This document shows positions 1 to 64,000 of a stretch of 64,000 bases of DNA, piece by piece; the first letter of the stretch is position 1; the number at the start of each line of letters is the position of its first letter. Below the pieces are notes generated by a model. That model had not been told where the DNA came from and did not search any database. It worked only from the letters and a program-made list of their open reading frames with translations. Where the stretch lies: contig NZ_JAJNDA010000012.1 of assembly GCF_021026295.1 (NCBI RefSeq), positions 1 to 64,000 of the forward strand, read 5' to 3'. A program made the position numbers and the translations under genes. Source of the stretch: Actinomycetospora soli (GTDB lineage: Bacteria; Actinomycetota; Actinomycetes; Mycobacteriales; Pseudonocardiaceae).

Positions 1-2
1 AC

Positions 3-50
3 ATCGCTCCGCGCGTCCGGATCTCGGACCTCCACGACCCGTCGTCGTGA
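3..50 (+). CDS. C-terminal end of an unidentified protein (cut by window edge)
   Basis: Reading from base 3 gives IAPRVRISDLHDPSS followed by TGA. Nearly every codon ends in G or C, as in real genes of this window, so this is plausibly the tail of a plus-strand gene that starts left of the window. Fifteen residues are too few to name a family. It converges on the TetR gene. Confidence 0.3.
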   Translation: MAPRVRISDLHDPSS

Positions 51-73
51 TCACCGCGCACCTGCGCCCGGGT

Positions 74-89
74 GTCGAGGGGGCTCGAC
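74..89. terminator. Short hairpin between convergent genes
   Basis: GTCGAG and CTCGAC pair across a GGGG loop between the end of the left-edge reading frame and the end of the TetR gene. The stem is only 6 bp and has no T-run, so this is a weak call. Confidence 0.25.
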
Positions 90-129
90 GACCCTCGGCC
101 GGCCGGTCGGGTGGGCCGCGCGGCCGTCG

Positions 130-762
130 TCAGGACCCGGGATCGACCGCGATCAGGGCCCAGACGGTGTCGACGACGCGCTCGGCGAAGGGACGGCCCC
201 CGGGATCGCCGCGCAGGAACGCCCCGAAGAAGCTGCCGAAGCACATCGTGGTGAGCGCGTCGGTGTCGAGGTCCGCGCGGACGTGCCCGCGCTCCTGCAG
301 CCCGGTGAGCACGTCGAGGAGGAGCCGCAGCCGGGGTTCGACCGCCCGCTCCCGCAGCAGCTCCAGCAGCTCGGGCGCGCGCGGCTGCTCGCCCATGAAC
401 CCGCCCTGCAGGACGATCGCCTCGGGGTTGGCGTAGCAGGGATCGACCCGGCGCACGGCCTCGGCGAACGCCTCGCGGGGCGGGAGGGCCTCGAGGTCGA
501 GCGGCGGGTAGCTGTCGAGCTGGGCCCGGAAGCCCCAGTCCAGAGCGTCGACGACCAACGCGAACTTGCCCGACCAGCGCCGGTAGAGGGTCGGCCGGGA
601 CACACCGGCGTCGGAGGCGATGTCCCCGAGGGTCATCTTCGAGTAGCCGTCGAGTACGAGCCGTCGACGGGTCGCACGGATGATCGCCTCATCGAGCGCC
701 GGGTCGCGGGGGCGGCCGCCGGGGCTCGGTTCGCCGGCTGCCGCTCCGTCCACGGCCCGCAC
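130..762 (-). CDS. TetR/AcrR-family transcriptional regulator
   Basis: The protein has about 210 residues, the usual TetR size. The N-terminal helix-turn-helix is recognisable in the stretch TLGDIASDAGVSRPTLYRRW near residues 40-60, followed by a mainly helical ligand-binding domain. I chose the GTG at 762 because it lies one base after the TAG stop of the upstream nitroreductase gene; a GTG at 753 is also possible. It is the last gene of a three-gene operon with a nitroreductase and a DUF4863 protein, so it probably controls that operon through the inverted repeat at 2028-2050. The ligand is unknown; a nitroaromatic acid is the natural guess. Confidence 0.85.
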   Translation of the reverse strand: MRAVDGAAAGEPSPGGRPRDPALDEAIIRATRRRLVLDGYSKMTLGDIASDAGVSRPTLYRRWSGKFALVVDALDWGFRAQLDSYPPLDLEALPPREAFAEAVRRVDPCYANPEAIVLQGGFMGEQPRAPELLELLRERAVEPRLRLLLDVLTGLQERGHVRADLDTDALTTMCFGSFFGAFLRGDPGGRPFAERVVDTVWALIAVDPGS

Positions 763-763
763 C

Positions 764-1468
764 CTACGAGCCGTGGAACGTGGCGAACGCGGAGACCGGC
801 TCGCGGGGCGTGACCACGTCGTCGAGCGGGTGGTCGTGGTCGGCGTGGCCCAGGGCGAGGCCGCAGACCACGATCTCGTCGTCGGCGATGGGGAGGTGCC
901 GGCGCAGCACGCGGTGGAAGTCGAGGAACGAGGCCTGCGCGCAGGTGTCCAGCCCCGCCTCGCGCGCAGCGAGCATGAGGCCCTGCAGGAACTGCCCGGC
1001 ATCGACGAGCGCCCCGACGAGCGGGTGGGCGCTCACCGTCAGGATCATCCCGACCGGCGCGCCGAAGAACGCGTAGTTGCGCCGGTGGTGGCGGTCCCGG
1101 CCGTCGGCGTCGTCGTGCTCGACGCCGAGGGTGCGCCGGTAGAGCCGGTCACCGAACTCCGCGCGGCGGCTCCGGAACGGCTCGACCCACGCGTCGGGCG
1201 CCGGCTGGTAGGGGTAGCCGGGCTGCCGGTCGCGTCGGCCGGCGTCGAGCGCCGCCCACAGGTCCTCGGTCAGTCGCCGCTTCGCGTCGCCGGTCACCAC
1301 GTGCACCCGCCACGGCTGGACGTTGGAGTTGCTCGCCGCGCGGGACGCCAGGGCCAGCAACTCCTCGATGACCTCGCGCGGCACCGGCGTCGGCCGGAAG
1401 GCGCGGACGCTGCGCCGGGTCCGCAGCGCGTCGGACACCGAGGCGGCGGTGCGCTGCGCCACGGTCAC
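764..1468 (-). CDS. Nitroreductase-family flavoprotein (possible 4-nitrobenzoate reductase, PnbA-like)
   Basis: A 234-residue NfsA/FRase-type flavoprotein. The N-terminal ALRTRRSVRAF and the ASNSNVQPW segment around residue 50 are the FMN-phosphate and isoalloxazine contact motifs of this family. Such enzymes reduce aromatic nitro groups with NAD(P)H. The GTG start overlaps the TGA of the upstream gene as GTGA, so the two are translationally coupled. Because that neighbour looks like a 4-hydroxylaminobenzoate lyase, the expected substrate is 4-nitrobenzoate, reduced to the hydroxylamine that the lyase uses. Family membership is clear; the substrate is inferred from context only. Confidence 0.85.
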   Translation of the reverse strand: MTVAQRTAASVSDALRTRRSVRAFRPTPVPREVIEELLALASRAASNSNVQPWRVHVVTGDAKRRLTEDLWAALDAGRRDRQPGYPYQPAPDAWVEPFRSRRAEFGDRLYRRTLGVEHDDADGRDRHHRRNYAFFGAPVGMILTVSAHPLVGALVDAGQFLQGLMLAAREAGLDTCAQASFLDFHRVLRRHLPIADDEIVVCGLALGHADHDHPLDDVVTPREPVSAFATFHGS

Positions 1469-1980
1469 GAGGCGTCCGGCGCGTCGATGTCGTAGGAGAT
1501 GCGCCCGGCCGGCAGGAAGAAGAGGGCGATCACGGCGCCGCCGCGGACCTCGGGGTAGTGGTGACTCGCGGGCTCCGGCGCGGTCCACCCGGCGCCCTGC
1601 CAGCCACGGGGGCCGCCCAGCTGCGCCCCCTCGTCGAGCGGGACCACCATGTTGATCTCACCGTAGGGGTGCTGGTGGTACTGGCCCCGGAACGCCTCGA
1701 CGCTGTCCATGTAGACGGCGGTGACGCTGAACCAGCTCAGCCGCTCGCTCGGCTCCGAGATGCGGCTGCGCCGGTAGTGCGGCCCGTCCACCTCGACGTT
1801 CGCGGCCCAGCCCTGCTGCACGCCCTCGGTGATGATCGCCGCGAGGTCGTCCCACACGGGGTCGCCGGGCCCGTGGTGGGTGTTGAGGTACGCCTCGAGC
1901 TCCTCTCCCGCGGTCTCGTTCCTGATCGTCTCGAGGAAGGGGATGCTGCGGGCGATCAGGTCCTCGGCGGTGGCGCTCAC
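1465..1980 (-). CDS. DUF4863 protein, probable 4-hydroxylaminobenzoate lyase (PnbB-like)
   Basis: A 171-residue protein with the pattern of the DUF4863 / hydroxylaminobenzoate lyase family, including a histidine-rich core QYHQHPYGEIN near residues 101-111 that looks like a cupin-type metal site. The family enzyme PnbB converts 4-hydroxylaminobenzoate to protocatechuate and ammonia. The GTG start has a GAGGAG ribosome site about 5-6 bases upstream. It is the first gene of the operon and directly precedes a nitroreductase, which matches the pnbB/pnbA pairing. I recognised the family from memory of its motif; no search was run. Confidence 0.6.
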   Translation of the reverse strand: MSATAEDLIARSIPFLETIRNETAGEELEAYLNTHHGPGDPVWDDLAAIITEGVQQGWAANVEVDGPHYRRSRISEPSERLSWFSVTAVYMDSVEAFRGQYHQHPYGEINMVVPLDEGAQLGGPRGWQGAGWTAPEPASHHYPEVRGGAVIALFFLPAGRISYDIDAPDAS

Positions 1981-2027
1981 GGGGGCTCCTCGGTGCTCGG
2001 CGGTCGCCTCACGGTAGGAGCCGGTTC

Positions 2028-2050
2028 CGTTACGTGCAAGTCATGTAACG
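2028..2050. promoter_or_regulatory. Inverted repeat, candidate TetR operator for the nitroaromatic operon
   Basis: Arms CGTTACGTG and CATGTAACG are inverted with a 5-base spacer and one mismatch. A further GTAAC follows at once, so GTAAC also forms a direct repeat. The site lies about 50-70 bases before the first gene of the operon, which ends in a TetR gene. Confidence 0.6.
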
Positions 2051-2086
2051 TAACTGCCGCGACGGCGGCTGCCGCGCGACCCGTCG

Positions 2087-2932
2087 TCAGGAAGGAGTGG
2101 CCGCCAGCGCCGCGAAGCGCGTGACGTCGAGCTGCTCGCCCCGCGTGGTCGGGTCGATCCCGGCTGCGCGGAGCCGCCGCTCGGCCTCGGCCGGGGAGCC
2201 GGCCCATCCGGCGAGGGCGGCCCGCAGGCCCTTGCGGCGCTGCGCGAACGCGGCGTCGACGACGGCGAACACGGCCCGCCGGTCCCCCTCCGGCTCCGGG
2301 CGCCGGTCGAAGGCCACGAGCGCCGAGTCGACGCCGGGCACGGGCCAGAACACCCCACGCGGCACGGGCCCGGCGCGCCGGGCGTCGGCGTACCAGGCCA
2401 GCTTCGCGCTCGGCGCGCCGTAGGCGGCCTCGCCGGGTCGCGCGGCGAGGCGGTCGGCGACCTCCGACTGCACCATGACGAGGCCGCGCCGCAGCGACGG
2501 CAGCTCGGCCAGCAGGTGCAGCACCACCGGCACGGCCACGTTGTAGGGCAGGTTCGCGACGAGGGCCGTGGGCGCCACGGGCAGGTCGGCGGCGGTGATG
2601 CGCAGCGCGTCCGCCTGCACGACGTGCAGGGGGCGCTCCGGGGCGTGCTCGGCCGCCGTCGCGGGCAGCCGGTCGGCGAGCGCCGGGTCGATCTCCACCG
2701 CGACCACGGCGGCCGCCTCGTCGAGCAGCGCGAGCGTCAGGGAGCCGAGCCCCGGGCCGACCTCGAGGACCACGTCGTCGGGGGTGAGCTCCGCCAGCCG
2801 CACGATCCGCCGGACGGTGTTGGCGTCGTGCACGAAGTTCTGGCCGAGCTTCTTGGTGGGCCGCACGCCGAGCTCCGCGGCCAGGCCCCGGATCTCACCG
2901 GCCCCGAGCAGACGGACGGGTGCCGGGGTCAC
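2087..2932 (-). CDS. rsmA: 16S rRNA (adenine1518/1519-N6) dimethyltransferase RsmA (KsgA)
   Basis: A 281-residue protein that dimethylates the two adjacent adenines near the 3' end of 16S rRNA during 30S assembly. It shows [10 protein letters not shown] near residue 28, the SAM-binding loop [11 protein letters not shown] near residue 56, the acidic VVAVEIDP, and the catalytic NLPYNV near residue 127. The start is the GTG at 2932; no earlier in-frame start looks better. It follows rpfB, as in other actinobacteria, but ispE, the usual next gene, is absent: the nitroaromatic operon follows instead. Confidence 0.95.
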
Positions 2933-2967
2933 GCCGCCATGATCCCAGGCGCCGCTGCCGGTGAACG

Positions 2968-3005
2968 CGGACGGCCCCGGGACCACGTGGTCCCGGGGCC
3001 GTCCG
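2968..3005. terminator. Perfect 19-bp palindrome between rpfB and rsmA
   Basis: The arm starting CGGACGGCCCCGGGACCAC is followed directly by its exact reverse complement. In RNA it would fold into a very stable GC stem with a few bases of loop. There is no T-run. It sits between the rpfB stop and the rsmA start, so it may end rpfB transcripts or set the ratio of the two genes. Confidence 0.6.
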
Positions 3006-3066
3006 ACGATGTGGCGTCCCTGGCGTTCAGTGCCGGCAGTGACGCATTGCTTGCACCCGGAGGGTG

Positions 3067-4635
<1,569 letters not shown>

Positions 4636-4660
4636 TCATCCGTGCTTCCGGGCAGGAACC

Positions 4661-4717
4661 GCATCCGGGTCGGAGCCGACCGGAACCCTGGGGAAGGTTC
4701 CGGGTCATCCCGGATGC
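4661..4717 (-). promoter_or_regulatory. Structured 5' leader of rpfB
   Basis: Within the 298-base gap between tatD and rpfB two nested stems are visible: GCATCCGGG with CCCGGATGC (9 bp), enclosing CCGGAACC with GGTTCCGG (8 bp, 8-base loop). Extra GGAACC/GGTTCC copies flank them and could form alternative pairs. RpfB leaders in mycobacteria have been reported to control expression, so an attenuator or riboswitch is possible. I could not match it to the c-di-AMP (ydaO) riboswitch consensus. Confidence 0.5.
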
Positions 4718-4861
4718 CGGGGGTTGGTTCCATCCCGGCGAGTCACAGCACGGTAACGACCCGGGTGTCAGAACCATCAAGCCGACACGAACGTGGTGCG
4801 CCGAACGGCAGGCCCACGACGACGAGCGCGGTCACCGCGTGCACCTTCGTTCCACGGAGGG

Positions 4862-5722
4862 TCACGGTTGAGGCTGTTCGGCCAGCCGGAAGGCCCGCTG
4901 GGCGTTCCGGGTGGCCGCTGCCGCCAGCTCCTCGACCGGCTCGTCACGGAGCTCCGCGAGGTCTCGGACCGTGTGGGGGACGACGTACGGCTCGTTCGGC
5001 CTACCGCGGTACGGGTGCGGGGTCAGGAACGGCGCGTCGGTCTCGGTCAGCACGAGGTCGGCCGGGGCGTGGGCGGCCGCCTCGCGGAGATCGACGGCGT
5101 TCGCGTTGCGGAAGGTCGCGGTGCCCGAGAACGACATGAGCCACCCGTGCTCGGCACAGATCCGCGCCAGCTCGGGCCCGCCGGAGAAGCAGTGGAAGAC
5201 CACCGTCGCCGGGGCGCCCTCGGCCCGCAGGACGTCGACGATCCCGTCGTGGGCCTCGCGGTCGTGGATCACGAGCGGCAGGCCGGTCCGCTTGGCGAGG
5301 TCGACGTGCCACGCGAACGCCTCGCGCTGGACCTCCAGCGGCGCGCAGTCCGCGCGCCGCGTGGTCCAGTAGTCGTCGAGCCCGGACTCCCCGACGGCGA
5401 CGACGCGGGGCAGCGTCGTGAGGCGCTCCAGCTCGGCGCGCGCGGCGTCGTCGAGGTCGTTCGAGCGGGTCGGGTGCAGCCCGACCGCGGCGAACACGCG
5501 CGCGTCGGTGCCCGCCGCCCACGCCGCCCACCGCGCCGAGGCGAGGTCGTCGGCCGTCGTCACCATCGCCGTCACGCCGGCCGTGGTGGCCCGGTCGAGC
5601 ACCTGGGCGAGCACGTCCGGCTCGCTCGCCCCGCACGCGTCGAGGTGGGTGTGGGCGTCGATCACCCCGCCCCGGATCGGCTCCGGGACGGGGGGTGGGA
5701 CGTTGCGGTCACCCTTCGGCAT
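4862..5722 (-). CDS. tatD: TatD-family metal-dependent deoxyribonuclease
   Basis: 286 residues with the TatD TIM-barrel metal site: DAHTHLD near residue 22, GESGLD near 112, the histidine of VIHDRE near 151, FHCFSG near 175, and [10 protein letters not shown] near 223. TatD enzymes act as Mg2+-dependent 3'-5' exonucleases or related hydrolases. The ATG at 5722 lies inside the 3' end of metG (14-base overlap), so translation is probably coupled. The gene lies between metG and rpfB in the conserved actinobacterial order. Confidence 0.93.
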
Positions 5723-7505
5723 GGATGGGCGCCCAGGACGGGCCGGTCTCCCCCAGCGCGGTGTCGAGCTTCGCGAACAGCGGCGTCGGCCGCGACAACG
5801 GCCGCCCGACGGGGATCGGGGTCGACTCCCAGCGCGCCTGCTCGTGGGCGTAGTCGCCGGTGAGCACGGAGTGGGTGGTGCCGAGGTCGGTGGTCCCGCC
5901 CTCGACGCGCTCCGGCTGCGCCGCCCACACGCCGGTGCCGCCGAGGGCCTCGTGGACCTTCTGCGCGGCGTGCGGGAGGAACGGCGTCAGCAGCGTGTTG
6001 GCGTCCTGGACCACCTGCAGGGCCGTGTGCAGGATCGTGTCCCGCCGTGGCGGGTCGTCCTTGCGCTTCCAGGGCTCCTCGTGGCTCAGGTAGGCGTTGG
6101 CCGCCCCGACCACGCGCATCGCCTCGGACGCGGCCGCCTTGAACCGCGAGCGCTGCAGGTGCGCGCCGACCGTGGTGAACGCCGCCCGCGACTGCGCGAG
6201 CAGCTCGGCGTCGGCGGCCTCGGGACGCGTCGGCTCCGGGACCGCGCCGACGTTCTTCGCGGCCATGGACACCGAGCGGTTGACGAGGTTGCCCCACTCG
6301 TTGGCCAGCTCGAAGTTGGTGCGGCGGACGAACTCGTCCCAGGTGAAGTCCGTGTCCTGGTTCTCCGGGCCCGCGACGGCGATGAAGTAGCGCAGCGCGT
6401 CCGGGCCGAACTCGCGCAGGAAGTCCCCGACGTAGATGACGGTGCCGCGGCTCGTCGAGAACTTGGAGCCGGACATCGTCAGGAACTCGCTGGAGACGAC
6501 CTCCGTGGGCAGGTTGAGGGTGCCGAACTCGCCGGGCGTCCCGCCCTTGTCCCCCGCGCCGTTCTGGCCGAGCAGCAGCGCGGGCCAGATCAGCGAGTGG
6601 AAGACGATGTTGTCCTTGCCCATGAAGTAGTAGGCGCTGGCCTCCGGGTCGCACCACCACTGCTTCCAGGCGTCCGGGTCGCCGGAGCGCTCCGCCCACT
6701 CGACCGAGGCCGACAGGTAGCCGATGACCGCGTCGAACCAGACGTAGAACCGCTTCATCGGCGCGTCCCGCCAGCCGTCGAGCGGGACCTTCACGCCCCA
6801 GTCGAGGTCGCGGGTGATGGCGCGGGGACGCAGGTCGTCGAGCAGGTTGCGGCTGAAGTTGAGGACGTTCGGCCGCCAGTTCGTCCGGGTGTCCAGCCAC
6901 GACGCGAGCGACTGGGAGAACGCCGGCAGGTCGAGCATGAGGTGCTCGGTCTCGCGGAACTCCGGGACCTCGCCGTTGATCCGGCTGCGCGGGTCCTTGA
7001 GGTCGGCCGGGTCGAGCTGGTTGCCGCAGTTGTCGCACTGGTCGCCGCGCGCACTGGGGTAGCCGCAGATCGGGCAGGTGCCCTCGATGTAGCGGTCGGG
7101 CAGCGTGCGGCCGGTCGACGGGCTGATCGCGCCGAGGGTCTTCTCCCCGAACACGTAGCCGTTGCGCCAGAGCCCCTCGAACATCCCCTGGACCACGCGG
7201 TGGTGGTTGTCGGTGGAGGTGCGGGTGAACAGGTCGTAGGACAGCCCGAGGCCCACCAGGTCGTCCTGGATCACCCGGGAGTACCGGTCGACGAGCTCGC
7301 GCGGGGAGGTGCCCTCGGCGTCGGCCTGCACCTGGATCGGCGTCCCGTGCTCGTCGGTGCCCGACACCATGAGCACCCGGTTCCCGACCATCCGCTGGTA
7401 GCGGGAGAACACGTCGGAGGGCACACCGAAGCCGGACACGTGGCCGATGTGCCGGGGGCCGTTCGCGTAGGGCCACGCGACGGCGGTCAGCACGGACTCG
7501 CTCAT
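5709..7505 (-). CDS. metG: Methionyl-tRNA synthetase
   Basis: 598 residues, charging tRNA-Met with methionine. The class I signature HIGH is at residues 19-22 and the KMSKS-equivalent is KFSTS at 348-352. Four zinc-site cysteines (C144, C147, C157, C160) form the CPxC...CxxC knuckle of the connective peptide. WFDAVIGY near 256 and the anticodon-binding helical domain follow. There is no C-terminal tRNA-binding EMAP-type domain. It follows upp by 41 bases and overlaps tatD. Confidence 0.97.
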
Positions 7506-7546
7506 GTCCTCATTCTCCCGGTGCGCGCCACCGGGCTCCGCGCGGG

Positions 7547-8167
7547 CTACATGGCGCCGAACTGCCGGTCCCCGGCGTCACCCAGGCCGGGGACGATGTA
7601 GCCGTACTCGTTGAGCCGTTCGTCGACCGTGGCGGTCACGACCCGCACCGTGGGGTGCGCCGCGCGGAGCCGCTCGACACCCTCCGGTGCCGCCACGACG
7701 CACACCGCGGTGACGTCGTCGGCGCCGCGCGCGGCGAGCAGGTCGATCGTGTGGGCCATCGAGCCGCCGGTGGCGAGCATCGGGTCGAGCACGAAGACCG
7801 GCCGACCCGCGAGGTCGCCGGGCAGGGACTCCATGTACGGCGTCGGCTGCAGGGTCTCCTCGTCGCGGGCCACCCCGACGAAGCCCATGAGCGCACCGGG
7901 CACCTGCGCGTGGGCCGCCTCGGCCATGCCGAGACCGGCGCGCAGCACGGGCACGAGCACCGGCGGCGCGGCCAGCGCGGTCCCGGCGGTGTCGGCGACC
8001 GGCGTGGTCACCCGCGTCTCGGTCACCGGCGCCTCGCGCAGCGCCTCGTACACGAGCATCGTCGTGAGGTCGCGGACGGCGGCGCGGAACGCGGCACGGT
8101 CGGTGCGGGCGTCGCGCAGCGCGGTGAGGCGCACGCGCGCGAGCGGATGGTCCACGACGAGCAGCAT
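7547..8167 (-). CDS. upp: Uracil phosphoribosyltransferase
   Basis: 206 residues, the normal size for Upp. It converts uracil and PRPP to UMP in pyrimidine salvage. The sequence shows PVLRAGLGM near 73-81, the PRPP-binding loop [13 protein letters not shown] near 125-137, and the uracil-binding C-terminus [15 protein letters not shown]. The ATG at 8167 is preceded by an extended -10-like TAGGTT about 8 bases away, which suggests a leaderless or near-leaderless transcript. Confidence 0.97.
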
Positions 8168-8175
8168 GTCGCCGC

Positions 8176-8219
8176 AACCTAGTCGCCGACGCGTCCCGGC
8201 ACACCGCGGCCTGGCATCC
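8176..8219. promoter_or_regulatory. Divergent near-leaderless promoters (upp and MDMPI-like gene)
   Basis: On the minus strand TAGGTT (8176-8181) ends 8 bases before the upp ATG. On the plus strand CATCCT (8214-8219) ends 8 bases before the GTG at 8228. Both match the loose actinobacterial -10 pattern at the spacing expected for transcripts that begin at or next to the start codon. Confidence 0.45.
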
Positions 8220-8227
8220 TGCGGGCC

Positions 8228-8911
8228 GTGGTCGCCGCCGCCTACCGCTCCGGTCACGCCCGCGTCGTCGCGCTCCTCGAGGGCCTTCCCGACGACGGGT
8301 GGCGCCGGCCGGTGCCCGCCTGCCCGGACTGGACCGTGCGCGACCTCCTCGCGCACCTGGTCGGGACGTCCGCCGACGTCGCCGCCCGGCGGACGGCCGG
8401 CTTCGCGGGTCCGGACTGGACCGCCGGCCACGTCCGCGACCGGGCCGACGCCGACGTCGGGACCCTCCTCGCCGAGTGGGAGGAGAGTCTGCCGGCGACG
8501 GCGGAGGCGCTCGACGAGCGCCGGGTCCCCGCCGCCGTCGTCGGGGACCTGACCGTGCACGAGGGCGACCTCGTCGAGGCGCTCGGGGCGCCGCGGCCGC
8601 CCTGGGACGGGTGGGCGCCGACCGCCTCAGTGCTCGTCCGGCAGGTGGTGAAGGGCATCCGGGGGCCGCAGGCGCTGGTGGTGCGGGCCGGCGGGACCGA
8701 GTGGCGCAGCCCGGAGGACACGCGCGAGGACGTCGTCCGCAGCGTGTTGCGGGTCGACCTGTACGAGCTCTACCGCGGTCTGAGCAGCCGGCGCAGCCGG
8801 GCGCAGATGCGGGGCTGGGACTGGGAGGGCCCGACCGACCCGTGGGTCGACGGACTCCCGGTGCACGGCCCCCGTGACGACGAACAGCCGGTGCCCCCTC
8901 CTCCGGTCTGA
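8228..8911 (+). CDS. Maleylpyruvate isomerase-like (MDMPI / TIGR03083 type) protein
   Basis: 227 residues. [15 protein letters not shown] near residues 32-46 is the N-terminal signature of the mycothiol-dependent maleylpyruvate isomerase-like family, in which the histidine of AHL is a metal ligand. The C-terminal part ([18 protein letters not shown]) fits the family's second domain. The true substrate of such DinB-like proteins is usually unknown; some are mycothiol S-transferases. The GTG start is preceded by a -10-like CATCCT. The stop codon lies inside the hairpin at 8888-8925. Confidence 0.75.
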
Positions 8912-8925
8912 GGAGCGGGCACCGG
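8888..8925. terminator. Bidirectional terminator between MDMPI-like gene and array copy 1
   Basis: CCGGTGCCC and GGGCACCGG, then CTCCTC and GAGGAG, pair around a CGGTCT loop with one internal mismatch. It overlaps the stop codon of the plus-strand gene and lies 20 bases after the minus-strand copy 1. Confidence 0.75.
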
Positions 8926-8944
8926 CTGCACGGTGTGGCGTGGG

Positions 8945-9295
8945 TCAGATCGGGAGCAGGCCCGTGATCGTCTCGACGATCGAGGAGGTCTCGGTGACGT
9001 CCGAGTTCTCGGTGCGGGTGTCGCCGTTGACGACGTCGCCGCCGGCCACGTTGTTCGCCGAGCCGATCTGGTTGCCGTTGAGGATGTCGCAGACGTTGCT
9101 GGCGTCGAGGGCCTGGTCGCCGCCCGTGGTGTCGCCGAGGCTACGGCCCGAGCCGTTCTCCGTGGAGGCGGCGACGGCGTTCGAGCAGCCCTGGGCGGCG
9201 TGGCCCGACTCGTGGGCGGTGGCCACCCCGGTGAGGGTGCCGAGGCCGGCGCCGACGATCAGGGTGCCGATGGCGGCGGAGCGGAAGATCGACAT
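8945..9295 (-). CDS. Array copy 1: small secreted two-cysteine Asn/Gly-rich protein
   Basis: 116 residues. MSIFRSAAIGTLIVGAGLGT and the following residues form a Sec signal peptide, with likely cleavage after VATA (residue 27). The mature protein has exactly two cysteines (C37 in CSN and C69 in CDILNGN), enclosing RSLGDTTGGDQ. After C69 comes an Asn/Gly-rich run, GNQIGSANNVAGGDVVNGDT, ending in TGLLPI. I know no characterised family with this pattern. The layout recalls chaplins and rodlins (small, secreted, two cysteines, N/G-rich, assembling on actinomycete surfaces), but the motifs differ. The ATG start is homologous to those of the other copies. Confidence 0.8.
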   Translation of the reverse strand: MSIFRSAAIGTLIVGAGLGTLTGVATAHESGHAAQGCSNAVAASTENGSGRSLGDTTGGDQALDASNVCDILNGNQIGSANNVAGGDVVNGDTRTENSDVTETSSIVETITGLLPI

Positions 9296-9479
9296 GGTGT
9301 CTCCTTGAGAGGTGGGCCCGGGACCGGGCCGCGAACCGTCCGGGATCGGGGCCCGGACGGGGAGGTCATCGGTGCGCGTCGCGATCGTCGGATCGCGTCG
9401 CGAGGGAAGCGGAGCGGCCGGCGGTGCCGGACCGCGCTCCGATGAACGACCGGGGTGCTCCCGCGCCGTCCGACCCGCG

Positions 9480-9500
9480 GGCCGACGCGTCGCGTCGGCC
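9480..9500 (-). terminator. Hairpin after array copy 2
   Basis: GGCCGACGC and GCGTCGGCC pair perfectly around a 3-base loop, 7 bases after the copy 2 stop codon. No T-run follows. Confidence 0.55.
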
Positions 9501-9507
9501 GTGGGAC

Positions 9508-9915
9508 TCAGAGCCCGAGCAGGTCGCCGAGGATCGGCAGGCCGCCGCCCGCGCCGCCGTCGACCGGGGCGGCCGGGACGGTGGTGGTGCTCTCCTCGGT
9601 CGTGGTGGTGTCGCTGGTGCGCGTGATGTCGGTCAGGTCGCCGTTGCGGATGTCGCCGCCGGCCACGTTGTTGCCCGACAGGACCTCGTTGCCGTTCGCG
9701 ATGTCGCAGAGGTTGTCGGCCGCGATGTCCTGGCTGCCACCGGTGGTGTCGCCGAGCGTGCTGCCGGCGCCGTTCTCGCTGGCGGCCTTGACGCTGTTGG
9801 AGCAGCTCTTGCCCGCGTCGCCGTGGTGGTCCCAGGCCAGCGCCGAGCCGGACATGGCGCCGAGGCCGGCGCCGACGACCACGGTCGCGAGAACGGTGTT
9901 GCGCAGGATCGACAT
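9508..9915 (-). CDS. Array copy 2: small secreted two-cysteine Asn/Gly-rich protein
   Basis: 135 residues starting MSILRN at the ATG 9915, with a GGGGGC ribosome-site-like stretch about 7 bases upstream. The signal peptide probably ends at SALA (residue 27). C38 (CSN) and C70 (CDIANGN) keep the array's 31-residue spacing, with STLGDTTGGSQD between them. The C-terminus is longer than in copy 1 and rich in Thr and Pro (TTTTEESTTTVPAAP) before a Gly/Leu end. Its upstream region carries the conserved element 10014-10048. Confidence 0.8.
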   Translation of the reverse strand: MSILRNTVLATVVVGAGLGAMSGSALAWDHHGDAGKSCSNSVKAASENGAGSTLGDTTGGSQDIAADNLCDIANGNEVLSGNNVAGGDIRNGDLTDITRTSDTTTTEESTTTVPAAPVDGGAGGGLPILGDLLGL

Positions 9916-10013
9916 TCTGATTGCCCCCGAAATGTGTCGGTCTGACGAAGAGCGCCGGTCCGCGGCAGTGCGCAGCACGGTCACATGGCGGTCAACGGAC
10001 GGCCCAGGCGGTG

Positions 10014-10048
10014 GTCACGGGACAATCACGACGATCCCCCGTTCGTGA
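10014..10048 (-). promoter_or_regulatory. Conserved upstream element of array copy 2
   Basis: On the plus strand GTCACG is followed after 5 bases by ATCACG. The inverted repeat TCACGA / TCGTGA encloses CGATCCCCCGT. The same arrangement, nearly base for base, occurs at 11792-11827 before copy 5. In both cases it begins about 100 bases from the start codon. This looks like a binding site for a shared regulator. Confidence 0.65.
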
Positions 10049-10127
10049 TCGGCGAATCGTTCCGCTACCCGATCGCCAATTTTGGAACACCTTTTCACAC
10101 ACATTCTTTCGAGTGGCGGAACGACGA

Positions 10128-10164
10128 CGGGCCGGCACCCGCCCCGGAGGCGGGTGCCGGCCCG
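10128..10164 (-). terminator. Strong hairpin after array copy 3
   Basis: CGGGCCGGCACCCGCC and its exact complement form a 16-bp stem around CCGGA, 18 bases after the copy 3 stop. The preceding plus-strand bases GAACGACGA plus the CGGGCCGGCACCC arm recur at the copy 8 terminator. Confidence 0.8.
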
Positions 10165-10182
10165 TGGCGCGGCGGGGAGCGG

Positions 10183-10521
10183 TCAGCCGACCGTCGAGGT
10201 GCTCGTCTCCGTGGTGTCGGTGGTGACGGTGCGGGTCACCGAGCTCGTGTCGCCGTTGACGACGTCGCCGCCGGCGACGTTGTTGGCGCTCGCGACCTTG
10301 TTGCCGTTGAGGATGTCGCAGGTGTTCGAGGCCGACAGGTCCTGCGCGCCGCCCTCCGTGTCGCCGAGGCTGCGGCCGGACGAGTTGCTGCTCTCGGCGG
10401 AGACGCCGTTCGAGCACCCGCCGTCGTGGTGCGACGCGTGGGCGCTGGCGACGCCGGCGGTGGACGCGAGGCCCGCACCCAGGATCGCGCTGGCGAGGAC
10501 GGTCTTGCGGAAGACGGACAT
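10183..10521 (-). CDS. Array copy 3: small secreted two-cysteine Asn/Gly-rich protein
   Basis: 112 residues, ATG at 10521. MSVFRKTVLASAILGAG begins the signal peptide, with probable cleavage after VASA (27). C36 and C68 have the standard spacing, with SSGRSLGDTEGGAQDLSASN between. GNKVASANNVAGGDVVNGDT follows, and the end is a Thr/Ser-rich tail (TVTTDTTETSTSTVG). It lacks the Leu-rich C-terminus of copies 1, 2 and 5. Confidence 0.8.
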   Translation of the reverse strand: MSVFRKTVLASAILGAGLASTAGVASAHASHHDGGCSNGVSAESSNSSGRSLGDTEGGAQDLSASNTCDILNGNKVASANNVAGGDVVNGDTSSVTRTVTTDTTETSTSTVG

Positions 10522-10657
10522 GGTGTGTGGACCCCCGATGACGTGGTTGGACGGGCCCGGGGAGCGCCAGGTGGCGGACCGGGTCCGACCGGTTCAACGG
10601 GTCCCGGGCGCCGGTCGTGACGACCATCGACCCGACGTCGCCCGAAGGTGGACACGA

Positions 10658-10696
10658 CGACGGCCGGCCCCCGGGATGCTCGGGGACCGGCCGTCG
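10658..10696 (-). terminator. Hairpin after array copy 4
   Basis: CGACGGCCGG and CCGGCCGTCG pair, extended by CCCCG/CGGGG after one position that is C/A on the plus strand. In the minus-strand transcript this position is a U-G wobble pair, so the stem is continuous only in that orientation, matching a terminator for copy 4 (stop at 10716). Confidence 0.75.
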
Positions 10697-10715
10697 GAGG
10701 TGGCGCGGGTCGGGC

Positions 10716-11096
10716 TCAGAACGGGAAGTTCGGGCCGAAGAACGAGTCGAAGGTCAGGGTGCGGTTCACCGTGGTCGTGCGGTTCACGGTGGTGGTGCGG
10801 GTGGTCGTCCGGGTGTTCCCGTTGACGATGTTGCCGCCCGCGATGTTGTTCCCGCTGCCGATCACGTTGCCGTTCCCGTTGCCGCACGAGTTCGAGGTGC
10901 GGATGGTCTGCGACCCACCGGTGGTGTCGCCGAGGCTGCGGCCGGAGGAGGTCTTCGAGACCGCGGAGACGTTGTTGGAGCAGGAGCTCGAGCCGGCCGA
11001 CGCATTCGGCGCGGCGGTCGCGATACCCGCGGTGGAACCGAGTCCGACACCGATGACGGCGGTGGCGAGAGCGGCGCGCGCAATGACGTTCTTCAT
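10716..11096 (-). CDS. Array copy 4: divergent secreted two-cysteine Asn/Gly-rich protein
   Basis: 126 residues, ATG at 11096. The N-terminus (MKNVIARAALATAVIGVG) differs from the MSxFRK type, and the signal peptide likely ends at IATA. C39 and C71 keep the spacing around SSGRSLGDTTGGSQ, but the second motif is CGNGNGNVIGSGNNIAGGN instead of CDILNGN. The tail has the Thr repeat RTTTVN twice and an aromatic end (DSFFGPNFPF). This is the most divergent of the six longer-spacing copies. Confidence 0.78.
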   Translation of the reverse strand: MKNVIARAALATAVIGVGLGSTAGIATAAPNASAGSSSCSNNVSAVSKTSSGRSLGDTTGGSQTIRTSNSCGNGNGNVIGSGNNIAGGNIVNGNTRTTTRTTTVNRTTTVNRTLTFDSFFGPNFPF

Positions 11097-11220
11097 GGTG
11101 GGTCCCCCCGGTGCGATGTGCCGGAGACGATGTCGTGCTCCGGACTCGTGCGGGGTATCGCCGCGTTCCGGCCGGCTGGTACGCGCATTTCCTGCGTTCC
11201 GCCGATCGTGTGACGGCACG

Positions 11221-11322
11221 AAAAAAAGCCGGACCCGGTCACCACGCCCTCGAGTGCGAGGGGAGCGAACCGGATGGCTCCCGGAGGAGCCGTCCGGCCT
11301 GGGCGTGGTGACCCGGTCCGGC
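11221..11322 (-). terminator. Intrinsic terminator after array copy 5, with T-run
   Basis: 22-base arms at 11228-11249 and 11301-11322 (GCCGGACCCGGTCACC... and its complement) pair with one mismatch. The enclosed 51 bases contain a second hairpin around GGCTCC/GGAGCC. On the plus strand seven A bases precede the left arm, so minus-strand RNA ends in seven U residues. This is the clearest Rho-independent terminator in the window. Confidence 0.88.
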
Positions 11323-11344
11323 GTCGTGCGGTGATCCCCGGAGA

Positions 11345-11692
11345 TCAGAGGGGGAGCAGGTCCAGGATCGTCTCGGAGGTCTCCGTCGAGGTCCGCGAGT
11401 CGTTGCGGATGTCGGTGTCGCCGTTGACGATGTCGCCGGCGGCCGCGTTGTTGCCGCTCAGGACCTCGTTGTCGTTGAGGATGTCGCAGGTGTTGGAGGC
11501 CGACAGGTCCTGGTCGCCACCGACGGTGTCGCCCAGGGTGCGGTCCGCACCGTTGCTGCTCTTGGCGGCGATGCCGTTGGAGCAGCCCTTGCCGGCGTCG
11601 CCGTGCTCGTGCGCCATGGCGACACCCGCGGTCGAGGCGAGCCCGGCGCCCAGGATGACGGTGGCGACGGCGGCCTTGCGGAACATCTGCAT
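11345..11692 (-). CDS. Array copy 5: small secreted two-cysteine Asn/Gly-rich protein
   Basis: 115 residues from the ATG at 11692, which has GGGGGA about 7 bases upstream (MQMFRKAAVATVILGAG). The signal peptide likely ends at VAMA (27). C37 and C69 have the standard spacing around ADRTLGDTVGGDQDLSASN. The motif CDILNDNEVLSGNNAAAGDI follows, and the end is ETILDLLPL, like copy 1 (TGLLPI). It has its own conserved upstream element and a T-run terminator. Confidence 0.8.
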   Translation of the reverse strand: MQMFRKAAVATVILGAGLASTAGVAMAHEHGDAGKGCSNGIAAKSSNGADRTLGDTVGGDQDLSASNTCDILNDNEVLSGNNAAAGDIVNGDTDIRNDSRTSTETSETILDLLPL

Positions 11693-11791
11693 CTTCGATT
11701 CCCCCGAATCGTGGAGCTTGCTCGGTCCGGCGGCGAAGGGAGTCGCTCGCCGGTCAGTCACAGTCGGCTCAACGCGAGGGGACGAACCGAG

Positions 11792-11827
11792 GTCACGGCT
11801 CCGTCACGACGTTCCCCCGTTCGTGAC
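11792..11827 (-). promoter_or_regulatory. Conserved upstream element of array copy 5
   Basis: Direct repeat GTCACG-N5-GTCACG, the second copy being part of the inverted repeat GTCACGA / TCGTGAC around CGTTCCCCCGT. It matches the copy 2 element over about 35 positions and sits at the same distance (about 100 bases) from the start codon. The rest of the 439-base gap 11693-12131 contains no gene that I can support. Confidence 0.65.
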
Positions 11828-12073
11828 GAAACGATCCGCTGACCTGCAGCGATACGTCGGGGATCGAGCCAGGTCTCCGCTGGACGCACGTGGTGGCGAT
11901 GACAGTGCGTCACCCTTCCGGGATCTTCAGGTGAACCTGCTCCGCGCCGGGAACCTCGCCTCGTGGGGCCCGCCTTCTCGCGAGGGGCACACCACGCATC
12001 CGCGGGCCGCCACGGACCTGCCCTGTGTGCACCTCGCGGACGGCGGCGGGCAGCCGCACCCCGGAACGACGAA

Positions 12074-12110
12074 ACGGCCGGCCCGGAGCGGTGAGCTCCG
12101 GACCGGCCGT
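12074..12110 (-). terminator. Hairpin after array copy 6
   Basis: ACGGCCGG/CCGGCCGT and CCGGAGC/GCTCCGG pair around GGTGA. The one plus-strand C/A mismatch is a U-G wobble in the minus-strand transcript. It lies about 20 bases after the copy 6 stop. Confidence 0.78.
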
Positions 12111-12131
12111 GGGTCGTGCGCGCGCTGCGAT

Positions 12132-12593
12132 CTAGCCGATCGGCGTGGTCGTCGTGCCCTGGGGCACCGAGGACGGCGCGGCGAACGTCTGCGCGGGGGC
12201 CGCCTGCTGCACCGGCTGGGCCTGCTGGACCTGCGGGGCGCTCGTGCCACCGAGCAGGCCGCCGAGGCTCTGACCCACCGACACCGACAGGTGGTTGCCG
12301 TTGAGGTTGTTCTTGACGTTGTCGTTCAGGATGTTGCAGACGTTCGACGTGATCGGGGCGTCGAGGACGTTGCCGATCCCGATGAGACCGTTGCCCTGCT
12401 TGTGACCGGTGCCGACGCCGTTGGAGCAGCTCGAGTCCACGTCGGTGCCGTCGTGGTGCTTCGAGTGGCCGTGGTGGCCGGAGTCGTGGTGGCCACCGGA
12501 GGGAGCGTCACCGGCGAAGGCCGCGCCGGCGGTCGTCACGAGGCCGGCGCCGATGATGGCGGACGTCAGCACGGTCTTGCGGAACATGGACAC
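12132..12593 (-). CDS. Array copy 6: secreted His-rich two-cysteine protein with Gln/Pro tail
   Basis: 153 residues. I chose the GTG at 12593 (V/MSMFRKTVLTSAIIGAG) because it aligns with the other copies and has AGGAGA about 6 bases upstream. After the signal peptide (end near AFAG) comes a His-rich stretch, GGHHDSGHHGHSKHHDGTD, a candidate metal site. C56 and C86 are two residues closer than in copies 1-5. The segment between them is KQGNGLIGIGNVLDAPITSN, which defines a subgroup with copy 7. The tail PQVQQAQPVQQAAPAQ is low-complexity and unique to this copy. Confidence 0.8.
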   Translation of the reverse strand: MSMFRKTVLTSAIIGAGLVTTAGAAFAGDAPSGGHHDSGHHGHSKHHDGTDVDSSCSNGVGTGHKQGNGLIGIGNVLDAPITSNVCNILNDNVKNNLNGNHLSVSVGQSLGGLLGGTSAPQVQQAQPVQQAAPAQTFAAPSSVPQGTTTTPIG

Positions 12594-12695
12594 GCTGTTC
12601 TCCTGCTCGCAGAACTCGGGGTGCGGGCCGCGACGAGCGCGGGCCGGAGCGTTCGGCTCCGGCCCGCGGGCCCGTTGTCTCACTGTCACCACCGG

Positions 12696-12740
12696 CTCGT
12701 CGGTACGAGCGGACGATCGGGGGTCGTCCGCGACGACGAG
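12696..12740 (-). terminator. Hairpin after array copy 7
   Basis: GCGGACGA and TCGTCCGC pair around a 7-base loop, enclosed by CTCGTCG/CGACGAG. It lies about 12 bases after the copy 7 stop and before the copy 6 start. Confidence 0.6.
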
Positions 12741-12751
12741 CCGCGAGGGCC

Positions 12752-13072
12752 TCAGAGGAGGTCGAGCGCCAGGGTGTTGCCGTTCAGGTTGTCCTTCACG
12801 TTGTCGTTCAGGATGTTGCAGATGTTCGAGGTGATCGGGGCGTCCGCGACGTTGCCGATCCCGAGCAGACCGCCGTTGCCCTGCTTGTCGCCGGTGCCGA
12901 CGCCGTTGCTGCAGCTGTTGTCGACCTTCGTCACCGACTTGTGGTCGCCGTGCGACTTGTGGTGGTGACCGCCGTCGTGGCCGCAGTCGCTCGCGAAGGC
13001 CGAGCCGGCCGTGGACGCGAGGCCCGCGCCGATGATGGCGGTGGTCAGGACGGTCTTGCGGAACGTGGACAC
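12752..13072 (-). CDS. Array copy 7: secreted His-rich two-cysteine protein
   Basis: 106 residues from the GTG at 13072 (V/MSTFRKTVLTTAIIGAG). The signal peptide ends near AFAS. A His/Lys-rich stretch follows (CGHDGGHHHKSHGDHK), including an extra cysteine, C30, not found in the other copies. The core cysteines are C54 and C85, with KQGNGGLLGIGNVADAPITSN between, and CNILNDNVKDNLNGN follows. It is the closest relative of copy 6 and the shortest member. Confidence 0.8.
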   Translation of the reverse strand: MSTFRKTVLTTAIIGAGLASTAGSAFASDCGHDGGHHHKSHGDHKSVTKVDNSCSNGVGTGDKQGNGGLLGIGNVADAPITSNICNILNDNVKDNLNGNTLALDLL

Positions 13073-13326
13073 GCTTGGTCTCTCCCCTGGTCGTCTGGAC
13101 ACGCGCGCGACCGGACGGGTCGCACACCGTGCGTCGCGACGCGGTGACGCATCACGACTCGGTGACTCCAACGCCTCGATCGAGTGAAGGTCACGGTCGG
13201 ATGTCGATCCGGGTGACGACGGCGTCCACGATCGGGTCTGGAGCAGGGGATCCGCGCACGATGTTCACCCGCTCGGAGCAACAACGGCAGCGACGACCGC
13301 GGGAGAAACGGTGTCGGGAACGACGA

Positions 13327-13369
13327 CGGGCCGGCACCCGCGGGAGAGGTCTCCCGGGGTGCCGGCCCG
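13327..13369 (-). terminator. Strong hairpin after array copy 8
   Basis: CGGGCCGGCACCC/GGGTGCCGGCCCG encloses CGGGAG/CTCCCG, 90 bases after the copy 8 stop. Its left side repeats that of the copy 3 terminator, including the preceding GAACGACGA. The surrounding gap 13073-13459 (387 bases) otherwise holds only the presumed copy 7 promoter region, where I see no clear motif. Confidence 0.78.
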
Positions 13370-13459
13370 TGGTCGTGCGGGTCGTGCGAGGTCGTACCGG
13401 TCGTGCGGTCGCGGCCGTCGGTGGCCGCTGACTGCCTGCCCGCAGTCGGGTGGCTCGGC

Positions 13460-13864
13460 TCAGCCGGCGGCGCCACCGATCGTGCTGGTGATGTCCTCGG
13501 TGACCGTCGAGGACGAGGTCCGCGTCGTGGTGTCGCCGTTGGTCACGTCGCCGAGCAGCGAGATGTTGTTGTTCGACAGCACCTCGTTGCCGGTCAGGAT
13601 GTGGCAGAGGTTCGAGGCCGACAGGTCCTGGTCGCCACCGGTGGTGTCGCCCAGCGAGCGGCCGGAGCCGTTCTTCGACTCGGCGGCGACGTTGTTGCTG
13701 CAGCCGCTGTCCGAGGAGTTGCTGTAGTGCTTGTCGTGGCTGCCGTGGCCACCGTGGTGCCCGCCGTCGCCCGGGTCGTCCCCGGCGAACGCCGCACCCG
13801 ACATCGAGCCGAGGCCGGCACCGATGATCGCCGTCGCCAACACGGTCTTGCGGAACATCGACAC
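13460..13864 (-). CDS. Array copy 8: secreted His/Ser-rich two-cysteine Asn/Gly-rich protein
   Basis: 134 residues if started at the GTG 13864 (V/MSMFRKTVLATAIIGAG), which has GGGGGA 6 bases upstream. The ATG at 13870 abuts that ribosome site and is less likely. The signal peptide ends near AFAG. A His-rich stretch (GGHHGGHGSHDKHYSN) is followed by C55 and C87 with the standard spacing, GSGRSLGDTTGGDQDLSASN between them, then CHILTGNEVLSNNN. It combines the His-rich linker of copies 6 and 7 with the core of copies 1-5, so it may resemble the ancestral form. Confidence 0.8.
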   Translation of the reverse strand: MSMFRKTVLATAIIGAGLGSMSGAAFAGDDPGDGGHHGGHGSHDKHYSNSSDSGCSNNVAAESKNGSGRSLGDTTGGDQDLSASNLCHILTGNEVLSNNNISLLGDVTNGDTTTRTSSSTVTEDITSTIGGAAG

Positions 13865-14030
13865 GTTCATTCCCCCATGGAAGTCGAGGTGTCCACGGGC
13901 CCACCGGTCGTGGGTCCGCGCCATCACGATCGACCAACGCGGGGGGACGGCGGTGGGGCACGGCTTGTCCGGTTACTTCATTCGTTCGAGCGTTCCTCGC
14001 TCGCCGGGCTCAAGCCTTACGCCGATCGCA

Positions 14031-14972
14031 CTAATGGGCGACCTGACGGACCAGCCCGACGACCACCGAGCCCAGTTCGCTGCCCGCGTCCTCCTGGAGG
14101 AAGTGGCCGGCCCCGTGCAGCACGGGGTGGTCGAGCCCCGCCGCGCCCGGCACGTGTTCGCGCAGCGCCGGCGCCATCGGCCCGGTGATCGGGTCGCCGT
14201 CGGAGAAGGCCACCAGGAACGGCCGCGTGAACCGCCCCAGCGCCTCCCACGCGGTCCGGTTGGCCGCCGTCTCCGGGTCGTCCGGCCGGGTGGGCACCAG
14301 CAGTGGCATCGCCCGCGGCCCGGCGGTGTAGGAGTCGTCGGGGAAGGGCGCGTCGTAGGCGGCCCGCTCGGACGCCCCGAGCCCGCGCACGCAGCCGGAC
14401 GCGACGAAGCGCCCGACGTCGAGCCGTTCCGCGCGTTCCACGGCGTGCCGGAAGCGCCACCACGGCTCGGGCATGTCGGTGTCGCCCGTGGGCAGCCCCG
14501 TGTTGGCCGCCACGACGGCCCGGAAGCGTCCCGGTGACGCGGCCACGAGCCGCAGCCCGATCAGGCCGCCCCAGTCCTGCCCGACGAGCACGAGGTCGTC
14601 GAGCCCCAGGGCGTCGAAGACCGCCTCGCGCACCCACTCCACGTGGCGCGCGTAGGAGTGGTCGCCGACCTCCGCGGGCTTGTCCGACCGGCCGAACCCG
14701 ACGAGGTCGACCGCCACCGCGGGCACGCCGGCGCCGACCAGCGTGTCGAGCACCGAGCGGTAGAGGTAGGACCAGGTCGGTTCGCCGTGCAGCAGCAGCA
14801 CGGTGGGTCCGGGGCCGGCGGGCCCGACCCGGTAGGTGGCGACGCGGATCGGGCCACCCCCGCCGTCGGGATCGGTGACCTCCACCCACGTGGGCTCGTG
14901 GCCGAAGCCCGCGAGCCCGGTGAACCGTTCGTCCGGGGTCCGCAGCAACCGCACGGGGGCAGGGTGCCGCAT
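14031..14972 (-). CDS. Haloalkane dehalogenase, subfamily I type
   Basis: 313 residues, alpha/beta hydrolase fold. HGEPTWSYLYR near residue 62 supplies the oxyanion/halide region. The nucleophile is the aspartate of VGQDWGG near 136, whose neighbouring Trp binds halide in this family. The acid is in FSDGDP near 258, and the catalytic His is in GAGHFLQED near 289. Haloalkane dehalogenases (EC 3.8.1.5) release halide and an alcohol from alkyl halides. HGEPTW rather than HGNPTS indicates the DhlA/DmbB-like subfamily I. It is an isolated gene; no other dehalogenation genes are adjacent. Confidence 0.88.
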   Translation of the reverse strand: MRHPAPVRLLRTPDERFTGLAGFGHEPTWVEVTDPDGGGGPIRVATYRVGPAGPGPTVLLLHGEPTWSYLYRSVLDTLVGAGVPAVAVDLVGFGRSDKPAEVGDHSYARHVEWVREAVFDALGLDDLVLVGQDWGGLIGLRLVAASPGRFRAVVAANTGLPTGDTDMPEPWWRFRHAVERAERLDVGRFVASGCVRGLGASERAAYDAPFPDDSYTAGPRAMPLLVPTRPDDPETAANRTAWEALGRFTRPFLVAFSDGDPITGPMAPALREHVPGAAGLDHPVLHGAGHFLQEDAGSELGSVVVGLVRQVAH

Positions 14973-15048
14973 CCCCGCGCGCGAGGCGAGCCGTCCGGCG
15001 TCACCGGGTGGTGGACCGCCCCGAACGGCCTGGTCACCCCCGGGCCCC

Positions 15049-15054
15049 TAGGGT
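15049..15054 (+). promoter_or_regulatory. -10 element TAGGGT before the acidic 461-residue protein
   Basis: TAGGGT preceded by CC lies about 45 bases before the GTG at 15100. The gene's ribosome site GGAGG is 6 bases before the start. Confidence 0.4.
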
Positions 15055-15099
15055 GGCCGCCGCACGTGATCACCCCGCAGGAGACACCGGAGGCCGACC

Positions 15100-16485
15100 G
15101 TGGCCCAGGACATCGTCCCCATCACCCTCGCGCTGACGGGCGGGGACCTGGTGACCCTCTGGGCGCCGCGGTGGCGCGAGGACGGTGAGGAGTGGGAGGC
15201 GTTCCTCGGCGACGACGACCACGTCTTCGCCTTCGCCGACGCCGCCGACCTGGCCGCCTGGATCCGCACCAGCGACGCCGACGGACTCGACCACGACCTC
15301 GTCGACCACCCCGCGTGGCCCGTGGTCGGCGGGCTGTCGGTCGACGAGCTGACGCCGGAGGACATCCAGCGCTACGACGTCGTGGGCGTCCCCGAGCTGG
15401 TCGCCGAGGAGCCGGACACCTTCTCGGTCGACGACCTCGCGGAGATCACCGCGATGACCCGTTCGCTGGCCGACGTGTGCGACCTCGAGGGCGTGCTCGC
15501 GGTCCTCGACTCCACGCCGGCCTTCGCCGCGCTGCCGGACGGCCTCGCCGTCTTCGGCGGCCGCGACGGCGCGGCGCTGTGGGCCGAGCTGGCCGACGTG
15601 GTCGCCGAGCGCTGGGACGAGGTCGTCGACGCCCTCGACGCCCTCGTGCGCGTCCCCGAGGTCGACGTCGAGCTGGCGGCCAAGCTGCGCGCCACGGCGA
15701 CGCCGCCGGCCGGGGCCGACGACGACGAGACCGATCCCGACGACGGGTCGGGCGGCTCGGGCAGCGCCGAGGACGCCGAGAACCACCCGGCGGACCCGGC
15801 CGCCGTCGTGCAGGACCCGCAGGACTCCGCCGTGGACGGCCCGCTCGCCGACGCCCCGGAGGAGCTGCGGTCCGACGCCGCCGGGGAGTCGGTGCGCACC
15901 GACCTCGTCGACGCCGCCGAGGAGCCCGAGCCGGGGTTCTGGGAGGAGGTCGGCATCGACCCGATCTCGATCCTGTCGGCCGAGGGCGAGGTCATCACGC
16001 TGCGCTGCTTCCTCGACGACGAGCCCGTCTTCCTCGGGCGCGACGGCCGCATCGAGGTCTTCTCGAGCAGCCGCGCGCTGCGGACGTGGATCGCCGGCGA
16101 GGGGTCCGAGGGCCACGACCTCGCGGAGGTCTCGACCTGGGCCGACGTGATGACGGCGGCGGTCGGCGGTGACCTCGAGGTGGAGGTGGCCCCGGAGAAC
16201 CGCTACGTGCTCGTCGGGCTCGGCGAGGACCTCCTCGAGGGTCCCGAGGCCGTCGACCCCTCCCAGCTCGAGCTCGCCGTCGAACTGCTCCTCGACGCCG
16301 CCGACTGGGCGGGCGACACGCTCACGCGGGAGGCCCTCGCCCCATCCGAGGCGCTCGGCTGGCTGGTGTCGTTCGTGCTGCGGCCCGACCCGAACCGGCT
16401 CACGCCGTCGCCGCCGTTCACGCGCGAGGCGGCCCGGTGGCGTGAGCTCGAGGACCGGCTGGTGGGACGCCTGCGTCAGCCGTGA
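15100..16485 (+). CDS. Uncharacterised acidic actinobacterial protein with two similar halves
   Basis: 461 residues, strongly acidic. The N-terminal (about 1-190) and C-terminal (about 280-460) parts look related. Each begins with a segment about controlling charge and hydrophobic runs (VTLWAPRW and VITLRCFLDD), then a DG/DD turn, then a tryptophan helix (DLAAWIRTSDADGLDHDL and ALRTWIAGEGSEGHDLAE). A disordered Asp/Glu/Pro linker covers about 195-275. No signal peptide, membrane segment or catalytic motif is visible. I do not recognise a named family. The start is GTG with GGAGG at ideal spacing. Confidence 0.85.
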   Translation: MAQDIVPITLALTGGDLVTLWAPRWREDGEEWEAFLGDDDHVFAFADAADLAAWIRTSDADGLDHDLVDHPAWPVVGGLSVDELTPEDIQRYDVVGVPELVAEEPDTFSVDDLAEITAMTRSLADVCDLEGVLAVLDSTPAFAALPDGLAVFGGRDGAALWAELADVVAERWDEVVDALDALVRVPEVDVELAAKLRATATPPAGADDDETDPDDGSGGSGSAEDAENHPADPAAVVQDPQDSAVDGPLADAPEELRSDAAGESVRTDLVDAAEEPEPGFWEEVGIDPISILSAEGEVITLRCFLDDEPVFLGRDGRIEVFSSSRALRTWIAGEGSEGHDLAEVSTWADVMTAAVGGDLEVEVAPENRYVLVGLGEDLLEGPEAVDPSQLELAVELLLDAADWAGDTLTREALAPSEALGWLVSFVLRPDPNRLTPSPPFTREAARWRELEDRLVGRLRQP

Positions 16486-16557
16486 CCCGAGTGGCGCACG
16501 GGACGCCCTTCTCCCACCGGTGGTAGGGGCGCGTCCGAAAGGGTCACACCGCCTGGC

Positions 16558-16563
16558 TAGCCT
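16558..16563 (+). promoter_or_regulatory. -10 element for a leaderless transcript
   Basis: TAGCCT ends 9 bases before the ATG at 16573, the spacing expected if transcription begins at or just before the start codon. No ribosome site lies between. Confidence 0.45.
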
Positions 16564-16572
16564 CCGTGGTCG

Positions 16573-17853
16573 ATGACCGAAGTCGAGATCGACCGCGCGG
16601 CGTCGAGCGACCTGGCCGTGTCCCCGCGAGGAGTGGGCTCCACTGTGATCGACACCAACCAGACCATGTCCTTCGACCGGATGCGCAGCATGCTCGTCCG
16701 GGCCGCCGAGGTCAGGGACTCCGAGCAGCAGCAGATCTTCGACTCGCTCGACGAGATCCACGGTCGGCTCGCGGCACTCGACGCGCTCGGCGCGATCCGC
16801 AAGCGGCTCGCCGAGGTGCCCGACCGCACCGAGATGAGCGTGCTCGCGGAGCGCCTCGACGAGACGGTCGCGAAGCTCGACGCCCAGGAGTCCGCGATCT
16901 CCTCGCTGGCCCGCCTCGTCGAGGGCGTCGTGGACCGGGTCGTCGACAAGCTCGCCGCGCCGTTCGCGCAGCTCGACGGCCGTCTCGACGGCGTCACCGG
17001 CCGGTTCGAGGGCGTCGCCGGTCGCATGGACGGCCTCGAGGACCGCATCGGCGGGCTGCACAAGCGCCTCGACGACCTCGACAACCGCCTCGACCGGCAC
17101 GAGATGCGCCTCGACGGGATGCCCGCCGCAGTGACCGGTCCGGTGCGCGAGCGCCTCGAGGGCGTCGAGTCCTCGCTGCGCGGCCAGGTCGAGGAGACCT
17201 CCCGCGCCCTCGCCGAGACCTCCCGGGCGCTGTCCGAGGAGCTCGCCGCGACCCGCGACGCCGCCCGGACCGACGCCGAGACCTCCCGCACCGAGGCCGG
17301 CTCCACCGCCCGCGAGCTCACCGGACGGCTCGAGGAACTCGCCGGCCGCCTCGACGGGCTGAACACCCGCGTCGAGGGCGTCGAGCACTCCGTCGTCGGC
17401 CGGGTCGAGGGCGTCGAGCAGTCCGTCGGCACCCGCCTGGACGGCGTCGAGGGTTCGCTCGCCGGCACCCGGCAGGACCTCGAGACGTCGATCTCCGGGC
17501 TCGGCGCGCGCGTCGACGGCGTCGAGACCACCCTGCGCGACCGGGTGTCCTCGCTGGCCTCCTCGCTCGAGGCCTCGCTGGACAAGCTGGACGGCACGCT
17601 CGTGAACCGGCCCGACCACGAGGCCGTCGTCGCGCTGGTCAACCGCTCCAACGAGGAGTCCGAGCTGCGCCAGGCGGGCCAGCTCGACGAGGCGCTCTCC
17701 ACCTTCGCCGAGATCATCCTCGGCTCGGGCGGGCAGCAGCAGGGCCCGGCGCCCCGCCCGGCCGCCCGCCGCGGCGCGCGCAAGCCCGCGCTCACCTCCG
17801 GCCGCGAGATCAGCCTGAACGGCGACCACGCCCCGGACGACGACGAGGGCTGA
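16573..17853 (+). CDS. Uncharacterised long coiled-coil protein
   Basis: 426 residues, mostly one extended helix. Residues about 70-350 carry heptad and 11-residue-like repeats of the type RLDGVEG, RMDGLEDRI and RVDGVETTL, interrupted by SRALAETSRALSEELAATR. No membrane segment or signal peptide is present. The C-terminus is basic then acidic (PAARRGARKPAL ... DDDEG). It could be a cytoskeletal or scaffold protein, but nothing visible proves it; LPS-length-type or apolipoprotein-like proteins give similar patterns. It has a leaderless-type start and ends in a strong hairpin. Confidence 0.82.
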   Translation: MTEVEIDRAASSDLAVSPRGVGSTVIDTNQTMSFDRMRSMLVRAAEVRDSEQQQIFDSLDEIHGRLAALDALGAIRKRLAEVPDRTEMSVLAERLDETVAKLDAQESAISSLARLVEGVVDRVVDKLAAPFAQLDGRLDGVTGRFEGVAGRMDGLEDRIGGLHKRLDDLDNRLDRHEMRLDGMPAAVTGPVRERLEGVESSLRGQVEETSRALAETSRALSEELAATRDAARTDAETSRTEAGSTARELTGRLEELAGRLDGLNTRVEGVEHSVVGRVEGVEQSVGTRLDGVEGSLAGTRQDLETSISGLGARVDGVETTLRDRVSSLASSLEASLDKLDGTLVNRPDHEAVVALVNRSNEESELRQAGQLDEALSTFAEIILGSGGQQQGPAPRPAARRGARKPALTSGREISLNGDHAPDDDEG

Positions 17854-17863
17854 TCCCCTCCCC

Positions 17864-17903
17864 CGACGACGGCCCGTCCCCGGCTGGGGGCGGGCCGTCG
17901 TCG
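17864..17903 (+). terminator. Terminator after the coiled-coil gene
   Basis: CGACGACGGCCCG and CGGGCCGTCGTCG pair, extended by CCCC/GGGG after a T-G position that is a U-G wobble in plus-strand RNA, so the hairpin is designed for the plus strand. The loop is GGCT. Confidence 0.8.
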
Positions 17904-17925
17904 TCGGGTCCGCCGCACCACCCGT

Positions 17926-17931
17926 TAGGGT
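17926..17931 (+). promoter_or_regulatory. -10 element TAGGGT, near-leaderless start of the carboxypeptidase gene
   Basis: TAGGGT ends 9 bases before the ATG at 17941, immediately after the preceding gene's terminator. Confidence 0.45.
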
Positions 17932-17940
17932 CGGACACCG

Positions 17941-19143
17941 ATGCTCCACCGCTGCGCAGCCCTGCTGGTCGTCGTCCTGCTCGGCCTGCTCGGCGCCGCA
18001 CCGGCCGCCCTGGCGGCGCCGGCCTCCCCGGCCGCGCCCGACCAGACCGCGTGCCCGCAGGTGAACCAGCCGGGCCCGCCGGTCGACGCGTCCGAGGCAC
18101 CGCGTCCCGGCGGGGCCGCGCCCGCGCCGCTGCCGGTCCCCGCCGAGCCCGTGGGCGGCGAGCAGATGGGCACCTGCGACGTCGCGGTGCCGTCCGGGGC
18201 GCCCGCGCCGCCCGAGGTCGGGGTGCAGTCCTACGTCGTCGCCGACCTCGACACCGGCGCCGTGCTCGCGGCCAAGGTCCCGCACGCGCGGCTGCGGCCC
18301 GCGTCGCTGCTCAAGACCCTCACCGGCCTGCTCGTCGCCCGGCAGGTGCCGATGGACCAGGTGCTCACCGGCACGCAGGACGACGCGAACCAGGAGGGGA
18401 CGCGGGTCGGCATCGGGCCGGGCGGGCAGTACACGGTCCGGCAGCTGTTCGACGCGATGCTGATGGCGTCGGGCAACGACGCCGCCCACGCGCTCGCCGT
18501 CCGCCTGACCGGCTCGGTACCCGCGACCGTCGACCTCATGAACCGCACCGCGGCCCAGATCGGCGCCCTCGACACCCGCGCCGCCACGCCCTCCGGGCTC
18601 GACGGCCCGGGGCAGAGCTCGAGCGCGTACGACCTGGCCAGCATCTTCCGGCTCGGCATGCAGGAGCCGGCGTTCGCCCAGGCGGTCGGCACCCGGCAGA
18701 TCCAGTTCCCGGGGTTCGGGCCGACCCCGCCGTTCGCGGTGGACAACGACAACAAGATCTTCCGGTACCCGGGCGCCCTCGGCGGCAAGACCGGCTTCAC
18801 CGACGACGCCCGCCACACCTACATCGGCGCGCAGGAGCGCGGCGGGCGCCGCCTCGTCGTCGTGCTGATGCACGGCGAGCAGCGACCGGTTCCGATGGTC
18901 GAGCAGGGCCTCGCGCTGCTCGACTACGGCTACGCCCTGCCGCGCGACGCGTCCGTCGGGCAGCTCACCGAGCGGGGCCCCGGGAACGTCGCGGCGAGCT
19001 CCGACGCGTCCTCGACGACCACGGTGGACACCCCCGACTCCCCTGCCACCGGCGACACGAGCTGGGGCACCTGGCTCGCGCTCGGCGGCGTCGTGGTGCT
19101 CGGCCTCGTCGTGGTGGTCGCGCGGTACCGCCACCGGGTCTGA
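17941..19143 (+). CDS. D-alanyl-D-alanine carboxypeptidase (class C low-molecular-mass PBP, DacA/DacB type)
   Basis: 400 residues. The signal peptide ends near residue 26 (ALAAPA). A Pro-rich linker reaches about residue 90. The penicillin-binding motifs are SLLK (122-125, catalytic serine and lysine), SGN (177-179) and KTG (283-285). A C-terminal membrane anchor is visible at about 372-393 (WLALGGVVVLGLVVVVAR), so the enzyme faces the outside. It removes the terminal D-Ala from peptidoglycan stem peptides and so limits cross-linking. Motif spacing is normal for the family. Confidence 0.92.
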   Translation: MLHRCAALLVVVLLGLLGAAPAALAAPASPAAPDQTACPQVNQPGPPVDASEAPRPGGAAPAPLPVPAEPVGGEQMGTCDVAVPSGAPAPPEVGVQSYVVADLDTGAVLAAKVPHARLRPASLLKTLTGLLVARQVPMDQVLTGTQDDANQEGTRVGIGPGGQYTVRQLFDAMLMASGNDAAHALAVRLTGSVPATVDLMNRTAAQIGALDTRAATPSGLDGPGQSSSAYDLASIFRLGMQEPAFAQAVGTRQIQFPGFGPTPPFAVDNDNKIFRYPGALGGKTGFTDDARHTYIGAQERGGRRLVVVLMHGEQRPVPMVEQGLALLDYGYALPRDASVGQLTERGPGNVAASSDASSTTTVDTPDSPATGDTSWGTWLALGGVVVLGLVVVVARYRHRV

Positions 19144-19179
19144 ACCGGAGCCGGGGCGGGGTGGGGAGGCCCCCACCGA

Positions 19180-20223
19180 TCAGCGGCGGCGCCGCATCCC
19201 GTTGATCCCCAGCACGGCGCCGAGCACGGCCCCCGCGCCGAGCAGACCCGCCGTCGCGCGGGCACCGGGGCCACGGGCGACGGTAACGGCCGGCCGGACG
19301 ATCACCGGGGCGGGCTCGGGGAGGTCCTCGCGCTCGTTCTCCTTGAGCGTCGCCGCCCAGGCGGTGACGAACAGGATGAAGCGCGAGACGAAGTTGACGA
19401 AGACGAGCAGACCGATGATCGGCCCGAACGCCGCGCCGGCGGGCGAGCTGGTGACGCTCGTGATGTAGAAGGTCATGACCTGCTGGAGGATCACGAAGCC
19501 GACCGAGGCGAGGATCGCCGCCCGGCCCGCCGAGCGCAGCGTCACGGGCTCGCGGGGCAGCCGGGCGATCACCCAGAGGAAGACCAGCCAGTTCGCGACC
19601 AGGGTGATCACGAGCCCGGCGGCGAACAGCACGACCTTCACCCACGCCTGGTCGGCGAGCCCGAGGAACTCCGCCACGGCGTTGGAGGCGCCGGTGGCGA
19701 TCGCGGTGATCGCGAAGGAGACCGCGAACGCCAGGCCGAGGCCGATCATCGCGACGAGGTCGCCGGCGTAGCGCTTGACGACCGTCGGCGGCTCGCCGCG
19801 CTGGTCCCACTGCTCCGAGAGCGCCTCGCGCAGGTTGCCCATCCATCCGAGCCCGGAGAACAGGGCACCGAGCAGACCGATGATCCCGACCGCGTTGCGC
19901 TGCTCGATGGCCTGCGAGATGACCTGGTTGAGCAGGTCGCCGAGCCCCGGAGGGGCGGCCTGGGTGATGCCGAGCGAGAACCGGTCGAGCAGGGCCTGGT
20001 TGTTGGCCAGCACGAACGCCAGGGCCGCGAAGGCGACCATGAGCAGCGGCACCAGCGCGAGGATCGAGAAGAAGGTGATCGCCGCGGCGTAGTGGTCACC
20101 GTGCTTCTCGGTGTAGCGCGTGGCCGCCCGGACCAGGTGGTCCAGCCACGGGTTCTGCTCCCGGATCTGCTCGAACTTCGTCTTCTGCGGCGGCTCCGCC
20201 GTGCCGTAGATGGTCGCGCTCAT
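19180..20223 (-). CDS. YihY/BrkB (YhjD-like) inner membrane protein
   Basis: 347 residues with about six membrane segments. The first cytoplasmic helices contain YTEKHGDHYAAAITFFSILALVPLLM, the core signature of the YihY/BrkB family. GWMGNLREALSEQW lies near residue 135. The C-terminus has a further Gly-rich hydrophobic stretch and ends GMRRRR. Members have been misnamed ribonuclease BN; the function is still uncertain, with lipid or lysophospholipid transport suggested for some relatives. It converges with the carboxypeptidase gene and has no operon partners. Confidence 0.88.
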   Translation of the reverse strand: MSATIYGTAEPPQKTKFEQIREQNPWLDHLVRAATRYTEKHGDHYAAAITFFSILALVPLLMVAFAALAFVLANNQALLDRFSLGITQAAPPGLGDLLNQVISQAIEQRNAVGIIGLLGALFSGLGWMGNLREALSEQWDQRGEPPTVVKRYAGDLVAMIGLGLAFAVSFAITAIATGASNAVAEFLGLADQAWVKVVLFAAGLVITLVANWLVFLWVIARLPREPVTLRSAGRAAILASVGFVILQQVMTFYITSVTSSPAGAAFGPIIGLLVFVNFVSRFILFVTAWAATLKENEREDLPEPAPVIVRPAVTVARGPGARATAGLLGAGAVLGAVLGINGMRRRR

Positions 20224-20282
20224 GCCCGCCTCGTCTCCCCGACGCCCGATACGGGGAGTGACCTACCCAGCGGGCCGGGCGA

Positions 20283-21758
20283 TCACGCCGAGGCGGCCCC
20301 GGCCGTACCGAGATAGGGGCGGGGATCGAACTCGGCGTTGCGCTCCCGGAACGAGCGCGCCGACCCCGGCCACAGCAGCGTGAGGCGTCCGCTGGCCTCG
20401 TCGACGTACCAGCTGCGGCACCCGCCGCGCAGCCACACCGTGTCGCGCGCGGCCCGGTCGACGTCGCGCACGTAGGCGCGCTCCGCCGCGGCCGACACCT
20501 CCAGCGGGCCGCCGGTCGTCCCGAGGTGGGCCAGGGCGCCGAGCACGTAGTCGATCTGCGTCTCGATCATGTACACGGCCGAGTTGTGGCCGAGGCTCGC
20601 GTTCGGGCCGTCGAGCACGAACATGTTCGGGAAGCCGTGGACGGCGGTCGACGCGTAGGCGCTCATCCCGTCCGCCCAGTGGTCCTCGAGCGATCCGGTA
20701 CGGCCGTGCACGCGTCCGGCGTAGGGCTGGCGCGTCGCGTGGAACCCGGTCGCGAGCACGAGCACGTCGAGCTCGTGCCGGCGGCCGGAGCCGGCCACGG
20801 CCGTCGAGCCGTCCACCGCGACGAGCGCCGAGTCCTCCACGGTCACGTGCGGCCGGTCGAGCGCCGGGTAGAGCTCGTCGGAGAGCACGATGCGCTTGCA
20901 GCCGATCTCGTAGCCCGGCGACAGGCGTCGACGCAGGTCGGGGTCGGTGACCTGTGCGTGCAGGTGGTCGCGGGCGCGGGTCCGCAGCTCGTCGATGGCG
21001 GGCCGCAGCCGCCGACGGGCGGCGATCCCGCGCTCGGCCTCGTCGAAGATGTCCTCGCGGTGACGGCGGGCGGCCACCGGGTCGCGGGTGAAGCGGGCGC
21101 GTTCCTCCGCGGTGTAGGCGCGGTCGCCGCGCGGCACGACCCACGTCGGGGTCCGCTGCAGCACGACGAGCTCGCGGGCCCGGTCGGCGAGCTGCGGGAT
21201 CACCTGCGCCGCGGACGCGCCGGTGCCCACCACGCCGACGCGGTGCCCGTCGACCGGCGTCGCCGGGTCCCACCGGGCGGTGTGGACCACCGGCCCGTCG
21301 AAGGTGTCCAGGCCGGGGATGTCCGGCACCCGCGGGTCGGTCAGCCGTCCGGCCGCGAGGACGAGCACCCGGGCGCGGACGGTGCCGGCGTCGGTCCGCA
21401 GTTCCCAGCCGCGGCCGGTCCAGCGGGCCTCGCGCATCTCGGCCCCGAAGCGCACGTGACCGGCCACGCCCTCCTCGACGGCGGCCGTGCGCAGGTACTG
21501 CTGGATCTCCGCGCCCGGCGCGTAGATCCGCGACCAGTCCGGCGCCGGCCGGAACGAGAACGAGTAGAGGTGCGAGGGGACGTCGCACGCCACCCCGGGA
21601 TAGCGGTTGTCGCGCCACGTGCCCCCGACGTCGTCGGCCCGCTCGAGCAGCAGGAAGTCGCGGTGCCCCTGTCGACGCAGCCGGATCGCGAGGCCCAGCC
21701 CCGCGAACCCGGCGCCGACGATGGCCACCTCGACGTCGGTCGTGCCGGCACGGCTCAT
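20283..21758 (-). CDS. Flavin-containing monooxygenase of Baeyer-Villiger type
   Basis: 491 residues. There are two Rossmann motifs: GAGFAG (15-20) for FAD and GVVGTGASAAQ (near 175) for NADPH. Between them is FDGPVVHTARWD (153-164), matching the Baeyer-Villiger fingerprint FxGxxxHxxxW[P/D]. Such enzymes insert oxygen next to ketones to give esters or lactones. The ATG overlaps the stop of the CofH-like gene as ATGA, so the two are co-translated. The substrate is unknown. Its place in an operon with CofG/CofH homologues is unusual, and whether the two activities are linked is open. Confidence 0.88.
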   Translation of the reverse strand: MSRAGTTDVEVAIVGAGFAGLGLAIRLRRQGHRDFLLLERADDVGGTWRDNRYPGVACDVPSHLYSFSFRPAPDWSRIYAPGAEIQQYLRTAAVEEGVAGHVRFGAEMREARWTGRGWELRTDAGTVRARVLVLAAGRLTDPRVPDIPGLDTFDGPVVHTARWDPATPVDGHRVGVVGTGASAAQVIPQLADRARELVVLQRTPTWVVPRGDRAYTAEERARFTRDPVAARRHREDIFDEAERGIAARRRLRPAIDELRTRARDHLHAQVTDPDLRRRLSPGYEIGCKRIVLSDELYPALDRPHVTVEDSALVAVDGSTAVAGSGRRHELDVLVLATGFHATRQPYAGRVHGRTGSLEDHWADGMSAYASTAVHGFPNMFVLDGPNASLGHNSAVYMIETQIDYVLGALAHLGTTGGPLEVSAAAERAYVRDVDRAARDTVWLRGGCRSWYVDEASGRLTLLWPGSARSFRERNAEFDPRPYLGTAGAASA

Positions 21759-22783
21759 GCCACCGTCACCCGCTCCGGTGCCACCTCGCCGTAGAGCGTC
21801 GTCCGCTGCCGCACGGGGCGGCCCAGCGCGGCGGCGAGGTCGTGCACGTCCGCGACCGCGAGCACCCGCCCGGCCTCCGGACCGGCCCCCGGGTCGAGCG
21901 TGCCGTCGAGGAGCAGGCCCCCGAGGTCGTCGGCGCCGCCGCGCAGCACCGCGGACACGGTGTCGCGGTCGAGCTTCGGCCACGCCGCCTGCACGTGGTC
22001 GATCCGGCCGGTCAGCAGGAGCCGGGCGACCGCGTGCAGCGCCCGTGTCTCGCGCGGCGTCGCACCCCGCGCGTCGACCCCGGGCGGCACGTCGACCAGC
22101 GGCATCGCGATCAGCTCGGTGAACCCGTGCGTCTCGTCCTGGATCGCCGCCAGGGCCCGCAGGTGCGCGACCTGCTGCGCGGGGGTCTCGACGTGGCCGT
22201 AGACGATCGTCGCGGTCGACCGGAGGCCCACCCGGTGCGCGGTGCGGACGAGCTCGGTCCAGCGCGCCGCGGGGATGTCGGTGCCGCCGCTCAGCAGCGC
22301 GCGGATGCGGTCGTCGAGGATGCGCGCGGCGGTGCCCGGCACCGAGCCCAGGCCGGCCGCGCGGGCCGCCGTCAGGAACGCCTCCGGGGACGACCCGCGG
22401 CGCACCGCGGCCGCCTCGACCTCGGCGGGACGGAAGGCGTGGACGTGCAGCGGCGCCCGGGCGGTGATGCGCCCGACGAGCTCCACCGCCGCGTCCGGAC
22501 CGGCCTCGTCGGGCAGCGGGCCCTGCAGGCACACCTCGGTGGCCCCCAGCGACCACGCCTCGTCCACCAGCGCGTCCAGGTGGTCGGGCTTCGTGACGAG
22601 GCCCGGGTCGAGGTTGCGGTTGACCACGACCGTCAGGTCGTCGCCGACCGTCCGGCGCCGGACGGTGTCGGCGAGCGCACAGAGCTCCTCGAGCTCGTCG
22701 CCGTCGGCCCCCAGCAGCGCCGCGTACCCGTCGTCGGGAAGGCCCGCGGGGTCCTCCCGCGCGGCCCGGAGCCAGGAGCTCAC
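21755..22783 (-). CDS. CofH-like FO synthase subunit lacking the radical-SAM cluster motif
   Basis: 342 residues. It is clearly homologous to the CofH half of Fbi[64 protein letters not shown] and RQRTTLYG are all recognisable in order. However, the segment that normally follows NRN, including CxxxCxxC for the 4Fe-4S cluster, is missing: NRN leads directly into [20 protein letters not shown]. The remaining frame is intact, with no frameshift or stop. It cannot bind a standard radical-SAM cluster, so normal CofH chemistry (joining tyrosine to the flavin precursor) is unlikely. Its GTG start overlaps the CofG stop as GTGA. Confidence 0.82.
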
Positions 22784-23994
22784 CGCGGCGCCATTTCCAC
22801 CGGTCGGGCTCCCCTGTCGGCGTGCTCCCCTCGATGCTGCGTCTCCCGCAGCCCGTCGGCGTCCGCCAGCTTCCCGACGACGGGCGCCACGGCCGGGTCG
22901 ATCCAGCCCGCCTCGCGTTGGTAGCGCGGGTAGACGGTCAGGCGCGGGCGCAGGGTGAAGCCGGCCCGGGCGGTGACCGCGGCCAGCGCGTCGAGGCCCG
23001 GCCAGGGGCGCTCCGGGTTCACGTGGTCGGGCGTCACCGGGGACACGCCGCCCCAGTCGTCGATGCCGGCGCGCAGCAGCAGCGCCTGGTCCTCGGCCGC
23101 GTCCGCCGAGTCGCCCAGCTCGCCGGCGAGGTTCGGCGGCGCCTGCACCGTGACCCCGAGCGGCATCAGCAGGCGCGCGACCGCGACCGCGGCGACGAAC
23201 TCGTCGAACTCCGCGTCCGGCTCGCCGCGCATCGCGGTGTCCGGCTTCGCGCGGAAGTTCTGGACGATGACCTCCTGTACGTGCCCGAACTCCTCCGCGA
23301 GCCGGGCGAGCGCGAGCAGGGACTCGGCGCGGTCGCGCAGCGACTCCCCGATCCCCACGAGGATGCCGGTGGTGAACGGCACGCGCGCGCGGCCGGCGTC
23401 GGCGATCGCGGCGAGCCGGACCGCCGGGTCCTTGTCCGGCGACCCGAAGTGGGCCCCGCCGGGCTCGATCAGCAGCGTCGAGGTCGACTCGAGCATCATG
23501 CCCATCGACGGCGCCACAGAGCGGAGCGCGGCCAGCTCGTCGGGGGTCATGACGCCGGGGTTGAGGTGCGGCAGCAGCCCGGTCCCGTCGAGGACGGCCT
23601 GTGCCGCGGCGCGCACGTAGTCGATCGTCGAGGTGTACCCGCGGGCGGCGAGCCAGTCGCCGGCCGCGCGCCAGCGGGCCTCCGGACGGTCGCCGAGGGT
23701 GAACAGCACCTCGGTGCAGCCCTGGTCGGCGCCGGCGCGCGCGATGTCGAGGACCTCGTCGAGCTCCAGGTACGCCGCGGGCAGCCGCCCGGGGACGGTG
23801 GCGAACGTGCAGTAGTGGCAGCGGTCGCGGCACAGCCGGGTGAGCGGCACGAAGACCTTCGGGCTGTAGGTCACCACACCGGGGCGGCCCTCGTGCTCCA
23901 GATGGGCTTCCCGCCGGCGGGTCGCGCGGCTCAGCAGCGCCTCCAGCTCGTCGCCGCGGGCGGCGAGGAGCCGGACGACCTCCTCTTCCTGCAT
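22780..23994 (-). CDS. cofG: CofG-like 7,8-didemethyl-8-hydroxy-5-deazariboflavin synthase subunit
   Basis: 404 residues. The radical-SAM motif CRDRCHYC near residue 71 is intact, and [39 protein letters not shown]-type (here [11 protein letters not shown]), [21 protein letters not shown] follow, as in the N-terminal half of actinobacterial FbiC. CofG completes the deazaflavin ring of FO, the F420 precursor. In most actinobacteria CofG and CofH are fused in FbiC; here they are two coupled genes. I chose the ATG at 23994, just after the kinase stop, over upstream codons that overlap it. Confidence 0.88.
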
Positions 23995-23998
23995 GTGA

Positions 23999-25696
23999 TC
24001 ACCCACCACCCGAACGTACGCCCGCCCGGGTCGCGACCGCATCGACGGCGGCCGGGAGGCGCACCGTGACCGTCGTCCCCTCCCCCGGCGCGCTGGTCAC
24101 CCCGACCGTGCCCGACATCGCCTCGACCAGCCCGCGCACGAGGGCGAGCCCGAGGCCGGACCCGCCGGCGTCCGCACCGAGCTGGTCGAACGGCACGAAG
24201 AGCCGGTCCATCAGGGTCGGGGCGATCCCGGGCCCACCGTCGCGGACGGCGAGCACGACGTCCTCGTCGTCCTCGTGCGCGGTGACCTCGACCCAGCCGT
24301 CCCGGTGGTTGTGCCGCACGCCGTTGGTCACGAGGTTGATCAGCACCTGCCGCAGCCGGCGGCCGTCGCAGAGCACCGCACCGCACCCGGCGTCGGGAAC
24401 GGAGACCGTGATCCCGCGCTCCGCGGCGAGCGGCGCGAGCAGCTCGGTGACCTCGGCGACGACCGCGCCGGGATCGACGGGCGCGGGCGAGAGCGGCAGC
24501 GCACGCGCCTCGAGGCGGGCGAGGTCGAGGACGTCGCCGACGAGGTCGAGCACGTGTCGGGCGGCGGTGTCGATGTGCCCGAGGGCGGCGCCGCGGCGCT
24601 CCGGGGGCAGGTCGAGGGTCCCGAGCAGTTCCGAGAAGCCGATGATCGCCTGCAGCGGGGTGCGCAGCTCGTGGGAGAGCGTCGAGAGCAGCTCGGACTT
24701 CGCGCGGCTGGCGTCCTCCGCCACCCGCGCGGCGAGCTCGGCCTCGCGCCGGGCGACCCGGTCGCGCTGCGCGGCCCGGCGGGCGGTCACGTCGACGACG
24801 TTGAGGCTGAGGTGGCGCCGGGCCCCGGACCCGACCACGGACGCGGAGAGCGCCGCGATCAGCGTGCTGCCGTCGGCGCGCACGAGCGTGACCTCCAGCG
24901 GACCGGGCGCGGCGCCGAAGACCGTGGGGCCGCCGCGGCCGGCCAGGGACCGCAGCAGGAGGCGGGCACCGGCGCGGTCCTCCCGGCGCACGACCGCGGA
25001 GAGGTCGGCGGCGAGCAGGTCCGTGGCGTCGCGGCCGAGCATCCGGGCGAGGGCGGGGTTGACCTTGAGGAACCGGCCGTCGAGGTCGGTGAGCGCCATC
25101 CCCACGGCGTTGTCCTCGAACGCCCGGCGGAAGCGTTCCTCGCTCTGGGCGAGCGCGCCGTAGAGCCGGTCGTGCTCCAGCGCCAGCGCGGCGAGGTCGG
25201 TGAAGCGGGCGACCAGGCGCCGCTCGCGCTCGTCGGGCCGGTGCCCGGCCTCGTGGTAGACCGCGAACGTCCCGAGGACGGCCTCCTCCTGCGCCTCCGC
25301 CCGGCCGAGCCGGATCGGGCTGGACCAGCACGAGCGCAGTCCGTGCGGCAGCGCGAGGGCCTTGTAGCGCGTCCACCGGCCGTCGACGGCGATGTCCTCG
25401 GCGACCACCGCCTCGCCCGTGTGCGCGGCCGTGCCGCAGGACCCGGCGTCGTGCCCGATGGCCATCCCGTCGATCGCCGCCGAGTACGCGGCGGGCAGGG
25501 AGGGGGCGGCGCCGTGGTGCAGCGTCCCGGCGACGGGGTCGAGGACGAGGACCGAGCAGCGGCTGCCCGGGATCAGCTCCTCCAGCGACCGGGTGACGGC
25601 CTCGAGCACCTCCCCGCGCGTGGCCCCGCCCGCGAGCAGCTCGAGGACCCGGTGCTGGTGGCCGAGCAGGACGCGGGTGTCGTCCACGGGCGTCAC
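23999..25696 (-). CDS. Soluble GAF-PAS hybrid histidine kinase
   Basis: 565 residues without membrane segments. A GAF domain covers about 15-175 ([17 protein letters not shown]) and a PAS domain about 185-305 ([21 protein letters not shown]). The HisKA phospho-acceptor is His342 in LSHELRTP. The ATPase domain has the N box near 454-458, the G1 motif DGGPGI near 487 and the G2 motif GSGLGLALV near 512. The GTG start overlaps the response-regulator stop as GTGA, so the two form a cotranscribed pair. The signal is probably cytoplasmic; the GAF ligand is unknown. Confidence 0.92.
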
Positions 25697-26382
25697 GGGT
25701 CGAGCTGGTAGCCGACGCCGCGCACGGTGCGGATGCGCGGGCGGGCCGCCGGGTCGGGCCGCAGCTTCTGGCGCAGCCGGTGGACGTGCTCGGTGACGGT
25801 GGCCTCCCCCTGCCAGCCCTCGCTGCGCCACACCTGGGCGAGCAGCTGGGCGCGGGAGAACACCTGCCGCGGGTGGGCCACGAGGAACGCCAGCAGGTCG
25901 AACTCGCGGGCGGTCAGCTCCACGGTCTGGCCGTCGAGGCGCACCTCGCGGGCCGCGACGTCGAGGGCGAGGTCGCCCGCCACGACGGGCGCGGCGGGCC
26001 GCGAGCGGCGCAGCACCGACCGGACCCGGGCCGCGAGCTCGCCCGGCGAGAACGGCTTGACCAGGTAGTCGTCGGCGCCGAGGTCGAGGCCGACGATGCG
26101 GTCGGTCTCGCCGCTGCGCCCGGACAGGACGATCACCGGCAGCGCCTCGGTCGCGGGCTTCGCGCGGACCCGCCGCAGCACGTCGAGCCCGCCCACCCCG
26201 GGCATCGTCAGGTCGAGCACCACGAGGTCGGGCGGCGTGCCGTCGATGGCGGCCAACGCCGCCGCGCCGTCCCCGGCCTGGTCGACGGCGAACCCGTCGG
26301 ACTCCAACTGCCACGACGCGACCGTCCGCACGGCCTCGTCGTCGTCGACGACGAGTACCCGCGGGGCGACGTTCGGGTCCAC
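25693..26382 (-). CDS. OmpR-family response regulator
   Basis: 229 residues from the GTG at 26382, which has GGAGGGG upstream. The receiver has acidic DDD (13-15), phospho-acceptor Asp57 (VVLDLTMPG), Ser87 and Lys109 (LVKPF). The C-terminal winged helix shows REVRLDGQTVELTAREFDLL and ends [12 protein letters not shown], typical of OmpR/PhoB. It is the partner of the kinase that follows. Likely targets are the operon itself, including cofG, or the divergent luciferase-like gene, but that is inference. Confidence 0.93.
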   Translation of the reverse strand: MDPNVAPRVLVVDDDEAVRTVASWQLESDGFAVDQAGDGAAALAAIDGTPPDLVVLDLTMPGVGGLDVLRRVRAKPATEALPVIVLSGRSGETDRIVGLDLGADDYLVKPFSPGELAARVRSVLRRSRPAAPVVAGDLALDVAAREVRLDGQTVELTAREFDLLAFLVAHPRQVFSRAQLLAQVWRSEGWQGEATVTEHVHRLRQKLRPDPAARPRIRTVRGVGYQLDP

Positions 26383-26618
26383 GGCGACCCCCTCCGCACG
26401 ACTGATCGTCGATCGTGCCGGGCGGCACGGGCGGCGGACAAGTACCGGGCCGGGGCACCCGCCGCCGTTGTGCCGCCGTTGAGAAAGCGTTGTCGGTCTT
26501 GTGAGGCGGGTCACCCATGGTGTCCGCTGCAGGAGCAGCGTCGCGACCCCCTCGCGGTCGCCGCGCCCCCGCACCGACGTCATCCGACCCGGACCGACCC
26601 TCCAGGAGGACCCACGAC
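26383..26618. promoter_or_regulatory. Divergent promoter region between response regulator and luciferase-like gene
   Basis: This 236-base gap holds the direct repeat GCCGCCGTTG twice in 22 bases (about 26460-26482) and a TTGAGA 3' of it that could serve as a -35. A ribosome site AGGAGG lies 9 bases before the ATG at 26619. No ORF with credible codon use is present. Confidence 0.35.
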
Positions 26619-27611
26619 ATGAAGCTCGCCCTCTACCTCCCGAACTTCCGCACCGAGGTCTCGGTCAAGGAGCTCGAGGACCTCACGGCGCTCGCCGAGG
26701 AGCTCGAGTTCGACTCGGTCTGGACCCTCGACCGCATCGTGGTGCCCGCGGCCTCCGACCGCGAGGAGCTGCAGTACTCGTTCGGCATGATGGACGGCCT
26801 GCCCAACGCGCTGCCGGTGGCCTCCAAGGGCAAGTGGTTCCAGGGCTACCCGCTGCTGCCGTGGCTGGCCGCGAAGACCTCCAAGGTCCGCATCGGCCAG
26901 AGCATCATCGACACCCCGTTCCGCTCGCCGGGCGTGCTGGCCGCCGAGCTCGCCACGATCGACCACCTCTCGGGCGGCCGCCTGAACGTCGGCCTCGGCG
27001 CCGGCTGGATGCCCGAGGAGTTCGCCGCCGCGAGCGCCGCGCACATCTTCCCGAAGCGCCACAAGCACGTCCGCGAGACCATCGAGGTCCTGCAGGGCGT
27101 GTGGGGCAACGACCACTTCGAGTACCACGGCGAGTTCGCCGACTTCGAGCCCTGCGGCTTCGGCCACAAGCCGCTCCAGTCGCCGCGGCCGCCGATCTTC
27201 ATGTCCGGCCTCAAGGACCCGCTGCGCTCGGCCAAGCGCATCTCGAAGTACGACCTCGACGGCTGGATCGGCATCCAGGACTCGCCGACCACCCTCGGCA
27301 AGTGGATCCGCGCGATCGACGAGCAGTTCGAGGAGATCGGCTCCGAGAAGCGGGCCTCCGACCTCGAGATCTGCTCGATGATCTGGACGGTCATCACCGA
27401 CACCGAGACCGACCAGTCCGACGTCGGCGTCCCGTCGAACCTGCTCGTGGGCACCGAGGCGCAGCTGACCGACCGCCTCAAGGCCTACAAGGAGGCCGGC
27501 ATGACGATGCCGCTCATCTGGCCGCCGTTCACCGACGTGCCCACGTCGAAGACGCTCGACGACCTCAAGCGCATCAAGAACGACATCATGCCGAAGGTCG
27601 AGGCCTCCTGA
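26619..27611 (+). CDS. LLM-class (luciferase-like) oxidoreductase, probably F420-dependent
   Basis: 330 residues, TIM-barrel. MKLALYLPNFRTEVSVKEL, the VRIGQSIIDTPFRSPGVLAAELATIDHLSGGR segment (residues about 90-121) and LGAGWMPEEF are standard for actinobacterial luciferase-like enzymes, most of which use reduced F420. The ATG has a strong AGGAGG. It is transcribed away from the regulator-kinase-cofG operon, so an F420 link is plausible. The substrate cannot be read from the sequence. Codon use is very regular, suggesting good expression. Confidence 0.85.
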   Translation: MKLALYLPNFRTEVSVKELEDLTALAEELEFDSVWTLDRIVVPAASDREELQYSFGMMDGLPNALPVASKGKWFQGYPLLPWLAAKTSKVRIGQSIIDTPFRSPGVLAAELATIDHLSGGRLNVGLGAGWMPEEFAAASAAHIFPKRHKHVRETIEVLQGVWGNDHFEYHGEFADFEPCGFGHKPLQSPRPPIFMSGLKDPLRSAKRISKYDLDGWIGIQDSPTTLGKWIRAIDEQFEEIGSEKRASDLEICSMIWTVITDTETDQSDVGVPSNLLVGTEAQLTDRLKAYKEAGMTMPLIWPPFTDVPTSKTLDDLKRIKNDIMPKVEAS

Positions 27612-27643
27612 TCTGACGCGCACTGTGGCACCGTCCGCGGGCG

Positions 27644-28798
27644 ATGGACGCTCGCGGACGGGGCCTGGTGGCGCTCTGCGTCACCGAGATCACGAGCTGG
27701 GGCACCCTCTACTACGCGTTCCCCGTCCTGCTCGGGCCGATCGTCGCCGACACCGGCTGGTCGTCGACGGCGACGGTGGGCGCGTTCTCCCTCGGCGCGA
27801 TCGTCTCGGCGCTGGCCGGCGTGGTCGTCGGGCGGCTGCTCGACCGGATCGGGCCCCGCCCCGTCATGACGACGGGCTCGGCGCTCGGGGTCCTCGGGCT
27901 CGTCGGCGTGGCGTCGGCGCCCGGGCCGGGCTGGTTCTACCTCGCGTGGGCGGTGACCGGCCTCGGGCAGGCCGCGACGTTCTACCCGCCCGCCTTCGCG
28001 GCGATCACCGGCTGGTTCGGTGCGGACCGGCTGCGGCCGCTGACCACGGTCACCCTGGTCGCCGGCTTCGCCTCGACCGTGTTCGCACCGCTCACCGCCG
28101 CGCTCGTCGGGTTCCTGACGTGGCGTGACAGCTACCTCGTGCTGGCGCTGGTCCTCGCCGTGGTGACGCTCCCGCTGCACGCGCTGGCCCTGCGCGTGCC
28201 GTGGACGCCGGTGCGGGTGCGGCCCGGCGCGGTGGACGACACGGCGCGGGCCGTGATCCGGTCCCCGCGCTTCGTCGGGCTCGCCGCGGCGCTCGCCCTG
28301 GCGGGGTTCGGGCTCTACTCGGCGACGATCAACCTCGTCGGGCTGCTCGAGGCCCGGGGCGCGTCGCTCGGGCTCGCGTCGGTGGGGCTGGGCCTCATCG
28401 GGGCCGGGCAGGTCGGCGGACGGCTGCTCTACGCGCCCCTCGCCCGTCGGACCTCCCCCGCCGTGCGGGTCGCGGCCGTGCTCGCCGTCGGCGGGGCGCT
28501 CGTGGTGCTGGTCGGGGTCCTGCCCGGCCCGCCGGGCCTCGTCATCGCCGTCGCGGTCCTCGCCGGCGCGTGCCGCGGGATGCACACGCTGCTGCAGGCC
28601 TCGGTGGTCGCCGACCGGTGGGGCACGGCCTCCTTCGGCCGCGTGAACGGCGTCTTCACCGCGCCGACCACCGTCGCGGTCGCGCTCGCGCCCGCCGGCG
28701 GGGTGCTCGTCGCGGAGCTCGTCGGCGGCTTCCCGACGGGCTACGTGGTGCTGGGCGGCGTCGCGCTCGTGGCGGGGCTCGCGGCGCTGCGCCTGTAG
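27644..28798 (+). CDS. MFS transporter
   Basis: 384 residues with about twelve hydrophobic segments and the conserved loop GRLLDRIGPRPVM near residues 63-75. It belongs to the major facilitator superfamily and begins WGTLYYAFPVLLGPI, like the OFA/monocarboxylate branch. The substrate is unknown. It lies 32 bases after the luciferase-like gene on the same strand and may share its transcript. It converges with the amidohydrolase-like gene, 10 bases apart. Confidence 0.88.
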   Translation: MDARGRGLVALCVTEITSWGTLYYAFPVLLGPIVADTGWSSTATVGAFSLGAIVSALAGVVVGRLLDRIGPRPVMTTGSALGVLGLVGVASAPGPGWFYLAWAVTGLGQAATFYPPAFAAITGWFGADRLRPLTTVTLVAGFASTVFAPLTAALVGFLTWRDSYLVLALVLAVVTLPLHALALRVPWTPVRVRPGAVDDTARAVIRSPRFVGLAAALALAGFGLYSATINLVGLLEARGASLGLASVGLGLIGAGQVGGRLLYAPLARRTSPAVRVAAVLAVGGALVVLVGVLPGPPGLVIAVAVLAGACRGMHTLLQASVVADRWGTASFGRVNGVFTAPTTVAVALAPAGGVLVAELVGGFPTGYVVLGGVALVAGLAALRL

Positions 28799-28808
28799 GC
28801 GGCCCGGC

Positions 28809-30008
28809 TCAGAGCCGGCGACCGACCGCCGGCGCCTCGCCGCGCACCCACACCCGCCGCACCGCGCCCTGCAGGGCCATCCCGGCGTAGGGCGTGGCCG
28901 TGTGCGGTTCGTGCAGGTCCGCGGGGTCGACCTCGGCGATCTCGTCGGGGGCGAACACGACGAGGTCGGCGTCGCGGCCGACCGCGATCGCGCCCTTCGC
29001 GTCGAGCCCGGCGAGCCGGGCGGGCGCGGCGGCGGTCCACGCCGCGACGTCGTCGAGCGTGTGGCCGCGCGCGGCCGCGGCGGACCACAGGACCCGCAGC
29101 GCGACCTCCAGCGACGCGATCCCGGGCCGGGCCTCGTCGTACCCGCCCCGCTTCGCCGCCGCGGGGAGCGGGGCGTGGTCGGCCACGACGGCGTCGAGCC
29201 GTCCGGCCCCGAGGGCGCCCCAGAGCAGTTCCCGGTTCGACTCCGACCGCACCGGCGGCCGGCAGGCCGCGACCGGGCCCGGCAGGGTCTCCGCGGCGAG
29301 CGCCAGGTGGTGCGGGCACGTCTCCGCGGTCAGGGGCACCCCGGTGTCGCGCAGCGCCCCGACCTCCTCGGCCGCCTCGAAGGCCGAGAGCCGGCGGACG
29401 TGGACGTGCGCGCCGGTCCGGGCGGCCACCGCGCCCAGCCGCAGCACCGCGGTCGTCTCCGCGCCGGGCGGCCGCGAGGCGAGGTAGGAGCGCAGGTCCG
29501 GCCCGGCGGGTGGCGCCTCGGAGAGCACGCCGTCGTCCTCGGCGTGCACCAGCAGCGGCAGGCCGAGCTCGGCGCACGTGGTCGCGGCCCGCACGAGCTC
29601 GTCGTGGGACAGCGGCGGCGAGCCGTCCCCGGCGTCGGTCAGGGTCCCGACGAAGCCGCGCACCCCCTCCTGCGCCGCCGTCCGCATCCGGTCCGGGTCG
29701 GCGACCGCGCCCCAGCGGGCGAGGTCGACGACCGGGCCGTCGCCCGGGGCGTCGACGGCGACGAGCGTGGTGACGCCGCCGGCCGCCGCCGCGGCCGTCA
29801 CCGTTGCGAGGTCGTCGACGCACACGGAGGTGTCGACGAGCCCCGGGAGCAGGACCTCGTCGTCGGCGAGCTCGACGAGCGGCCCGTCCACCGGGGCCTC
29901 GTACGGCGCCACCGTCGTGATCCGGCCGGCCGAGACCGTCACGACGGCGGGTGCGGTGCCGCCGGGCAGGACGGCGCGGCGGGCGCGGATGACGAGGTCG
30001 GCTGGCAT
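28809..30008 (-). CDS. Allantoinase/dihydroorotase-like amidohydrolase with missing metal ligands
   Basis: 399 residues with the cyclic amidohydrolase fold. PPVRSESNRELLWGALGAG, VVADHAPLP and GIASLEVALRVLW follow allantoinase order. The usual metal motif DxHxH after GLVD is replaced by DTSVCVDD (positions near 59-66), and the carboxylated lysine (GFKxF) is replaced in RGFVGTL near 117. The later histidines (LLVHAED near 155, HVHVRRLS near 200) and the final aspartate remain. Without the first two histidines and the lysine it is unlikely to be a normal binuclear hydrolase. It may act as a regulatory or structural homologue, as PyrC' does, or use another chemistry. It stands alone. Confidence 0.8.
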   Translation of the reverse strand: MPADLVIRARRAVLPGGTAPAVVTVSAGRITTVAPYEAPVDGPLVELADDEVLLPGLVDTSVCVDDLATVTAAAAAGGVTTLVAVDAPGDGPVVDLARWGAVADPDRMRTAAQEGVRGFVGTLTDAGDGSPPLSHDELVRAATTCAELGLPLLVHAEDDGVLSEAPPAGPDLRSYLASRPPGAETTAVLRLGAVAARTGAHVHVRRLSAFEAAEEVGALRDTGVPLTAETCPHHLALAAETLPGPVAACRPPVRSESNRELLWGALGAGRLDAVVADHAPLPAAAKRGGYDEARPGIASLEVALRVLWSAAAARGHTLDDVAAWTAAAPARLAGLDAKGAIAVGRDADLVVFAPDEIAEVDPADLHEPHTATPYAGMALQGAVRRVWVRGEAPAVGRRL

Positions 30009-30076
30009 CGTCGCCCGACCCTAGGGGGACAGGGGCGGTGCGCTCGCCCCGACCCGCGCCCGGCCGCCGGGGCGGA

Positions 30077-31333
30077 TCAGGGCTCGGCGGTCCCGTCGGC
30101 GGCGGGCGTGGGCTCGGGGACCCGGCGCCAGCGGGCGAACATCCCCGGACGGCGCCGCGGCGGTTCGGCCGCCAGCAGCTCCGCGTCCGTCGGTCGGGGG
30201 TCCTGCGACGGGTGCTCGTCGTCGGAGCGGGCGCGCAGGTCGATCTGCTCGTTGACATAGCGCAGGATCTCCGCGGCGACCGCGACGGCGGGCACGGCCA
30301 GGAACGCCCCCACGATCCCGGCCACGCTGCTCCCGCCCGCCACCGCGAGGATCACCACCGCCGCGTGCAGGCCCAGCCCCTTGCCCTGCACGAGCGGCTG
30401 GAGCAGGTTCCCCTCGATCTGCTGCACCGCGAGGATGAGCACCGCGACGATCAGGGCGTTGGTCAGCCCGTTGCTGACCAGGGCGATCAGCACCGACAGC
30501 ACGCCCGCGGTCAGGGCGCCCACGATCGGGATGAACGCGCCGAAGAAGGTGAGCACCGCCAGCGGGAGCGCGAGCGGCACCCCGAGGATCACCAGGCCGA
30601 CCCCGATGCAGGCGGCGTCGACGAGCCCGATGATCGCCTGCGAGCGGATGAACCCGCCGAGCCGGTCCCACGCGCGGGAGCCGACCTGGGCGAAGTGGAC
30701 ACCCGCCGTCGTGCCGACCTGGCGACGCAGCCAGGGCAGGAACCGGTAGCCGTCCTTGACGAACAGGAAGGCGAGGACCAGCGCGAGGACCAGGTCGATC
30801 AGGCCGTTCGCGACGACGGTCAGGCCCGCGAACACGGTGCCGGCGATCATCGTCGCCGAGCTCTGCAGCTGGTCGACGCCGGCCTGCACGGCCTGGCCGA
30901 TCTGGCTCTGCCCGAGCCCGAACGTCCCGGTGAGCCAGCGCTGCACGTCCTCGATGCCGCTCGTGGCGCTCGAGACCAGCTCCGGGACCTGGTCGGCCAC
31001 CGACGGCGCGATGGCGGCGATGATGCCGCCGACGACCGCCAGCGCCCCCACGACCACGATCACCGCCGCGAGCAGCGACGGCACCCGGTGGTGGCGCAGC
31101 CACGTGGCCGGGGGCTCGAGCACCGTCGCGATGATCAGCCCGAGCAGGACCGGCAGCACGACCGACCACAGCTCGCCGATGATCAGGCCCAGGGTCACCG
31201 CGCCCAGCGCGGTGAGGATCAGCCGCAGGCTCCACCGGGAGGTCCACGAGAGGCCGTCGCCGATGAGCTGCCCGCGGGTGCGTCGCGCGCTCGACCGGGC
31301 GGTCACGGCGGGGCCGGTGCTCTCCTGTGTCAC
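30077..31333 (-). CDS. AI-2E family (PerM/TqsA-type) membrane transporter, paralogue 1
   Basis: About 418 residues from the GTG at 31333 (V/MTQESTGPAV); an earlier TTG at 31480 gives a longer frame but the extra part is Pro/Arg-rich and non-conserved. Eight or so hydrophobic segments are present. The family signatures are PVLLGLIIATVLEPPATWL near 60, FLFVKDGYRFLPWL near 190 and IEGNLLQPLVQGKGLGLH near 305. AI-2E proteins export small molecules or ions; the exact cargo is unproven. It is a close paralogue of the next gene upstream, from which it is separated by about 100 bases. Confidence 0.88.
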   Translation of the reverse strand: MTQESTGPAVTARSSARRTRGQLIGDGLSWTSRWSLRLILTALGAVTLGLIIGELWSVVLPVLLGLIIATVLEPPATWLRHHRVPSLLAAVIVVVGALAVVGGIIAAIAPSVADQVPELVSSATSGIEDVQRWLTGTFGLGQSQIGQAVQAGVDQLQSSATMIAGTVFAGLTVVANGLIDLVLALVLAFLFVKDGYRFLPWLRRQVGTTAGVHFAQVGSRAWDRLGGFIRSQAIIGLVDAACIGVGLVILGVPLALPLAVLTFFGAFIPIVGALTAGVLSVLIALVSNGLTNALIVAVLILAVQQIEGNLLQPLVQGKGLGLHAAVVILAVAGGSSVAGIVGAFLAVPAVAVAAEILRYVNEQIDLRARSDDEHPSQDPRPTDAELLAAEPPRRRPGMFARWRRVPEPTPAADGTAEP

Positions 31334-31433
31334 GGTGGCGGTCCTTCCCGACCCGGAGGTCGGGGGACGTCCCCGCGGGCCGCGACCACGTACCCGGAAC
31401 CGGGGGTCGGCCACCCCCCGATCGGGGACCGGC

Positions 31434-32663
31434 TCAGCCGTCGGCGCGTTCGGCGGAGCCCTGCTCGGAGGTCGGGGCAACCGGTTGCTCCGCGCGGCCC
31501 GCGTCGGGCTCGTGGGGCCCGCCGGACCCGCCGGACCCGTCGGACCCGTCGGACCCGTCGTCGGGATCGGCCCCTGGATCGCCCTCGCCGGTCCGCCGGG
31601 CGACCTGCTGGTCGAGGTAGCGGACGACCTCCGCGACGACGGCCGCGACCGGGACGGCGAAGAACGCCCCGGCGATGCCGAACAGGCTGCTGCCGCCGGC
31701 CACGGCGAGGATGACGACCGCCGAGTTCAGCCCGAGCCCCTTGCCCTGCACCAGCGGCTGGAGCAGGTTCCCCTCGATCTGCTGCACGGCGAGGATGAGG
31801 ATCAGCACCCCGATCGCGACGGTGGGCCCCTGCACGACGAGCGCGATCAGGACGGCCAGCGCCCCCGCCACGAAGGCGCCGATGATCGGGATGAAGGCGC
31901 CGAAGAACGTGAGCACGGCGAGCGGCAGCGCGAGCGGCACCCCGAAGATCACCAGGCCGATGCCGATGAAGATCGCGTCGACGAGGCCGATCAGCGCCTG
32001 CGAGCGGATGAAGCCGCCGAGCCGGGCCCACGCGCGGCGGAAGACCTCCTCGAGGTGCGACCCCGCCGTCGTGCCGGCCCGGCGACGCACCCAGGGCAGG
32101 AACGACGGGCCGTCCTTGACGAACAGGAACGCGAGGATGATCGCGAGGACGGCGTTGATCACGCCGTTGGCCACGGTCGTCACGCCCGCGACCACGCCGC
32201 CCGCGATCTGCACCGCGCTCTGCTGCAGCCGCTGCACCGCGAGGTCGACGTACCCGCCGATCTGGCTCATGCCGAGGTTGAGCGGCGGCCCCTGCACCCA
32301 GGCCTGGATCTGCTGGATGCCGCCGACCGCGCCCTGCACGATCTGCGGGGCCTGGCCGGCCACCGAGGGCGCGAGCAGGACGACGATGCCGACGAGCACC
32401 GCGAGCCCGCCGACGACGACGAGCAGCGCCGCCAGCGTCGAGGGCACGCGTCGTGCCCGCAGCCAGGCGACCGGTGGCTCGAGCACCGTCGCGATGATCA
32501 GCCCGAGGAAGACCGGGAACATGATCGACCACAGCTGGCCGATCACGAGGCCGAGCACCACGAGCGCCGCGGTGACGACGAGGAAGCGCCAGCTCCAGCG
32601 GGCGGTCCACGCCAGGCCGTCGCCGATCACGTGGCCGCGGCTCGGGCGCTCGGGTTCGATCAC
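31434..32663 (-). CDS. AI-2E family membrane transporter, paralogue 2
   Basis: 409 residues from the GTG at 32663. It shares almost all family blocks with the neighbouring paralogue (PVFLGLIIATVLEPP, FLFVKDGPSFLPW, GGFIRSQALIGLVDA, IEGNLLQPLVQGKGLGL), so the pair arose by tandem duplication. The C-terminus differs: a low-complexity acidic tail with DGSDGSDGSGGSGG near 369-382. The two may form a heteromer or have separate cargo. Confidence 0.88.
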   Translation of the reverse strand: MIEPERPSRGHVIGDGLAWTARWSWRFLVVTAALVVLGLVIGQLWSIMFPVFLGLIIATVLEPPVAWLRARRVPSTLAALLVVVGGLAVLVGIVVLLAPSVAGQAPQIVQGAVGGIQQIQAWVQGPPLNLGMSQIGGYVDLAVQRLQQSAVQIAGGVVAGVTTVANGVINAVLAIILAFLFVKDGPSFLPWVRRRAGTTAGSHLEEVFRRAWARLGGFIRSQALIGLVDAIFIGIGLVIFGVPLALPLAVLTFFGAFIPIIGAFVAGALAVLIALVVQGPTVAIGVLILILAVQQIEGNLLQPLVQGKGLGLNSAVVILAVAGGSSLFGIAGAFFAVPVAAVVAEVVRYLDQQVARRTGEGDPGADPDDGSDGSDGSGGSGGPHEPDAGRAEQPVAPTSEQGSAERADG

Positions 32664-32696
32664 GCCCGGGAGTCTCGCAGGCCCCGGAACGAGCGA

Positions 32697-32735
32697 ACGG
32701 CACCCTCGCGGCATCGGTGTGCGCGGGGGTGCCGT
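32697..32735 (-). terminator. Hairpin after icd
   Basis: ACGGCACCC and GGGTGCCGT form a 9-bp stem with a 21-base loop, 21 bases after the icd stop on the minus strand. Confidence 0.5.
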
Positions 32736-32755
32736 CCGGTCGTGCCGTGTGTGGC

Positions 32756-33970
32756 CTAGGCCATCGCCTTCTGCAGGCCCTCGTCGATCGCGTCGAGGAA
32801 GTCCTGGGTGTTGAGGTACGGCGCGTCCTTGCCGATCAGCAGCGCCAGGTCCTTGGTCATCTTGCCGTCCTCGACGGTCTGGATGCAGACCTGCTCGATC
32901 TTCTCGGCGAAGTCGACGAGCGCGTCGTTCTTGTCGAGGCGACCGCGCTGGGCCAGACCCCGCGACCACGCGAAGATCGACGCGATCGGGTTGGTCGAGG
33001 TCTCCTTGCCCTGCTGGTGCTGGCGGAAGTGCCGGGTCACCGTGCCGTGGGCGGCCTCGGCCTCGACGGTGCCGTCCGGCGTCATGAGCACCGAGGTCAT
33101 GAGGCCCAGCGAGCCGAAGCCCTGCGCGACGATGTCGGACTGGACGTCGCCGTCGTAGTTCTTGCAGGCCCAGACGTACCCGCCCTCCCACTTGAGGGCC
33201 GCGGCGACCATGTCGTCGATCAGGCGGTGCTCGTAGGTGAGCCCGGCCTTCTCGAAGTCCGCCTTGAACTCGGACTCGAAGATCTCCTCGAAGGTGTCGC
33301 GGAACATGCCGTCGTACGCCTTGAGGATGGTGTTCTTCGTCGACATGTAGACCGGGAAGTTGCGGTCCAGGCCGTAGCGCAGCGAGGCGCGGGCGAAGTC
33401 GACGATCGACTGCTTGAAGTTGTACATGCCCAGCGCGACGCCCCCCTCCTCGGGGAACTTCGCGACCTGGAACTCCATCGGCTCGCCGCCACCGTCGGGC
33501 TGGTAGGTGATGGTGACGGTGCCCGGGCCGGGGACCTTGAAGTCCTGCGCCAGGTACTGGTCGCCGTGGGCGTGACGGCCGACGACGATCGGCTTCGTCC
33601 AGTGCGGGACGTAGCGCGGGATGTTGGAGCAGACGATCGGCTCACGGAAGATCGTGCCGCCGAGGATGTTGCGGATCGTCCCGTTGGGCGAGCGGTACAT
33701 GCGCTTGAGGCCGAACTCCTCGACGCGCGCCTCGTCCGGGGTGATCGTCGCGCACTTGACGCCGACGCCGTGCTTCTTGATCGCGTTCGCCGCGTCCACC
33801 GTGACCTGGTCGTCGGTCTGGTCGCGGTACTCGATCCCGAGGTCGTAGTACTCGAGGTCGATGTCGAGGTACGGGTGGATCAGCTTGTCCTTGATGAACT
33901 GCCAGATGATCCGGGTCATCTCGTCGCCGTCCAGCTCGACGACGGTGCCCTCCACCTTGATCTTCGCCAC
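32756..33970 (-). CDS. icd: NADP-dependent isocitrate dehydrogenase (homodimeric, eukaryote-like class)
   Basis: 404 residues. [23 protein letters not shown] at the start, [33 protein letters not shown] (substrate loop), [10 protein letters not shown] and [10 protein letters not shown] with [10 protein letters not shown] identify the dimeric NADP-IDH. It converts isocitrate to 2-oxoglutarate and NADPH in the TCA cycle, linking to sucCD elsewhere in the window. The GTG at 33970 has GGAG about 12 bases upstream. Confidence 0.96.
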
Positions 33971-34092
33971 TCTTCGGGCTCTCCTCTCGCGCCTGGTCAC
34001 GGCGCCGCACGGATCTCGGGGGCGCGCGCCGGGCCCGGCCAGATTGGGGAGGCCCGTGCGTTGCCTCTTCCCGAACGCTATCAACGCGACAC

Positions 34093-34102
34093 GTCACGTG
34101 AC
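34093..34102. promoter_or_regulatory. Perfect 10-bp palindrome GTCACGTGAC upstream of icd
   Basis: The palindrome lies about 125 bases before the icd start in a gap of 162 bases and is followed on the minus strand by a TTGATA that could act as a -35. It could be an operator, but short palindromes occur by chance. Confidence 0.3.
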
Positions 34103-34132
34103 CGCGCGTGGCGGGTCGTTCTCCTCACCCGT

Positions 34133-34600
34133 CTAGCGGGACGCGAGCGGACCGCCGGTGATGGTCAGCGACAGCAGGATGACCACGACCCCGAAGACGG
34201 CGTAGGTGATCACGTCGGTGCGCCGGGGCCGGACGGCGAGCAGGCCCGCGGTGCGGTCGGGCAGCGCGACCCGCAGCACGGCCGCGAGCAGCAGGGCGAT
34301 CCCCAGGATCGTCGTGCCGTCGCGCCAGTGCTGCAGGCCGATCCGCACGAATGCGACCAGGGCGACGCCGAGCACCGCCGCCAGCGGCGCCTGCGCGCGC
34401 AGCCGGCGCAGCAGCGCGCGGCCGTAGTCGGCGACGGTGCGCGGGGGGCGCGCGTGGCGGGGTCCGTCGGCCTCCTGCTCCTGCCGTTGTGGCAGGAAAG
34501 CGTCGTTGCTGTCATCCAGTGGCAGGGACGCCGCATCGTCGGTCGTCGTTCCCGACGCCGGGTCGGGGCCGGCGTCCGGCGTCGACCCACCCGCCGTCAT
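34133..34600 (-). CDS. DUF3017 small membrane protein
   Basis: 155 residues. A polar, disordered N-terminal 60 residues is followed by three hydrophobic segments (APLAAVLGVALVAFVRIGL, TTILGIALLLAAVLRVALP, VITYAVFGVVVILLSL). A DUF3017 gene directly after folD is common in actinobacteria. The RTAGLLAVRPRRTDV loop between the last two segments is typical. It starts 5 bases after the folD stop, so the two are cotranscribed. Function unknown. Confidence 0.8.
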   Translation of the reverse strand: MTAGGSTPDAGPDPASGTTTDDAASLPLDDSNDAFLPQRQEQEADGPRHARPPRTVADYGRALLRRLRAQAPLAAVLGVALVAFVRIGLQHWRDGTTILGIALLLAAVLRVALPDRTAGLLAVRPRRTDVITYAVFGVVVILLSLTITGGPLASR

Positions 34601-34605
34601 GAATC

Positions 34606-35451
34606 TCAGGCCCCCTCGGCGCGCTCGACCACGTTGGTGAGCAGCATCGCGCGCGTCATCGGGCCGACCCCACCGGGGTTCGGCGCGACGAAGCCGGCCA
34701 CCTCGCGGACGTCCTCGGCGACGTCGCCGAGGATGCCGTCGGGGCCGCGGGAGACGCCCACGTCGAGGACGGCGGCGCCCGGCTCGACCATGTCGGCGGT
34801 GACGATGCCGGGGACGCCCGCCGCCGCGACGACGACGTCGGCCGCCCGGATCTCGGCGGCCAGGTCGCGGGTACCGGTGTGGCAGAGGGTGACGGTGGCG
34901 TTCTCGCTGCGGCGGGTGAGCAGCAGGCCGAGCGGGCGCCCGACGGTGATGCCGCGGCCGAGGACGGTCACCTTCGCGCCGTCGAGGGGCACGTCGTAGC
35001 GACGCAGGAGCTCGACGATGCCGCGCGGGGTGCACGGCAGCGGCGCCGGCTCGTTCAGCACGAGCCGCCCGAGGTTCGTCGGGTGCAGGCCGTCGGCGTC
35101 CTTGTCCGGGTCGATCCGCTCCAGCACCGCGTTCGCGTCGAGGCCCTTCGGCAGCGGCAGCTGGACGATGTAGCCGGTGCACGCCGGGTCGGCGTTCAGC
35201 TCGTCGACGGCGCGCTCGACGTCGGCCTGGGTCGCGTCGGCGGGCAGGTCACGGCGGATCGACTCGATCCCGACCTTGGCGCAGTCGCGGTGCTTGGCCC
35301 GCACGTACGACTGCGACCCCGGGTCGTCGCCGACCAACACCGTCCCGAGGCCGGGCGGGCGCCCGGCGGCGGCGAGCTTCGCGACCCGCTCGCCGAGCTC
35401 GGAGATGATCGTGGCCAGGGTGGCCTTGCCGTCCAGGATCGTCGCGGTCAC
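34606..35451 (-). CDS. folD: Bifunctional methylene-THF dehydrogenase / methenyl-THF cyclohydrolase
   Basis: 281 residues. [15 protein letters not shown] near residue 48 carries the catalytic Tyr-Lys pair. [13 protein letters not shown] near 93, [19 protein letters not shown] and [18 protein letters not shown] near 161 (NADP site), and [13 protein letters not shown] near the end are all family blocks. FolD interconverts one-carbon folate forms and supplies 10-formyl-THF for PurN and PurH, both encoded in this window. Starts at a GTG. Confidence 0.97.
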
Positions 35452-35458
35452 GCGCCCA

Positions 35459-36064
35459 TCATCGCGTGCCGGACGCCCGGCGTGCGAGTACGTGGTCCGC
35501 TCCGGCGACGCCCGCCGCGTACACGACGTGCTGCAGGACGCTCACCGTCATCAGCCGCGGCGTCCACCGCCACGGAACGGGCGTGTCGCCGAGGACGGGG
35601 AAGAGCGACAGGGCCATGGTCTGGCAGCCGACGAAGAAGGCGATCCCCGCCGTCGGCTCGCCGTGGCGGTGGCGCAGCTCGGCGTGCGCGGCGCCGACCG
35701 CCGAGCCGTACCCCCAGTGCACCAGCCAGAAGAGGGCGCGGCGGGCCCGCGGACGCTCCGGCGCCCGCCCGGTGACGGCGCGGAGCAGCGTCGACGCGGC
35801 GATCACCACGTGGTCGCTGTCGTCGTAGTCGAGGATCTCGGTGACCTCGGACGGCGCCTTCCCGCGACGACGGGCGTACACCTCGCGGTAGAGCCGCCCG
35901 GTGGTCGTCATCGCGGCGGTGCCGGCGGCGCCCGCGAGCACCCCGGCGAGGAGCCGGCGGGCGGGCGCCTGCCCGGTGCCGCGTCCCTCCCCGGCGCCGT
36001 GTCCCTCCCCCGTGCCGCGGTCCGACCGGGGGGAACGGGGCGCGCGACTCATGACCGCGAGCAT
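35459..36064 (-). CDS. Uncharacterised small membrane protein
   Basis: 201 residues. A Gly/Arg-rich N-terminus is followed by a hydrophobic segment near 38-55 ([17 protein letters not shown]), a charged middle ([19 protein letters not shown]), and hydrophobic stretches near 105-125, 138-152 and 175-195. I do not recognise the family; the AGxxGTAAMTT opening resembles DUF1440-type and related membrane proteins. The ATG at 36064 or 36052 is used. It ends 8 bases before folD, so it may be cotranscribed. Confidence 0.7.
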
Positions 36065-36172
36065 GCCTGAACCGATGCACGGGCCGTCATGGCAGGCGCT
36101 TACCCCTACGGACGGTCGGTTCCGCGTGTGCGGTGCGTGAGATCACACTCGATCAGTCAGCGGGCAACCGTC

Positions 36173-36198
36173 CGACGTCCGGAACAGCCCGGACGTCG
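36173..36198 (+). promoter_or_regulatory. 10-bp inverted repeat upstream of the acetate-type transporter
   Basis: CGACGTCCGG and CCGGACGTCG pair around AACAGC, 36 bases before the ATG at 36234. In RNA it would form a leader hairpin; in DNA it could be an operator. Confidence 0.45.
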
Positions 36199-36233
36199 CG
36201 ACTGTCCGTCACCAGCGGCACGAAGGAGTGGCG

Positions 36234-36899
36234 ATGACCACGGTCGACGAGAGTACGGGGGCGCACGCCGCCGATACCCGGGCGGCTGACGCAGCGGCCG
36301 CCGAGGCGGCCGCCAACGCGGCGAACCCGGCCCTGGTGGGCGTTCCGACGTTCGTGATCGGGTCGGTCGCCCTCGGGCTGTACCTGATCGGCTTCACCGG
36401 GTCCTCGGCGAACGCGGCGATCGGCATGGTGCCGATCCTGATCATGTGCAACGGCATCGGGCAGCTCATCGCCTGCGTCTGGGCGATCCGGCTCGGAGCC
36501 GGACCGGTCGCGGCGATCTTCGGGATCTTCGCGGGCTTCTGGCTGAGCTTCTCGACGCTCGTGCTCGGCCTGGGCCACAACTGGTTCGGCGACGCCTCCG
36601 GCGACGCGGCGGTGGCCGCGCAGGAGACGTTCCTGCTGACCTGGCTGATCGGCGTCGTGGTGCTCACGCTGGCCTCGCTGCGGCTGCCGAGCGTGTTCAC
36701 CCTGCTGTTCGTCCTGGTCGACATCGCCCTGCTGCTCGTGCTGCTCGGCACGTCGAGCGGGTCGACGGGCCTGCTGTTCGGCGGCGGGATCGCGGTGTTC
36801 GCGTTCTCCCTGGTCGGCGTCTACCTGTTCTTCGACGCGATGAGCGTCGCGAACGGTGGTTCGTCGCTGCCGATGGGCAAGCCGATCATCGGGGGCTGA
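36234..36899 (+). CDS. GPR1/FUN34/YaaH (SatP-type) acetate/succinate transporter
   Basis: 221 residues. NPALVGVPTF near residue 31 matches the family signature NPAPLGLxxF. Six hydrophobic segments follow, with GFWLSFSTLVLGLGHNWFG between the third and fourth. Family members carry acetate and other small monocarboxylates across the membrane. I prefer the ATG at 36234, which has AAGGAG 6 bases upstream, over the GTG at 36228. A strong terminator follows, so it is a single-gene unit. Confidence 0.88.
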   Translation: MTTVDESTGAHAADTRAADAAAAEAAANAANPALVGVPTFVIGSVALGLYLIGFTGSSANAAIGMVPILIMCNGIGQLIACVWAIRLGAGPVAAIFGIFAGFWLSFSTLVLGLGHNWFGDASGDAAVAAQETFLLTWLIGVVVLTLASLRLPSVFTLLFVLVDIALLLVLLGTSSGSTGLLFGGGIAVFAFSLVGVYLFFDAMSVANGGSSLPMGKPIIGG

Positions 36900-36920
36900 C
36901 CCGCCCCACCGCATCGATGG

Positions 36921-36957
36921 GGGTGTCCCCGGCCGTTCGGACCGGCCGGGGACACCC
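36921..36957 (+). terminator. Terminator after the acetate-type transporter gene
   Basis: GGGTGTCCCCGGCCG and its exact complement form a 15-bp stem around TTCGGAC, 22 bases after the stop codon. The rest of the 290-base gap to dnaE2 holds no gene I can support. Confidence 0.82.
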
Positions 36958-37150
36958 ACATCAGTGTGCCGGGGGCGGACGATCTCCGGGCACCGACCGT
37001 GACAGGTGCCCCAGATCGACACATCTCGGGCTCGCGGCGGGCTCGCACCCACGCCGAGGTGCACATCAGGCGTGGCCCCGCGCCCACCGACCTGCCGGAC
37101 GGACCTCTCGCGACACGCCCGAGCGGCGGGACGTCCGGGCACGGGAACGA

Positions 37151-37176
37151 GGCCGGCCCCGGGAGCGGGACCGGCC
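37151..37176 (-). terminator. Terminator after dnaE2
   Basis: GGCCGG/CCGGCC and CCCG/CGGG pair around GGAG. The single plus-strand C/A mismatch is a U-G wobble in the minus-strand transcript. It lies 14 bases after the dnaE2 stop. Confidence 0.7.
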
Positions 37177-37189
37177 GCGGCGCGTCGGG

Positions 37190-40100
37190 TCAGCGGAAGT
37201 CGCGCGACCGGGACGGGACGACCAGGTCGAGGCGTTCGACGCGGTCGGCCACGAGGTTGATCACGCTCGGGGCGTCGTGCGCCCGCTCGACGCGGCCCCG
37301 GATCACCAGCGCCGCGCTGGTCCGGGCCACCACCCGGTGGCGCGCCCAGAGCCCCTCCGAGCACACGACGTTGAGCATGCCGGTCTCGTCCTCGAGGTTG
37401 AGGAACGTCGTCCCGCCCGCGGTCGCCGGGCGCTGCCGGTGGGTGACGACCCCGCCGACCTCGATCCGCTCCCCCTCGGGCACCGCAGCCACGCCGGCGA
37501 CGCTGTAGGCGCCCCGCCGGTCCAGCTCCGCGCGCAGGTGGGCCACCGGGTGCCCGTCGGGCGTCAGCCCCGTGGCCCACACGTCGGCGATCGTCAGCTC
37601 CACCGCGGACATGCCGGGCAGCGCCGGGGCGTCGAGCCCGACCGCCGAACCGGGCAGACGGTCCTGCCGCGCCCCGCTGCGGACCACCGCCGTCCCCGCG
37701 GCCGCGGCGCCCGCCGCCCACAGCGCCTCCCGCCGCTCGAGCCCGAAGCAGGCCAACGCCCCTCCGGTCGCGAGGGCCTCCAGGTGGGCGGTGGTGAGGT
37801 CGGCCCGGCGGGCGAGGTCGGCCGGACCCTCGAACGGGGCGCCCGCACGGGCGGCGACGATGCGGTCCGCGACCTCGTCGCCCAGGCCCCGCACCGAGGC
37901 GAGCCCCAACCGGACGGCCACCCCGCCCGTGCTGTCGGGGTGCGGCTCCAGATCGGGTTCGGCCCGGCTGCAGCTGACGTCCGGGCCGTGCACGACGACC
38001 CCGTGCCGCCGGGCGTCGGCCACCAGGCTCTGCGGGGAGTAGAAGCCCATCGGCTGGGCCCGCAGCAGGGCCGCGCAGAACGCCGCCGGGTGGTGGAACT
38101 TGTACCAGGCCGACACGTAGACCAGGGACGCGAAGCTGATCGAGTGGCTCTCCGGGAAGCCGAAGTTCGCGAACGCCTTGGTCTTGGCGAAGATCCGGTC
38201 GGCCAGCTCGCCGGTGATCTGGTTGCGGGCCATCCCGGCGTAGAACCGGTCGCGCATCCGCTCGAGGCGCTCGGCCGAGCGCTTCGCCGAGAGCGCGCGC
38301 CGCAGCTCGTCGGCCTCCGCCGCGGAGAACCCGGCGACGTCGGTGGCCAGTTGCATGAGCTGCTCCTGGAACAGCGGCACCCCGAGGGTCTTGCGCAGCG
38401 CCGGCTCGCACAGCGGGTGGTCGTAGATCACGCGCTCGTCGCCGTTGCGCCGCCGGATGTAGGGGTGCACCGACCCGCCCTGGATCGGGCCGGGGCGGAT
38501 GAGCGCGACCTCCACCACCAGGTCGTAGAACTCCCGCGGCCGCAGGCGGGGCAGGGTGGCCATCTGCGCCCGAGACTCCACCTGGAACACGCCCACCGAG
38601 TCGCCCTTCGCGAGCATCTCGAAGACCAGCGGGTCGGTGGGCTGCAGCTCGTGGAGCTCGATGCGCCGGCCGTGGTGGGCGGCCACGTAGTCGCTCGCGT
38701 AGTGCAGCACCGAGAGCATCCCGAGCCCGAGCAGGTCGAACTTGACCAGGCCGACCGCGGCGGCGTCGTCCTTGTCCCACTGGATGACGCTGCGCTCCTC
38801 CATCCGCGCCCACTCCACCGGCACCACCTGGTCCACCGGCCGGTCGCAGATCACCATGCCGCCGGAGTGGATGCCGAGGTGGCGCGGGAAGCCCGCGATC
38901 TCCTCGGCCAGGGTCGCCACCGCCCGCGGCATCCCGGGCACCTGGTCGCCGAGGTCGGCGCCCGGCCCCCACCGGTCGATGTGCTTGCTCCACGCGTCCT
39001 GCTGGCCCTGGGAGTGGCCCAGCGCGCGGGCGGCGTCGCGCACGGCCGAGCGCGGCCGGTAGGTGATGACGTTGGCGACCTGGGCCGCCCGGTCGCGCCC
39101 GTAGCGGCGGTAGACGTACTGGATGACCTCCTCGCGCCGGTCGGACTCGATGTCGAGGTCGATGTCGGGGTAGCCGTCGCGCTCCGGGGAGAGGAACCGC
39201 TCGAAGAGCAGGTCCATCCGGACCGCGTCGACGTGGGTGATGCCGAGGGCGAAGCAGACCGCCGAGTTCGCCGCCGACCCGCGGCCCTGGCAGTAGATGT
39301 CGGACTCGCGGCAGAAGCGCACGATGTCGGCCACGATGAGGAAGTAGCCGGGGAACCCCTGCCCCTCGATGATCGCCATCTCGTGGTCGATCACCTCCCA
39401 GGCGCGCGGGCTGTCGGCCCGGCCGCCGTAGCGCTCCCGGCCGCCGCGGTCGACGAGGTGACGCAGCCAGCTCGCCTCGGTCTCCCCGGCCGGGACCGTG
39501 AACGGCGGGAGCTCGGGCGCGAGCAGCGCCAGCTCGAACGCGCACTCCCGGCCGAGCACGGCGGCGTGCGTCACCGCCTCCGGGTGCCGGGCGAACCGCG
39601 TCGCCATCTCGGCCCCGGAGCGCAGGTGGGCGGTGCCCGGCGGCAGCCAGCCCTCCGCCTCGTCGAGGCTGCGTCGGGCCCGCACCGCGCCGAGGGCCGC
39701 CGCGATCCGCGCCCGGTCGGGCGTGGCGTAGTGCGCCGCGGTGCTCGCGACCGTGGGCAGCCCCGCCCGCGCCGCCAGATCCGCGAGCAGGTCGTTGCGC
39801 TCGACGTCGGCCGGCAGCCCGTGGTCGGTCAGCTCCACGGCCACCGACTCCGCCCCGAAGAGCCCCACCAGCCGGTCGAGCGCGGCGGCGGCCGCCTCCG
39901 GTCCCCCGGCCGCCAGGGCCCGGCGGACGTGGCCCTTGCGGCAGCCGGTGAGCACGACGACCCGGTCGCGCAGCGTCGCCGCGGTGCGCTCGAGGTCGTA
40001 CACCGGGTGGCCCTTCTCCGCCCGCGGGTCCATCGCCGCGTCGGTGATCGCCCGGGAGATCGCGCGGTAGCCGTCGGGGTCGCGCGCCAGGACGAGCAGG

Positions 40101-40633
40101 TGCTCGCCCTCGGGGTCGGCCACCCCGTTCTGCGGCGCGGTCAGCCCCAGCGAGAGCTCGGCGCCGAAGACCGTGCGGATGTCCAGCTCGTGCGCGGCCT
40201 CGGCGAAGCGGACCACGCCGTACATCCCGTCGTGGTCCGTGAGCGCGATCGCCTCCAGCCCCAGCCGGTGGGCCTCCTCCACGAGCTCCTCGGGCTGGCT
40301 CGCACCGTCGAGGAAGCTGTACGTGGAGTGGGCGTGCAGCTCGGCGTACGGCACCGCGACCGTGGGCTCCGGACGGGACGTCCGCGGCGGCCGGTAGGGC
40401 GCCCGGGTACGGCTCCAGGCCGGCGAGTCGCCCCCGTCGCCGGGGTGCGTCTCGTCCCGCGAGGGCCGGCGCCGCACGGGGGCCGCGGTGACGTCGGCGG
40501 GGTGCACGGTGCCCGGCCCGTCGACCACCTCGCCGGTGCGCTCCCGTGACCGGGCGCCGCTCGACCGGACCGGCTTCCCCGCGAGGATCCGCTCCATCTC
40601 CGACCAGCTCACCGCCGGATTGCCCCAGCCCAT
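37190..40633 (-). CDS. dnaE2: Error-prone DNA polymerase III alpha subunit DnaE2
   Basis: 1147 residues. A PHP domain begins near 98 (ELHAHSTYSFLDG), the polymerase core includes YCQGRGSAANSAVCF and the catalytic PDIDLDIESDRREEV near 480-495, and the C-terminus has an OB-fold region (VGGVVTHRQRPATAGGTTFLNLED). The length and divergence from replicative DnaE1 point to DnaE2, the lesion-tolerant polymerase that works with ImuA' and ImuB. A perfect LexA box lies 24 bases before the ATG. The N-terminal ~95 residues are Pro/Arg-rich and probably disordered. Confidence 0.95.
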   Translation of the reverse strand: MGWGNPAVSWSEMERILAGKPVRSSGARSRERTGEVVDGPGTVHPADVTAAPVRRRPSRDETHPGDGGDSPAWSRTRAPYRPPRTSRPEPTVAVPYAELHAHSTYSFLDGASQPEELVEEAHRLGLEAIALTDHDGMYGVVRFAEAAHELDIRTVFGAELSLGLTAPQNGVADPEGEHLLVLARDPDGYRAISRAITDAAMDPRAEKGHPVYDLERTAATLRDRVVVLTGCRKGHVRRALAAGGPEAAAAALDRLVGLFGAESVAVELTDHGLPADVERNDLLADLAARAGLPTVASTAAHYATPDRARIAAALGAVRARRSLDEAEGWLPPGTAHLRSGAEMATRFARHPEAVTHAAVLGRECAFELALLAPELPPFTVPAGETEASWLRHLVDRGGRERYGGRADSPRAWEVIDHEMAIIEGQGFPGYFLIVADIVRFCRESDIYCQGRGSAANSAVCFALGITHVDAVRMDLLFERFLSPERDGYPDIDLDIESDRREEVIQYVYRRYGRDRAAQVANVITYRPRSAVRDAARALGHSQGQQDAWSKHIDRWGPGADLGDQVPGMPRAVATLAEEIAGFPRHLGIHSGGMVICDRPVDQVVPVEWARMEERSVIQWDKDDAAAVGLVKFDLLGLGMLSVLHYASDYVAAHHGRRIELHELQPTDPLVFEMLAKGDSVGVFQVESRAQMATLPRLRPREFYDLVVEVALIRPGPIQGGSVHPYIRRRNGDERVIYDHPLCEPALRKTLGVPLFQEQLMQLATDVAGFSAAEADELRRALSAKRSAERLERMRDRFYAGMARNQITGELADRIFAKTKAFANFGFPESHSISFASLVYVSAWYKFHHPAAFCAALLRAQPMGFYSPQSLVADARRHGVVVHGPDVSCSRAEPDLEPHPDSTGGVAVRLGLASVRGLGDEVADRIVAARAGAPFEGPADLARRADLTTAHLEALATGGALACFGLERREALWAAGAAAAGTAVVRSGARQDRLPGSAVGLDAPALPGMSAVELTIADVWATGLTPDGHPVAHLRAELDRRGAYSVAGVAAVPEGERIEVGGVVTHRQRPATAGGTTFLNLEDETGMLNVVCSEGLWARHRVVARTSAALVIRGRVERAHDAPSVINLVADRVERLDLVVPSRSRDFR

Positions 40634-40656
40634 CTCCCGGCCTCCCGACCTCGATG

Positions 40657-40672
40657 TCGAACACGTGTTCGA
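40657..40672. promoter_or_regulatory. LexA (SOS) box of dnaE2
   Basis: TCGAACACGTGTTCGA is a perfect palindrome matching the actinobacterial SOS consensus TCGAAC-N4-GTTCGA. It lies just upstream of the dnaE2 start. The VOC gene at 40775 diverges and may share this control region. Confidence 0.92.
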
Positions 40673-40774
40673 TGCGTTCGACTGTAGCGGGAGGGTCCGA
40701 CAACGTGCCGCGCGTTCACCGGATCCAGGATCGGTACGCTTGACCAACTCGATGGTCCTGTTACCGTACTGACC

Positions 40775-41179
40775 ATGGCTCCGGTGATCCTGGCCCTGCC
40801 CACCGACGACCGCGTCCGGGCACACGCCTTCTACCGCGACCTGGGGTTCGCCACGGTCGGCACGCCCGCCGAGGACGGCGTCCCGGAGCCGTTGCAGGTC
40901 GTCGTCAACGACGGGCTGCACCTGATGTTCGTCCCGCGCGGCGGGTTCGGCTGGGTCACCGGGGGCCGTGCGGTGGCCGCCCCGGGGACCGTCGAGTGCC
41001 TGCTCGGGCTGTCCGCGGCCACCGACGCGGAGGTCGACACCGTGTTCGCCCGCGCGGAGGCGGTGGGCGCCGCGGTGGTCGAGCGGCCGACCGCACCGCC
41101 GTGGGGCGGGTACTCCGCCACGTTCGCCGACCCGGACGGGCACCTCTGGCAGGTCGCCACCCCGCCCGGTCAGTCGTAG
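40775..41179 (+). CDS. Glyoxalase/bleomycin-resistance (VOC) family protein
   Basis: 134 residues, two beta-alpha-beta-beta-beta units typical of the VOC fold. FYRDLGFATVG near 16-27 and the C-terminal YSATFADPDGHLWQVA are family signatures; the glutamate expected as metal ligand is replaced by the Gln of WQVA. Such proteins bind metals or antibiotics; function here is unknown. It is divergent from dnaE2, sharing its LexA-box region, and its last 10 bases overlap the end of imuB on the other strand. Confidence 0.85.
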   Translation: MAPVILALPTDDRVRAHAFYRDLGFATVGTPAEDGVPEPLQVVVNDGLHLMFVPRGGFGWVTGGRAVAAPGTVECLLGLSAATDAEVDTVFARAEAVGAAVVERPTAPPWGGYSATFADPDGHLWQVATPPGQS

Positions 41180-42846
41180 ATCCCCTCCACCGCCCACCGG
41201 TCGCCCCGCAGCACCAGCAGCAGCGCCAGCCCGGCGGCGTCCGCGGAGGACTCGACCGGATCGGGGGCGAGGTCGGCCGCCGGGTCGGGGTCGGAGTCGT
41301 CCTGCACGCACACGACCTGGATGCGCAGGCAACCGGCCGGCGCCGTCGGGTCCCACCAGCGCCCGTCCTCGGGCCACGGCCCACCCCACGCACGGACCGG
41401 GGCGTCCTCGCCGTCACCGATCCCGACGAAGGCCGGGGCCCCGCTCAGCCGCCCCCGCGCCGCTGCGCGCACCGGCCGTCCCGCCGCGTCGAGCACCCGG
41501 GCCGGCGCGGGCTCCGGCGGCACCGTCGACGGCGACGGGGCCGGGAGCGCCCCGGGCCAGGGTGCCTCCGGGTCGAGCGCCGGTGTGCGCTCGTCGCCCC
41601 ACGGCACGGCCCGGATGCGCTCGGCGGGGCCGCGCCCGCCCCCGGGCACCCCGGTGAGCACCTCCTCCGGACCGAGCAGGCCCTGCACGCGCACCAGCGC
41701 CCGACCGGCGCGCTCGTCGGCCGCCCCGGTCTCGCCCCAGAGCCCGAGCTGCAGCCGCCCGGCGTCGACGACCTCCTCGGGCACCAGCCGCAGCACGGCC
41801 AGCCCGTCCCCGCTGCGCCCCGACCCGGCCCGCCGCGACAGCCACCCCTCGAGCTGCCAGCGCACCCGGTCGGCCGTGGCGGACGGGGTGAGCGGCTCGG
41901 CGCAGCGCCAGGTGCGCGCCAGCTCGTCCCCGCCGACGGTCCGGGCCTGCACCCCGAGCCGCGTGCAGGCCAGCCCCGCCTCGCCCAGCACGTGGTGCAG
42001 CCGCTCGGCCAGGGCCCGCGAGGCGAACGCGGCGGCGTCGACCCGGTCGACCGGCGGGTCGAGCGGCACCTCGACGGTGAGCTCGTCGGGGATGCGCCGC
42101 CGGGACGGCGGGCGTTCGTCGAGGCCGCGGGCGAGCCGGTGCGCCCGGACCGCCGCGGCGTCGAACCGGGAGGCGACGTCGACGGCGGGGAGCTCGGCGA
42201 AGGCCCCCAGTGTGGTCAGCCCGAGGCGGCGCAGCAGGCCGATGAGCTCGGTGCGTGCGGTGGCCGCCGGGACGTCGGCGCCCGCGGTGTCCGGCTCCAC
42301 CCCCGGTTCCAGCTCCAGCTCGACGACCGGTCGCGGCGCGAGGAACGCCCGCGACCCGCCCGGCGGCACGATCACGCTGCGGCGGGCGGCGAGCGAGGCG
42401 GCGAACACCCCGTCGGCCACCCCGACCTGGCACTCCACCCGTGCCCGCGCGGCGACGTGGTCGACCAGCCGCTCGGCCACCGTCTCCTCGCCCCCGAAGT
42501 AGCGCGCCGGCCCCCGCGCGGCGAGCACCACGAGCCCCGGCCGGATCACCTCGACGCCGGGGGTGAGTTCCTCGACCGCCGCGGCGACCGTCTCGAAGGC
42601 CCGGGCGTCGCGGTCGGCGTCCCGCCCGAGCACCGCCAGGTCGGGGCACCGGGCCTGGGCCTCGCGGCGCCGCAGCCCGCGCCGGATCCCCTGCGCCCGC
42701 GCCGTCGCCGAGCACGCCACCACCCGGTGCCCGACCAGCACCGCCGCCGGGCGGTCGGCCGGGATGCCGGACTCCGCGCAGGCCGCGACGACCGGCCAGT
42801 CGGGACACCAGAGCGCGACGACCCGCAGCGGCCCCCCGGCGCTCAC
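41170..42846 (-). CDS. imuB: ImuB, Y-family polymerase-like SOS mutasome adaptor
   Basis: 558 residues. LRVVALWCPDWPVVAAC at the start and the following palm/finger blocks (RPGLVVLAARGPARYFGGEE near 105-125, LGLTTLGAFAELPA) are those of ImuB, a Y-family polymerase relative that lacks polymerase activity and bridges DnaE2 to the beta clamp. The C-terminal part is divergent. The GTG start overlaps the imuA' stop as GTGA. dnaE2 lies on the same strand, about 540 bases downstream, separated by the VOC gene. Confidence 0.93.
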   Translation of the reverse strand: MSAGGPLRVVALWCPDWPVVAACAESGIPADRPAAVLVGHRVVACSATARAQGIRRGLRRREAQARCPDLAVLGRDADRDARAFETVAAAVEELTPGVEVIRPGLVVLAARGPARYFGGEETVAERLVDHVAARARVECQVGVADGVFAASLAARRSVIVPPGGSRAFLAPRPVVELELEPGVEPDTAGADVPAATARTELIGLLRRLGLTTLGAFAELPAVDVASRFDAAAVRAHRLARGLDERPPSRRRIPDELTVEVPLDPPVDRVDAAAFASRALAERLHHVLGEAGLACTRLGVQARTVGGDELARTWRCAEPLTPSATADRVRWQLEGWLSRRAGSGRSGDGLAVLRLVPEEVVDAGRLQLGLWGETGAADERAGRALVRVQGLLGPEEVLTGVPGGGRGPAERIRAVPWGDERTPALDPEAPWPGALPAPSPSTVPPEPAPARVLDAAGRPVRAAARGRLSGAPAFVGIGDGEDAPVRAWGGPWPEDGRWWDPTAPAGCLRIQVVCVQDDSDPDPAADLAPDPVESSADAAGLALLLVLRGDRWAVEGIYD

Positions 42847-43640
42847 CCCGTCCTCGCGGGTACGAGATCCACCTCGACCGGACCCACCGCCTCGGCGGGA
42901 GCCGGCGCACACCCGCCGTCGGGACCCGGCAGGAGCACGTCGGAACGCAGGTCGCGCGCCCGCCCGCGGGCGGCGCAGCGCAGGTGCACCCGCCGCGACC
43001 GCAGCCGCCCCGCCCCGTCGCCCAACAGGCCCGACCAGGTGCCGCCGGTGGCGTGCAGCTCGACGTCCGCCCCCGGCCACGCCCCGACCGGGACGAGCAC
43101 CGCCCCCTTCTGCCGGACCCGCGCGGCGAGCCGCTGCCGGTCCCCCGCCCGCCACGCCGACGCGCCCCCGAGCACGACGACGTCCACCCCGTCGACCAGC
43201 GCCGCCACCACCGTCGCCGGGCGTGGGCCGGGCCGCGGGACGAGGGCCGTGCGCGCGAGGTCGAGCCCCGCCTCGTGCGCGGCGGCCACCCCGACCCCCG
43301 GCAGCCCGACCAGCGCACACCACGAGCCCGCGCGCGACGCCGCGGCCACCAGCGCGAGCAGCAGGGCGGTCGACCCGTGCACCGACACCGTGGACCCGCG
43401 CCGCAGCCCGCCCCACGGGAGGAGCCCCGCGAGCGGCCCGGGCACGGGCAGCAACGCCTGCTCGGGATCGTGCGCGGGCTCCGGCGGCTCCGGTTCGGGT
43501 GACGGCGGACCCGACGCCGGGACCGGTGTCGGCCGGGTGTGCGAGGCTGCCGCCCGGGCACCCCGCGCGGGCAGCTCCGAGGCACGGACGAGCCCCAGCT
43601 CCGCAACCCGACCGGCGAGCAGGTCGTGGGCCACCGCCAT
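42843..43640 (-). CDS. imuA': ImuA' (RecA-like SOS mutasome protein)
   Basis: 265 residues. MAVAHDLLAGRVAELGLVRA, GPLAGLLPWGGLRRGSTVSVHGSTALLLAL near 83-113 and the following ATPase-like core with VDGVDVVVLGGASAW fit ImuA', which is distantly related to RecA and works with ImuB and DnaE2 in SOS mutagenesis. The ATG at 43640 has GAGGAGG just upstream, and a LexA box lies 18 bases before it. The C-terminal ~60 residues, R/D-rich, end in VDLVPARTG. Confidence 0.9.
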   Translation of the reverse strand: MAVAHDLLAGRVAELGLVRASELPARGARAAASHTRPTPVPASGPPSPEPEPPEPAHDPEQALLPVPGPLAGLLPWGGLRRGSTVSVHGSTALLLALVAAASRAGSWCALVGLPGVGVAAAHEAGLDLARTALVPRPGPRPATVVAALVDGVDVVVLGGASAWRAGDRQRLAARVRQKGAVLVPVGAWPGADVELHATGGTWSGLLGDGAGRLRSRRVHLRCAARGRARDLRSDVLLPGPDGGCAPAPAEAVGPVEVDLVPARTG

Positions 43641-43657
43641 GGGAACCTCCTCGATCA

Positions 43658-43673
43658 TCGAACACCTGTTCGA
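43658..43673. promoter_or_regulatory. LexA (SOS) box of imuA'-imuB
   Basis: TCGAACACCTGTTCGA differs from the dnaE2 box at one central base and matches TCGAAC-N4-GTTCGA. It ends the gap of 332 bases (43641-43972), which otherwise contains only the palindrome at 43917-43956 and no gene I can support. Confidence 0.9.
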
Positions 43674-43916
43674 ACGAGGAGAACGGTAACCCACCCCACC
43701 GACAGTCCGCCACGACGCCGGGAGCGACACGGCCCACGTGCTCGGGTCGGGGGAACCCCGACCGGTGAGCGTCCCGGGCTGCGCCGTCCCCGGCTGCCGG
43801 GGTGCCGCGCCCTGCTGCTCCTACCGCTCCCGCCTCGTCGCGGCGGCTCCCCGCGGACGGGCCTGCGCGGCGGCCCCCGGACCGGCACCACCCGCCGTCG
43901 GGGAGGTGCACGGCCT

Positions 43917-43956
43917 GTGAGTACTTCTGACGGTGATAGCCGTCAGAAGTACTCAC
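43917..43956. repeat. Perfect 17-bp inverted repeat, unusually AT-rich for the region
   Basis: GTGAGTACTTCTGACGG and its exact complement flank TGATAG. It lies 17 bases after the purH stop, so it may act as a terminator for purH. Its base composition is far from the GC-rich hairpins seen elsewhere, so it could be a copy of a dispersed palindromic element instead. Confidence 0.75.
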
Positions 43957-43972
43957 GAGGCCGAAGGCCACC

Positions 43973-45565
43973 TCAGTGCGCGAAGTGCCGCGTGCCCGTC
44001 AGGTACATCGCCACGCCCGCCTTCTCGGCGGCCTCGATCGTCTGCGCGTCGCGCACCGACCCGCCCGGCTGCACCACGGCGGCGACCCCGGCCTCGGCGA
44101 GCACCTCGAAGCCGTCGGGGAACGGGAAGAACGCGTCCGAGGCGGCCACCGACCCGCGCACCCGGTCCCCGGCCCGCGCGACGGCGAGCTTCGCCGAGTC
44201 GACCCGGTTGACCTGCCCCATCCCGACGCCGACGGTCGCGCCCCCGTGCGCCAGCAGGATCGCGTTGGACTTCACCGCGCGGCACGCCCGCCACGCGAAC
44301 GCGAGGTCGGCGAGGACCTCGTCGGACACCGCGGAGCCGGTCGCGAGGGTCCACGACGACGGGTCGTCCCCCGGCGCGTCGACCGCGTCGCGCTGCTGCA
44401 CGAGGACGCCGCCGGAGATCGGCCGCTGCTCGGTCGCGGACGGCGCCCACTCCGCCGTCAACACCCGGATGTTCTTCTTCCGGGCCAGCACCTCGACCGC
44501 GCCCTCGGCGTAGGACGGCGCCACCACGACCTCGGTGAAGATCTCCGCGATCTGCTCCGCCGCCGCGACCGTGACCTCGGCGTTCACCGCGATCACGCCG
44601 CCGAAGGCCGACGTCGGGTCGCACGCGTGGGCCCGGGCGTGCACCTCGGCCACGTCGGCGCCGACCGCGATCCCGCACGGGTTCGCGTGCTTGATGATCG
44701 CGACGCACACCTGGTCGTCCGCGTGGTCGTGCGCCGCCCGCCACGCCGCGTCGGCGTCGACGTAGTTGTTGTAGGACATCTCCTTGCCGTGCAGCTGGAC
44801 GGCGCCGGCGATCCCCGAGGTCGACTCGGGGTCGGCGTAGAGAGCCGCGGCCTGGTGCGGGTTCTCGCCGTAGCGCAGGACCGAGCGGCGCCGCGCGGTC
44901 GTGCCCACCCAGCCGGGGAACGGCACCGTCGCGCCGTCGGAGGAGGTCGCCGGGTCGGGGGCGAGCACGTTGCCCATCCAGGAGGCGACCGCGACGTCGT
45001 AGGTCGCGGTGTGCCGGAACGCCTCGGCCGCGAGCGCACGCCGGTCGGCGAGCGTGACGCCGCCGTTCTTCGCCTGCTCCAGCACCCACGCGTAGCGGGT
45101 CGGGTCGGTGACCACGGTCATCGTCTCGTGGTTCTTCGCGGACGCGCGGATCATCGCGGGGCCGCCGATGTCGATCTGCTCCACGCAGTCGTCGGGCGAG
45201 GCGCCGGAGGCCACGGTCTGCGTGAACGGGTAGAGGTTGACCACCAGCAGGTCGAACGGCGCGATGCCGAGCTCGGAGAGCTGGCGCACGTGCTCGGGCA
45301 GCCGCGAGTCGGCGAGGAGCCCCGCGTGCACCCGCGGGTGCAGGGTCTTCACGCGCCCGTCGAGGCACTCGGGGAAGCCCGTCAGCTCCTCGACGCGCGT
45401 CACGGGCACGCCGGCGTCGGCGATGCGCGTGGCGGTCGAGCCGGTGGAGACGATCTCGACGCCGGCGGCGTGCAGGCCGGTCGCGAGGTCGAGCAGGCCG
45501 GCCTTGTCGAACACGCTGACCAGCGCGCGGCGAATCTGACGGCGGCCCTCGGTGGCGTCGCTCAC
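43973..45565 (-). CDS. purH: Bifunctional AICAR formyltransferase / IMP cyclohydrolase
   Basis: 530 residues, the normal size. The N-terminal IMP cyclohydrolase domain shows [36 protein letters not shown]; the C-terminal transformylase shows [49 protein letters not shown] and [10 protein letters not shown]. It performs the last two steps of purine synthesis using 10-formyl-THF. Its GTG start overlaps the purN stop as GTGA. Confidence 0.97.
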
Positions 45566-46215
45566 GGGATCCTCACTGTCCGTCCGGTGGTGGTGGCGCC
45601 GTGGCGCACCAGCGCCGCGACGGTCTCGACGAGCATGCGGCGCTCCACGATCTTGATCCGCTCGTGCAGCGATTCCTCGGTGTCGTCCGGGTCGACGACG
45701 ACGGCCTCCTGGGCCAGCACCGCGCCGGTGTCCACGCCGTCGTCGACGAGGTGCACCGTCGCCCCGGTCACCTTCACCCCGTACGCGAGCGCGTCGCGGA
45801 CGCCGTGCGCACCGGGGAAGGCGGGCAGCAGCGCGGGGTGGGTGTTGATCGTGCGCCCGCCGAAGCGGGCGAGGAACGCCGGGCCGAGGACCTTCATGAA
45901 GCCGGCCGAGACGACGAGGTCCGGCGCGGCCGCGGCCACGGTGTCGGCGAGGGCGGCATCCCAGGCCGCGCGGTCGGGATGGTCGGAGACCGTCACGACG
46001 ACGGGTTCGACCCCGGCGGCGCGGGCCCGGTCCAGGGCCACGATCCCGGCACGGTCGGAGACGACGGCGACGACCTCGACCCCGCACGTCCCGGCCTCGT
46101 CGAGCAACGCCTGCAACAGGCTGCCGGACCCGGAGGCGAGGACCACGACGCGCGCGGGCGCGGGGAGCTCGAGGCGGTGGTGCGTGCTCAGCGGGGACTC
46201 CTTGCCGCCGTGCAC
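45562..46215 (-). CDS. purN: Phosphoribosylglycinamide formyltransferase
   Basis: 217 residues. [18 protein letters not shown] (P-loop-like ribonucleotide site), [36 protein letters not shown] with the catalytic Asn-His pair, and [19 protein letters not shown] identify PurN, which formylates GAR with 10-formyl-THF. I used the GTG at 46215; an AAGGAG inside the frame about 16 bases later leaves open a slightly later start. Coupled to purH. Confidence 0.95.
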
Positions 46216-46256
46216 AGACCTGGGCTCCGGCGTCTCGACGATCCTCGCCGATCACC

Positions 46257-47582
46257 CTAGCCCTGCTCGGAATCCTCCGGCGTGTCGCCCTCGACACGCT
46301 CCGGCTCCTCGTCCTCCGGGGCCTTCCCGACGGCGGGTGCGGGCGTCGGGGTCCTCCCGACGGCGGGTGCGGGCGCCGGCGCCGCGAGGGCGGCGACCAC
46401 CGCGCCGGGCAGCCCGACCCACGCGATCCCGGCGAGCAGCACCCAGCCGGCCGGGACGACGACGGGGTCGAACGGCCCCGTGCCGAGCCGTCCGCCGGCG
46501 AGCAGGGCCGCGACGGCGAGCAGGAGGCCCGTGGTGCCCGCGGCGACGGCGACGGAGCGCAGCCGGGTCGCGGTGTCCGGGCTCGAAGGCGCCAGCGTCC
46601 AGCCGACGAGGCTCCCGACGGCGAGCGGCAGCGCGAACACCAGACCCGCCCAGCTCGCGGGGGCCCCGGTGGGGAGCAGCGCGGCGAGCGGGAACGGGGG
46701 CACGAGACCGGCGACCGCCCCGGTCGGGGCCGCGCTGACGGCGCCGACCGCGTAGCCCGGGCCGAGCGCCCAGGAGACGGCGGCGACGACGGCGTTGGGC
46801 AGGTACGCGACGTCGAGCAACCACAGGCCGGCGCCGCTGCCCGCCTCCGGGGCGACGGTGGTGAACACCGCCGCGACGGCGTCGGCGTGCGCGAGCATCA
46901 CGATCAGCAGCAGGGCCGCGCCGGTGACGACGAGTGCGGTGGTGGCGGCCAGGCCCGCGCGCAGTCCGCGGCGCAGCCAGGCGGGCAGGGTCGCGACGAT
47001 CGCGGCGAGCCCGCACGGCCCGACGACCCCGGACGTCGCGGCGACCGCCGCCAGCAGCCCGGCGACCACACCCGCCGTCGCCGGCGAGGCGTCGGCGGGG
47101 ACGGCGGCGGTGTCCGGGGTGAGCAGCGCGGCCGCGAGCACCCCGCCCGCGGCGTGCACGGCGGCGGACGCCGCGACCACGGGCACGGCGCACGAGGTCC
47201 AGCGGTGCGCCTCGGTCTCGGGGGTCCGGAGCCGGGTGACGCCGCGCCGGGCGACGAGGGCGATCAGGACCCCGACCCCGATCGCCGGACCCAGGGGCAG
47301 CACGCCGAGGGGCGCGCCGGAGATCGTGAGCGGCACGAGGTGCACGGCCAGCCAGAGCGGGACGCCGGTCGCCAGGGCCTGGCCGAGCCCGGGGTCGCCG
47401 CCGGGGGTGGTCCCCGAGGCGGCCGCGGTGATGAGGGCGGCGAGCACGACGACCGCCAGGTAGGAGACGACGACCGGGACCAGCGCGACCTCGGCCAGCA
47501 CGGTCAGCCGGGGCCGCACCGCCCCGGGGCCGGCCGGGGCGTCCCCGGTCTCCTCCGTGTCGTCCCTCGCCGGAGCACTCAC
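46257..47582 (-). CDS. DUF6350 membrane protein, PerM-like (Rv0955 homologue by synteny)
   Basis: 441 residues from the GTG at 47582, with about ten hydrophobic segments and a C-terminal Pro/Glu tail ([21 protein letters not shown]). In mycobacteria the gene at this place, next to purN, is PerM, an integral membrane protein linked to cell division and persistence. The identification rests on position and on general pattern ([23 protein letters not shown] near 98-120 is a typical DUF6350 block). Function here is inferred. Confidence 0.78.
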
Positions 47583-47835
47583 GCACGCCGACGATTCCAG
47601 GGCCGGGCGACCCGGTGGGGGCGCCACGCCGCACGTCGGCGGTGGCACATCACCGACATCGGACGCCAGGTCGCGCCCGGCCCCGGGTCAGCGGTGGCCC
47701 ACCACTGACGTCTGACGTCAGCCCGGCGCCACGCTCGTGGCACATCGAGCGCGCGGCGGCGACGGCCCAGCACCGACAGCACCGACAGCACCGACAGCCC
47801 GGCGCCACCTCGCACGTCCCGGCGGGCCGACGACG
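47583..47835. repeat. Repeat-rich intergenic region upstream of the PerM-like gene
   Basis: The region holds (CAGCACCGA) three times in tandem (about 47769-47795), CAGCCCGGCGCCAC twice, GTGGCACATC twice and the palindrome CTGACGTCAG. No ORF with credible codon use is present. It must contain the PerM promoter or simply be spacer. Confidence 0.5.
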
Positions 47836-49335
47836 TCAGCGCTCGTGCGCTCCCGGCCGGTCACCCTGCGGGCCCGCCCCGTCGGTGCGGTCCGGCACGC
47901 CCCAGCCGGTCGGCCGCTGGAAGCCCGACGGCGGGGTGTCCTCGGACTCCGCGCCCTGCTGCGCCGCGGGAGCCGTGCCGTCCATCATCGCGGTGGCGGG
48001 GAGGTCGCCGCCGCGGGCGGTGGCCCCGGGCGACCCGGACGGCGGGGTGGACGTCCCGGCCGCCGACGCGGCGCGGCCGTCGGTGACCGCCGGCGGGGGC
48101 GACGAGGAGGCTGCGGCCGCGGAGGGTGCACCCGACGAACCGGGAGACGAGGACGGCGCGGCCGGGACGGACGGGTCCGTCGACCCCGCCCCCGACCCCG
48201 ACGACGGCGCGCCCGGTGAGCCCGGAGCCCCGGCACCCGCGGACGCGGCCGACGACTCGGGACCCGACTCCGACGGGCCGGCCGTCCGCGGCACCACCTG
48301 GGTGCGGGCGGCCGAGTCCTCCGGCGACGGCTGCCCGGCGCCCTGGGGCCCGGTCGACGGGCCCGTCATCGAGGCGGCCTGGGTGGTCGCCGCACTCTGC
48401 GGCCCGGGCTGCCCGGGCTGGCCCGGTCCCTGCGGACGCGGCCCCTGACCCGGCGCGGCGACGCGCTGCGTGGCCTGCTCCGACGGGGCCCCGAACGGCC
48501 CCGACGGCTGACCCGACGGCCCGGACGCCTGCCCGAACTGCTGACCGAACGGCTGGCCGGTCTGTTGCCCCGACTGCTGCCCCGACGCCTGGCCCGGGAA
48601 CGCGCCGGAGGTCGACGACGACGTCGTCCGGCCCCCGACGATCCCCGCCGCCGACAGGGCCGCCACCACCGCGGCGGCGGCCGTCAGCACGGCGAGCACC
48701 ACCACGACGACGTCGAACCCGTCGGTGACCGACAGGGTCTGCAGGCTGACCAGGGCGGCGGTGACCGACACGACCGCGCCCGGCACCACCGTGCGCGGGG
48801 CACCGGGGAGCACCGCGGCGCCCACCGTGAGGCCGCCGCCGACGACGAGCGCGGGCAGCAGGCCTGCCGGGTCGAAGCTGGTGAGGAACGTCGCGATGAA
48901 CGTCAGGAGGCCGAGGCCCGCGGCGCCGAGCGCGGCGAGCCGTCCCGGCCCCGTCGGGATCCCGTCCGGACCGGGCGGAGCCGCGCCGGGGACGGACGAC
49001 GGCGCGGCCGGCGCGGACGCCGGCACCGTCTGCGGCGTGTACGGGTTCGGCTGCGCGACCCCGCGCGCGGGCGTGGGCTGCGCCGGCGGCCGGCCCCACC
49101 CGGGGCCCTGGGACCCGCCGGGGGCGGGGCCGGACCCGGGGGCGCCCGCACCGGCCCACGACGACCCGCCGTAGGGCGAGACGCCGCCGAACGGCTGGGA
49201 GGGCGTGCCGACGGCGGGGTTGGGCTGCGACGACGGCGCCTGCCGCGGCTGCCCCGGGGCGGGTGCTGCGTAGGGCTGACCGCCCCAGCCGGGCTGGCCG
49301 CCCGCGTTGCCCCCTGCACTCGGTCCTGCACTCAT
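47836..49335 (-). CDS. DUF5336 Pro/Gln-rich membrane protein (34-kDa antigenic protein / Rv0954-like)
   Basis: 499 residues. About 125 residues of Pro/Gly/Gln-rich sequence precede four hydrophobic segments (residues about 132-240: [37 protein letters not shown], and two more). A very long Gln/Ser/Pro-rich tail follows, with [17 protein letters not shown] and similar repeats. The membrane unit and the position next to sucD match the mycobacterial 34-kDa antigen Rv0954, reported to join the division machinery. The low-complexity tails are longer than in mycobacteria. Confidence 0.8.
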
Positions 49336-49419
49336 GGACGAGCCCTCCCGGATGACGACGCCGTCGAGCCGACCGCGGAGATCGTCCCCGCGGTCGGCCC
49401 AGCCTGCCCCAGATCGAAC

Positions 49420-50301
<882 letters not shown>

Positions 50302-50302
50302 C

Positions 50303-51478
50303 TCACGCACCAGCCTTCGCGGCAAGCTCGGCGGCCTTCGCGGCCGCGTCGTCCATCGTGCCCACCACGGTGACGAGCGGGTGGTTCGCCTCGGCGAGGA
50401 TCCGCCGGCCCTCCTCGACGTTGTTGCCGTCGAGGCGCACGACCAGCGGCTTGGTCGCGTCGTCACCCAGGATCTTCAGCGCCTCGACGATGCCGTTGGC
50501 CACCGCGTCGCACGCGGTGATGCCGCCGAACACGTTCACGAAGACGCTGCGGACGTCGTCGTCACCGAGGATGACGTCGAGTCCGGCCGCCATGACCTCG
50601 GCGGACGCGCCGCCGCCGATGTCGAGGAAGTTGGCGGGCTTCATCCCGCCGTGCGCCTCGCCGGCGTAGGCGACGACGTCGAGGGTCGACATGACCAGAC
50701 CCGCGCCGTTGCCGATGATGCCGACCTGGCCGTCGTCGAGCTTGACGTAGTTGAGGCCCTTGGCCTTGGCCTTCGCCTCGAGGGGGTTCTCGGTCCGCTC
50801 GTCGACGAGGGCGGCGTGCGCCTCGTGGCGGAAGTCCGCGTTCTCGTCGAGGGTGACCTTGCCGTCGAGGGCGATGACCCGGTCCTGCGGGTCGCGCACC
50901 AGCGGGTTCACCTCGACCAGCGTGGCGTCCTCGCCGACGAAGGTGTCCCACAGCTTGACGATGACGTCGGCGGCCTCGTCGGCCACCTCGGCGGGGAGGT
51001 TGCCCTTCGCGACGATCTCCTGCGCCTTGGCCTTGTCGACCCCGGTGATCGCGTCGATCGGCACCCGGGCGAGGGCCTCGGGGCGCTCGACGGCGAGCTC
51101 CTCGATCTCCATGCCGCCCTCGGCGGAGCACATGGCGAGGAAGGTGCGGTTCGAGCGGTCGAGCAGGAAGGAGAAGTAGTACTCCTCCGCGATGTCGCTC
51201 GCCTCGGTCACCAGCACGCGGTGGACGACGTGGCCCTTGATGTCCAGCCCGAGGATCGCCTGGGCCTTCTCCTGGGCCTCCGCCGGGTCCTTGGCCAGCT
51301 TCACGCCGCCCGCCTTGCCGCGGCCACCGGTCTTCACCTGGGCCTTGACGACGACGGCGCCACCGATCTCACCGGCGGCGGTCTCGGCGTCGGACGCGGT
51401 GTCGACGGTGCGGCCCGGCAGCACCGGGACGCCGTGGGCGGCGAAGAGGTCCTTCGCCTGGTACTCGTACAGGTCCAC
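50303..51478 (-). CDS. sucC: Succinyl-CoA synthetase beta subunit
   Basis: 391 residues. [22 protein letters not shown], the ATP-grasp block [18 protein letters not shown] near 44-61, [15 protein letters not shown], and [12 protein letters not shown] with [14 protein letters not shown] near 300-315 identify SucC. The GTG start has GGAGGAG 8 bases upstream. It is the promoter-proximal gene of sucCD; a TAGGGT (minus strand, about 51593-51598) in the upstream gap could be its -10. Confidence 0.97.
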
Positions 51479-51668
51479 TCGTGAACTCCTCCATCACTGA
51501 CCGGCAGCATCCGTCGGTGGACTCCGGCGGTGGCCCCGCGGGTCGCACGGACGGCGATCTGCGCCATCGGCGACCGAGGGGCGGCGAGGGCGACCCTAGC
51601 GGCGTGTCGCGGTCCGGGGCCCGGTACCGGGGGCGACCCCCGCCACACCCGACCCTCACGGGCCGGGC

Positions 51669-53495
51669 TCAGCCGTCGTCGCGACCCCAGCGCTCCTCGC
51701 GGATCTGCATCACCGAGACCACGGCCGCTCCCAGCGCGACGACGAGGCACACGATCGCCGCCCACGTGCCGATGCCGACGCTCTCACCCGGACGGGGCGG
51801 GGTGAGCACCAGCGCGGAGAGCCGGACGACGAGCAGCGCACCCGCGGCGGCCAGCAGCGCGAGCGCCCGCGCGGGCCGGGCCCGCGGCGCGAGCAGCACC
51901 GCGATCGCCACCCCGACGACGCCCGCGAGCGAGCCCCACGCGGCGGCGCCCGGGTTCTGCCAGGCCCCGCCCGCGGCGTTCGCGGCCAGCGCGTCGCGGG
52001 CCAGCGGTCCGCCGAAGCCGGGGACGGCGAGCACGGCGGCGAGGGCGCACATCGGCAGCATCGTCGGGTCGGGCTCGACGGTGTCGGTGCCGTCGGCGGG
52101 CCGGGCCCCGAGCGGGGTCCGCGCCCCGGCGACGTCGCGCCGCTCGGCGAACCCGGCACCGACCGCGAGGACCGCGGTGAGCACCGCGAGCACGAGCGCA
52201 CCCACGACGGCCCAGCCGCCCGCCCCGACGCCCACACCCGTCGTCGGGACCGGGACGACCGCGCCGAAGGCCGGGTCCGCCGCGGGGACCGCGCTGTCGA
52301 CGGCGGAGAGGACGACGTCGAGCGCCGGTCCGGCGGCGAAGGGCACCGTCAGCCAGGCGACGGAGAGGGTCGGGCGGGCTCGGACGACGAGGCGCGGGGT
52401 CCCGACGACGACGAGCAGCGCCGGCAGGGCGAGCACCGCGGCGGCGGGCAGGAGGAGCAGGCCGGTGCCGGTCTCGACGGGCGCGCTGTCGGGCAGCGTG
52501 GTCGTCGGGAGCAGGGCGCCGAACAGGGCCGCCCCGGCCGCGAGCAGGGCCGCCACCCCGGCGGCACGCGAGCGCAGGACGGCGGTGCGGGCGGGGATGC
52601 CGATGAGGAGCAGACCGCCCGCGACGGCGAGGACGGCGCCGGGCGAGACGTCGAGGCCGACCCGGGCGATCGAGGCCGCGACGGTCGGGGCCACCAGCGC
52701 GACCACCCCGGCCCCGAGGGCGGTGTGCACCGCGCGACGGACCCGCATCCCGGTCTCCGGGTCGGCGGCGGGCTCGGCCGGCCGCAGTCCCGGCAGCACC
52801 GCGACGGCCACGAGGGCGACGGCGAGCAGGGCGACGCCGATCCCCGCGGGCGGGGCGGTGTCGAGGACCGCGTGCGGGGCGAAGCCGCTGCCCGGGCCCT
52901 CCATGCTGAACGGGGCGGCGGCGACGCCGAGCGCCGCGAGGACCGCGCCCGCGACCGGCCGCACCAGCGTGCCCGGCGGGTGGGCACCGAACACCGCGGC
53001 GCCGCCGGTCCGGCCCAGGCCACGCAGCGCGCGGCCGGCGACGAGGGCCGCCACCACCAGGGCGACGTCGGCCGCCACCACCAGCGCCGCGAGCGCCGGT
53101 GGGAGCACCGACGTCCCGGAGGTCAGGAGGTCAGGCCGGGCGGCCGCCACCGGGTCGACGAGCAGCGTGAGGTCGACGAGGAGACCGCCCGCCCCGAGGA
53201 CGCCCAGGGCCGCGGGCGCGGCGAGCGAGGCGGCGCCGGGCCGGCGCCCGGCGCGGCGGGTCGCCAGGCCCGGCGCCAGCGCCGCCACGAGCGCGACGAG
53301 CGGGGCGAGGACCCCGGCCGCCCGCGTGGGCGCGCCGATGGGCCCGGGGGCGAGCACGACGACCAGGATCCGCAGCGCCGTGGCCACGACGACGGCCGTG
53401 GCGGCGACCCACCAGGCCGCGCCGACCCGTCCCGTGTCCGCCTGCGCGGCCGGCCCGGGCGGGCTCGTCCGCGGCTCGGCTCGTGAGGCCGTCAT
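51669..53495 (-). CDS. Uncharacterised large integral membrane protein
   Basis: 608 residues, almost entirely Ala/Leu/Val-rich with roughly fourteen to sixteen hydrophobic segments and no recognisable catalytic motif. A short polar N-terminus precedes the first segment near 25-48. The last cytoplasmic residues are MQIREERWGRDDG. The composition is extreme (long runs of A, V, L, G and P), which makes family assignment by eye unreliable. It stands alone upstream of sucC in the opposite direction to the next gene. Confidence 0.75.
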   Translation of the reverse strand: MTASRAEPRTSPPGPAAQADTGRVGAAWWVAATAVVVATALRILVVVLAPGPIGAPTRAAGVLAPLVALVAALAPGLATRRAGRRPGAASLAAPAALGVLGAGGLLVDLTLLVDPVAAARPDLLTSGTSVLPPALAALVVAADVALVVAALVAGRALRGLGRTGGAAVFGAHPPGTLVRPVAGAVLAALGVAAAPFSMEGPGSGFAPHAVLDTAPPAGIGVALLAVALVAVAVLPGLRPAEPAADPETGMRVRRAVHTALGAGVVALVAPTVAASIARVGLDVSPGAVLAVAGGLLLIGIPARTAVLRSRAAGVAALLAAGAALFGALLPTTTLPDSAPVETGTGLLLLPAAAVLALPALLVVVGTPRLVVRARPTLSVAWLTVPFAAGPALDVVLSAVDSAVPAADPAFGAVVPVPTTGVGVGAGGWAVVGALVLAVLTAVLAVGAGFAERRDVAGARTPLGARPADGTDTVEPDPTMLPMCALAAVLAVPGFGGPLARDALAANAAGGAWQNPGAAAWGSLAGVVGVAIAVLLAPRARPARALALLAAAGALLVVRLSALVLTPPRPGESVGIGTWAAIVCLVVALGAAVVSVMQIREERWGRDDG

Positions 53496-53623
53496 CGCGG
53501 GCAGAGTAAGCCGGTACCCGTTCGCCCCCTGCGCTCACCCGCCGATGCCCCGGACGATTCACCGAGATCGTCTCTGGATCGATCTGATGACGCGCCCGGG
53601 GCGACACGCCGGTGAACGTCGCC

Positions 53624-53629
53624 TAACGT
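53624..53629 (+). promoter_or_regulatory. -10 element before the lipase gene
   Basis: TAACGT ends 7 bases before the ATG at 53637, consistent with a leaderless transcript. Confidence 0.4.
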
Positions 53630-53636
53630 CGAGCAC

Positions 53637-54584
53637 ATGGACGTGACCCCGGTCATGTCGTCGGCGTCGGAGCCGGCGGCGGGCCCCACCGGCTCCCTCG
53701 CCGCGATGGCACAGCAGGCCTGGGGCGCCCTGTCCTACGCCGCGCGCACCGTGGGCGTGCCCGCCGGTGTCCGCGGACTCGCCGTCGAGCTCGCCTACAC
53801 GGCGGTGCACCTGTCGGTCTATCCGCTGGGACTGCTCGACGAGGCCCTGCGCCCGGGCGGCGTGCACGCCCACCACCGCACCGACACCCTCCCGCCGGGC
53901 GAGCGCTCGCTGCTGGTGTCCGACCTCGACGGGTCGGCGATCCCGGTGCTGCTCGTGCACGGCATCGTCGACAACCGGTCGATCTTCCACTACCTCGCGC
54001 GCACCCTGCGCCGGCGCGGCCACGGCACGGTCCAGGCCGTCAACTACAGCCCGCTGACCGCCTTCACCGGCGACATCCGCACCGCCGCGCGCGATCTCGG
54101 CGACCACGTGGAGCGGCTCTGCGCCGTCTCCGGCGCCGACCGCGTCCACATCGTCGGGCACTCGCTCGGCGGCCTGATCTCGCGGTACTACGTCCAGCGG
54201 CTGGGCGGCGACGCCCGCGTCGACACGCTCGTGACCCTCGGGACCCCGCACCGCGGGTCGGCGATCGCCCACCTGCTGCCGCCGACGCTCGTCCCCCGCC
54301 AGCTCCAGCCCGGATCGGACCTGCTGCGCGAGCTCGAGGAGCCCGCGCCCGACTGCCGCACGCGGTTCCTCGCGGTGTGGAGCCGCATGGACCAGCTGAT
54401 CATCCCGCAGCGCAACGCCCGGCTCGAGCACCCGGACCTGCAGGTGGAGAACGTCCGCCTCGCCCACGTCGGGCACATGGCCATGACGATCGACCCGCAG
54501 GTGGTGCACCTCGTGGCCTGCCGTCTCGGCCGCACGCGCCCGCCGCGCGAGCGGATCGCGGCCGTCACCGCCGCCGCGGGCTGA
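53637..54584 (+). CDS. Alpha/beta-hydrolase, triacylglycerol lipase/esterase type
   Basis: 315 residues. PVLLVHGIVDNRSIF near 103-117 is the oxyanion-hole strand; the nucleophile is Ser176 in GHSLGG; a catalytic His is expected in LAHVGHMAM near 278; TLGTPHRGS follows. This pattern is that of actinobacterial lipases (LipA/EstA-like). There is no clear signal peptide, though residues 42-66 are hydrophobic. It probably acts on lipid esters; the substrate is unknown. Confidence 0.87.
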   Translation: MDVTPVMSSASEPAAGPTGSLAAMAQQAWGALSYAARTVGVPAGVRGLAVELAYTAVHLSVYPLGLLDEALRPGGVHAHHRTDTLPPGERSLLVSDLDGSAIPVLLVHGIVDNRSIFHYLARTLRRRGHGTVQAVNYSPLTAFTGDIRTAARDLGDHVERLCAVSGADRVHIVGHSLGGLISRYYVQRLGGDARVDTLVTLGTPHRGSAIAHLLPPTLVPRQLQPGSDLLRELEEPAPDCRTRFLAVWSRMDQLIIPQRNARLEHPDLQVENVRLAHVGHMAMTIDPQVVHLVACRLGRTRPPRERIAAVTAAAG

Positions 54585-54620
54585 CGTCCCGCCGCGCGGC
54601 CGGTTGCCGCGCTCACCCGA

Positions 54621-54660
54621 CCGTGTGACGACCGCTCGGCGCGCACGAGCGCTCACACGG
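54621..54660 (+). terminator. Compound hairpin after the lipase gene
   Basis: CCGTGTGA/TCACACGG encloses GCTCG/CGAGC, 36 bases after the stop codon. Confidence 0.6.
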
Positions 54661-54744
54661 CGTGCGAAGTGGGTGTTTCCGGGGCTGACGTTTGCCCAGC
54701 TTTGAACGACATGGCACCGTCCGGTCGTCCAGCATCACGGTGCG

Positions 54745-54783
54745 GTCACGAACGGCTCACGGATCGACCCCGACGATCCGTGA
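54745..54783 (+). promoter_or_regulatory. Control region of the M23 peptidase gene
   Basis: The region has GTCACG-N5-CTCACG (about 54746-54762), the same direct-repeat type as at 10014 and 11792, followed by a perfect 10-bp hairpin TCACGGATCG/CGATCCGTGA (54757-54783) with a 7-base loop. It lies 60-95 bases before the start codon. Confidence 0.45.
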
Positions 54784-54838
54784 CGGCGCCCCCACGCCAC
54801 CGCCGTCGCGTCCGGCCCCGACCTGCGGAAGGAAGGTC

Positions 54839-55873
54839 TTGGCGCGTCACAGCTCCCCCCGCCCGGCCGTCCCCTTCGCTCCCCGGCTCGACGGATTCGC
54901 CGGCTTCGGCACGCCCGCTCTCGCGGGTGCCGGAGGCCCCGGTCTGTTCGGCGGCGGCCCCCGCTTCGCCCCGGCCCGCCCGGTCGCCCGCCCCGCGGAC
55001 GACGGTCGGACCGCGGCCTTCGTCGGCGGTTCCGGCCGCGCCCCGGCCCTGCCGTCGCGCGCGCCGACCGGTCTGCGTCCGGCTCCCGCCGGCGCTCCCC
55101 GGCCCGACGACGGCTCCCGCGGCCCGCGCCGCGGGACTAACCCGCTGACCGGCCGGCTGGCCGTCGCCGCGGTCGCGGCCGGCGCGCTGGCCACCGCGGG
55201 TCACAGCGTCGTCTCCAGCGGCCTCGACGCCCCGACCGGCGAGACCCGTGCCGACCTGGCGCTCTCCGCCGGGACGAGCGCGGCCCCCGCCGGCACGAGC
55301 ACGGCCGCAGCCCCAGCCGCTCCGGCCGCCGCGAGCAGCGCCCTCGACGCCGCCACCACCGGCGTCATGGCCATCGCGGCGACGCCCTCGGCGCCGAGCC
55401 AGGTCGAGTCGCTGTCGAAGTCCCGCAAGGTCGCCGACGCGGTCGCGGCCCGCGAGGCCGCCGCCCGCGCCCCGAAGTTCGTCAAGCCCGCCGAGGGCCG
55501 GTTCACCTCCGGGTTCGGCGCGCGCTGGGGCACCTCGCACCGCGGCATCGACATCGCGAACGCCATCGGCACCCCGATCGTCTCCGTCGCCGACGGCACC
55601 GTGCTCGAGTCCGGCCCGGCCAGCGGGTTCGGCATGTGGGTCCGGGTGCAGCTCGAGGACGGCACGATCAACGTCTACGGCCACATCAACCGCTCCTACG
55701 TGAAGGAGGGGCAGAAGGTGAAGGCCGGCGAGGAGATCGCCGAGATCGGCAACCGCGGTCAGTCGACCGGCCCGCACCTGCACTTCGAGGTGTGGACCCC
55801 GGGCGGCACGAAGATCAACCCGCTGCCGTGGCTCGCGGAGCGCGGCATCTCCCTCGGCGCGTCGGCCGACTAG
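54839..55873 (+). CDS. M23-family zinc metallopeptidase (peptidoglycan endopeptidase)
   Basis: 344 residues from the TTG at 54839, which has GGAAGG just upstream; earlier codons lack a ribosome site. Residues 1-95 are Arg/Pro/Gly-rich. A hydrophobic segment near 101-120 (GRLAVAAVAAGALATAGHSVV) may be a late membrane anchor or signal. The LytM domain begins near 220 with SGFGARWGTSHRGIDIAN (metal ligands His and Asp) and ends with the GPHLHFEVWTPGG motif. Such enzymes cut peptidoglycan cross-bridges. It is an envelope gene that may share regulation with the secreted array. Confidence 0.87.
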   Translation: MARHSSPRPAVPFAPRLDGFAGFGTPALAGAGGPGLFGGGPRFAPARPVARPADDGRTAAFVGGSGRAPALPSRAPTGLRPAPAGAPRPDDGSRGPRRGTNPLTGRLAVAAVAAGALATAGHSVVSSGLDAPTGETRADLALSAGTSAAPAGTSTAAAPAAPAAASSALDAATTGVMAIAATPSAPSQVESLSKSRKVADAVAAREAAARAPKFVKPAEGRFTSGFGARWGTSHRGIDIANAIGTPIVSVADGTVLESGPASGFGMWVRVQLEDGTINVYGHINRSYVKEGQKVKAGEEIAEIGNRGQSTGPHLHFEVWTPGGTKINPLPWLAERGISLGASAD

Positions 55874-55892
55874 CACCGTCCGGTCCGCACGG

Positions 55893-55932
55893 ACGGGCCG
55901 TTCGTCACGATCCTCCGGGACGAACGGCCCGT
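55893..55932. terminator. Bidirectional terminator between M23 and DUF2236 genes
   Basis: ACGGGCCGTTCGTC and its exact complement form a 14-bp stem around a 12-base loop, 19 bases after the M23 stop and 16 bases after the end of the minus-strand gene. Confidence 0.82.
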
Positions 55933-55948
55933 TCGTGCCGGACGAGGG

Positions 55949-56755
55949 TCAGGCGCTCCGCACCAGGTCCCGCGCCCGCGCGGCGCGCGGCGGCATCGGC
56001 GGGTCGGGCAGCAGCGTCGTCGCGCCCCGGGTGAGGCGCAGCGCGGCCGTCGTCGCGGCGTCCGTGGTCGGCAGCCCGGGCAGACCGTACATCCGTCGGG
56101 CCCACCGCGGCAGCGTGCCGAGCGCCAGGCCCGCGATCGTCGAGAGTGCGACGGCGATACCGGCGGGGGCGTGCGGCTGCGGGCGCAGGAGGCCCCCGAC
56201 GCCGAGCCGGGCCTCGTCGGTCATGCGGAGCCCGGGCCGCATCCGGTCGAAGTAGGCCGCCATCTCCGCGCGGGAGGACGGCACGATCGCCGGGTCGAGT
56301 CCCACCACCTCGGCGGCGCGCACGTTCTCCGCGACGTAGGTGTCGGCGTCCGCGTCGTCGAGCACGCGGGCGCGGCGGGCCACGTCGACGTAGGAGTCGA
56401 TCTCGCAGACGTGCACCCAGAGCAGGTGCTCGGGCTCGTCGAGCCGGAACGGGGTGCCGTCGGGGTCGTACCCGCGCAGGGTGGTGTGCAGCCGGCGCAC
56501 CCGGCCCGCGACGGCCTCGACCTCGGCGGTGCTGCCGAAGGTCCGGGTGCCCACGAACTCGACCGTGCGCTGGAACCGCGGCCAGGCCTTCTTCGGGTCG
56601 AACAGTGCCGAGTTCTGGTACGTCCCGCGCATCACGCGGGGGTGCAGCGACTGCAGCAGCAGGGCGCGCATCCCGGCGATCCACAGCACCGGTTCGACGT
56701 GCACCCGCCAGGTCACCGAACCGGGCCCGAACAGCCCCTCGTCGTGGACGTCCAC
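55949..56755 (-). CDS. DUF2236 / oxygenase MpaB-family protein
   Basis: 268 residues. ALLLQSLHPRVMRGTYQ near 31-47 and the later blocks (GTPFRLDEPEHLLWVHVCEIDSYV near 99-122, SRAEMAAYF) are typical of DUF2236 proteins, the family that includes the latex-clearing oxygenase Lcp and MpaB. Many bind heme, using conserved histidines of the first block; most have no known substrate. It starts at a GTG. The neighbourhood gives no pathway clue. Confidence 0.83.
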   Translation of the reverse strand: MDVHDEGLFGPGSVTWRVHVEPVLWIAGMRALLLQSLHPRVMRGTYQNSALFDPKKAWPRFQRTVEFVGTRTFGSTAEVEAVAGRVRRLHTTLRGYDPDGTPFRLDEPEHLLWVHVCEIDSYVDVARRARVLDDADADTYVAENVRAAEVVGLDPAIVPSSRAEMAAYFDRMRPGLRMTDEARLGVGGLLRPQPHAPAGIAVALSTIAGLALGTLPRWARRMYGLPGLPTTDAATTAALRLTRGATTLLPDPPMPPRAARARDLVRSA

Positions 56756-56940
56756 TGCACTCCCGGGGGTCGACGGTCCGGAGCCGGCGGCACCGGGTTC
56801 GACCGCTCCCCTCCAGACCTACCCGTGGGTCGGCATCGCGGCAACCGGGCGTCGGCGCACCCCACCGCCGCGAGTGGCACACGGCGCAGGTCCGCCCTGT
56901 GCGGTCCCTCTCGCAGCAGGACGGGCCGGGACCGGCCGTC

Positions 56941-59481
56941 CTACAGCTTCTGCATCGGGACGCCGCCGATCAGCATCAGCCGCACCGTGCCCGAGGAACC
57001 GAAGTCGATCGTGGCGGTCTGCTTGCTGCCCACCCCGTCGACCACGGTGACCAGGCCGAGCCCGTACTTGTCGTGGCTGACGCGGTCGCCGACCTCGAGC
57101 GAGAGCGCCGGGGCGCTGGACGCCGAGCGCATCGGCGACGGGCGCGAGCGCGACCCGGTGAGGTCGCGGCCCCAGGACCGGCCCGACCCGAACCCCGTCG
57201 ACGCCGACGGCGCGGACCGCTCGGGCGCCGAGCGCCGCCAGTCGACGACCTCGGTGGGCACCTCGTCGAGGAACCGTGACGGCGGGTTGGCCTGGGGCTG
57301 CCCGAACGCCGACCGCATGAGCGCCCGGGAGAGGTAGAGCCGCTGCTGGGCCCGGGTGATCCCGACGTAGGCGAGCCGGCGTTCCTCGGAGAGCTCCGCC
57401 GGATCGGCCAGCGCGCGCTGGTGGGGGAAGACGCCGTCCTCCCAGCCGGTGCAGAACACCACGGGGAACTCGAGGCCCTTCGCGGTGTGCAGCGTCATGA
57501 GCGTGACCACGCCGTCCCCGCCGTCGGGGATCGAGTCGGCGTCCGCGACGAGCGAGACCCGCTCGAGGAAGGCCTCCAGCGACCCGGGGTCGGTCGCGTC
57601 GTCCGCGGCCACCACCACGCCGGCCGGGACCTCCGCGGCCCCGTCGGCCTGGGCGGCCTCGGCGACGGCGGCGTTCGCCCGGGCGTCGCCGACGAACTCG
57701 CGGGCGACGCTGACGAGCTCGGTGAGGTTCTCCAGCCGCGACTGCTCCTGCGGGTCCTCGGAGTTCTCCAGCTCGGCGCGGTAGCGCGACATGTCGAGCA
57801 CCGCGTCGAGGGTGTCGGCGACCTCCTGGCCGCCCGCCACGCCCGCGGCCAGGGCGTCCATCATCTCGACGAAGTCGGCGATGTTGCGCTGCGACCGCGT
57901 GGCCAGCCCGTGCACCTCGCCGGCCGCCGCGCGGCGCAGCGCGGCCGCGAAGGTCACGTGCTCGCGCTCCGCGTGGTCGGCCACCACGGCCTCCGCGCGG
58001 TCGCCGATCCCGCGCTTGGGCACGTTGAGGATGCGGCGCAGCGAGACGGTGTCCTCGGGGTTGGAGAGCACCTTGAGGTAGGCGAGCGCGTCGCGGACCT
58101 CCCGGCGCTCGTAGAACCGCACGCCGCCGACGATCTTGTAGGGCATGCCCAGACGGACGAACACGTCCTCGAAGACCCGGGACTGGGCGTTGGTCCGGTA
58201 GAACACCGCGACCTCGCCGAAGCGGACCTCGCCGCCGTCGACGAGCCGGTCGATCTCGGCCGCGACGAAGGCGGCCTCGTCGTGCTCGTTGTCCGCGACG
58301 TAGCCGACGATCTTCTCGCCGTCGCCCTGGTCGGTCCACAGCCGCTTGTCCCGGCGGTCGGGGTTGCGGGCGATGACGCCGTTGGCCGCCGTCAGGATCA
58401 TCTGCGTGGAGCGGTAGTTCTGCTCCAGCAGGATCGTGCGCGCCTCGGGGTAGTCACGCTCGAACTCGATGATGTTGCGGATCGTGGCGCCGCGGAAGGC
58501 GTAGATCGACTGGTCGGCGTCGCCGACCACGCACAGCTCCGCCGGGGGCACCGACCCGTCGGGCGAACCGCTCGCCAGCGCCCGGACCAGCTCGTACTGG
58601 GCGTGGTTGGTGTCCTGGTACTCGTCGACGAGGACGTGGCGGAAGCGCCGCCGGTAGTGCTCGGCGACGTCGGGGAAACGCGTGAGCAGGTCGACCGTGC
58701 GGGAGATGAGATCGTCGAAGTCCAGCGAGTTCGACTCCTGCAACCGCTGCTGATAGGTCGTGTAGACGTCGGCGCAGCGGCGCTCGTAGTCGTTCGCCGC
58801 GGCCTCGGCCGCCGTCACCGGGTCGGTCAGCTCGTTCTTCCACGCGCTGATCTGGCCGAGCAGCCCGCGCGGCGGGAAGCGCTTGGGGTCCAGGTCGAGC
58901 TGCTTGGTGATCGTGGCGACGAGGCGCCGCGAGTCGTCCGCGTCGTAGATCGAGAAGGTGCTCGACAGGTCCAGGTGCTTGTACTCGCGGCGCAGGATCC
59001 GCACGCACATGGAGTGGAAGGTCGACACCCACATCGCGTTGGCGCGGCGACCGACCAGCGACGCGACCCGCTCCCGCATCTCGGCCGCGGCCTTGTTGGT
59101 GAACGTGATGGCCAGGATCTGCCCGGGGTGGGCCCCGTGGGCGAGCTGGTAGGCGATGCGGTGGGTGAGCACGCGCGTCTTGCCCGACCCGGCGCCGGCC
59201 ACGATCAGCAGCGGCGACCCGCCGTGCGTCACGGCCTCGCGCTGCTGCGGGTTCATCCCCTCGAGCAGCTGCTGCCCGCGGTCGTCGCGGCGCTCGGGCC
59301 GTCCCGACGACGGGTGACCGGGCCGCGCCGTGCCGCCCTCGTCGCCCGGGCGCTCCTCGGACGATCCGGTGCGGCGCAGGGCCGTGGTGCCCGCCGCGCC
59401 CGCGAGCCGCGCCGCGAGCCCGGCGGCGGCGCTCGGCCGGGCCGTCCGTGGCGTGGACGGTCCCGTGTCAGTGCTACTCAT
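56941..59481 (-). CDS. pcrA: ATP-dependent DNA helicase UvrD/PcrA
   Basis: 846 residues. A ~70-residue Ala/Arg-rich N-terminal extension is followed by LLEGMNPQQREAV. Motif I is VAGAGSGKT near 93-101, motif Ia ITFTNKAAAEMR near 123, motif II VDEYQDTN near 274, motif III GDADQSIYAFRGA, motif IV LEQNYRST, motif V TAKGLEFPVVF and motif VI ISEERRLAYVGITRA-type (here LSEERRLAYVGITRAQ). The C-terminus holds the small tudor-like domain (GDRVSHDKYGLGLVTVV) of PcrA. It unwinds DNA in repair and replication restart. Confidence 0.96.
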   Translation of the reverse strand: MSSTDTGPSTPRTARPSAAAGLAARLAGAAGTTALRRTGSSEERPGDEGGTARPGHPSSGRPERRDDRGQQLLEGMNPQQREAVTHGGSPLLIVAGAGSGKTRVLTHRIAYQLAHGAHPGQILAITFTNKAAAEMRERVASLVGRRANAMWVSTFHSMCVRILRREYKHLDLSSTFSIYDADDSRRLVATITKQLDLDPKRFPPRGLLGQISAWKNELTDPVTAAEAAANDYERRCADVYTTYQQRLQESNSLDFDDLISRTVDLLTRFPDVAEHYRRRFRHVLVDEYQDTNHAQYELVRALASGSPDGSVPPAELCVVGDADQSIYAFRGATIRNIIEFERDYPEARTILLEQNYRSTQMILTAANGVIARNPDRRDKRLWTDQGDGEKIVGYVADNEHDEAAFVAAEIDRLVDGGEVRFGEVAVFYRTNAQSRVFEDVFVRLGMPYKIVGGVRFYERREVRDALAYLKVLSNPEDTVSLRRILNVPKRGIGDRAEAVVADHAEREHVTFAAALRRAAAGEVHGLATRSQRNIADFVEMMDALAAGVAGGQEVADTLDAVLDMSRYRAELENSEDPQEQSRLENLTELVSVAREFVGDARANAAVAEAAQADGAAEVPAGVVVAADDATDPGSLEAFLERVSLVADADSIPDGGDGVVTLMTLHTAKGLEFPVVFCTGWEDGVFPHQRALADPAELSEERRLAYVGITRAQQRLYLSRALMRSAFGQPQANPPSRFLDEVPTEVVDWRRSAPERSAPSASTGFGSGRSWGRDLTGSRSRPSPMRSASSAPALSLEVGDRVSHDKYGLGLVTVVDGVGSKQTATIDFGSSGTVRLMLIGGVPMQKL

Positions 59482-59590
59482 CGCCTCGCCACGCTACCCG
59501 GCACCCCCGACAGCCCGGGGCCTCCTCGGGGTCGGGCCGGGTCGAGCGGTCCTGCTGACACACCGGCGCGGCCGGACTACGCTGCTCGGC

Positions 59591-59653
59591 GTGCACGCGA
59601 CGCGGCGATTTCCCTACGGGACCCGGACCCCGGTTCCCGTGGACGTGCGCTGA
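59591..59653 (+). CDS. Candidate leader peptide of the chorismate mutase gene
   Basis: A 20-codon frame from GTG 59591 ends at TGA 59653 and encodes VHATRRFPYGTRTPVPVDVR. It contains Phe-Pro-Tyr with TTT, a codon that is rare in this GC-rich window. It precedes an attenuator-like pair of hairpins and the chorismate mutase gene, so aromatic amino acid supply could be sensed here. No good ribosome site is visible, so it may not be translated. Confidence 0.35.
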   Translation: MHATRRFPYGTRTPVPVDVR

Positions 59654-59673
59654 GCCGCTGCCCACCCCATCCG

Positions 59674-59702
59674 CCCCGGAGTCCTCGCGACCCCGGGGTT
59701 TT
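59674..59702 (+). terminator. Attenuator (intrinsic terminator with competing antiterminator) before chorismate mutase
   Basis: CCCCGG pairs with CCGGGG, followed by TTTT (59699-59702). GCGACCCC (59687-59694), which overlaps the terminator's right side, can pair instead with GGGGTCGC (59711-59718). The two structures exclude each other, as in classical attenuation. Confidence 0.6.
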
Positions 59703-59749
59703 CTCGTGTCGGGGTCGCAGCGCTCCGACACCCCCGGAGGACCACGACC

Positions 59750-60052
59750 GTGACCGACACGCCGACCAGCAGCGACGCGACCGGCGAACTCGCGCCCGCG
59801 AGCGCCGAGGAGATCCCCGACCTGCGGGTCGAGATCGACGCGATCGACGCCGAGCTCCTGCGCCTGATCAAGCGCCGCTCCGAGATCTCGCAGCGCATCG
59901 GGCTGGCGCGGATGGCCGCCGGCGGCCCGCGCATCGTCTACAACCGGGAGATGCAGGTCCTGGCCCGCTTCCGCGACCTCGGCAGCGAGGGCCGCGAGCT
60001 CGGGATGCTGCTGCTCCGCCTCGGGCGCGGACGCCTCGGCGGCGGCCGGTAG
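59750..60052 (+). CDS. AroQ-type chorismate mutase
   Basis: 100 residues. LRVEIDAIDAELLRLIKRR with SEISQRIGLARM is the helix 1 signature of AroQ chorismate mutases, with Arg and Lys positioned to bind chorismate. The enzyme converts chorismate to prephenate for Phe and Tyr synthesis. Its GTG has GGAGG 9 bases upstream. It lacks a signal peptide, so it is the cytoplasmic rather than the secreted class. An attenuator precedes it. Confidence 0.88.
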   Translation: MTDTPTSSDATGELAPASAEEIPDLRVEIDAIDAELLRLIKRRSEISQRIGLARMAAGGPRIVYNREMQVLARFRDLGSEGRELGMLLLRLGRGRLGGGR

Positions 60053-60095
60053 AGCCGCCCGTCCGGATCCGGCACGGACCACACCCCCGCGCTGG

Positions 60096-60101
60096 CATCC
60101 T
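60096..60101 (+). promoter_or_regulatory. -10-like element before the small membrane protein
   Basis: CATCCT ends 6 bases before the ATG at 60108, the same motif and context (GGCATCCTG) as at 8212-8220. Confidence 0.35.
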
Positions 60102-60107
60102 GGAGCC

Positions 60108-60431
60108 ATGGGAACGGTCATCGACCTCATCGCGACGATCGTCGCGATCCTGGGTCTGCTCGCCGCCGTCGGCTACGGCGGCTACCTGCTCATGCTGCGG
60201 TCGGTGGCCACGAAGCGTCCCGGCGCCTCGCACCTCGCGGCCGACGCACGCAAGCGCCTGCCGGCGGCGGCCGGGCTGACGGTCGGGGCGCTCGTCGCCC
60301 TGCTGTTCACCAACGGCGGCGTGACGCCGGACGTCATCGGGCTGCTCCTCGGCGGCGGCATCGGCCTCGCGTCGGTCAACCAGCTGCAGGGCGCCCGGAA
60401 ACGGCTCGCCAACCCGCCGTCGTCCTTCTGA
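60108..60431 (+). CDS. Uncharacterised small membrane protein
   Basis: 107 residues. Hydrophobic segments lie near 4-27 (VIDLIATIVAILGLLAAVGYGGYLL) and near 56-90. A basic linker, VATKRPGASHLAADARKRLP, separates them. No named family is recognised. It follows chorismate mutase by 55 bases on the same strand. Confidence 0.72.
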   Translation: MGTVIDLIATIVAILGLLAAVGYGGYLLMLRSVATKRPGASHLAADARKRLPAAAGLTVGALVALLFTNGGVTPDVIGLLLGGGIGLASVNQLQGARKRLANPPSSF

Positions 60432-60753
60432 GACCACCCGTTCGGGCGCGTGCGGTCCACGGTGGCGCGCCCGGGCGGAGCCTCGCTCCGGACACCTTCG
60501 GTGAGCGACTGCTCCTCGTCGTCGCCGAGCGGCACGGAACCGGCGCCGAACGACCGTCACCGGCGCCGGTCGTCGTCGTTCGGAGGAGTGGAGAGCCGTC
60601 GCTCTCGTCGGTGCCCGCAACACGCCCGCACGGCGACGGAGAACGGTCGATCGGCGGCCGGGCCCTCCGGAGCGCTGGGCGTGCGTCACCCGTCCGAGTA
60701 GACAGTCACCTCACGACGAACCGTTGGCGGGGGCTGACTACGGGAGTGACGAC
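60432..60753. other. 322-base gap without a gene
   Basis: I see no coding region with normal codon use, no strong hairpin and no clear promoter apart from the GGGAG ribosome site near its end. It must hold the promoter of the Ser/Asp-rich gene. Confidence 0.4.
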
Positions 60754-62409
60754 GTGACTGTGTCCGCCTCGACGGGCCGGGACGACCGGCACCGCGGCTG
60801 GTACGGCCTCTCCGGCACCGCGGGCTCGCAGGACCCGGCGCTGCCGCCCCTGCCCGACGCCCCGCGGCAGCGCGGCCGGGACCGGGGCCGGCACTCCTCC
60901 GGCGTCCCGGTCACCGACCTGGTGCTCCGCGACGACACCGGGGAACTCCCGACGACGGGTGCGATCCTCACCTCCGGCGGGCGCATGCACCGGCACGCGG
61001 CCCCGCTGTCGATCCGCCGCGGCACCGCCGCCTCCCGCGTGACCACCGCCGCCGTCCTCGTCACCGGCACCGCGATCGGTGTCATCGGCGCCGTCGCGGG
61101 CCCGACCTTCCTCCCGCCGGTCGACGACTCGCCGCTCCACTCGCCCGTCGGTCCGGACGGCGTGACCCCGATCCCGGGCGCCCCGGGCTCCGCCGTGGTC
61201 GCCGCCCCCGGGTCGGTCGCGTTCGCCTCCTTCGCCACCTCGGCCGAGAGCCTCGGGCTCGGCGGTGGCCCCCTGGTCGGGGGCCCGCTGGCCGGAACGT
61301 CGTCGCTCCCCGGCGCGACCGCCGCCCCCGTCCCCGGTGTCGTGACGCCGGGGACGGGGGGCACGGCGCCCGGGATCGGCGGTGGAGCCGGTGGCGGGAC
61401 CGGCGGCGGTGGGTCCGGTGGGGGCCTCGTCCCGACCCTCCCCGGCCTCCCCGGCGGAGGTGGCGGTTCCGGTGGCGGCTCGACCGGCGGCGGCACGACC
61501 TCCCCCGGCGGCGTCACCCCCGTCGTGCCGATCGTCGGCGGGGCCGTCGTCGACACCGGCAACACGGTCCGGCCCCTCCCGGTGGTCGGCCCCGTCGTCG
61601 GCGGGGTGACCGACGTGGTGGGCGGTGCCACCGACACCCTGCAGAAGGGCGTCGTCGCCCCGGTCGGCGCGACCGTCGGCGGCGTCGTCGACGGTGTGGG
61701 TGCCACCGCCGCCCCGCTCCCGCTGGTCGGCAACACGGCCCAGGGCCTGACGAACACCGTCACCGACGTGACCACGATCCTCACCGGCGGCGGCCAGACG
61801 CCGTCCGGTCCGGGCGTCGCCGGGGCCGCCGGGACGCTCCTCTCCGACACCGGCGCGACCGTCGGCGCCGTCGCCCCGCCGCTCGCGGGCACCGTGGCGA
61901 TGACGACCAGCACCGCCGCGCAGTTCGTCGAGAAGACCACCGGCACCGTGACCGCGCCCGTCACGCAGACCGTCGAGGCGGTCGGGGACGCAACGGAGGA
62001 CGTGCCGGCCGTCGGCCCGACGCTGAAGAAGACGACCGACACCGTCTCGACGACCGTCGGCACCCTGTTGAACGGGGCCTCCTCCTCCGGCTCGTCGTCC
62101 TCGTCCTCCTCCTCCTCGTCGTCCGGCGAGACGTCGCAGAAGAGCTCGACCTCGTCCGCGAAGGAGTCCTCGAGCTCGAGCGGCTCGTCCAGCTCGTCCA
62201 GCTCGGACGACTCGGAGGGCTCGTCCGACTCGGACGACTCGGACGACTCCGACAGCTCGTCCGACTCGAGCGACTCCGGCAGCTCCGGCAGCTCCGGCAG
62301 CTCCGACGACTCGGGCAGCGGGTCCTCGGACGGGGACGGCTCGTCGTCGGGCGGGGGCGACGTCGTCTCCGCCGCGACCGGCGCGGTGTCCGGCCTCCTC
62401 GGCCGCTAG
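60754..62409 (+). CDS. Membrane-anchored protein with Gly-rich and Ser/Asp-rich extracellular region
   Basis: 551 residues from the GTG at 60754, which has GGGAG 7 bases upstream; a TTG at 60724 would add ten residues. The N-terminal ~95 residues are polar and Arg-rich. One membrane segment lies near 95-115 (TTAAVLVTGTAIGVIGAVAG). A Gly/Pro/Thr-rich region with GGGTGGGGSGGG and tandem VxGxVxxxxGAT-like units follows. The last ~110 residues are almost only Ser, Asp, Gly and Glu (SSDSDDSDDSDSSSD), like SD-repeat adhesin stalks. It is probably exposed outside the cell; function unknown. Confidence 0.8.
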   Translation: MTVSASTGRDDRHRGWYGLSGTAGSQDPALPPLPDAPRQRGRDRGRHSSGVPVTDLVLRDDTGELPTTGAILTSGGRMHRHAAPLSIRRGTAASRVTTAAVLVTGTAIGVIGAVAGPTFLPPVDDSPLHSPVGPDGVTPIPGAPGSAVVAAPGSVAFASFATSAESLGLGGGPLVGGPLAGTSSLPGATAAPVPGVVTPGTGGTAPGIGGGAGGGTGGGGSGGGLVPTLPGLPGGGGGSGGGSTGGGTTSPGGVTPVVPIVGGAVVDTGNTVRPLPVVGPVVGGVTDVVGGATDTLQKGVVAPVGATVGGVVDGVGATAAPLPLVGNTAQGLTNTVTDVTTILTGGGQTPSGPGVAGAAGTLLSDTGATVGAVAPPLAGTVAMTTSTAAQFVEKTTGTVTAPVTQTVEAVGDATEDVPAVGPTLKKTTDTVSTTVGTLLNGASSSGSSSSSSSSSSSGETSQKSSTSSAKESSSSSGSSSSSSSDDSEGSSDSDDSDDSDSSSDSSDSGSSGSSGSSDDSGSGSSDGDGSSSGGGDVVSAATGAVSGLLGR

Positions 62410-62473
62410 GCGGAGGCGCACATCGCCGCCGTGACACGTCACCCGACCGTGGGACCGCACACGTCCCGCCCTC

Positions 62474-62479
62474 TACCCT
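62474..62479 (+). promoter_or_regulatory. -10-like element before the protein kinase gene
   Basis: TACCCT lies about 50 bases before the GTG at 62531. No convincing -35 is visible. Confidence 0.3.
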
Positions 62480-62530
62480 GATGCCCCACGGGGGCCGTCG
62501 GGCCCGTGAGTCTCGGGCGGAGGGAGGCCG

Positions 62531-64000
62531 GTGACACCTCGTCGTGTCGTCGCCGGGCGGTATCGCCTCGAGGAACGCATCGGGTCGGGCGCGATGGGGG
62601 TCGTCTGGCGCGGGACCGACGAGCGTCTCGGCCGGGTCGTCGCCGTCAAGCAGGTCTTCCTCAACCAGGGGCTCGACGAGGCCGAGGCCGACGAGGTCCG
62701 CCAGCGCACCCTCCGCGAGGGGCGCATCGCCGCCCGGCTGCAGCACCCGCACGCCATCTCGGTGTTCGACGCCTCGATCGAGGGCGACGAGCCGTGGCTG
62801 GTCATGGAGTACCTGCCGTCGCGCAGCCTCTCCGCGATGCTCGCCGAGCAGGGCCCGCTCGACCCGCGGCTCGTCGCGCGGATCGGCCGCCAGGTGGCCG
62901 ACGCGCTCGACGCCGCCCACCAGGCCGGCATCGTGCACCGCGACGTCAAGCCCGGCAACGTGCTCATCGGCAGCGACGGCACCGTCAAGATCACCGACTT
63001 CGGCATCTCCCGCGCCACCGGCGACCTGACCCTGACCCGCACCGGCATGCTCGCCGGCACCCCCGCGTACCTGGCCCCGGAGGTCGCGCGCGGGGAGGAC
63101 TCGACGTTCGCCTCCGACGTGTTCTCCCTGGGCGCCACGCTCTACGCCTCGGTCGAGGGCATCCCGCCGTTCGGCTCGGACGACAACGCCCTCGCCCTGC
63201 TCCACAACGTCGCCGCCGGGGCGGTCAACCCGCCGGTCCAGGCCGGGCCGCTCACCGCCCTGCTGATGCGGCTGCTGCGCTCCGACCCCACCGAACGGCC
63301 CACCGCCGCGCAGGCACGCCGCGAGCTCGGCCGGATCGCGCACTCCGCGGGCTCGGCGTCGACCGCGAGCTGGGCCCGCGCCGACCTCGACGAGGCCCGC
63401 GTCCCCGACTCCCGCCGCTCCACGGAGTCCGACCCCGTCGCGTCGGGCTCCCGCGGCCGCTCGGGGAGCGTCCCCACGCCCACGTGGCGCGGCAGTCCCT
63501 TTCCCGACGCCGGGTCGGAGGACCCGGGCCCGACGCTCGGCGACGCCGACCGCGTCGGCCCGCCGCCCCCGCGGACGAACGGGTCCGGGCCCCGGAAGGT
63601 CGCGGCGGCCCCCTCCCGGGCGTCCACGGCACCTCGCCGCCGGCCCACGACGGCCATCGTCGTCGCGGTGCTCCTGGCCGCCGTGCTCGCCGGGGTCCTG
63701 CTCGCCGTGGCGCTGACCCGCGGGTCGACCGGCACCGAGGGCGCCTCGCTCGGCTCCCCCGTCTCCACCGGGGTGCCGGGACCGGCCGACGAGCGCACCC
63801 AGATGGTGGCCGCCGTCCGCGACTACTACTCGATCGTGACCGCCAACCCCGGCGCCGGCTGGGCCCGCCTCGGCGCGACGATGCAGGACACCGCCGGGGG
63901 CTTCGCCGGTTACCAGAACTTCTGGTCGACGATCGCGTCCGTGCAGGTCACCGACGCCACCGCGGTCGACGACGACACGGTGCGCGCCACGCTCGTGTTC
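62531..64000 (+). CDS. Serine/threonine protein kinase (PknB-like), incomplete at the right edge
   Basis: 490 codons to the window end, open at the right edge. The kinase domain (about 11-270) has the Gly loop IGSGAMGVVW, Lys40 in VAVKQV, HRDVKPGN at 136-143 and DFG at 156-158, with the activation loop TRTGMLAGTPAYLAPE. A Pro/Ser-rich juxtamembrane linker of about 100 residues leads to a membrane segment near 371-395 (AIVVAVLLAAVLAGVLLAVAL). The extracellular part (from about 400) is not a PASTA repeat but resembles a globular sensor domain. It could report on envelope state. Confidence 0.93.
   Translation, partial: MTPRRVVAGRYRLEERIGSGAMGVVWRGTDERLGRVVAVKQVFLNQGLDEAEADEVRQRTLREGRIAARLQHPHAISVFDASIEGDEPWLVMEYLPSRSLSAMLAEQGPLDPRLVARIGRQVADALDAAHQAGIVHRDVKPGNVLIGSDGTVKITDFGISRATGDLTLTRTGMLAGTPAYLAPEVARGEDSTFASDVFSLGATLYASVEGIPPFGSDDNALALLHNVAAGAVNPPVQAGPLTALLMRLLRSDPTERPTAAQARRELGRIAHSAGSASTASWARADLDEARVPDSRRSTESDPVASGSRGRSGSVPTPTWRGSPFPDAGSEDPGPTLGDADRVGPPPPRTNGSGPRKVAAAPSRASTAPRRRPTTAIVVAVLLAAVLAGVLLAVALTRGSTGTEGASLGSPVSTGVPGPADERTQMVAAVRDYYSIVTANPGAGWARLGATMQDTAGGFAGYQNFWSTIASVQVTDATAVDDDTVRATLVF

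What the first reader, a model, noticed from the sequence alone, without database searches (positions are those of the whole stretch)
8945..13864. Tandem array of eight secreted two-cysteine, Asn/Gly-rich proteins
Seen: eight minus-strand genes in 4.9 kb encode 106-153-residue proteins with the same signal peptide type (MSxFRKTVLATAIIGAGL) and a core of CSN, then 29-31 residues, then a second Cys followed by xILNxN and an NN-rich run. Six share RSLGDTxGGxQ between the cysteines; copies 6 and 7 have KQGNGxxGIGNVxDAPITSN instead. Known: chaplins and rodlins of streptomycetes are small secreted two-Cys or N/G-rich proteins that assemble into surface fibrils, but their sequence motifs differ. Inference: a distinct family of surface, possibly amyloid-forming or disulfide-linked, proteins in an actinomycete.
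Basis: partly seen in the sequence, partly recalled or inferred. Interest (0 to 1): 0.85.

Follow-up and report, generated by a model that had tools for sequence, protein, structure and literature searches.

The report
Developmental coat-like protein array in Actinomycetospora
Eight neighbouring genes in a soil bacterium make small secreted proteins of an unnamed family, and several carry the kind of switch that streptomycetes use for the proteins coating their aerial filaments and spores, so they are probably a home-grown coat.

Summary
In detail: eight minus-strand genes (8945-13864) encode 106-153 aa secreted proteins with a Cys pair 29-31 residues apart. The genome is an Actinomycetospora. 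Pfam, NCBIfam and PDB sequences give no relative. The core was found in 8 of 18 Actinomycetospora genomes and, outside the genus, once marginally in about 570 genomes. The array sits between upp and an alpha/beta-hydrolase gene, which are adjacent in 8 of 8 array-less species tested. New evidence comes from promoters: copies 2, 5 and 7, and many orthologues including those of copy 8, carry CGTGAC-N16/17-CGTTG[AG], close to the published sigma-BldN site (CGTAAC-N16-CGTTGA); BldN drives chaplins and rodlins. An RRRNGAA box lies exactly 21 nt upstream in 16 of 27 array promoters and 5 of 6 Streptomyces chaplin promoters. All seven Actinomycetospora genomes searched encode a BldN-like factor. Array-less species have the CGTAAC form before a second two-Cys array instead. 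Best reading: a lineage-specific, hydrophilic, Asn/Gly-rich sheath protein set wired into the BldN programme. Chaplin homology is not established, AlphaFold found no fold, about half the upstream regions lack the promoter, and surface location and amyloid formation are untested.

The parts
13460..13864 (-). copy 8 (first of the array): 134 aa secreted two-Cys protein, GTG start, His-rich linker, RSLGDTTGGDQ type
   Evidence: best matches 72-78% identical in 4 close genomes
12752..13072 (-). copy 7: 106 aa, KQGNG...APITSNICNILNDN type, third Cys near the mature N-terminus
12132..12593 (-). copy 6: 153 aa, KQGNG type, Gln/Pro/Ala-rich tail
11345..11692 (-). copy 5: 115 aa, RTLGDTVGGDQ type
   Evidence: best matches 71-83% identical in 4 close genomes
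10716..11096 (-). copy 4: 126 aa, RSLGDTTGGSQ type, other signal peptide, basic (pI 11.3), ends FFGPNFPF
10183..10521 (-). copy 3: 112 aa, RSLGDTEGGAQ type
9508..9915 (-). copy 2: 135 aa, STLGDTTGGSQ type
   Evidence: the ATG at 9915 lies one codon before the translation
8945..9295 (-). copy 1: 116 aa, RSLGDTTGGDQ type; the copy that lies between 2 and 1 in four relatives (M[FL]RKTL start) is missing here
13935..13983 (-). imperfect BldN-type promoter of copy 8: box GAATGAA, -35 CGTGCC (one base off the array form), CGTTG
   Evidence: loose composite pattern
13168..13195 (-). BldN-type promoter of copy 7: CGTGAC-N16-CGTTGG, without the 21-nt box
13265..13280 (-). exact match to the BldM-WhiI site TGnnCCGnnCGGGTGA; 0-2 mismatches about 200 nt before the start in 7 of 7 upstream regions of copy-7 counterparts
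   Evidence: consensus from PMC4125116
11769..11818 (-). BldN-type promoter of copy 5: box GGGGGAACG, then CGTGAC-N17-CGTTGA 21 nt on
9992..10040 (-). BldN-type promoter of copy 2: box variant GGGGGATCG, then CGTGAC-N16-CGTTGA
8228..8911 (+). MDMPI_N-domain gene with the array's distribution: beside the array in 6 of 6 array-bearing relatives tested, not found in the metG-upp-hydrolase stretch of 8 array-less ones

Best explanation
The array is a lineage-specific set of developmental surface-coat proteins of Actinomycetospora that works like the chaplin/rodlin sheath of Streptomyces. Shown from sequence: eight genes for proteins with signal peptides; one family; one locus; promoters of the sigma-BldN type at copies 2, 5 and 7 and, imperfectly, 8; a BldN-like sigma factor with a DUF5667 neighbour as in Streptomyces. 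Inferred: when aerial hyphae and spores form, the BldN-like factor, helped by an activator at the box 21 nt upstream, switches on the copies; the proteins leave through Sec; the Cys pair closes into an intramolecular disulfide (two long paralogues lack both cysteines together); the Asn/Gly/Asp/Ser/Thr-rich segment then polymerises on the wall into a polar, cross-beta type fibril or mat.
For: Promoters: 27 of 52 array upstream regions have CGTGAC-N16/17-CGTTG[AG] against 0.09% of simulated regions; none in the other 59 kb of the window. Two copies missed by my ORF filter were checked later: one has it, with the box (28 of 54). Published BldN site: CGTAAC-N16-CGTTGA (PMC2375139, passage); BldN drives chaplin and rodlin genes (PMC4125116, PMC4255298, passages). 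RRRNGAA lies exactly 21 nt before the -35 in 5 of 6 chaplin and 16 of 27 array promoters; of 32 offsets only one other (25, five array promoters) has any. Of 35 genome hits in four genomes, 30 were inspected: box at 5 of 8 array sites, 0 of 22 others. BldN-like sigma at 57-60% identity in 7 of 7 Actinomycetospora searched; DUF5667 neighbour here and in one Streptomyces. Six array-less genomes have CGTAAC-N16-CGTTG[AG] before a second two-Cys array, five array-bearing genomes do not; its profile gives 7-10 matches in five array-less and 2-5 in five array-bearing genomes. Cys-less paralogues.
Against: Homology to chaplins is not established (hhalign probability 1.1% for the LGDT type with 5 of 100 column shuffles as high, 0.55% for the copy 6/7 type, not shuffled). 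The mature proteins are hydrophilic. AlphaFold gave pLDDT 46 and no fold, which neither supports nor excludes fibrils. 25 of 52 upstream regions, among them copies 1, 3, 4, 6 and 8 here, lack the strict promoter; the 27 hits come from about five groups of counterparts and are not independent. The -35 differs from the published consensus at one base, the spacer is 16 or 17, and the last base is A or G. CGTGAC-N15-17-CGTTGA also occurs 7 times elsewhere in the own genome. The BldM-WhiI pattern at up to one mismatch is at chance for the whole window. The second array's lead promoter lacks the 21-nt box, 0 of 12 A6 upstream regions fit, and 13 of 19 chaplin upstream regions do not fit. Ten of 18 species have no array core. 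The chaplin pattern was drawn from the same 19 regions in which it was counted.
Confidence: 0.6

Rival explanations
1. They are true chaplins that diverged beyond recognition: the GGDQ..[AP]xN.C segment is the chaplin core QVPVxxPVNVCGN with a shortened middle.
For: In array copies of two relatives the segment reads GGDQVLAPINACDILNGN or GAIPVNVCDVANDN, near GGNQVVAPITAPINVCGNAV of chaplin-type repeats outside Streptomyces. The diverged array set against chaplins scores above 100 of 100 column shuffles.
Against: hhalign probability is only 16% for that set, 1.1% for the LGDT type and 0.55% for the copy 6/7 type; the Asn-rich segment after the second Cys has no evident chaplin counterpart; PF03777 does not hit.
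Confidence: 0.15
2. They are secreted matrix or adhesion proteins of vegetative hyphae or biofilm, with expression not tied to aerial development.
For: Hydrophilic, mostly acidic composition rich in Ser/Thr; 25 of 52 upstream regions lack the BldN-type promoter.
Against: BldN-type promoters, many with the 21-nt box, at several copies in seven genomes.
Confidence: 0.15
3. They are small secreted effectors in competition with other microbes (bacteriocin-like) or decoys for phages, diversified as an array.
For: Small, secreted, disulfide-capable, multi-copy, present in one part of the genus only.
Against: Most copies have a counterpart at the same place in relatives instead of rapid turnover, though places 6 and 7 vary; no immunity, maturation or export gene recognised among the neighbours examined (metG, upp, MDMPI_N gene, hydrolase); no match of copy 3 in phage records; developmental promoters.
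Confidence: 0.05
4. They bind metal through the His-rich linkers and the Cys pair (scavenging or storage).
For: 6-9 His in the mature copies 6, 7 and 8.
Against: Copies 1-5 have 0-3 His; the linker varies in length; the conserved part is the core.
Confidence: 0.05

Closest known systems
Chaplins (Pfam PF03777, ChpA-C), Streptomyces
   Same: Small, secreted, multi-copy (eight in S. coelicolor, PMC5314377); BldN-driven (PMC4125116); 6 of 19 upstream regions have the CGTrrC-N16-CGTTrM core, 5 of these with a box exactly 21 nt upstream as in the array
   Different: No profile match; hydrophilic where chaplin domains are hydrophobic; Asn-rich segment after the second Cys; by reading, no C-terminal sortase signal in the eight
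Rodlins RdlA/RdlB, Streptomyces
   Same: 131 and 133 aa sheath proteins under BldN; RdlB forms amyloid through a largely polar segment, its aggregation-prone hydrophobic stretch not being the driver (PMC5314377, passages)
   Different: No sequence comparison with rodlins was run here; obvious rodlins were reported only in streptomycetes (PMC4255298, passage)
Second two-Cys array of Actinomycetospora (alignment A5: CNVTGGSAEANGG...QAPIGGANxxNIVCNDILNDN)
   Same: Secreted tandem proteins with a comparable Cys pair and CNxILNDN motif; the copy 6/7 set matches it with probability 53%, above 100 of 100 shuffles; CGTAAC-type BldN site at its head in array-less species
   Different: Other core sequence; slightly hydrophobic core (GRAVY +0.28); in 10 of 10 Actinomycetospora genomes sampled, with weaker matches in two other genera; no Pfam or NCBIfam hit over a cut-off for the three own copies

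Membership tests
Chaplin (PF03777) | match to the ChpA-C profile over its cut-off | tested here: not met
   0 in the own genome (the control genomes rang nowhere, but one search found the family in 21 of 118 class genomes); none of the 8 proteins hits PF03777 at E 1
Chaplin (PF03777) | profile-profile relation to chaplin domains | tested here: inconclusive
   probability 0.8% (all 56), 1.1% (LGDT type), 0.55% (copy 6/7 type), 16% (diverged set); shuffles reaching the score 4, 5, not run, 0 of 100
Chaplin (PF03777) | hydrophobic domain | tested here: not met
   core GRAVY mean -0.33 (n 56, range -0.85 to 0.34) against +0.18 (n 36)
Chaplin (PF03777) | assembly into amyloid on aerial hyphae | not testable with these tools
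   needs purified protein and imaging
sigma-BldN regulon | promoter CGTAAC-N16-CGTTGA | tested here: inconclusive
   CGTGAC-N16/17-CGTTG[AG] in 27 of 52 array upstream regions: one base off in the -35, spacer 16 or 17; the CGTAAC form stands before the second array in six array-less genomes
sigma-BldN regulon | a BldN-like sigma factor with its neighbour rsbN in the genome | tested here: met
   57-60% identity in 7 of 7 Actinomycetospora searched; DUF5667 neighbour in the own genome (82) and in Streptomyces G057 (96). A direct BLASTP of these two neighbours aligned nothing meaningful. Reciprocal best hits were not tested
Rodlin | sequence relation to RdlA/RdlB | not tested
   no rodlin sequence was fetched; no Pfam or NCBIfam hit over a cut-off

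The most novel reading that the evidence does not exclude
Actinomycetospora has swapped the coat protein controlled by BldN during its own radiation: one part of the genus puts a slightly hydrophobic two-Cys array behind a CGTAAC-type BldN promoter; the other has, at a new site, a hydrophilic Asn/Gly-rich array, at most distantly related, with CGTGAC-type promoters, while its copy of the first array lacks the promoter and has fewer members. The coat is interchangeable while its regulator is kept, and polar, curli-like fibrils can stand in for chaplins. The direction of the swap is open, as the tree is unrooted.
Probability: 0.35. Interest if true: 0.78.

Novelty: new variant of a known kind. 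Interest (0 to 1): 0.62.

Why it matters
How spore-forming actinomycetes outside Streptomyces build an aerial coat is largely open: chaplins and rodlins are patchy, while BldN was reported in morphologically complex genera generally (PMC4255298, passages). An unnamed protein family with chaplin-type promoter architecture would show that the developmental switch is conserved while the coat proteins are swapped, and it gives a concrete, testable list of coat proteins plus a natural contrast between related species with and without the array.

Tried and rejected
AlphaFold on copy 3 with 34 sequences gave pLDDT 46, pTM 0.14, so no fold search was run; the second structure job was not used. PDB sequence profile: none. 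Copy 3 against phage records: none. The search for related loci failed with all eight and with five gave three named records. A first hhalign run timed out without output and was repeated without and with shuffles.

Considered and rejected: recent tandem duplication (copies 1-5 and 8 match relatives better than each other; copies 6 and 7 are exceptions, and for copy 2 in G007 and copy 3 in G015 the best match is a copy-5 counterpart). The A6 family (NxCxNxVPVNVLG) was examined as a possible core coat: 70 of 200 Pseudonocardiaceae genomes, 20 of 46 genera, but 0 of 12 of its upstream regions fit the promoter pattern. My first BldN-like pattern fitted 1 of 19 chaplin upstream regions; I loosened it after reading them and recounted, so that count is post hoc. 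A weak match in G336, another genus (E 8e-4, 34 positions), was looked at in the fetched stretch, where my filter showed no signal-peptide ORF with four or more Asn. My ORF filter missed one array copy each in G016 and G010 (seen): the set of 56 proteins and 52 upstream regions is therefore not complete; the two are given. The A3 searches scored at most 18 first-look candidates per genome and the A5/A6 searches 24, so absence and copy counts are lower bounds. The original BldN paper PMC94633 is not held.
Full report
Check of the observation. The window holds eight minus-strand ORFs at 8945-9295, 9508-9915, 10183-10521, 10716-11096, 11345-11692, 12132-12593, 12752-13072 and 13460-13864. Third-position GC is 93-98%. 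They align with 14 invariant columns. The LGDT type and the copy 6/7 type are one family by profile comparison (probability 97.5%, E 6e-12).

Where it is. Profile A1 finds 14 matches in the 6.5 Mb own genome, eight of them the array. Of 41 genomes (own, 17 of the same genus, 23 of other genera) the 18 of this genus match and the 23 others do not, but in ten of the 18 the matches are signal peptides or other families: with the mature core alone (A3, 56 proteins) 8 of 18 genus members match. Of 297 family genomes the only other match is G336 at E 8e-4; of 296 class genomes only the own one matches. These two searches scored at most 18 candidates per genome. Named records are Actinomycetospora sp. 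NBRC 106378, A. termitidis and A. chiangmaiensis. No Pfam or NCBIfam family passes a curated cut-off, and no PDB sequence matches at E 1.

Evolution of the locus. The flanking genes metG and the alpha/beta-hydrolase gene were found in 15 of 15 genomes examined. In the own genome and six array-bearing relatives an MDMPI_N gene and the array lie between upp and the hydrolase gene; in 8 of 8 array-less species the alignments of upp and the hydrolase end about 30-90 nt apart, with no MDMPI_N match in the stretch. G014 (array on a short contig), G004 and G008 were not tested. A tree of metG, upp and hydrolase proteins puts the eight array-less species in one clan with support 1.000; it is unrooted, so one gain or one loss fits equally. 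The order 8, 7, 6, 5, 4, 3, 2, (extra copy), 1 recurs by position and signal peptide in G001 and G003; G007 has LGGx-type proteins at places 7 and 6, G015 lacks copy 3, and the cores at places 6 and 7 differ between species. The own genome lacks the extra copy.

Promoters. The 52 upstream regions (seven genomes) show a two-part element 96-124 nt before the start. CGTGAC-N16/17-CGTTG[AG] occurs in 27 of 52 against 0.09% of simulated regions; in the window it stands before copies 2, 5 and 7 and nowhere in the other 59 kb. Copy 8 has an imperfect form, CGTGCC, with the box. Of two copies missed by my ORF filter, one has element and box, one neither. The published BldN site is CGTAAC-N16-CGTTGA (PMC2375139, passage), and sigma-BldN drives chaplin and rodlin genes (PMC4125116 and PMC4255298, passages). 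In 19 chaplin upstream regions extracted from 30 fetched loci, 6 have CGT[AG][AG]C-N16-CGTT[AG][AC] (pattern refined after reading these regions). RRRNGAA lies exactly 21 nt before the -35 in 5 of those 6 and in 16 of the 27 array promoters; of 32 offsets the only other with any is 25 (5 array promoters). Of 35 hits of CGTGAC-N15-17-CGTTGA in four genomes (9, 8, 13 and 5; control pattern 1, 0, 2 and 1), 30 were inspected: the box is at 5 of 8 array sites and 0 of 22 others. Copy 7 and its counterparts have no such box but have a BldM-WhiI-like site TGnnCCGnnCGGGTGA (PMC4125116, passage) with 0-2 mismatches in 7 of 7 (0 or 1 in six); two of the other 45 regions also have one at two mismatches, and its count in the window is at chance. 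The hits belong to about five groups of counterparts and are not independent.

Regulator. In the own genome the next gene encodes a DUF5667 protein, as does the neighbour of bldN in Streptomyces G057, although a direct BLASTP of the two aligned nothing meaningful. The gene beside bldN is described as rsbN, very divergent between genera (PMC4255298, passage).

A second array. Family A5 (14 proteins, three from the own contig C22) has a similar Cys pair and a CNxILNDN motif. Its profile matches 10 of 10 Actinomycetospora sampled, with 7-10 matches in five array-less and 2-5 in five array-bearing genomes (counts include partial and signal-only matches, one of the own five is copy 7 of the first array, and eight genus members were not in the sample). 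At its head, array-less genomes G004, G005, G006, G009, G012 and G017 have CGTAAC-N16-CGTTG[AG]; in G002 the locus held does not reach the head of the array; the loci of five array-bearing genomes (G000, G001, G003, G007, G015) have no such site on the coding strand. This suggests that the two arrays take turns under BldN; it is an inference from DNA alone.

Structure and chemistry. Mature array proteins have mean GRAVY -0.52 (n 56), chaplin domains +0.18 (n 36), A5 cores +0.28 (n 15). Two long proteins elsewhere, one in the own genome and one in G003, carry the core without any cysteine, which fits a dispensable disulfide. AlphaFold gave no fold. RdlB forms amyloid through a largely polar segment (PMC5314377, passages), so hydrophilicity does not exclude fibrils.

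Relation to chaplins. Diverged array copies read GGDQVLAPINACDILNGN, reminiscent of GGNQVVAPITAPINVCGNAV in chaplin-type repeats. Profile comparison: 16% for the diverged set (0 of 100 shuffles as high), 1.1% for the LGDT type (5 of 100), 0.8% for all 56 (4 of 100), 0.55% for the copy 6/7 type (not shuffled). Membership is therefore not claimed.

Literature. Papers holding both 'chaplin' and 'Actinomycetospora': 0; 'Pseudonocardiaceae' and 'chaplin': 2, seen in the listing only, neither on this subject by title. No description of this family was seen in these searches; only this open library was searched.

Verdict. A real, unnamed, apparently genus-restricted protein array; most likely a developmental coat working like the chaplin/rodlin sheath; new variant of a known kind.

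Noticed in passing
L127 713-3827 (G009), L048 168-1500 (own contig C22), L130, L136: A second unnamed tandem array of secreted two-Cys proteins (CNVTGGSAEANGG...QAPIGGANxxNIVCNDILNDN), led in six array-less species by a CGTAAC-N16-CGTTG[AG] promoter.
   Followed up: partly
L045 845-1156, L046 1003-1308, L047 750-1094 (own contigs C68, C67, C44); also L049, L050, L128, L129, L131, L132: Unnamed secreted family with PxNxCxNxVPVNVLGVQVPVQD and a later Cys, chaplin- or rodlin-like in flavour, matching 70 of 200 Pseudonocardiaceae genomes.
   Followed up: partly
L040 7979-9385 (own contig C4); a like ORF in L041 (G003): A 468-aa secreted protein that begins with a cysteine-free version of the array core, followed by Phe/Pro/Gly and acidic repeats.
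   Followed up: partly
window 8228-8911 (+): The MDMPI_N gene between upp and the array shares the array's presence and absence at this locus in 14 relatives, as if gained or lost with it.
   Followed up: no
L178 and L157, position 1501 (own contig C11 and G003): An identical CGTGACCGTTAAAACGCCACTTCGTTGA site is kept in two species away from the array, without the 21-nt box; one neighbouring ORF looks like a thiamine-diphosphate enzyme (by reading, not searched).
   Followed up: no
window 15100-16485 (+): A 461-aa acidic protein near the hydrolase gene has no Pfam match at E 0.01.
   Followed up: no
window 12453-12530, 12930-12990, 13700-13790 (-), approximate: His-rich linkers between signal peptide and core in copies 6, 7 and 8 only.
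   Followed up: no
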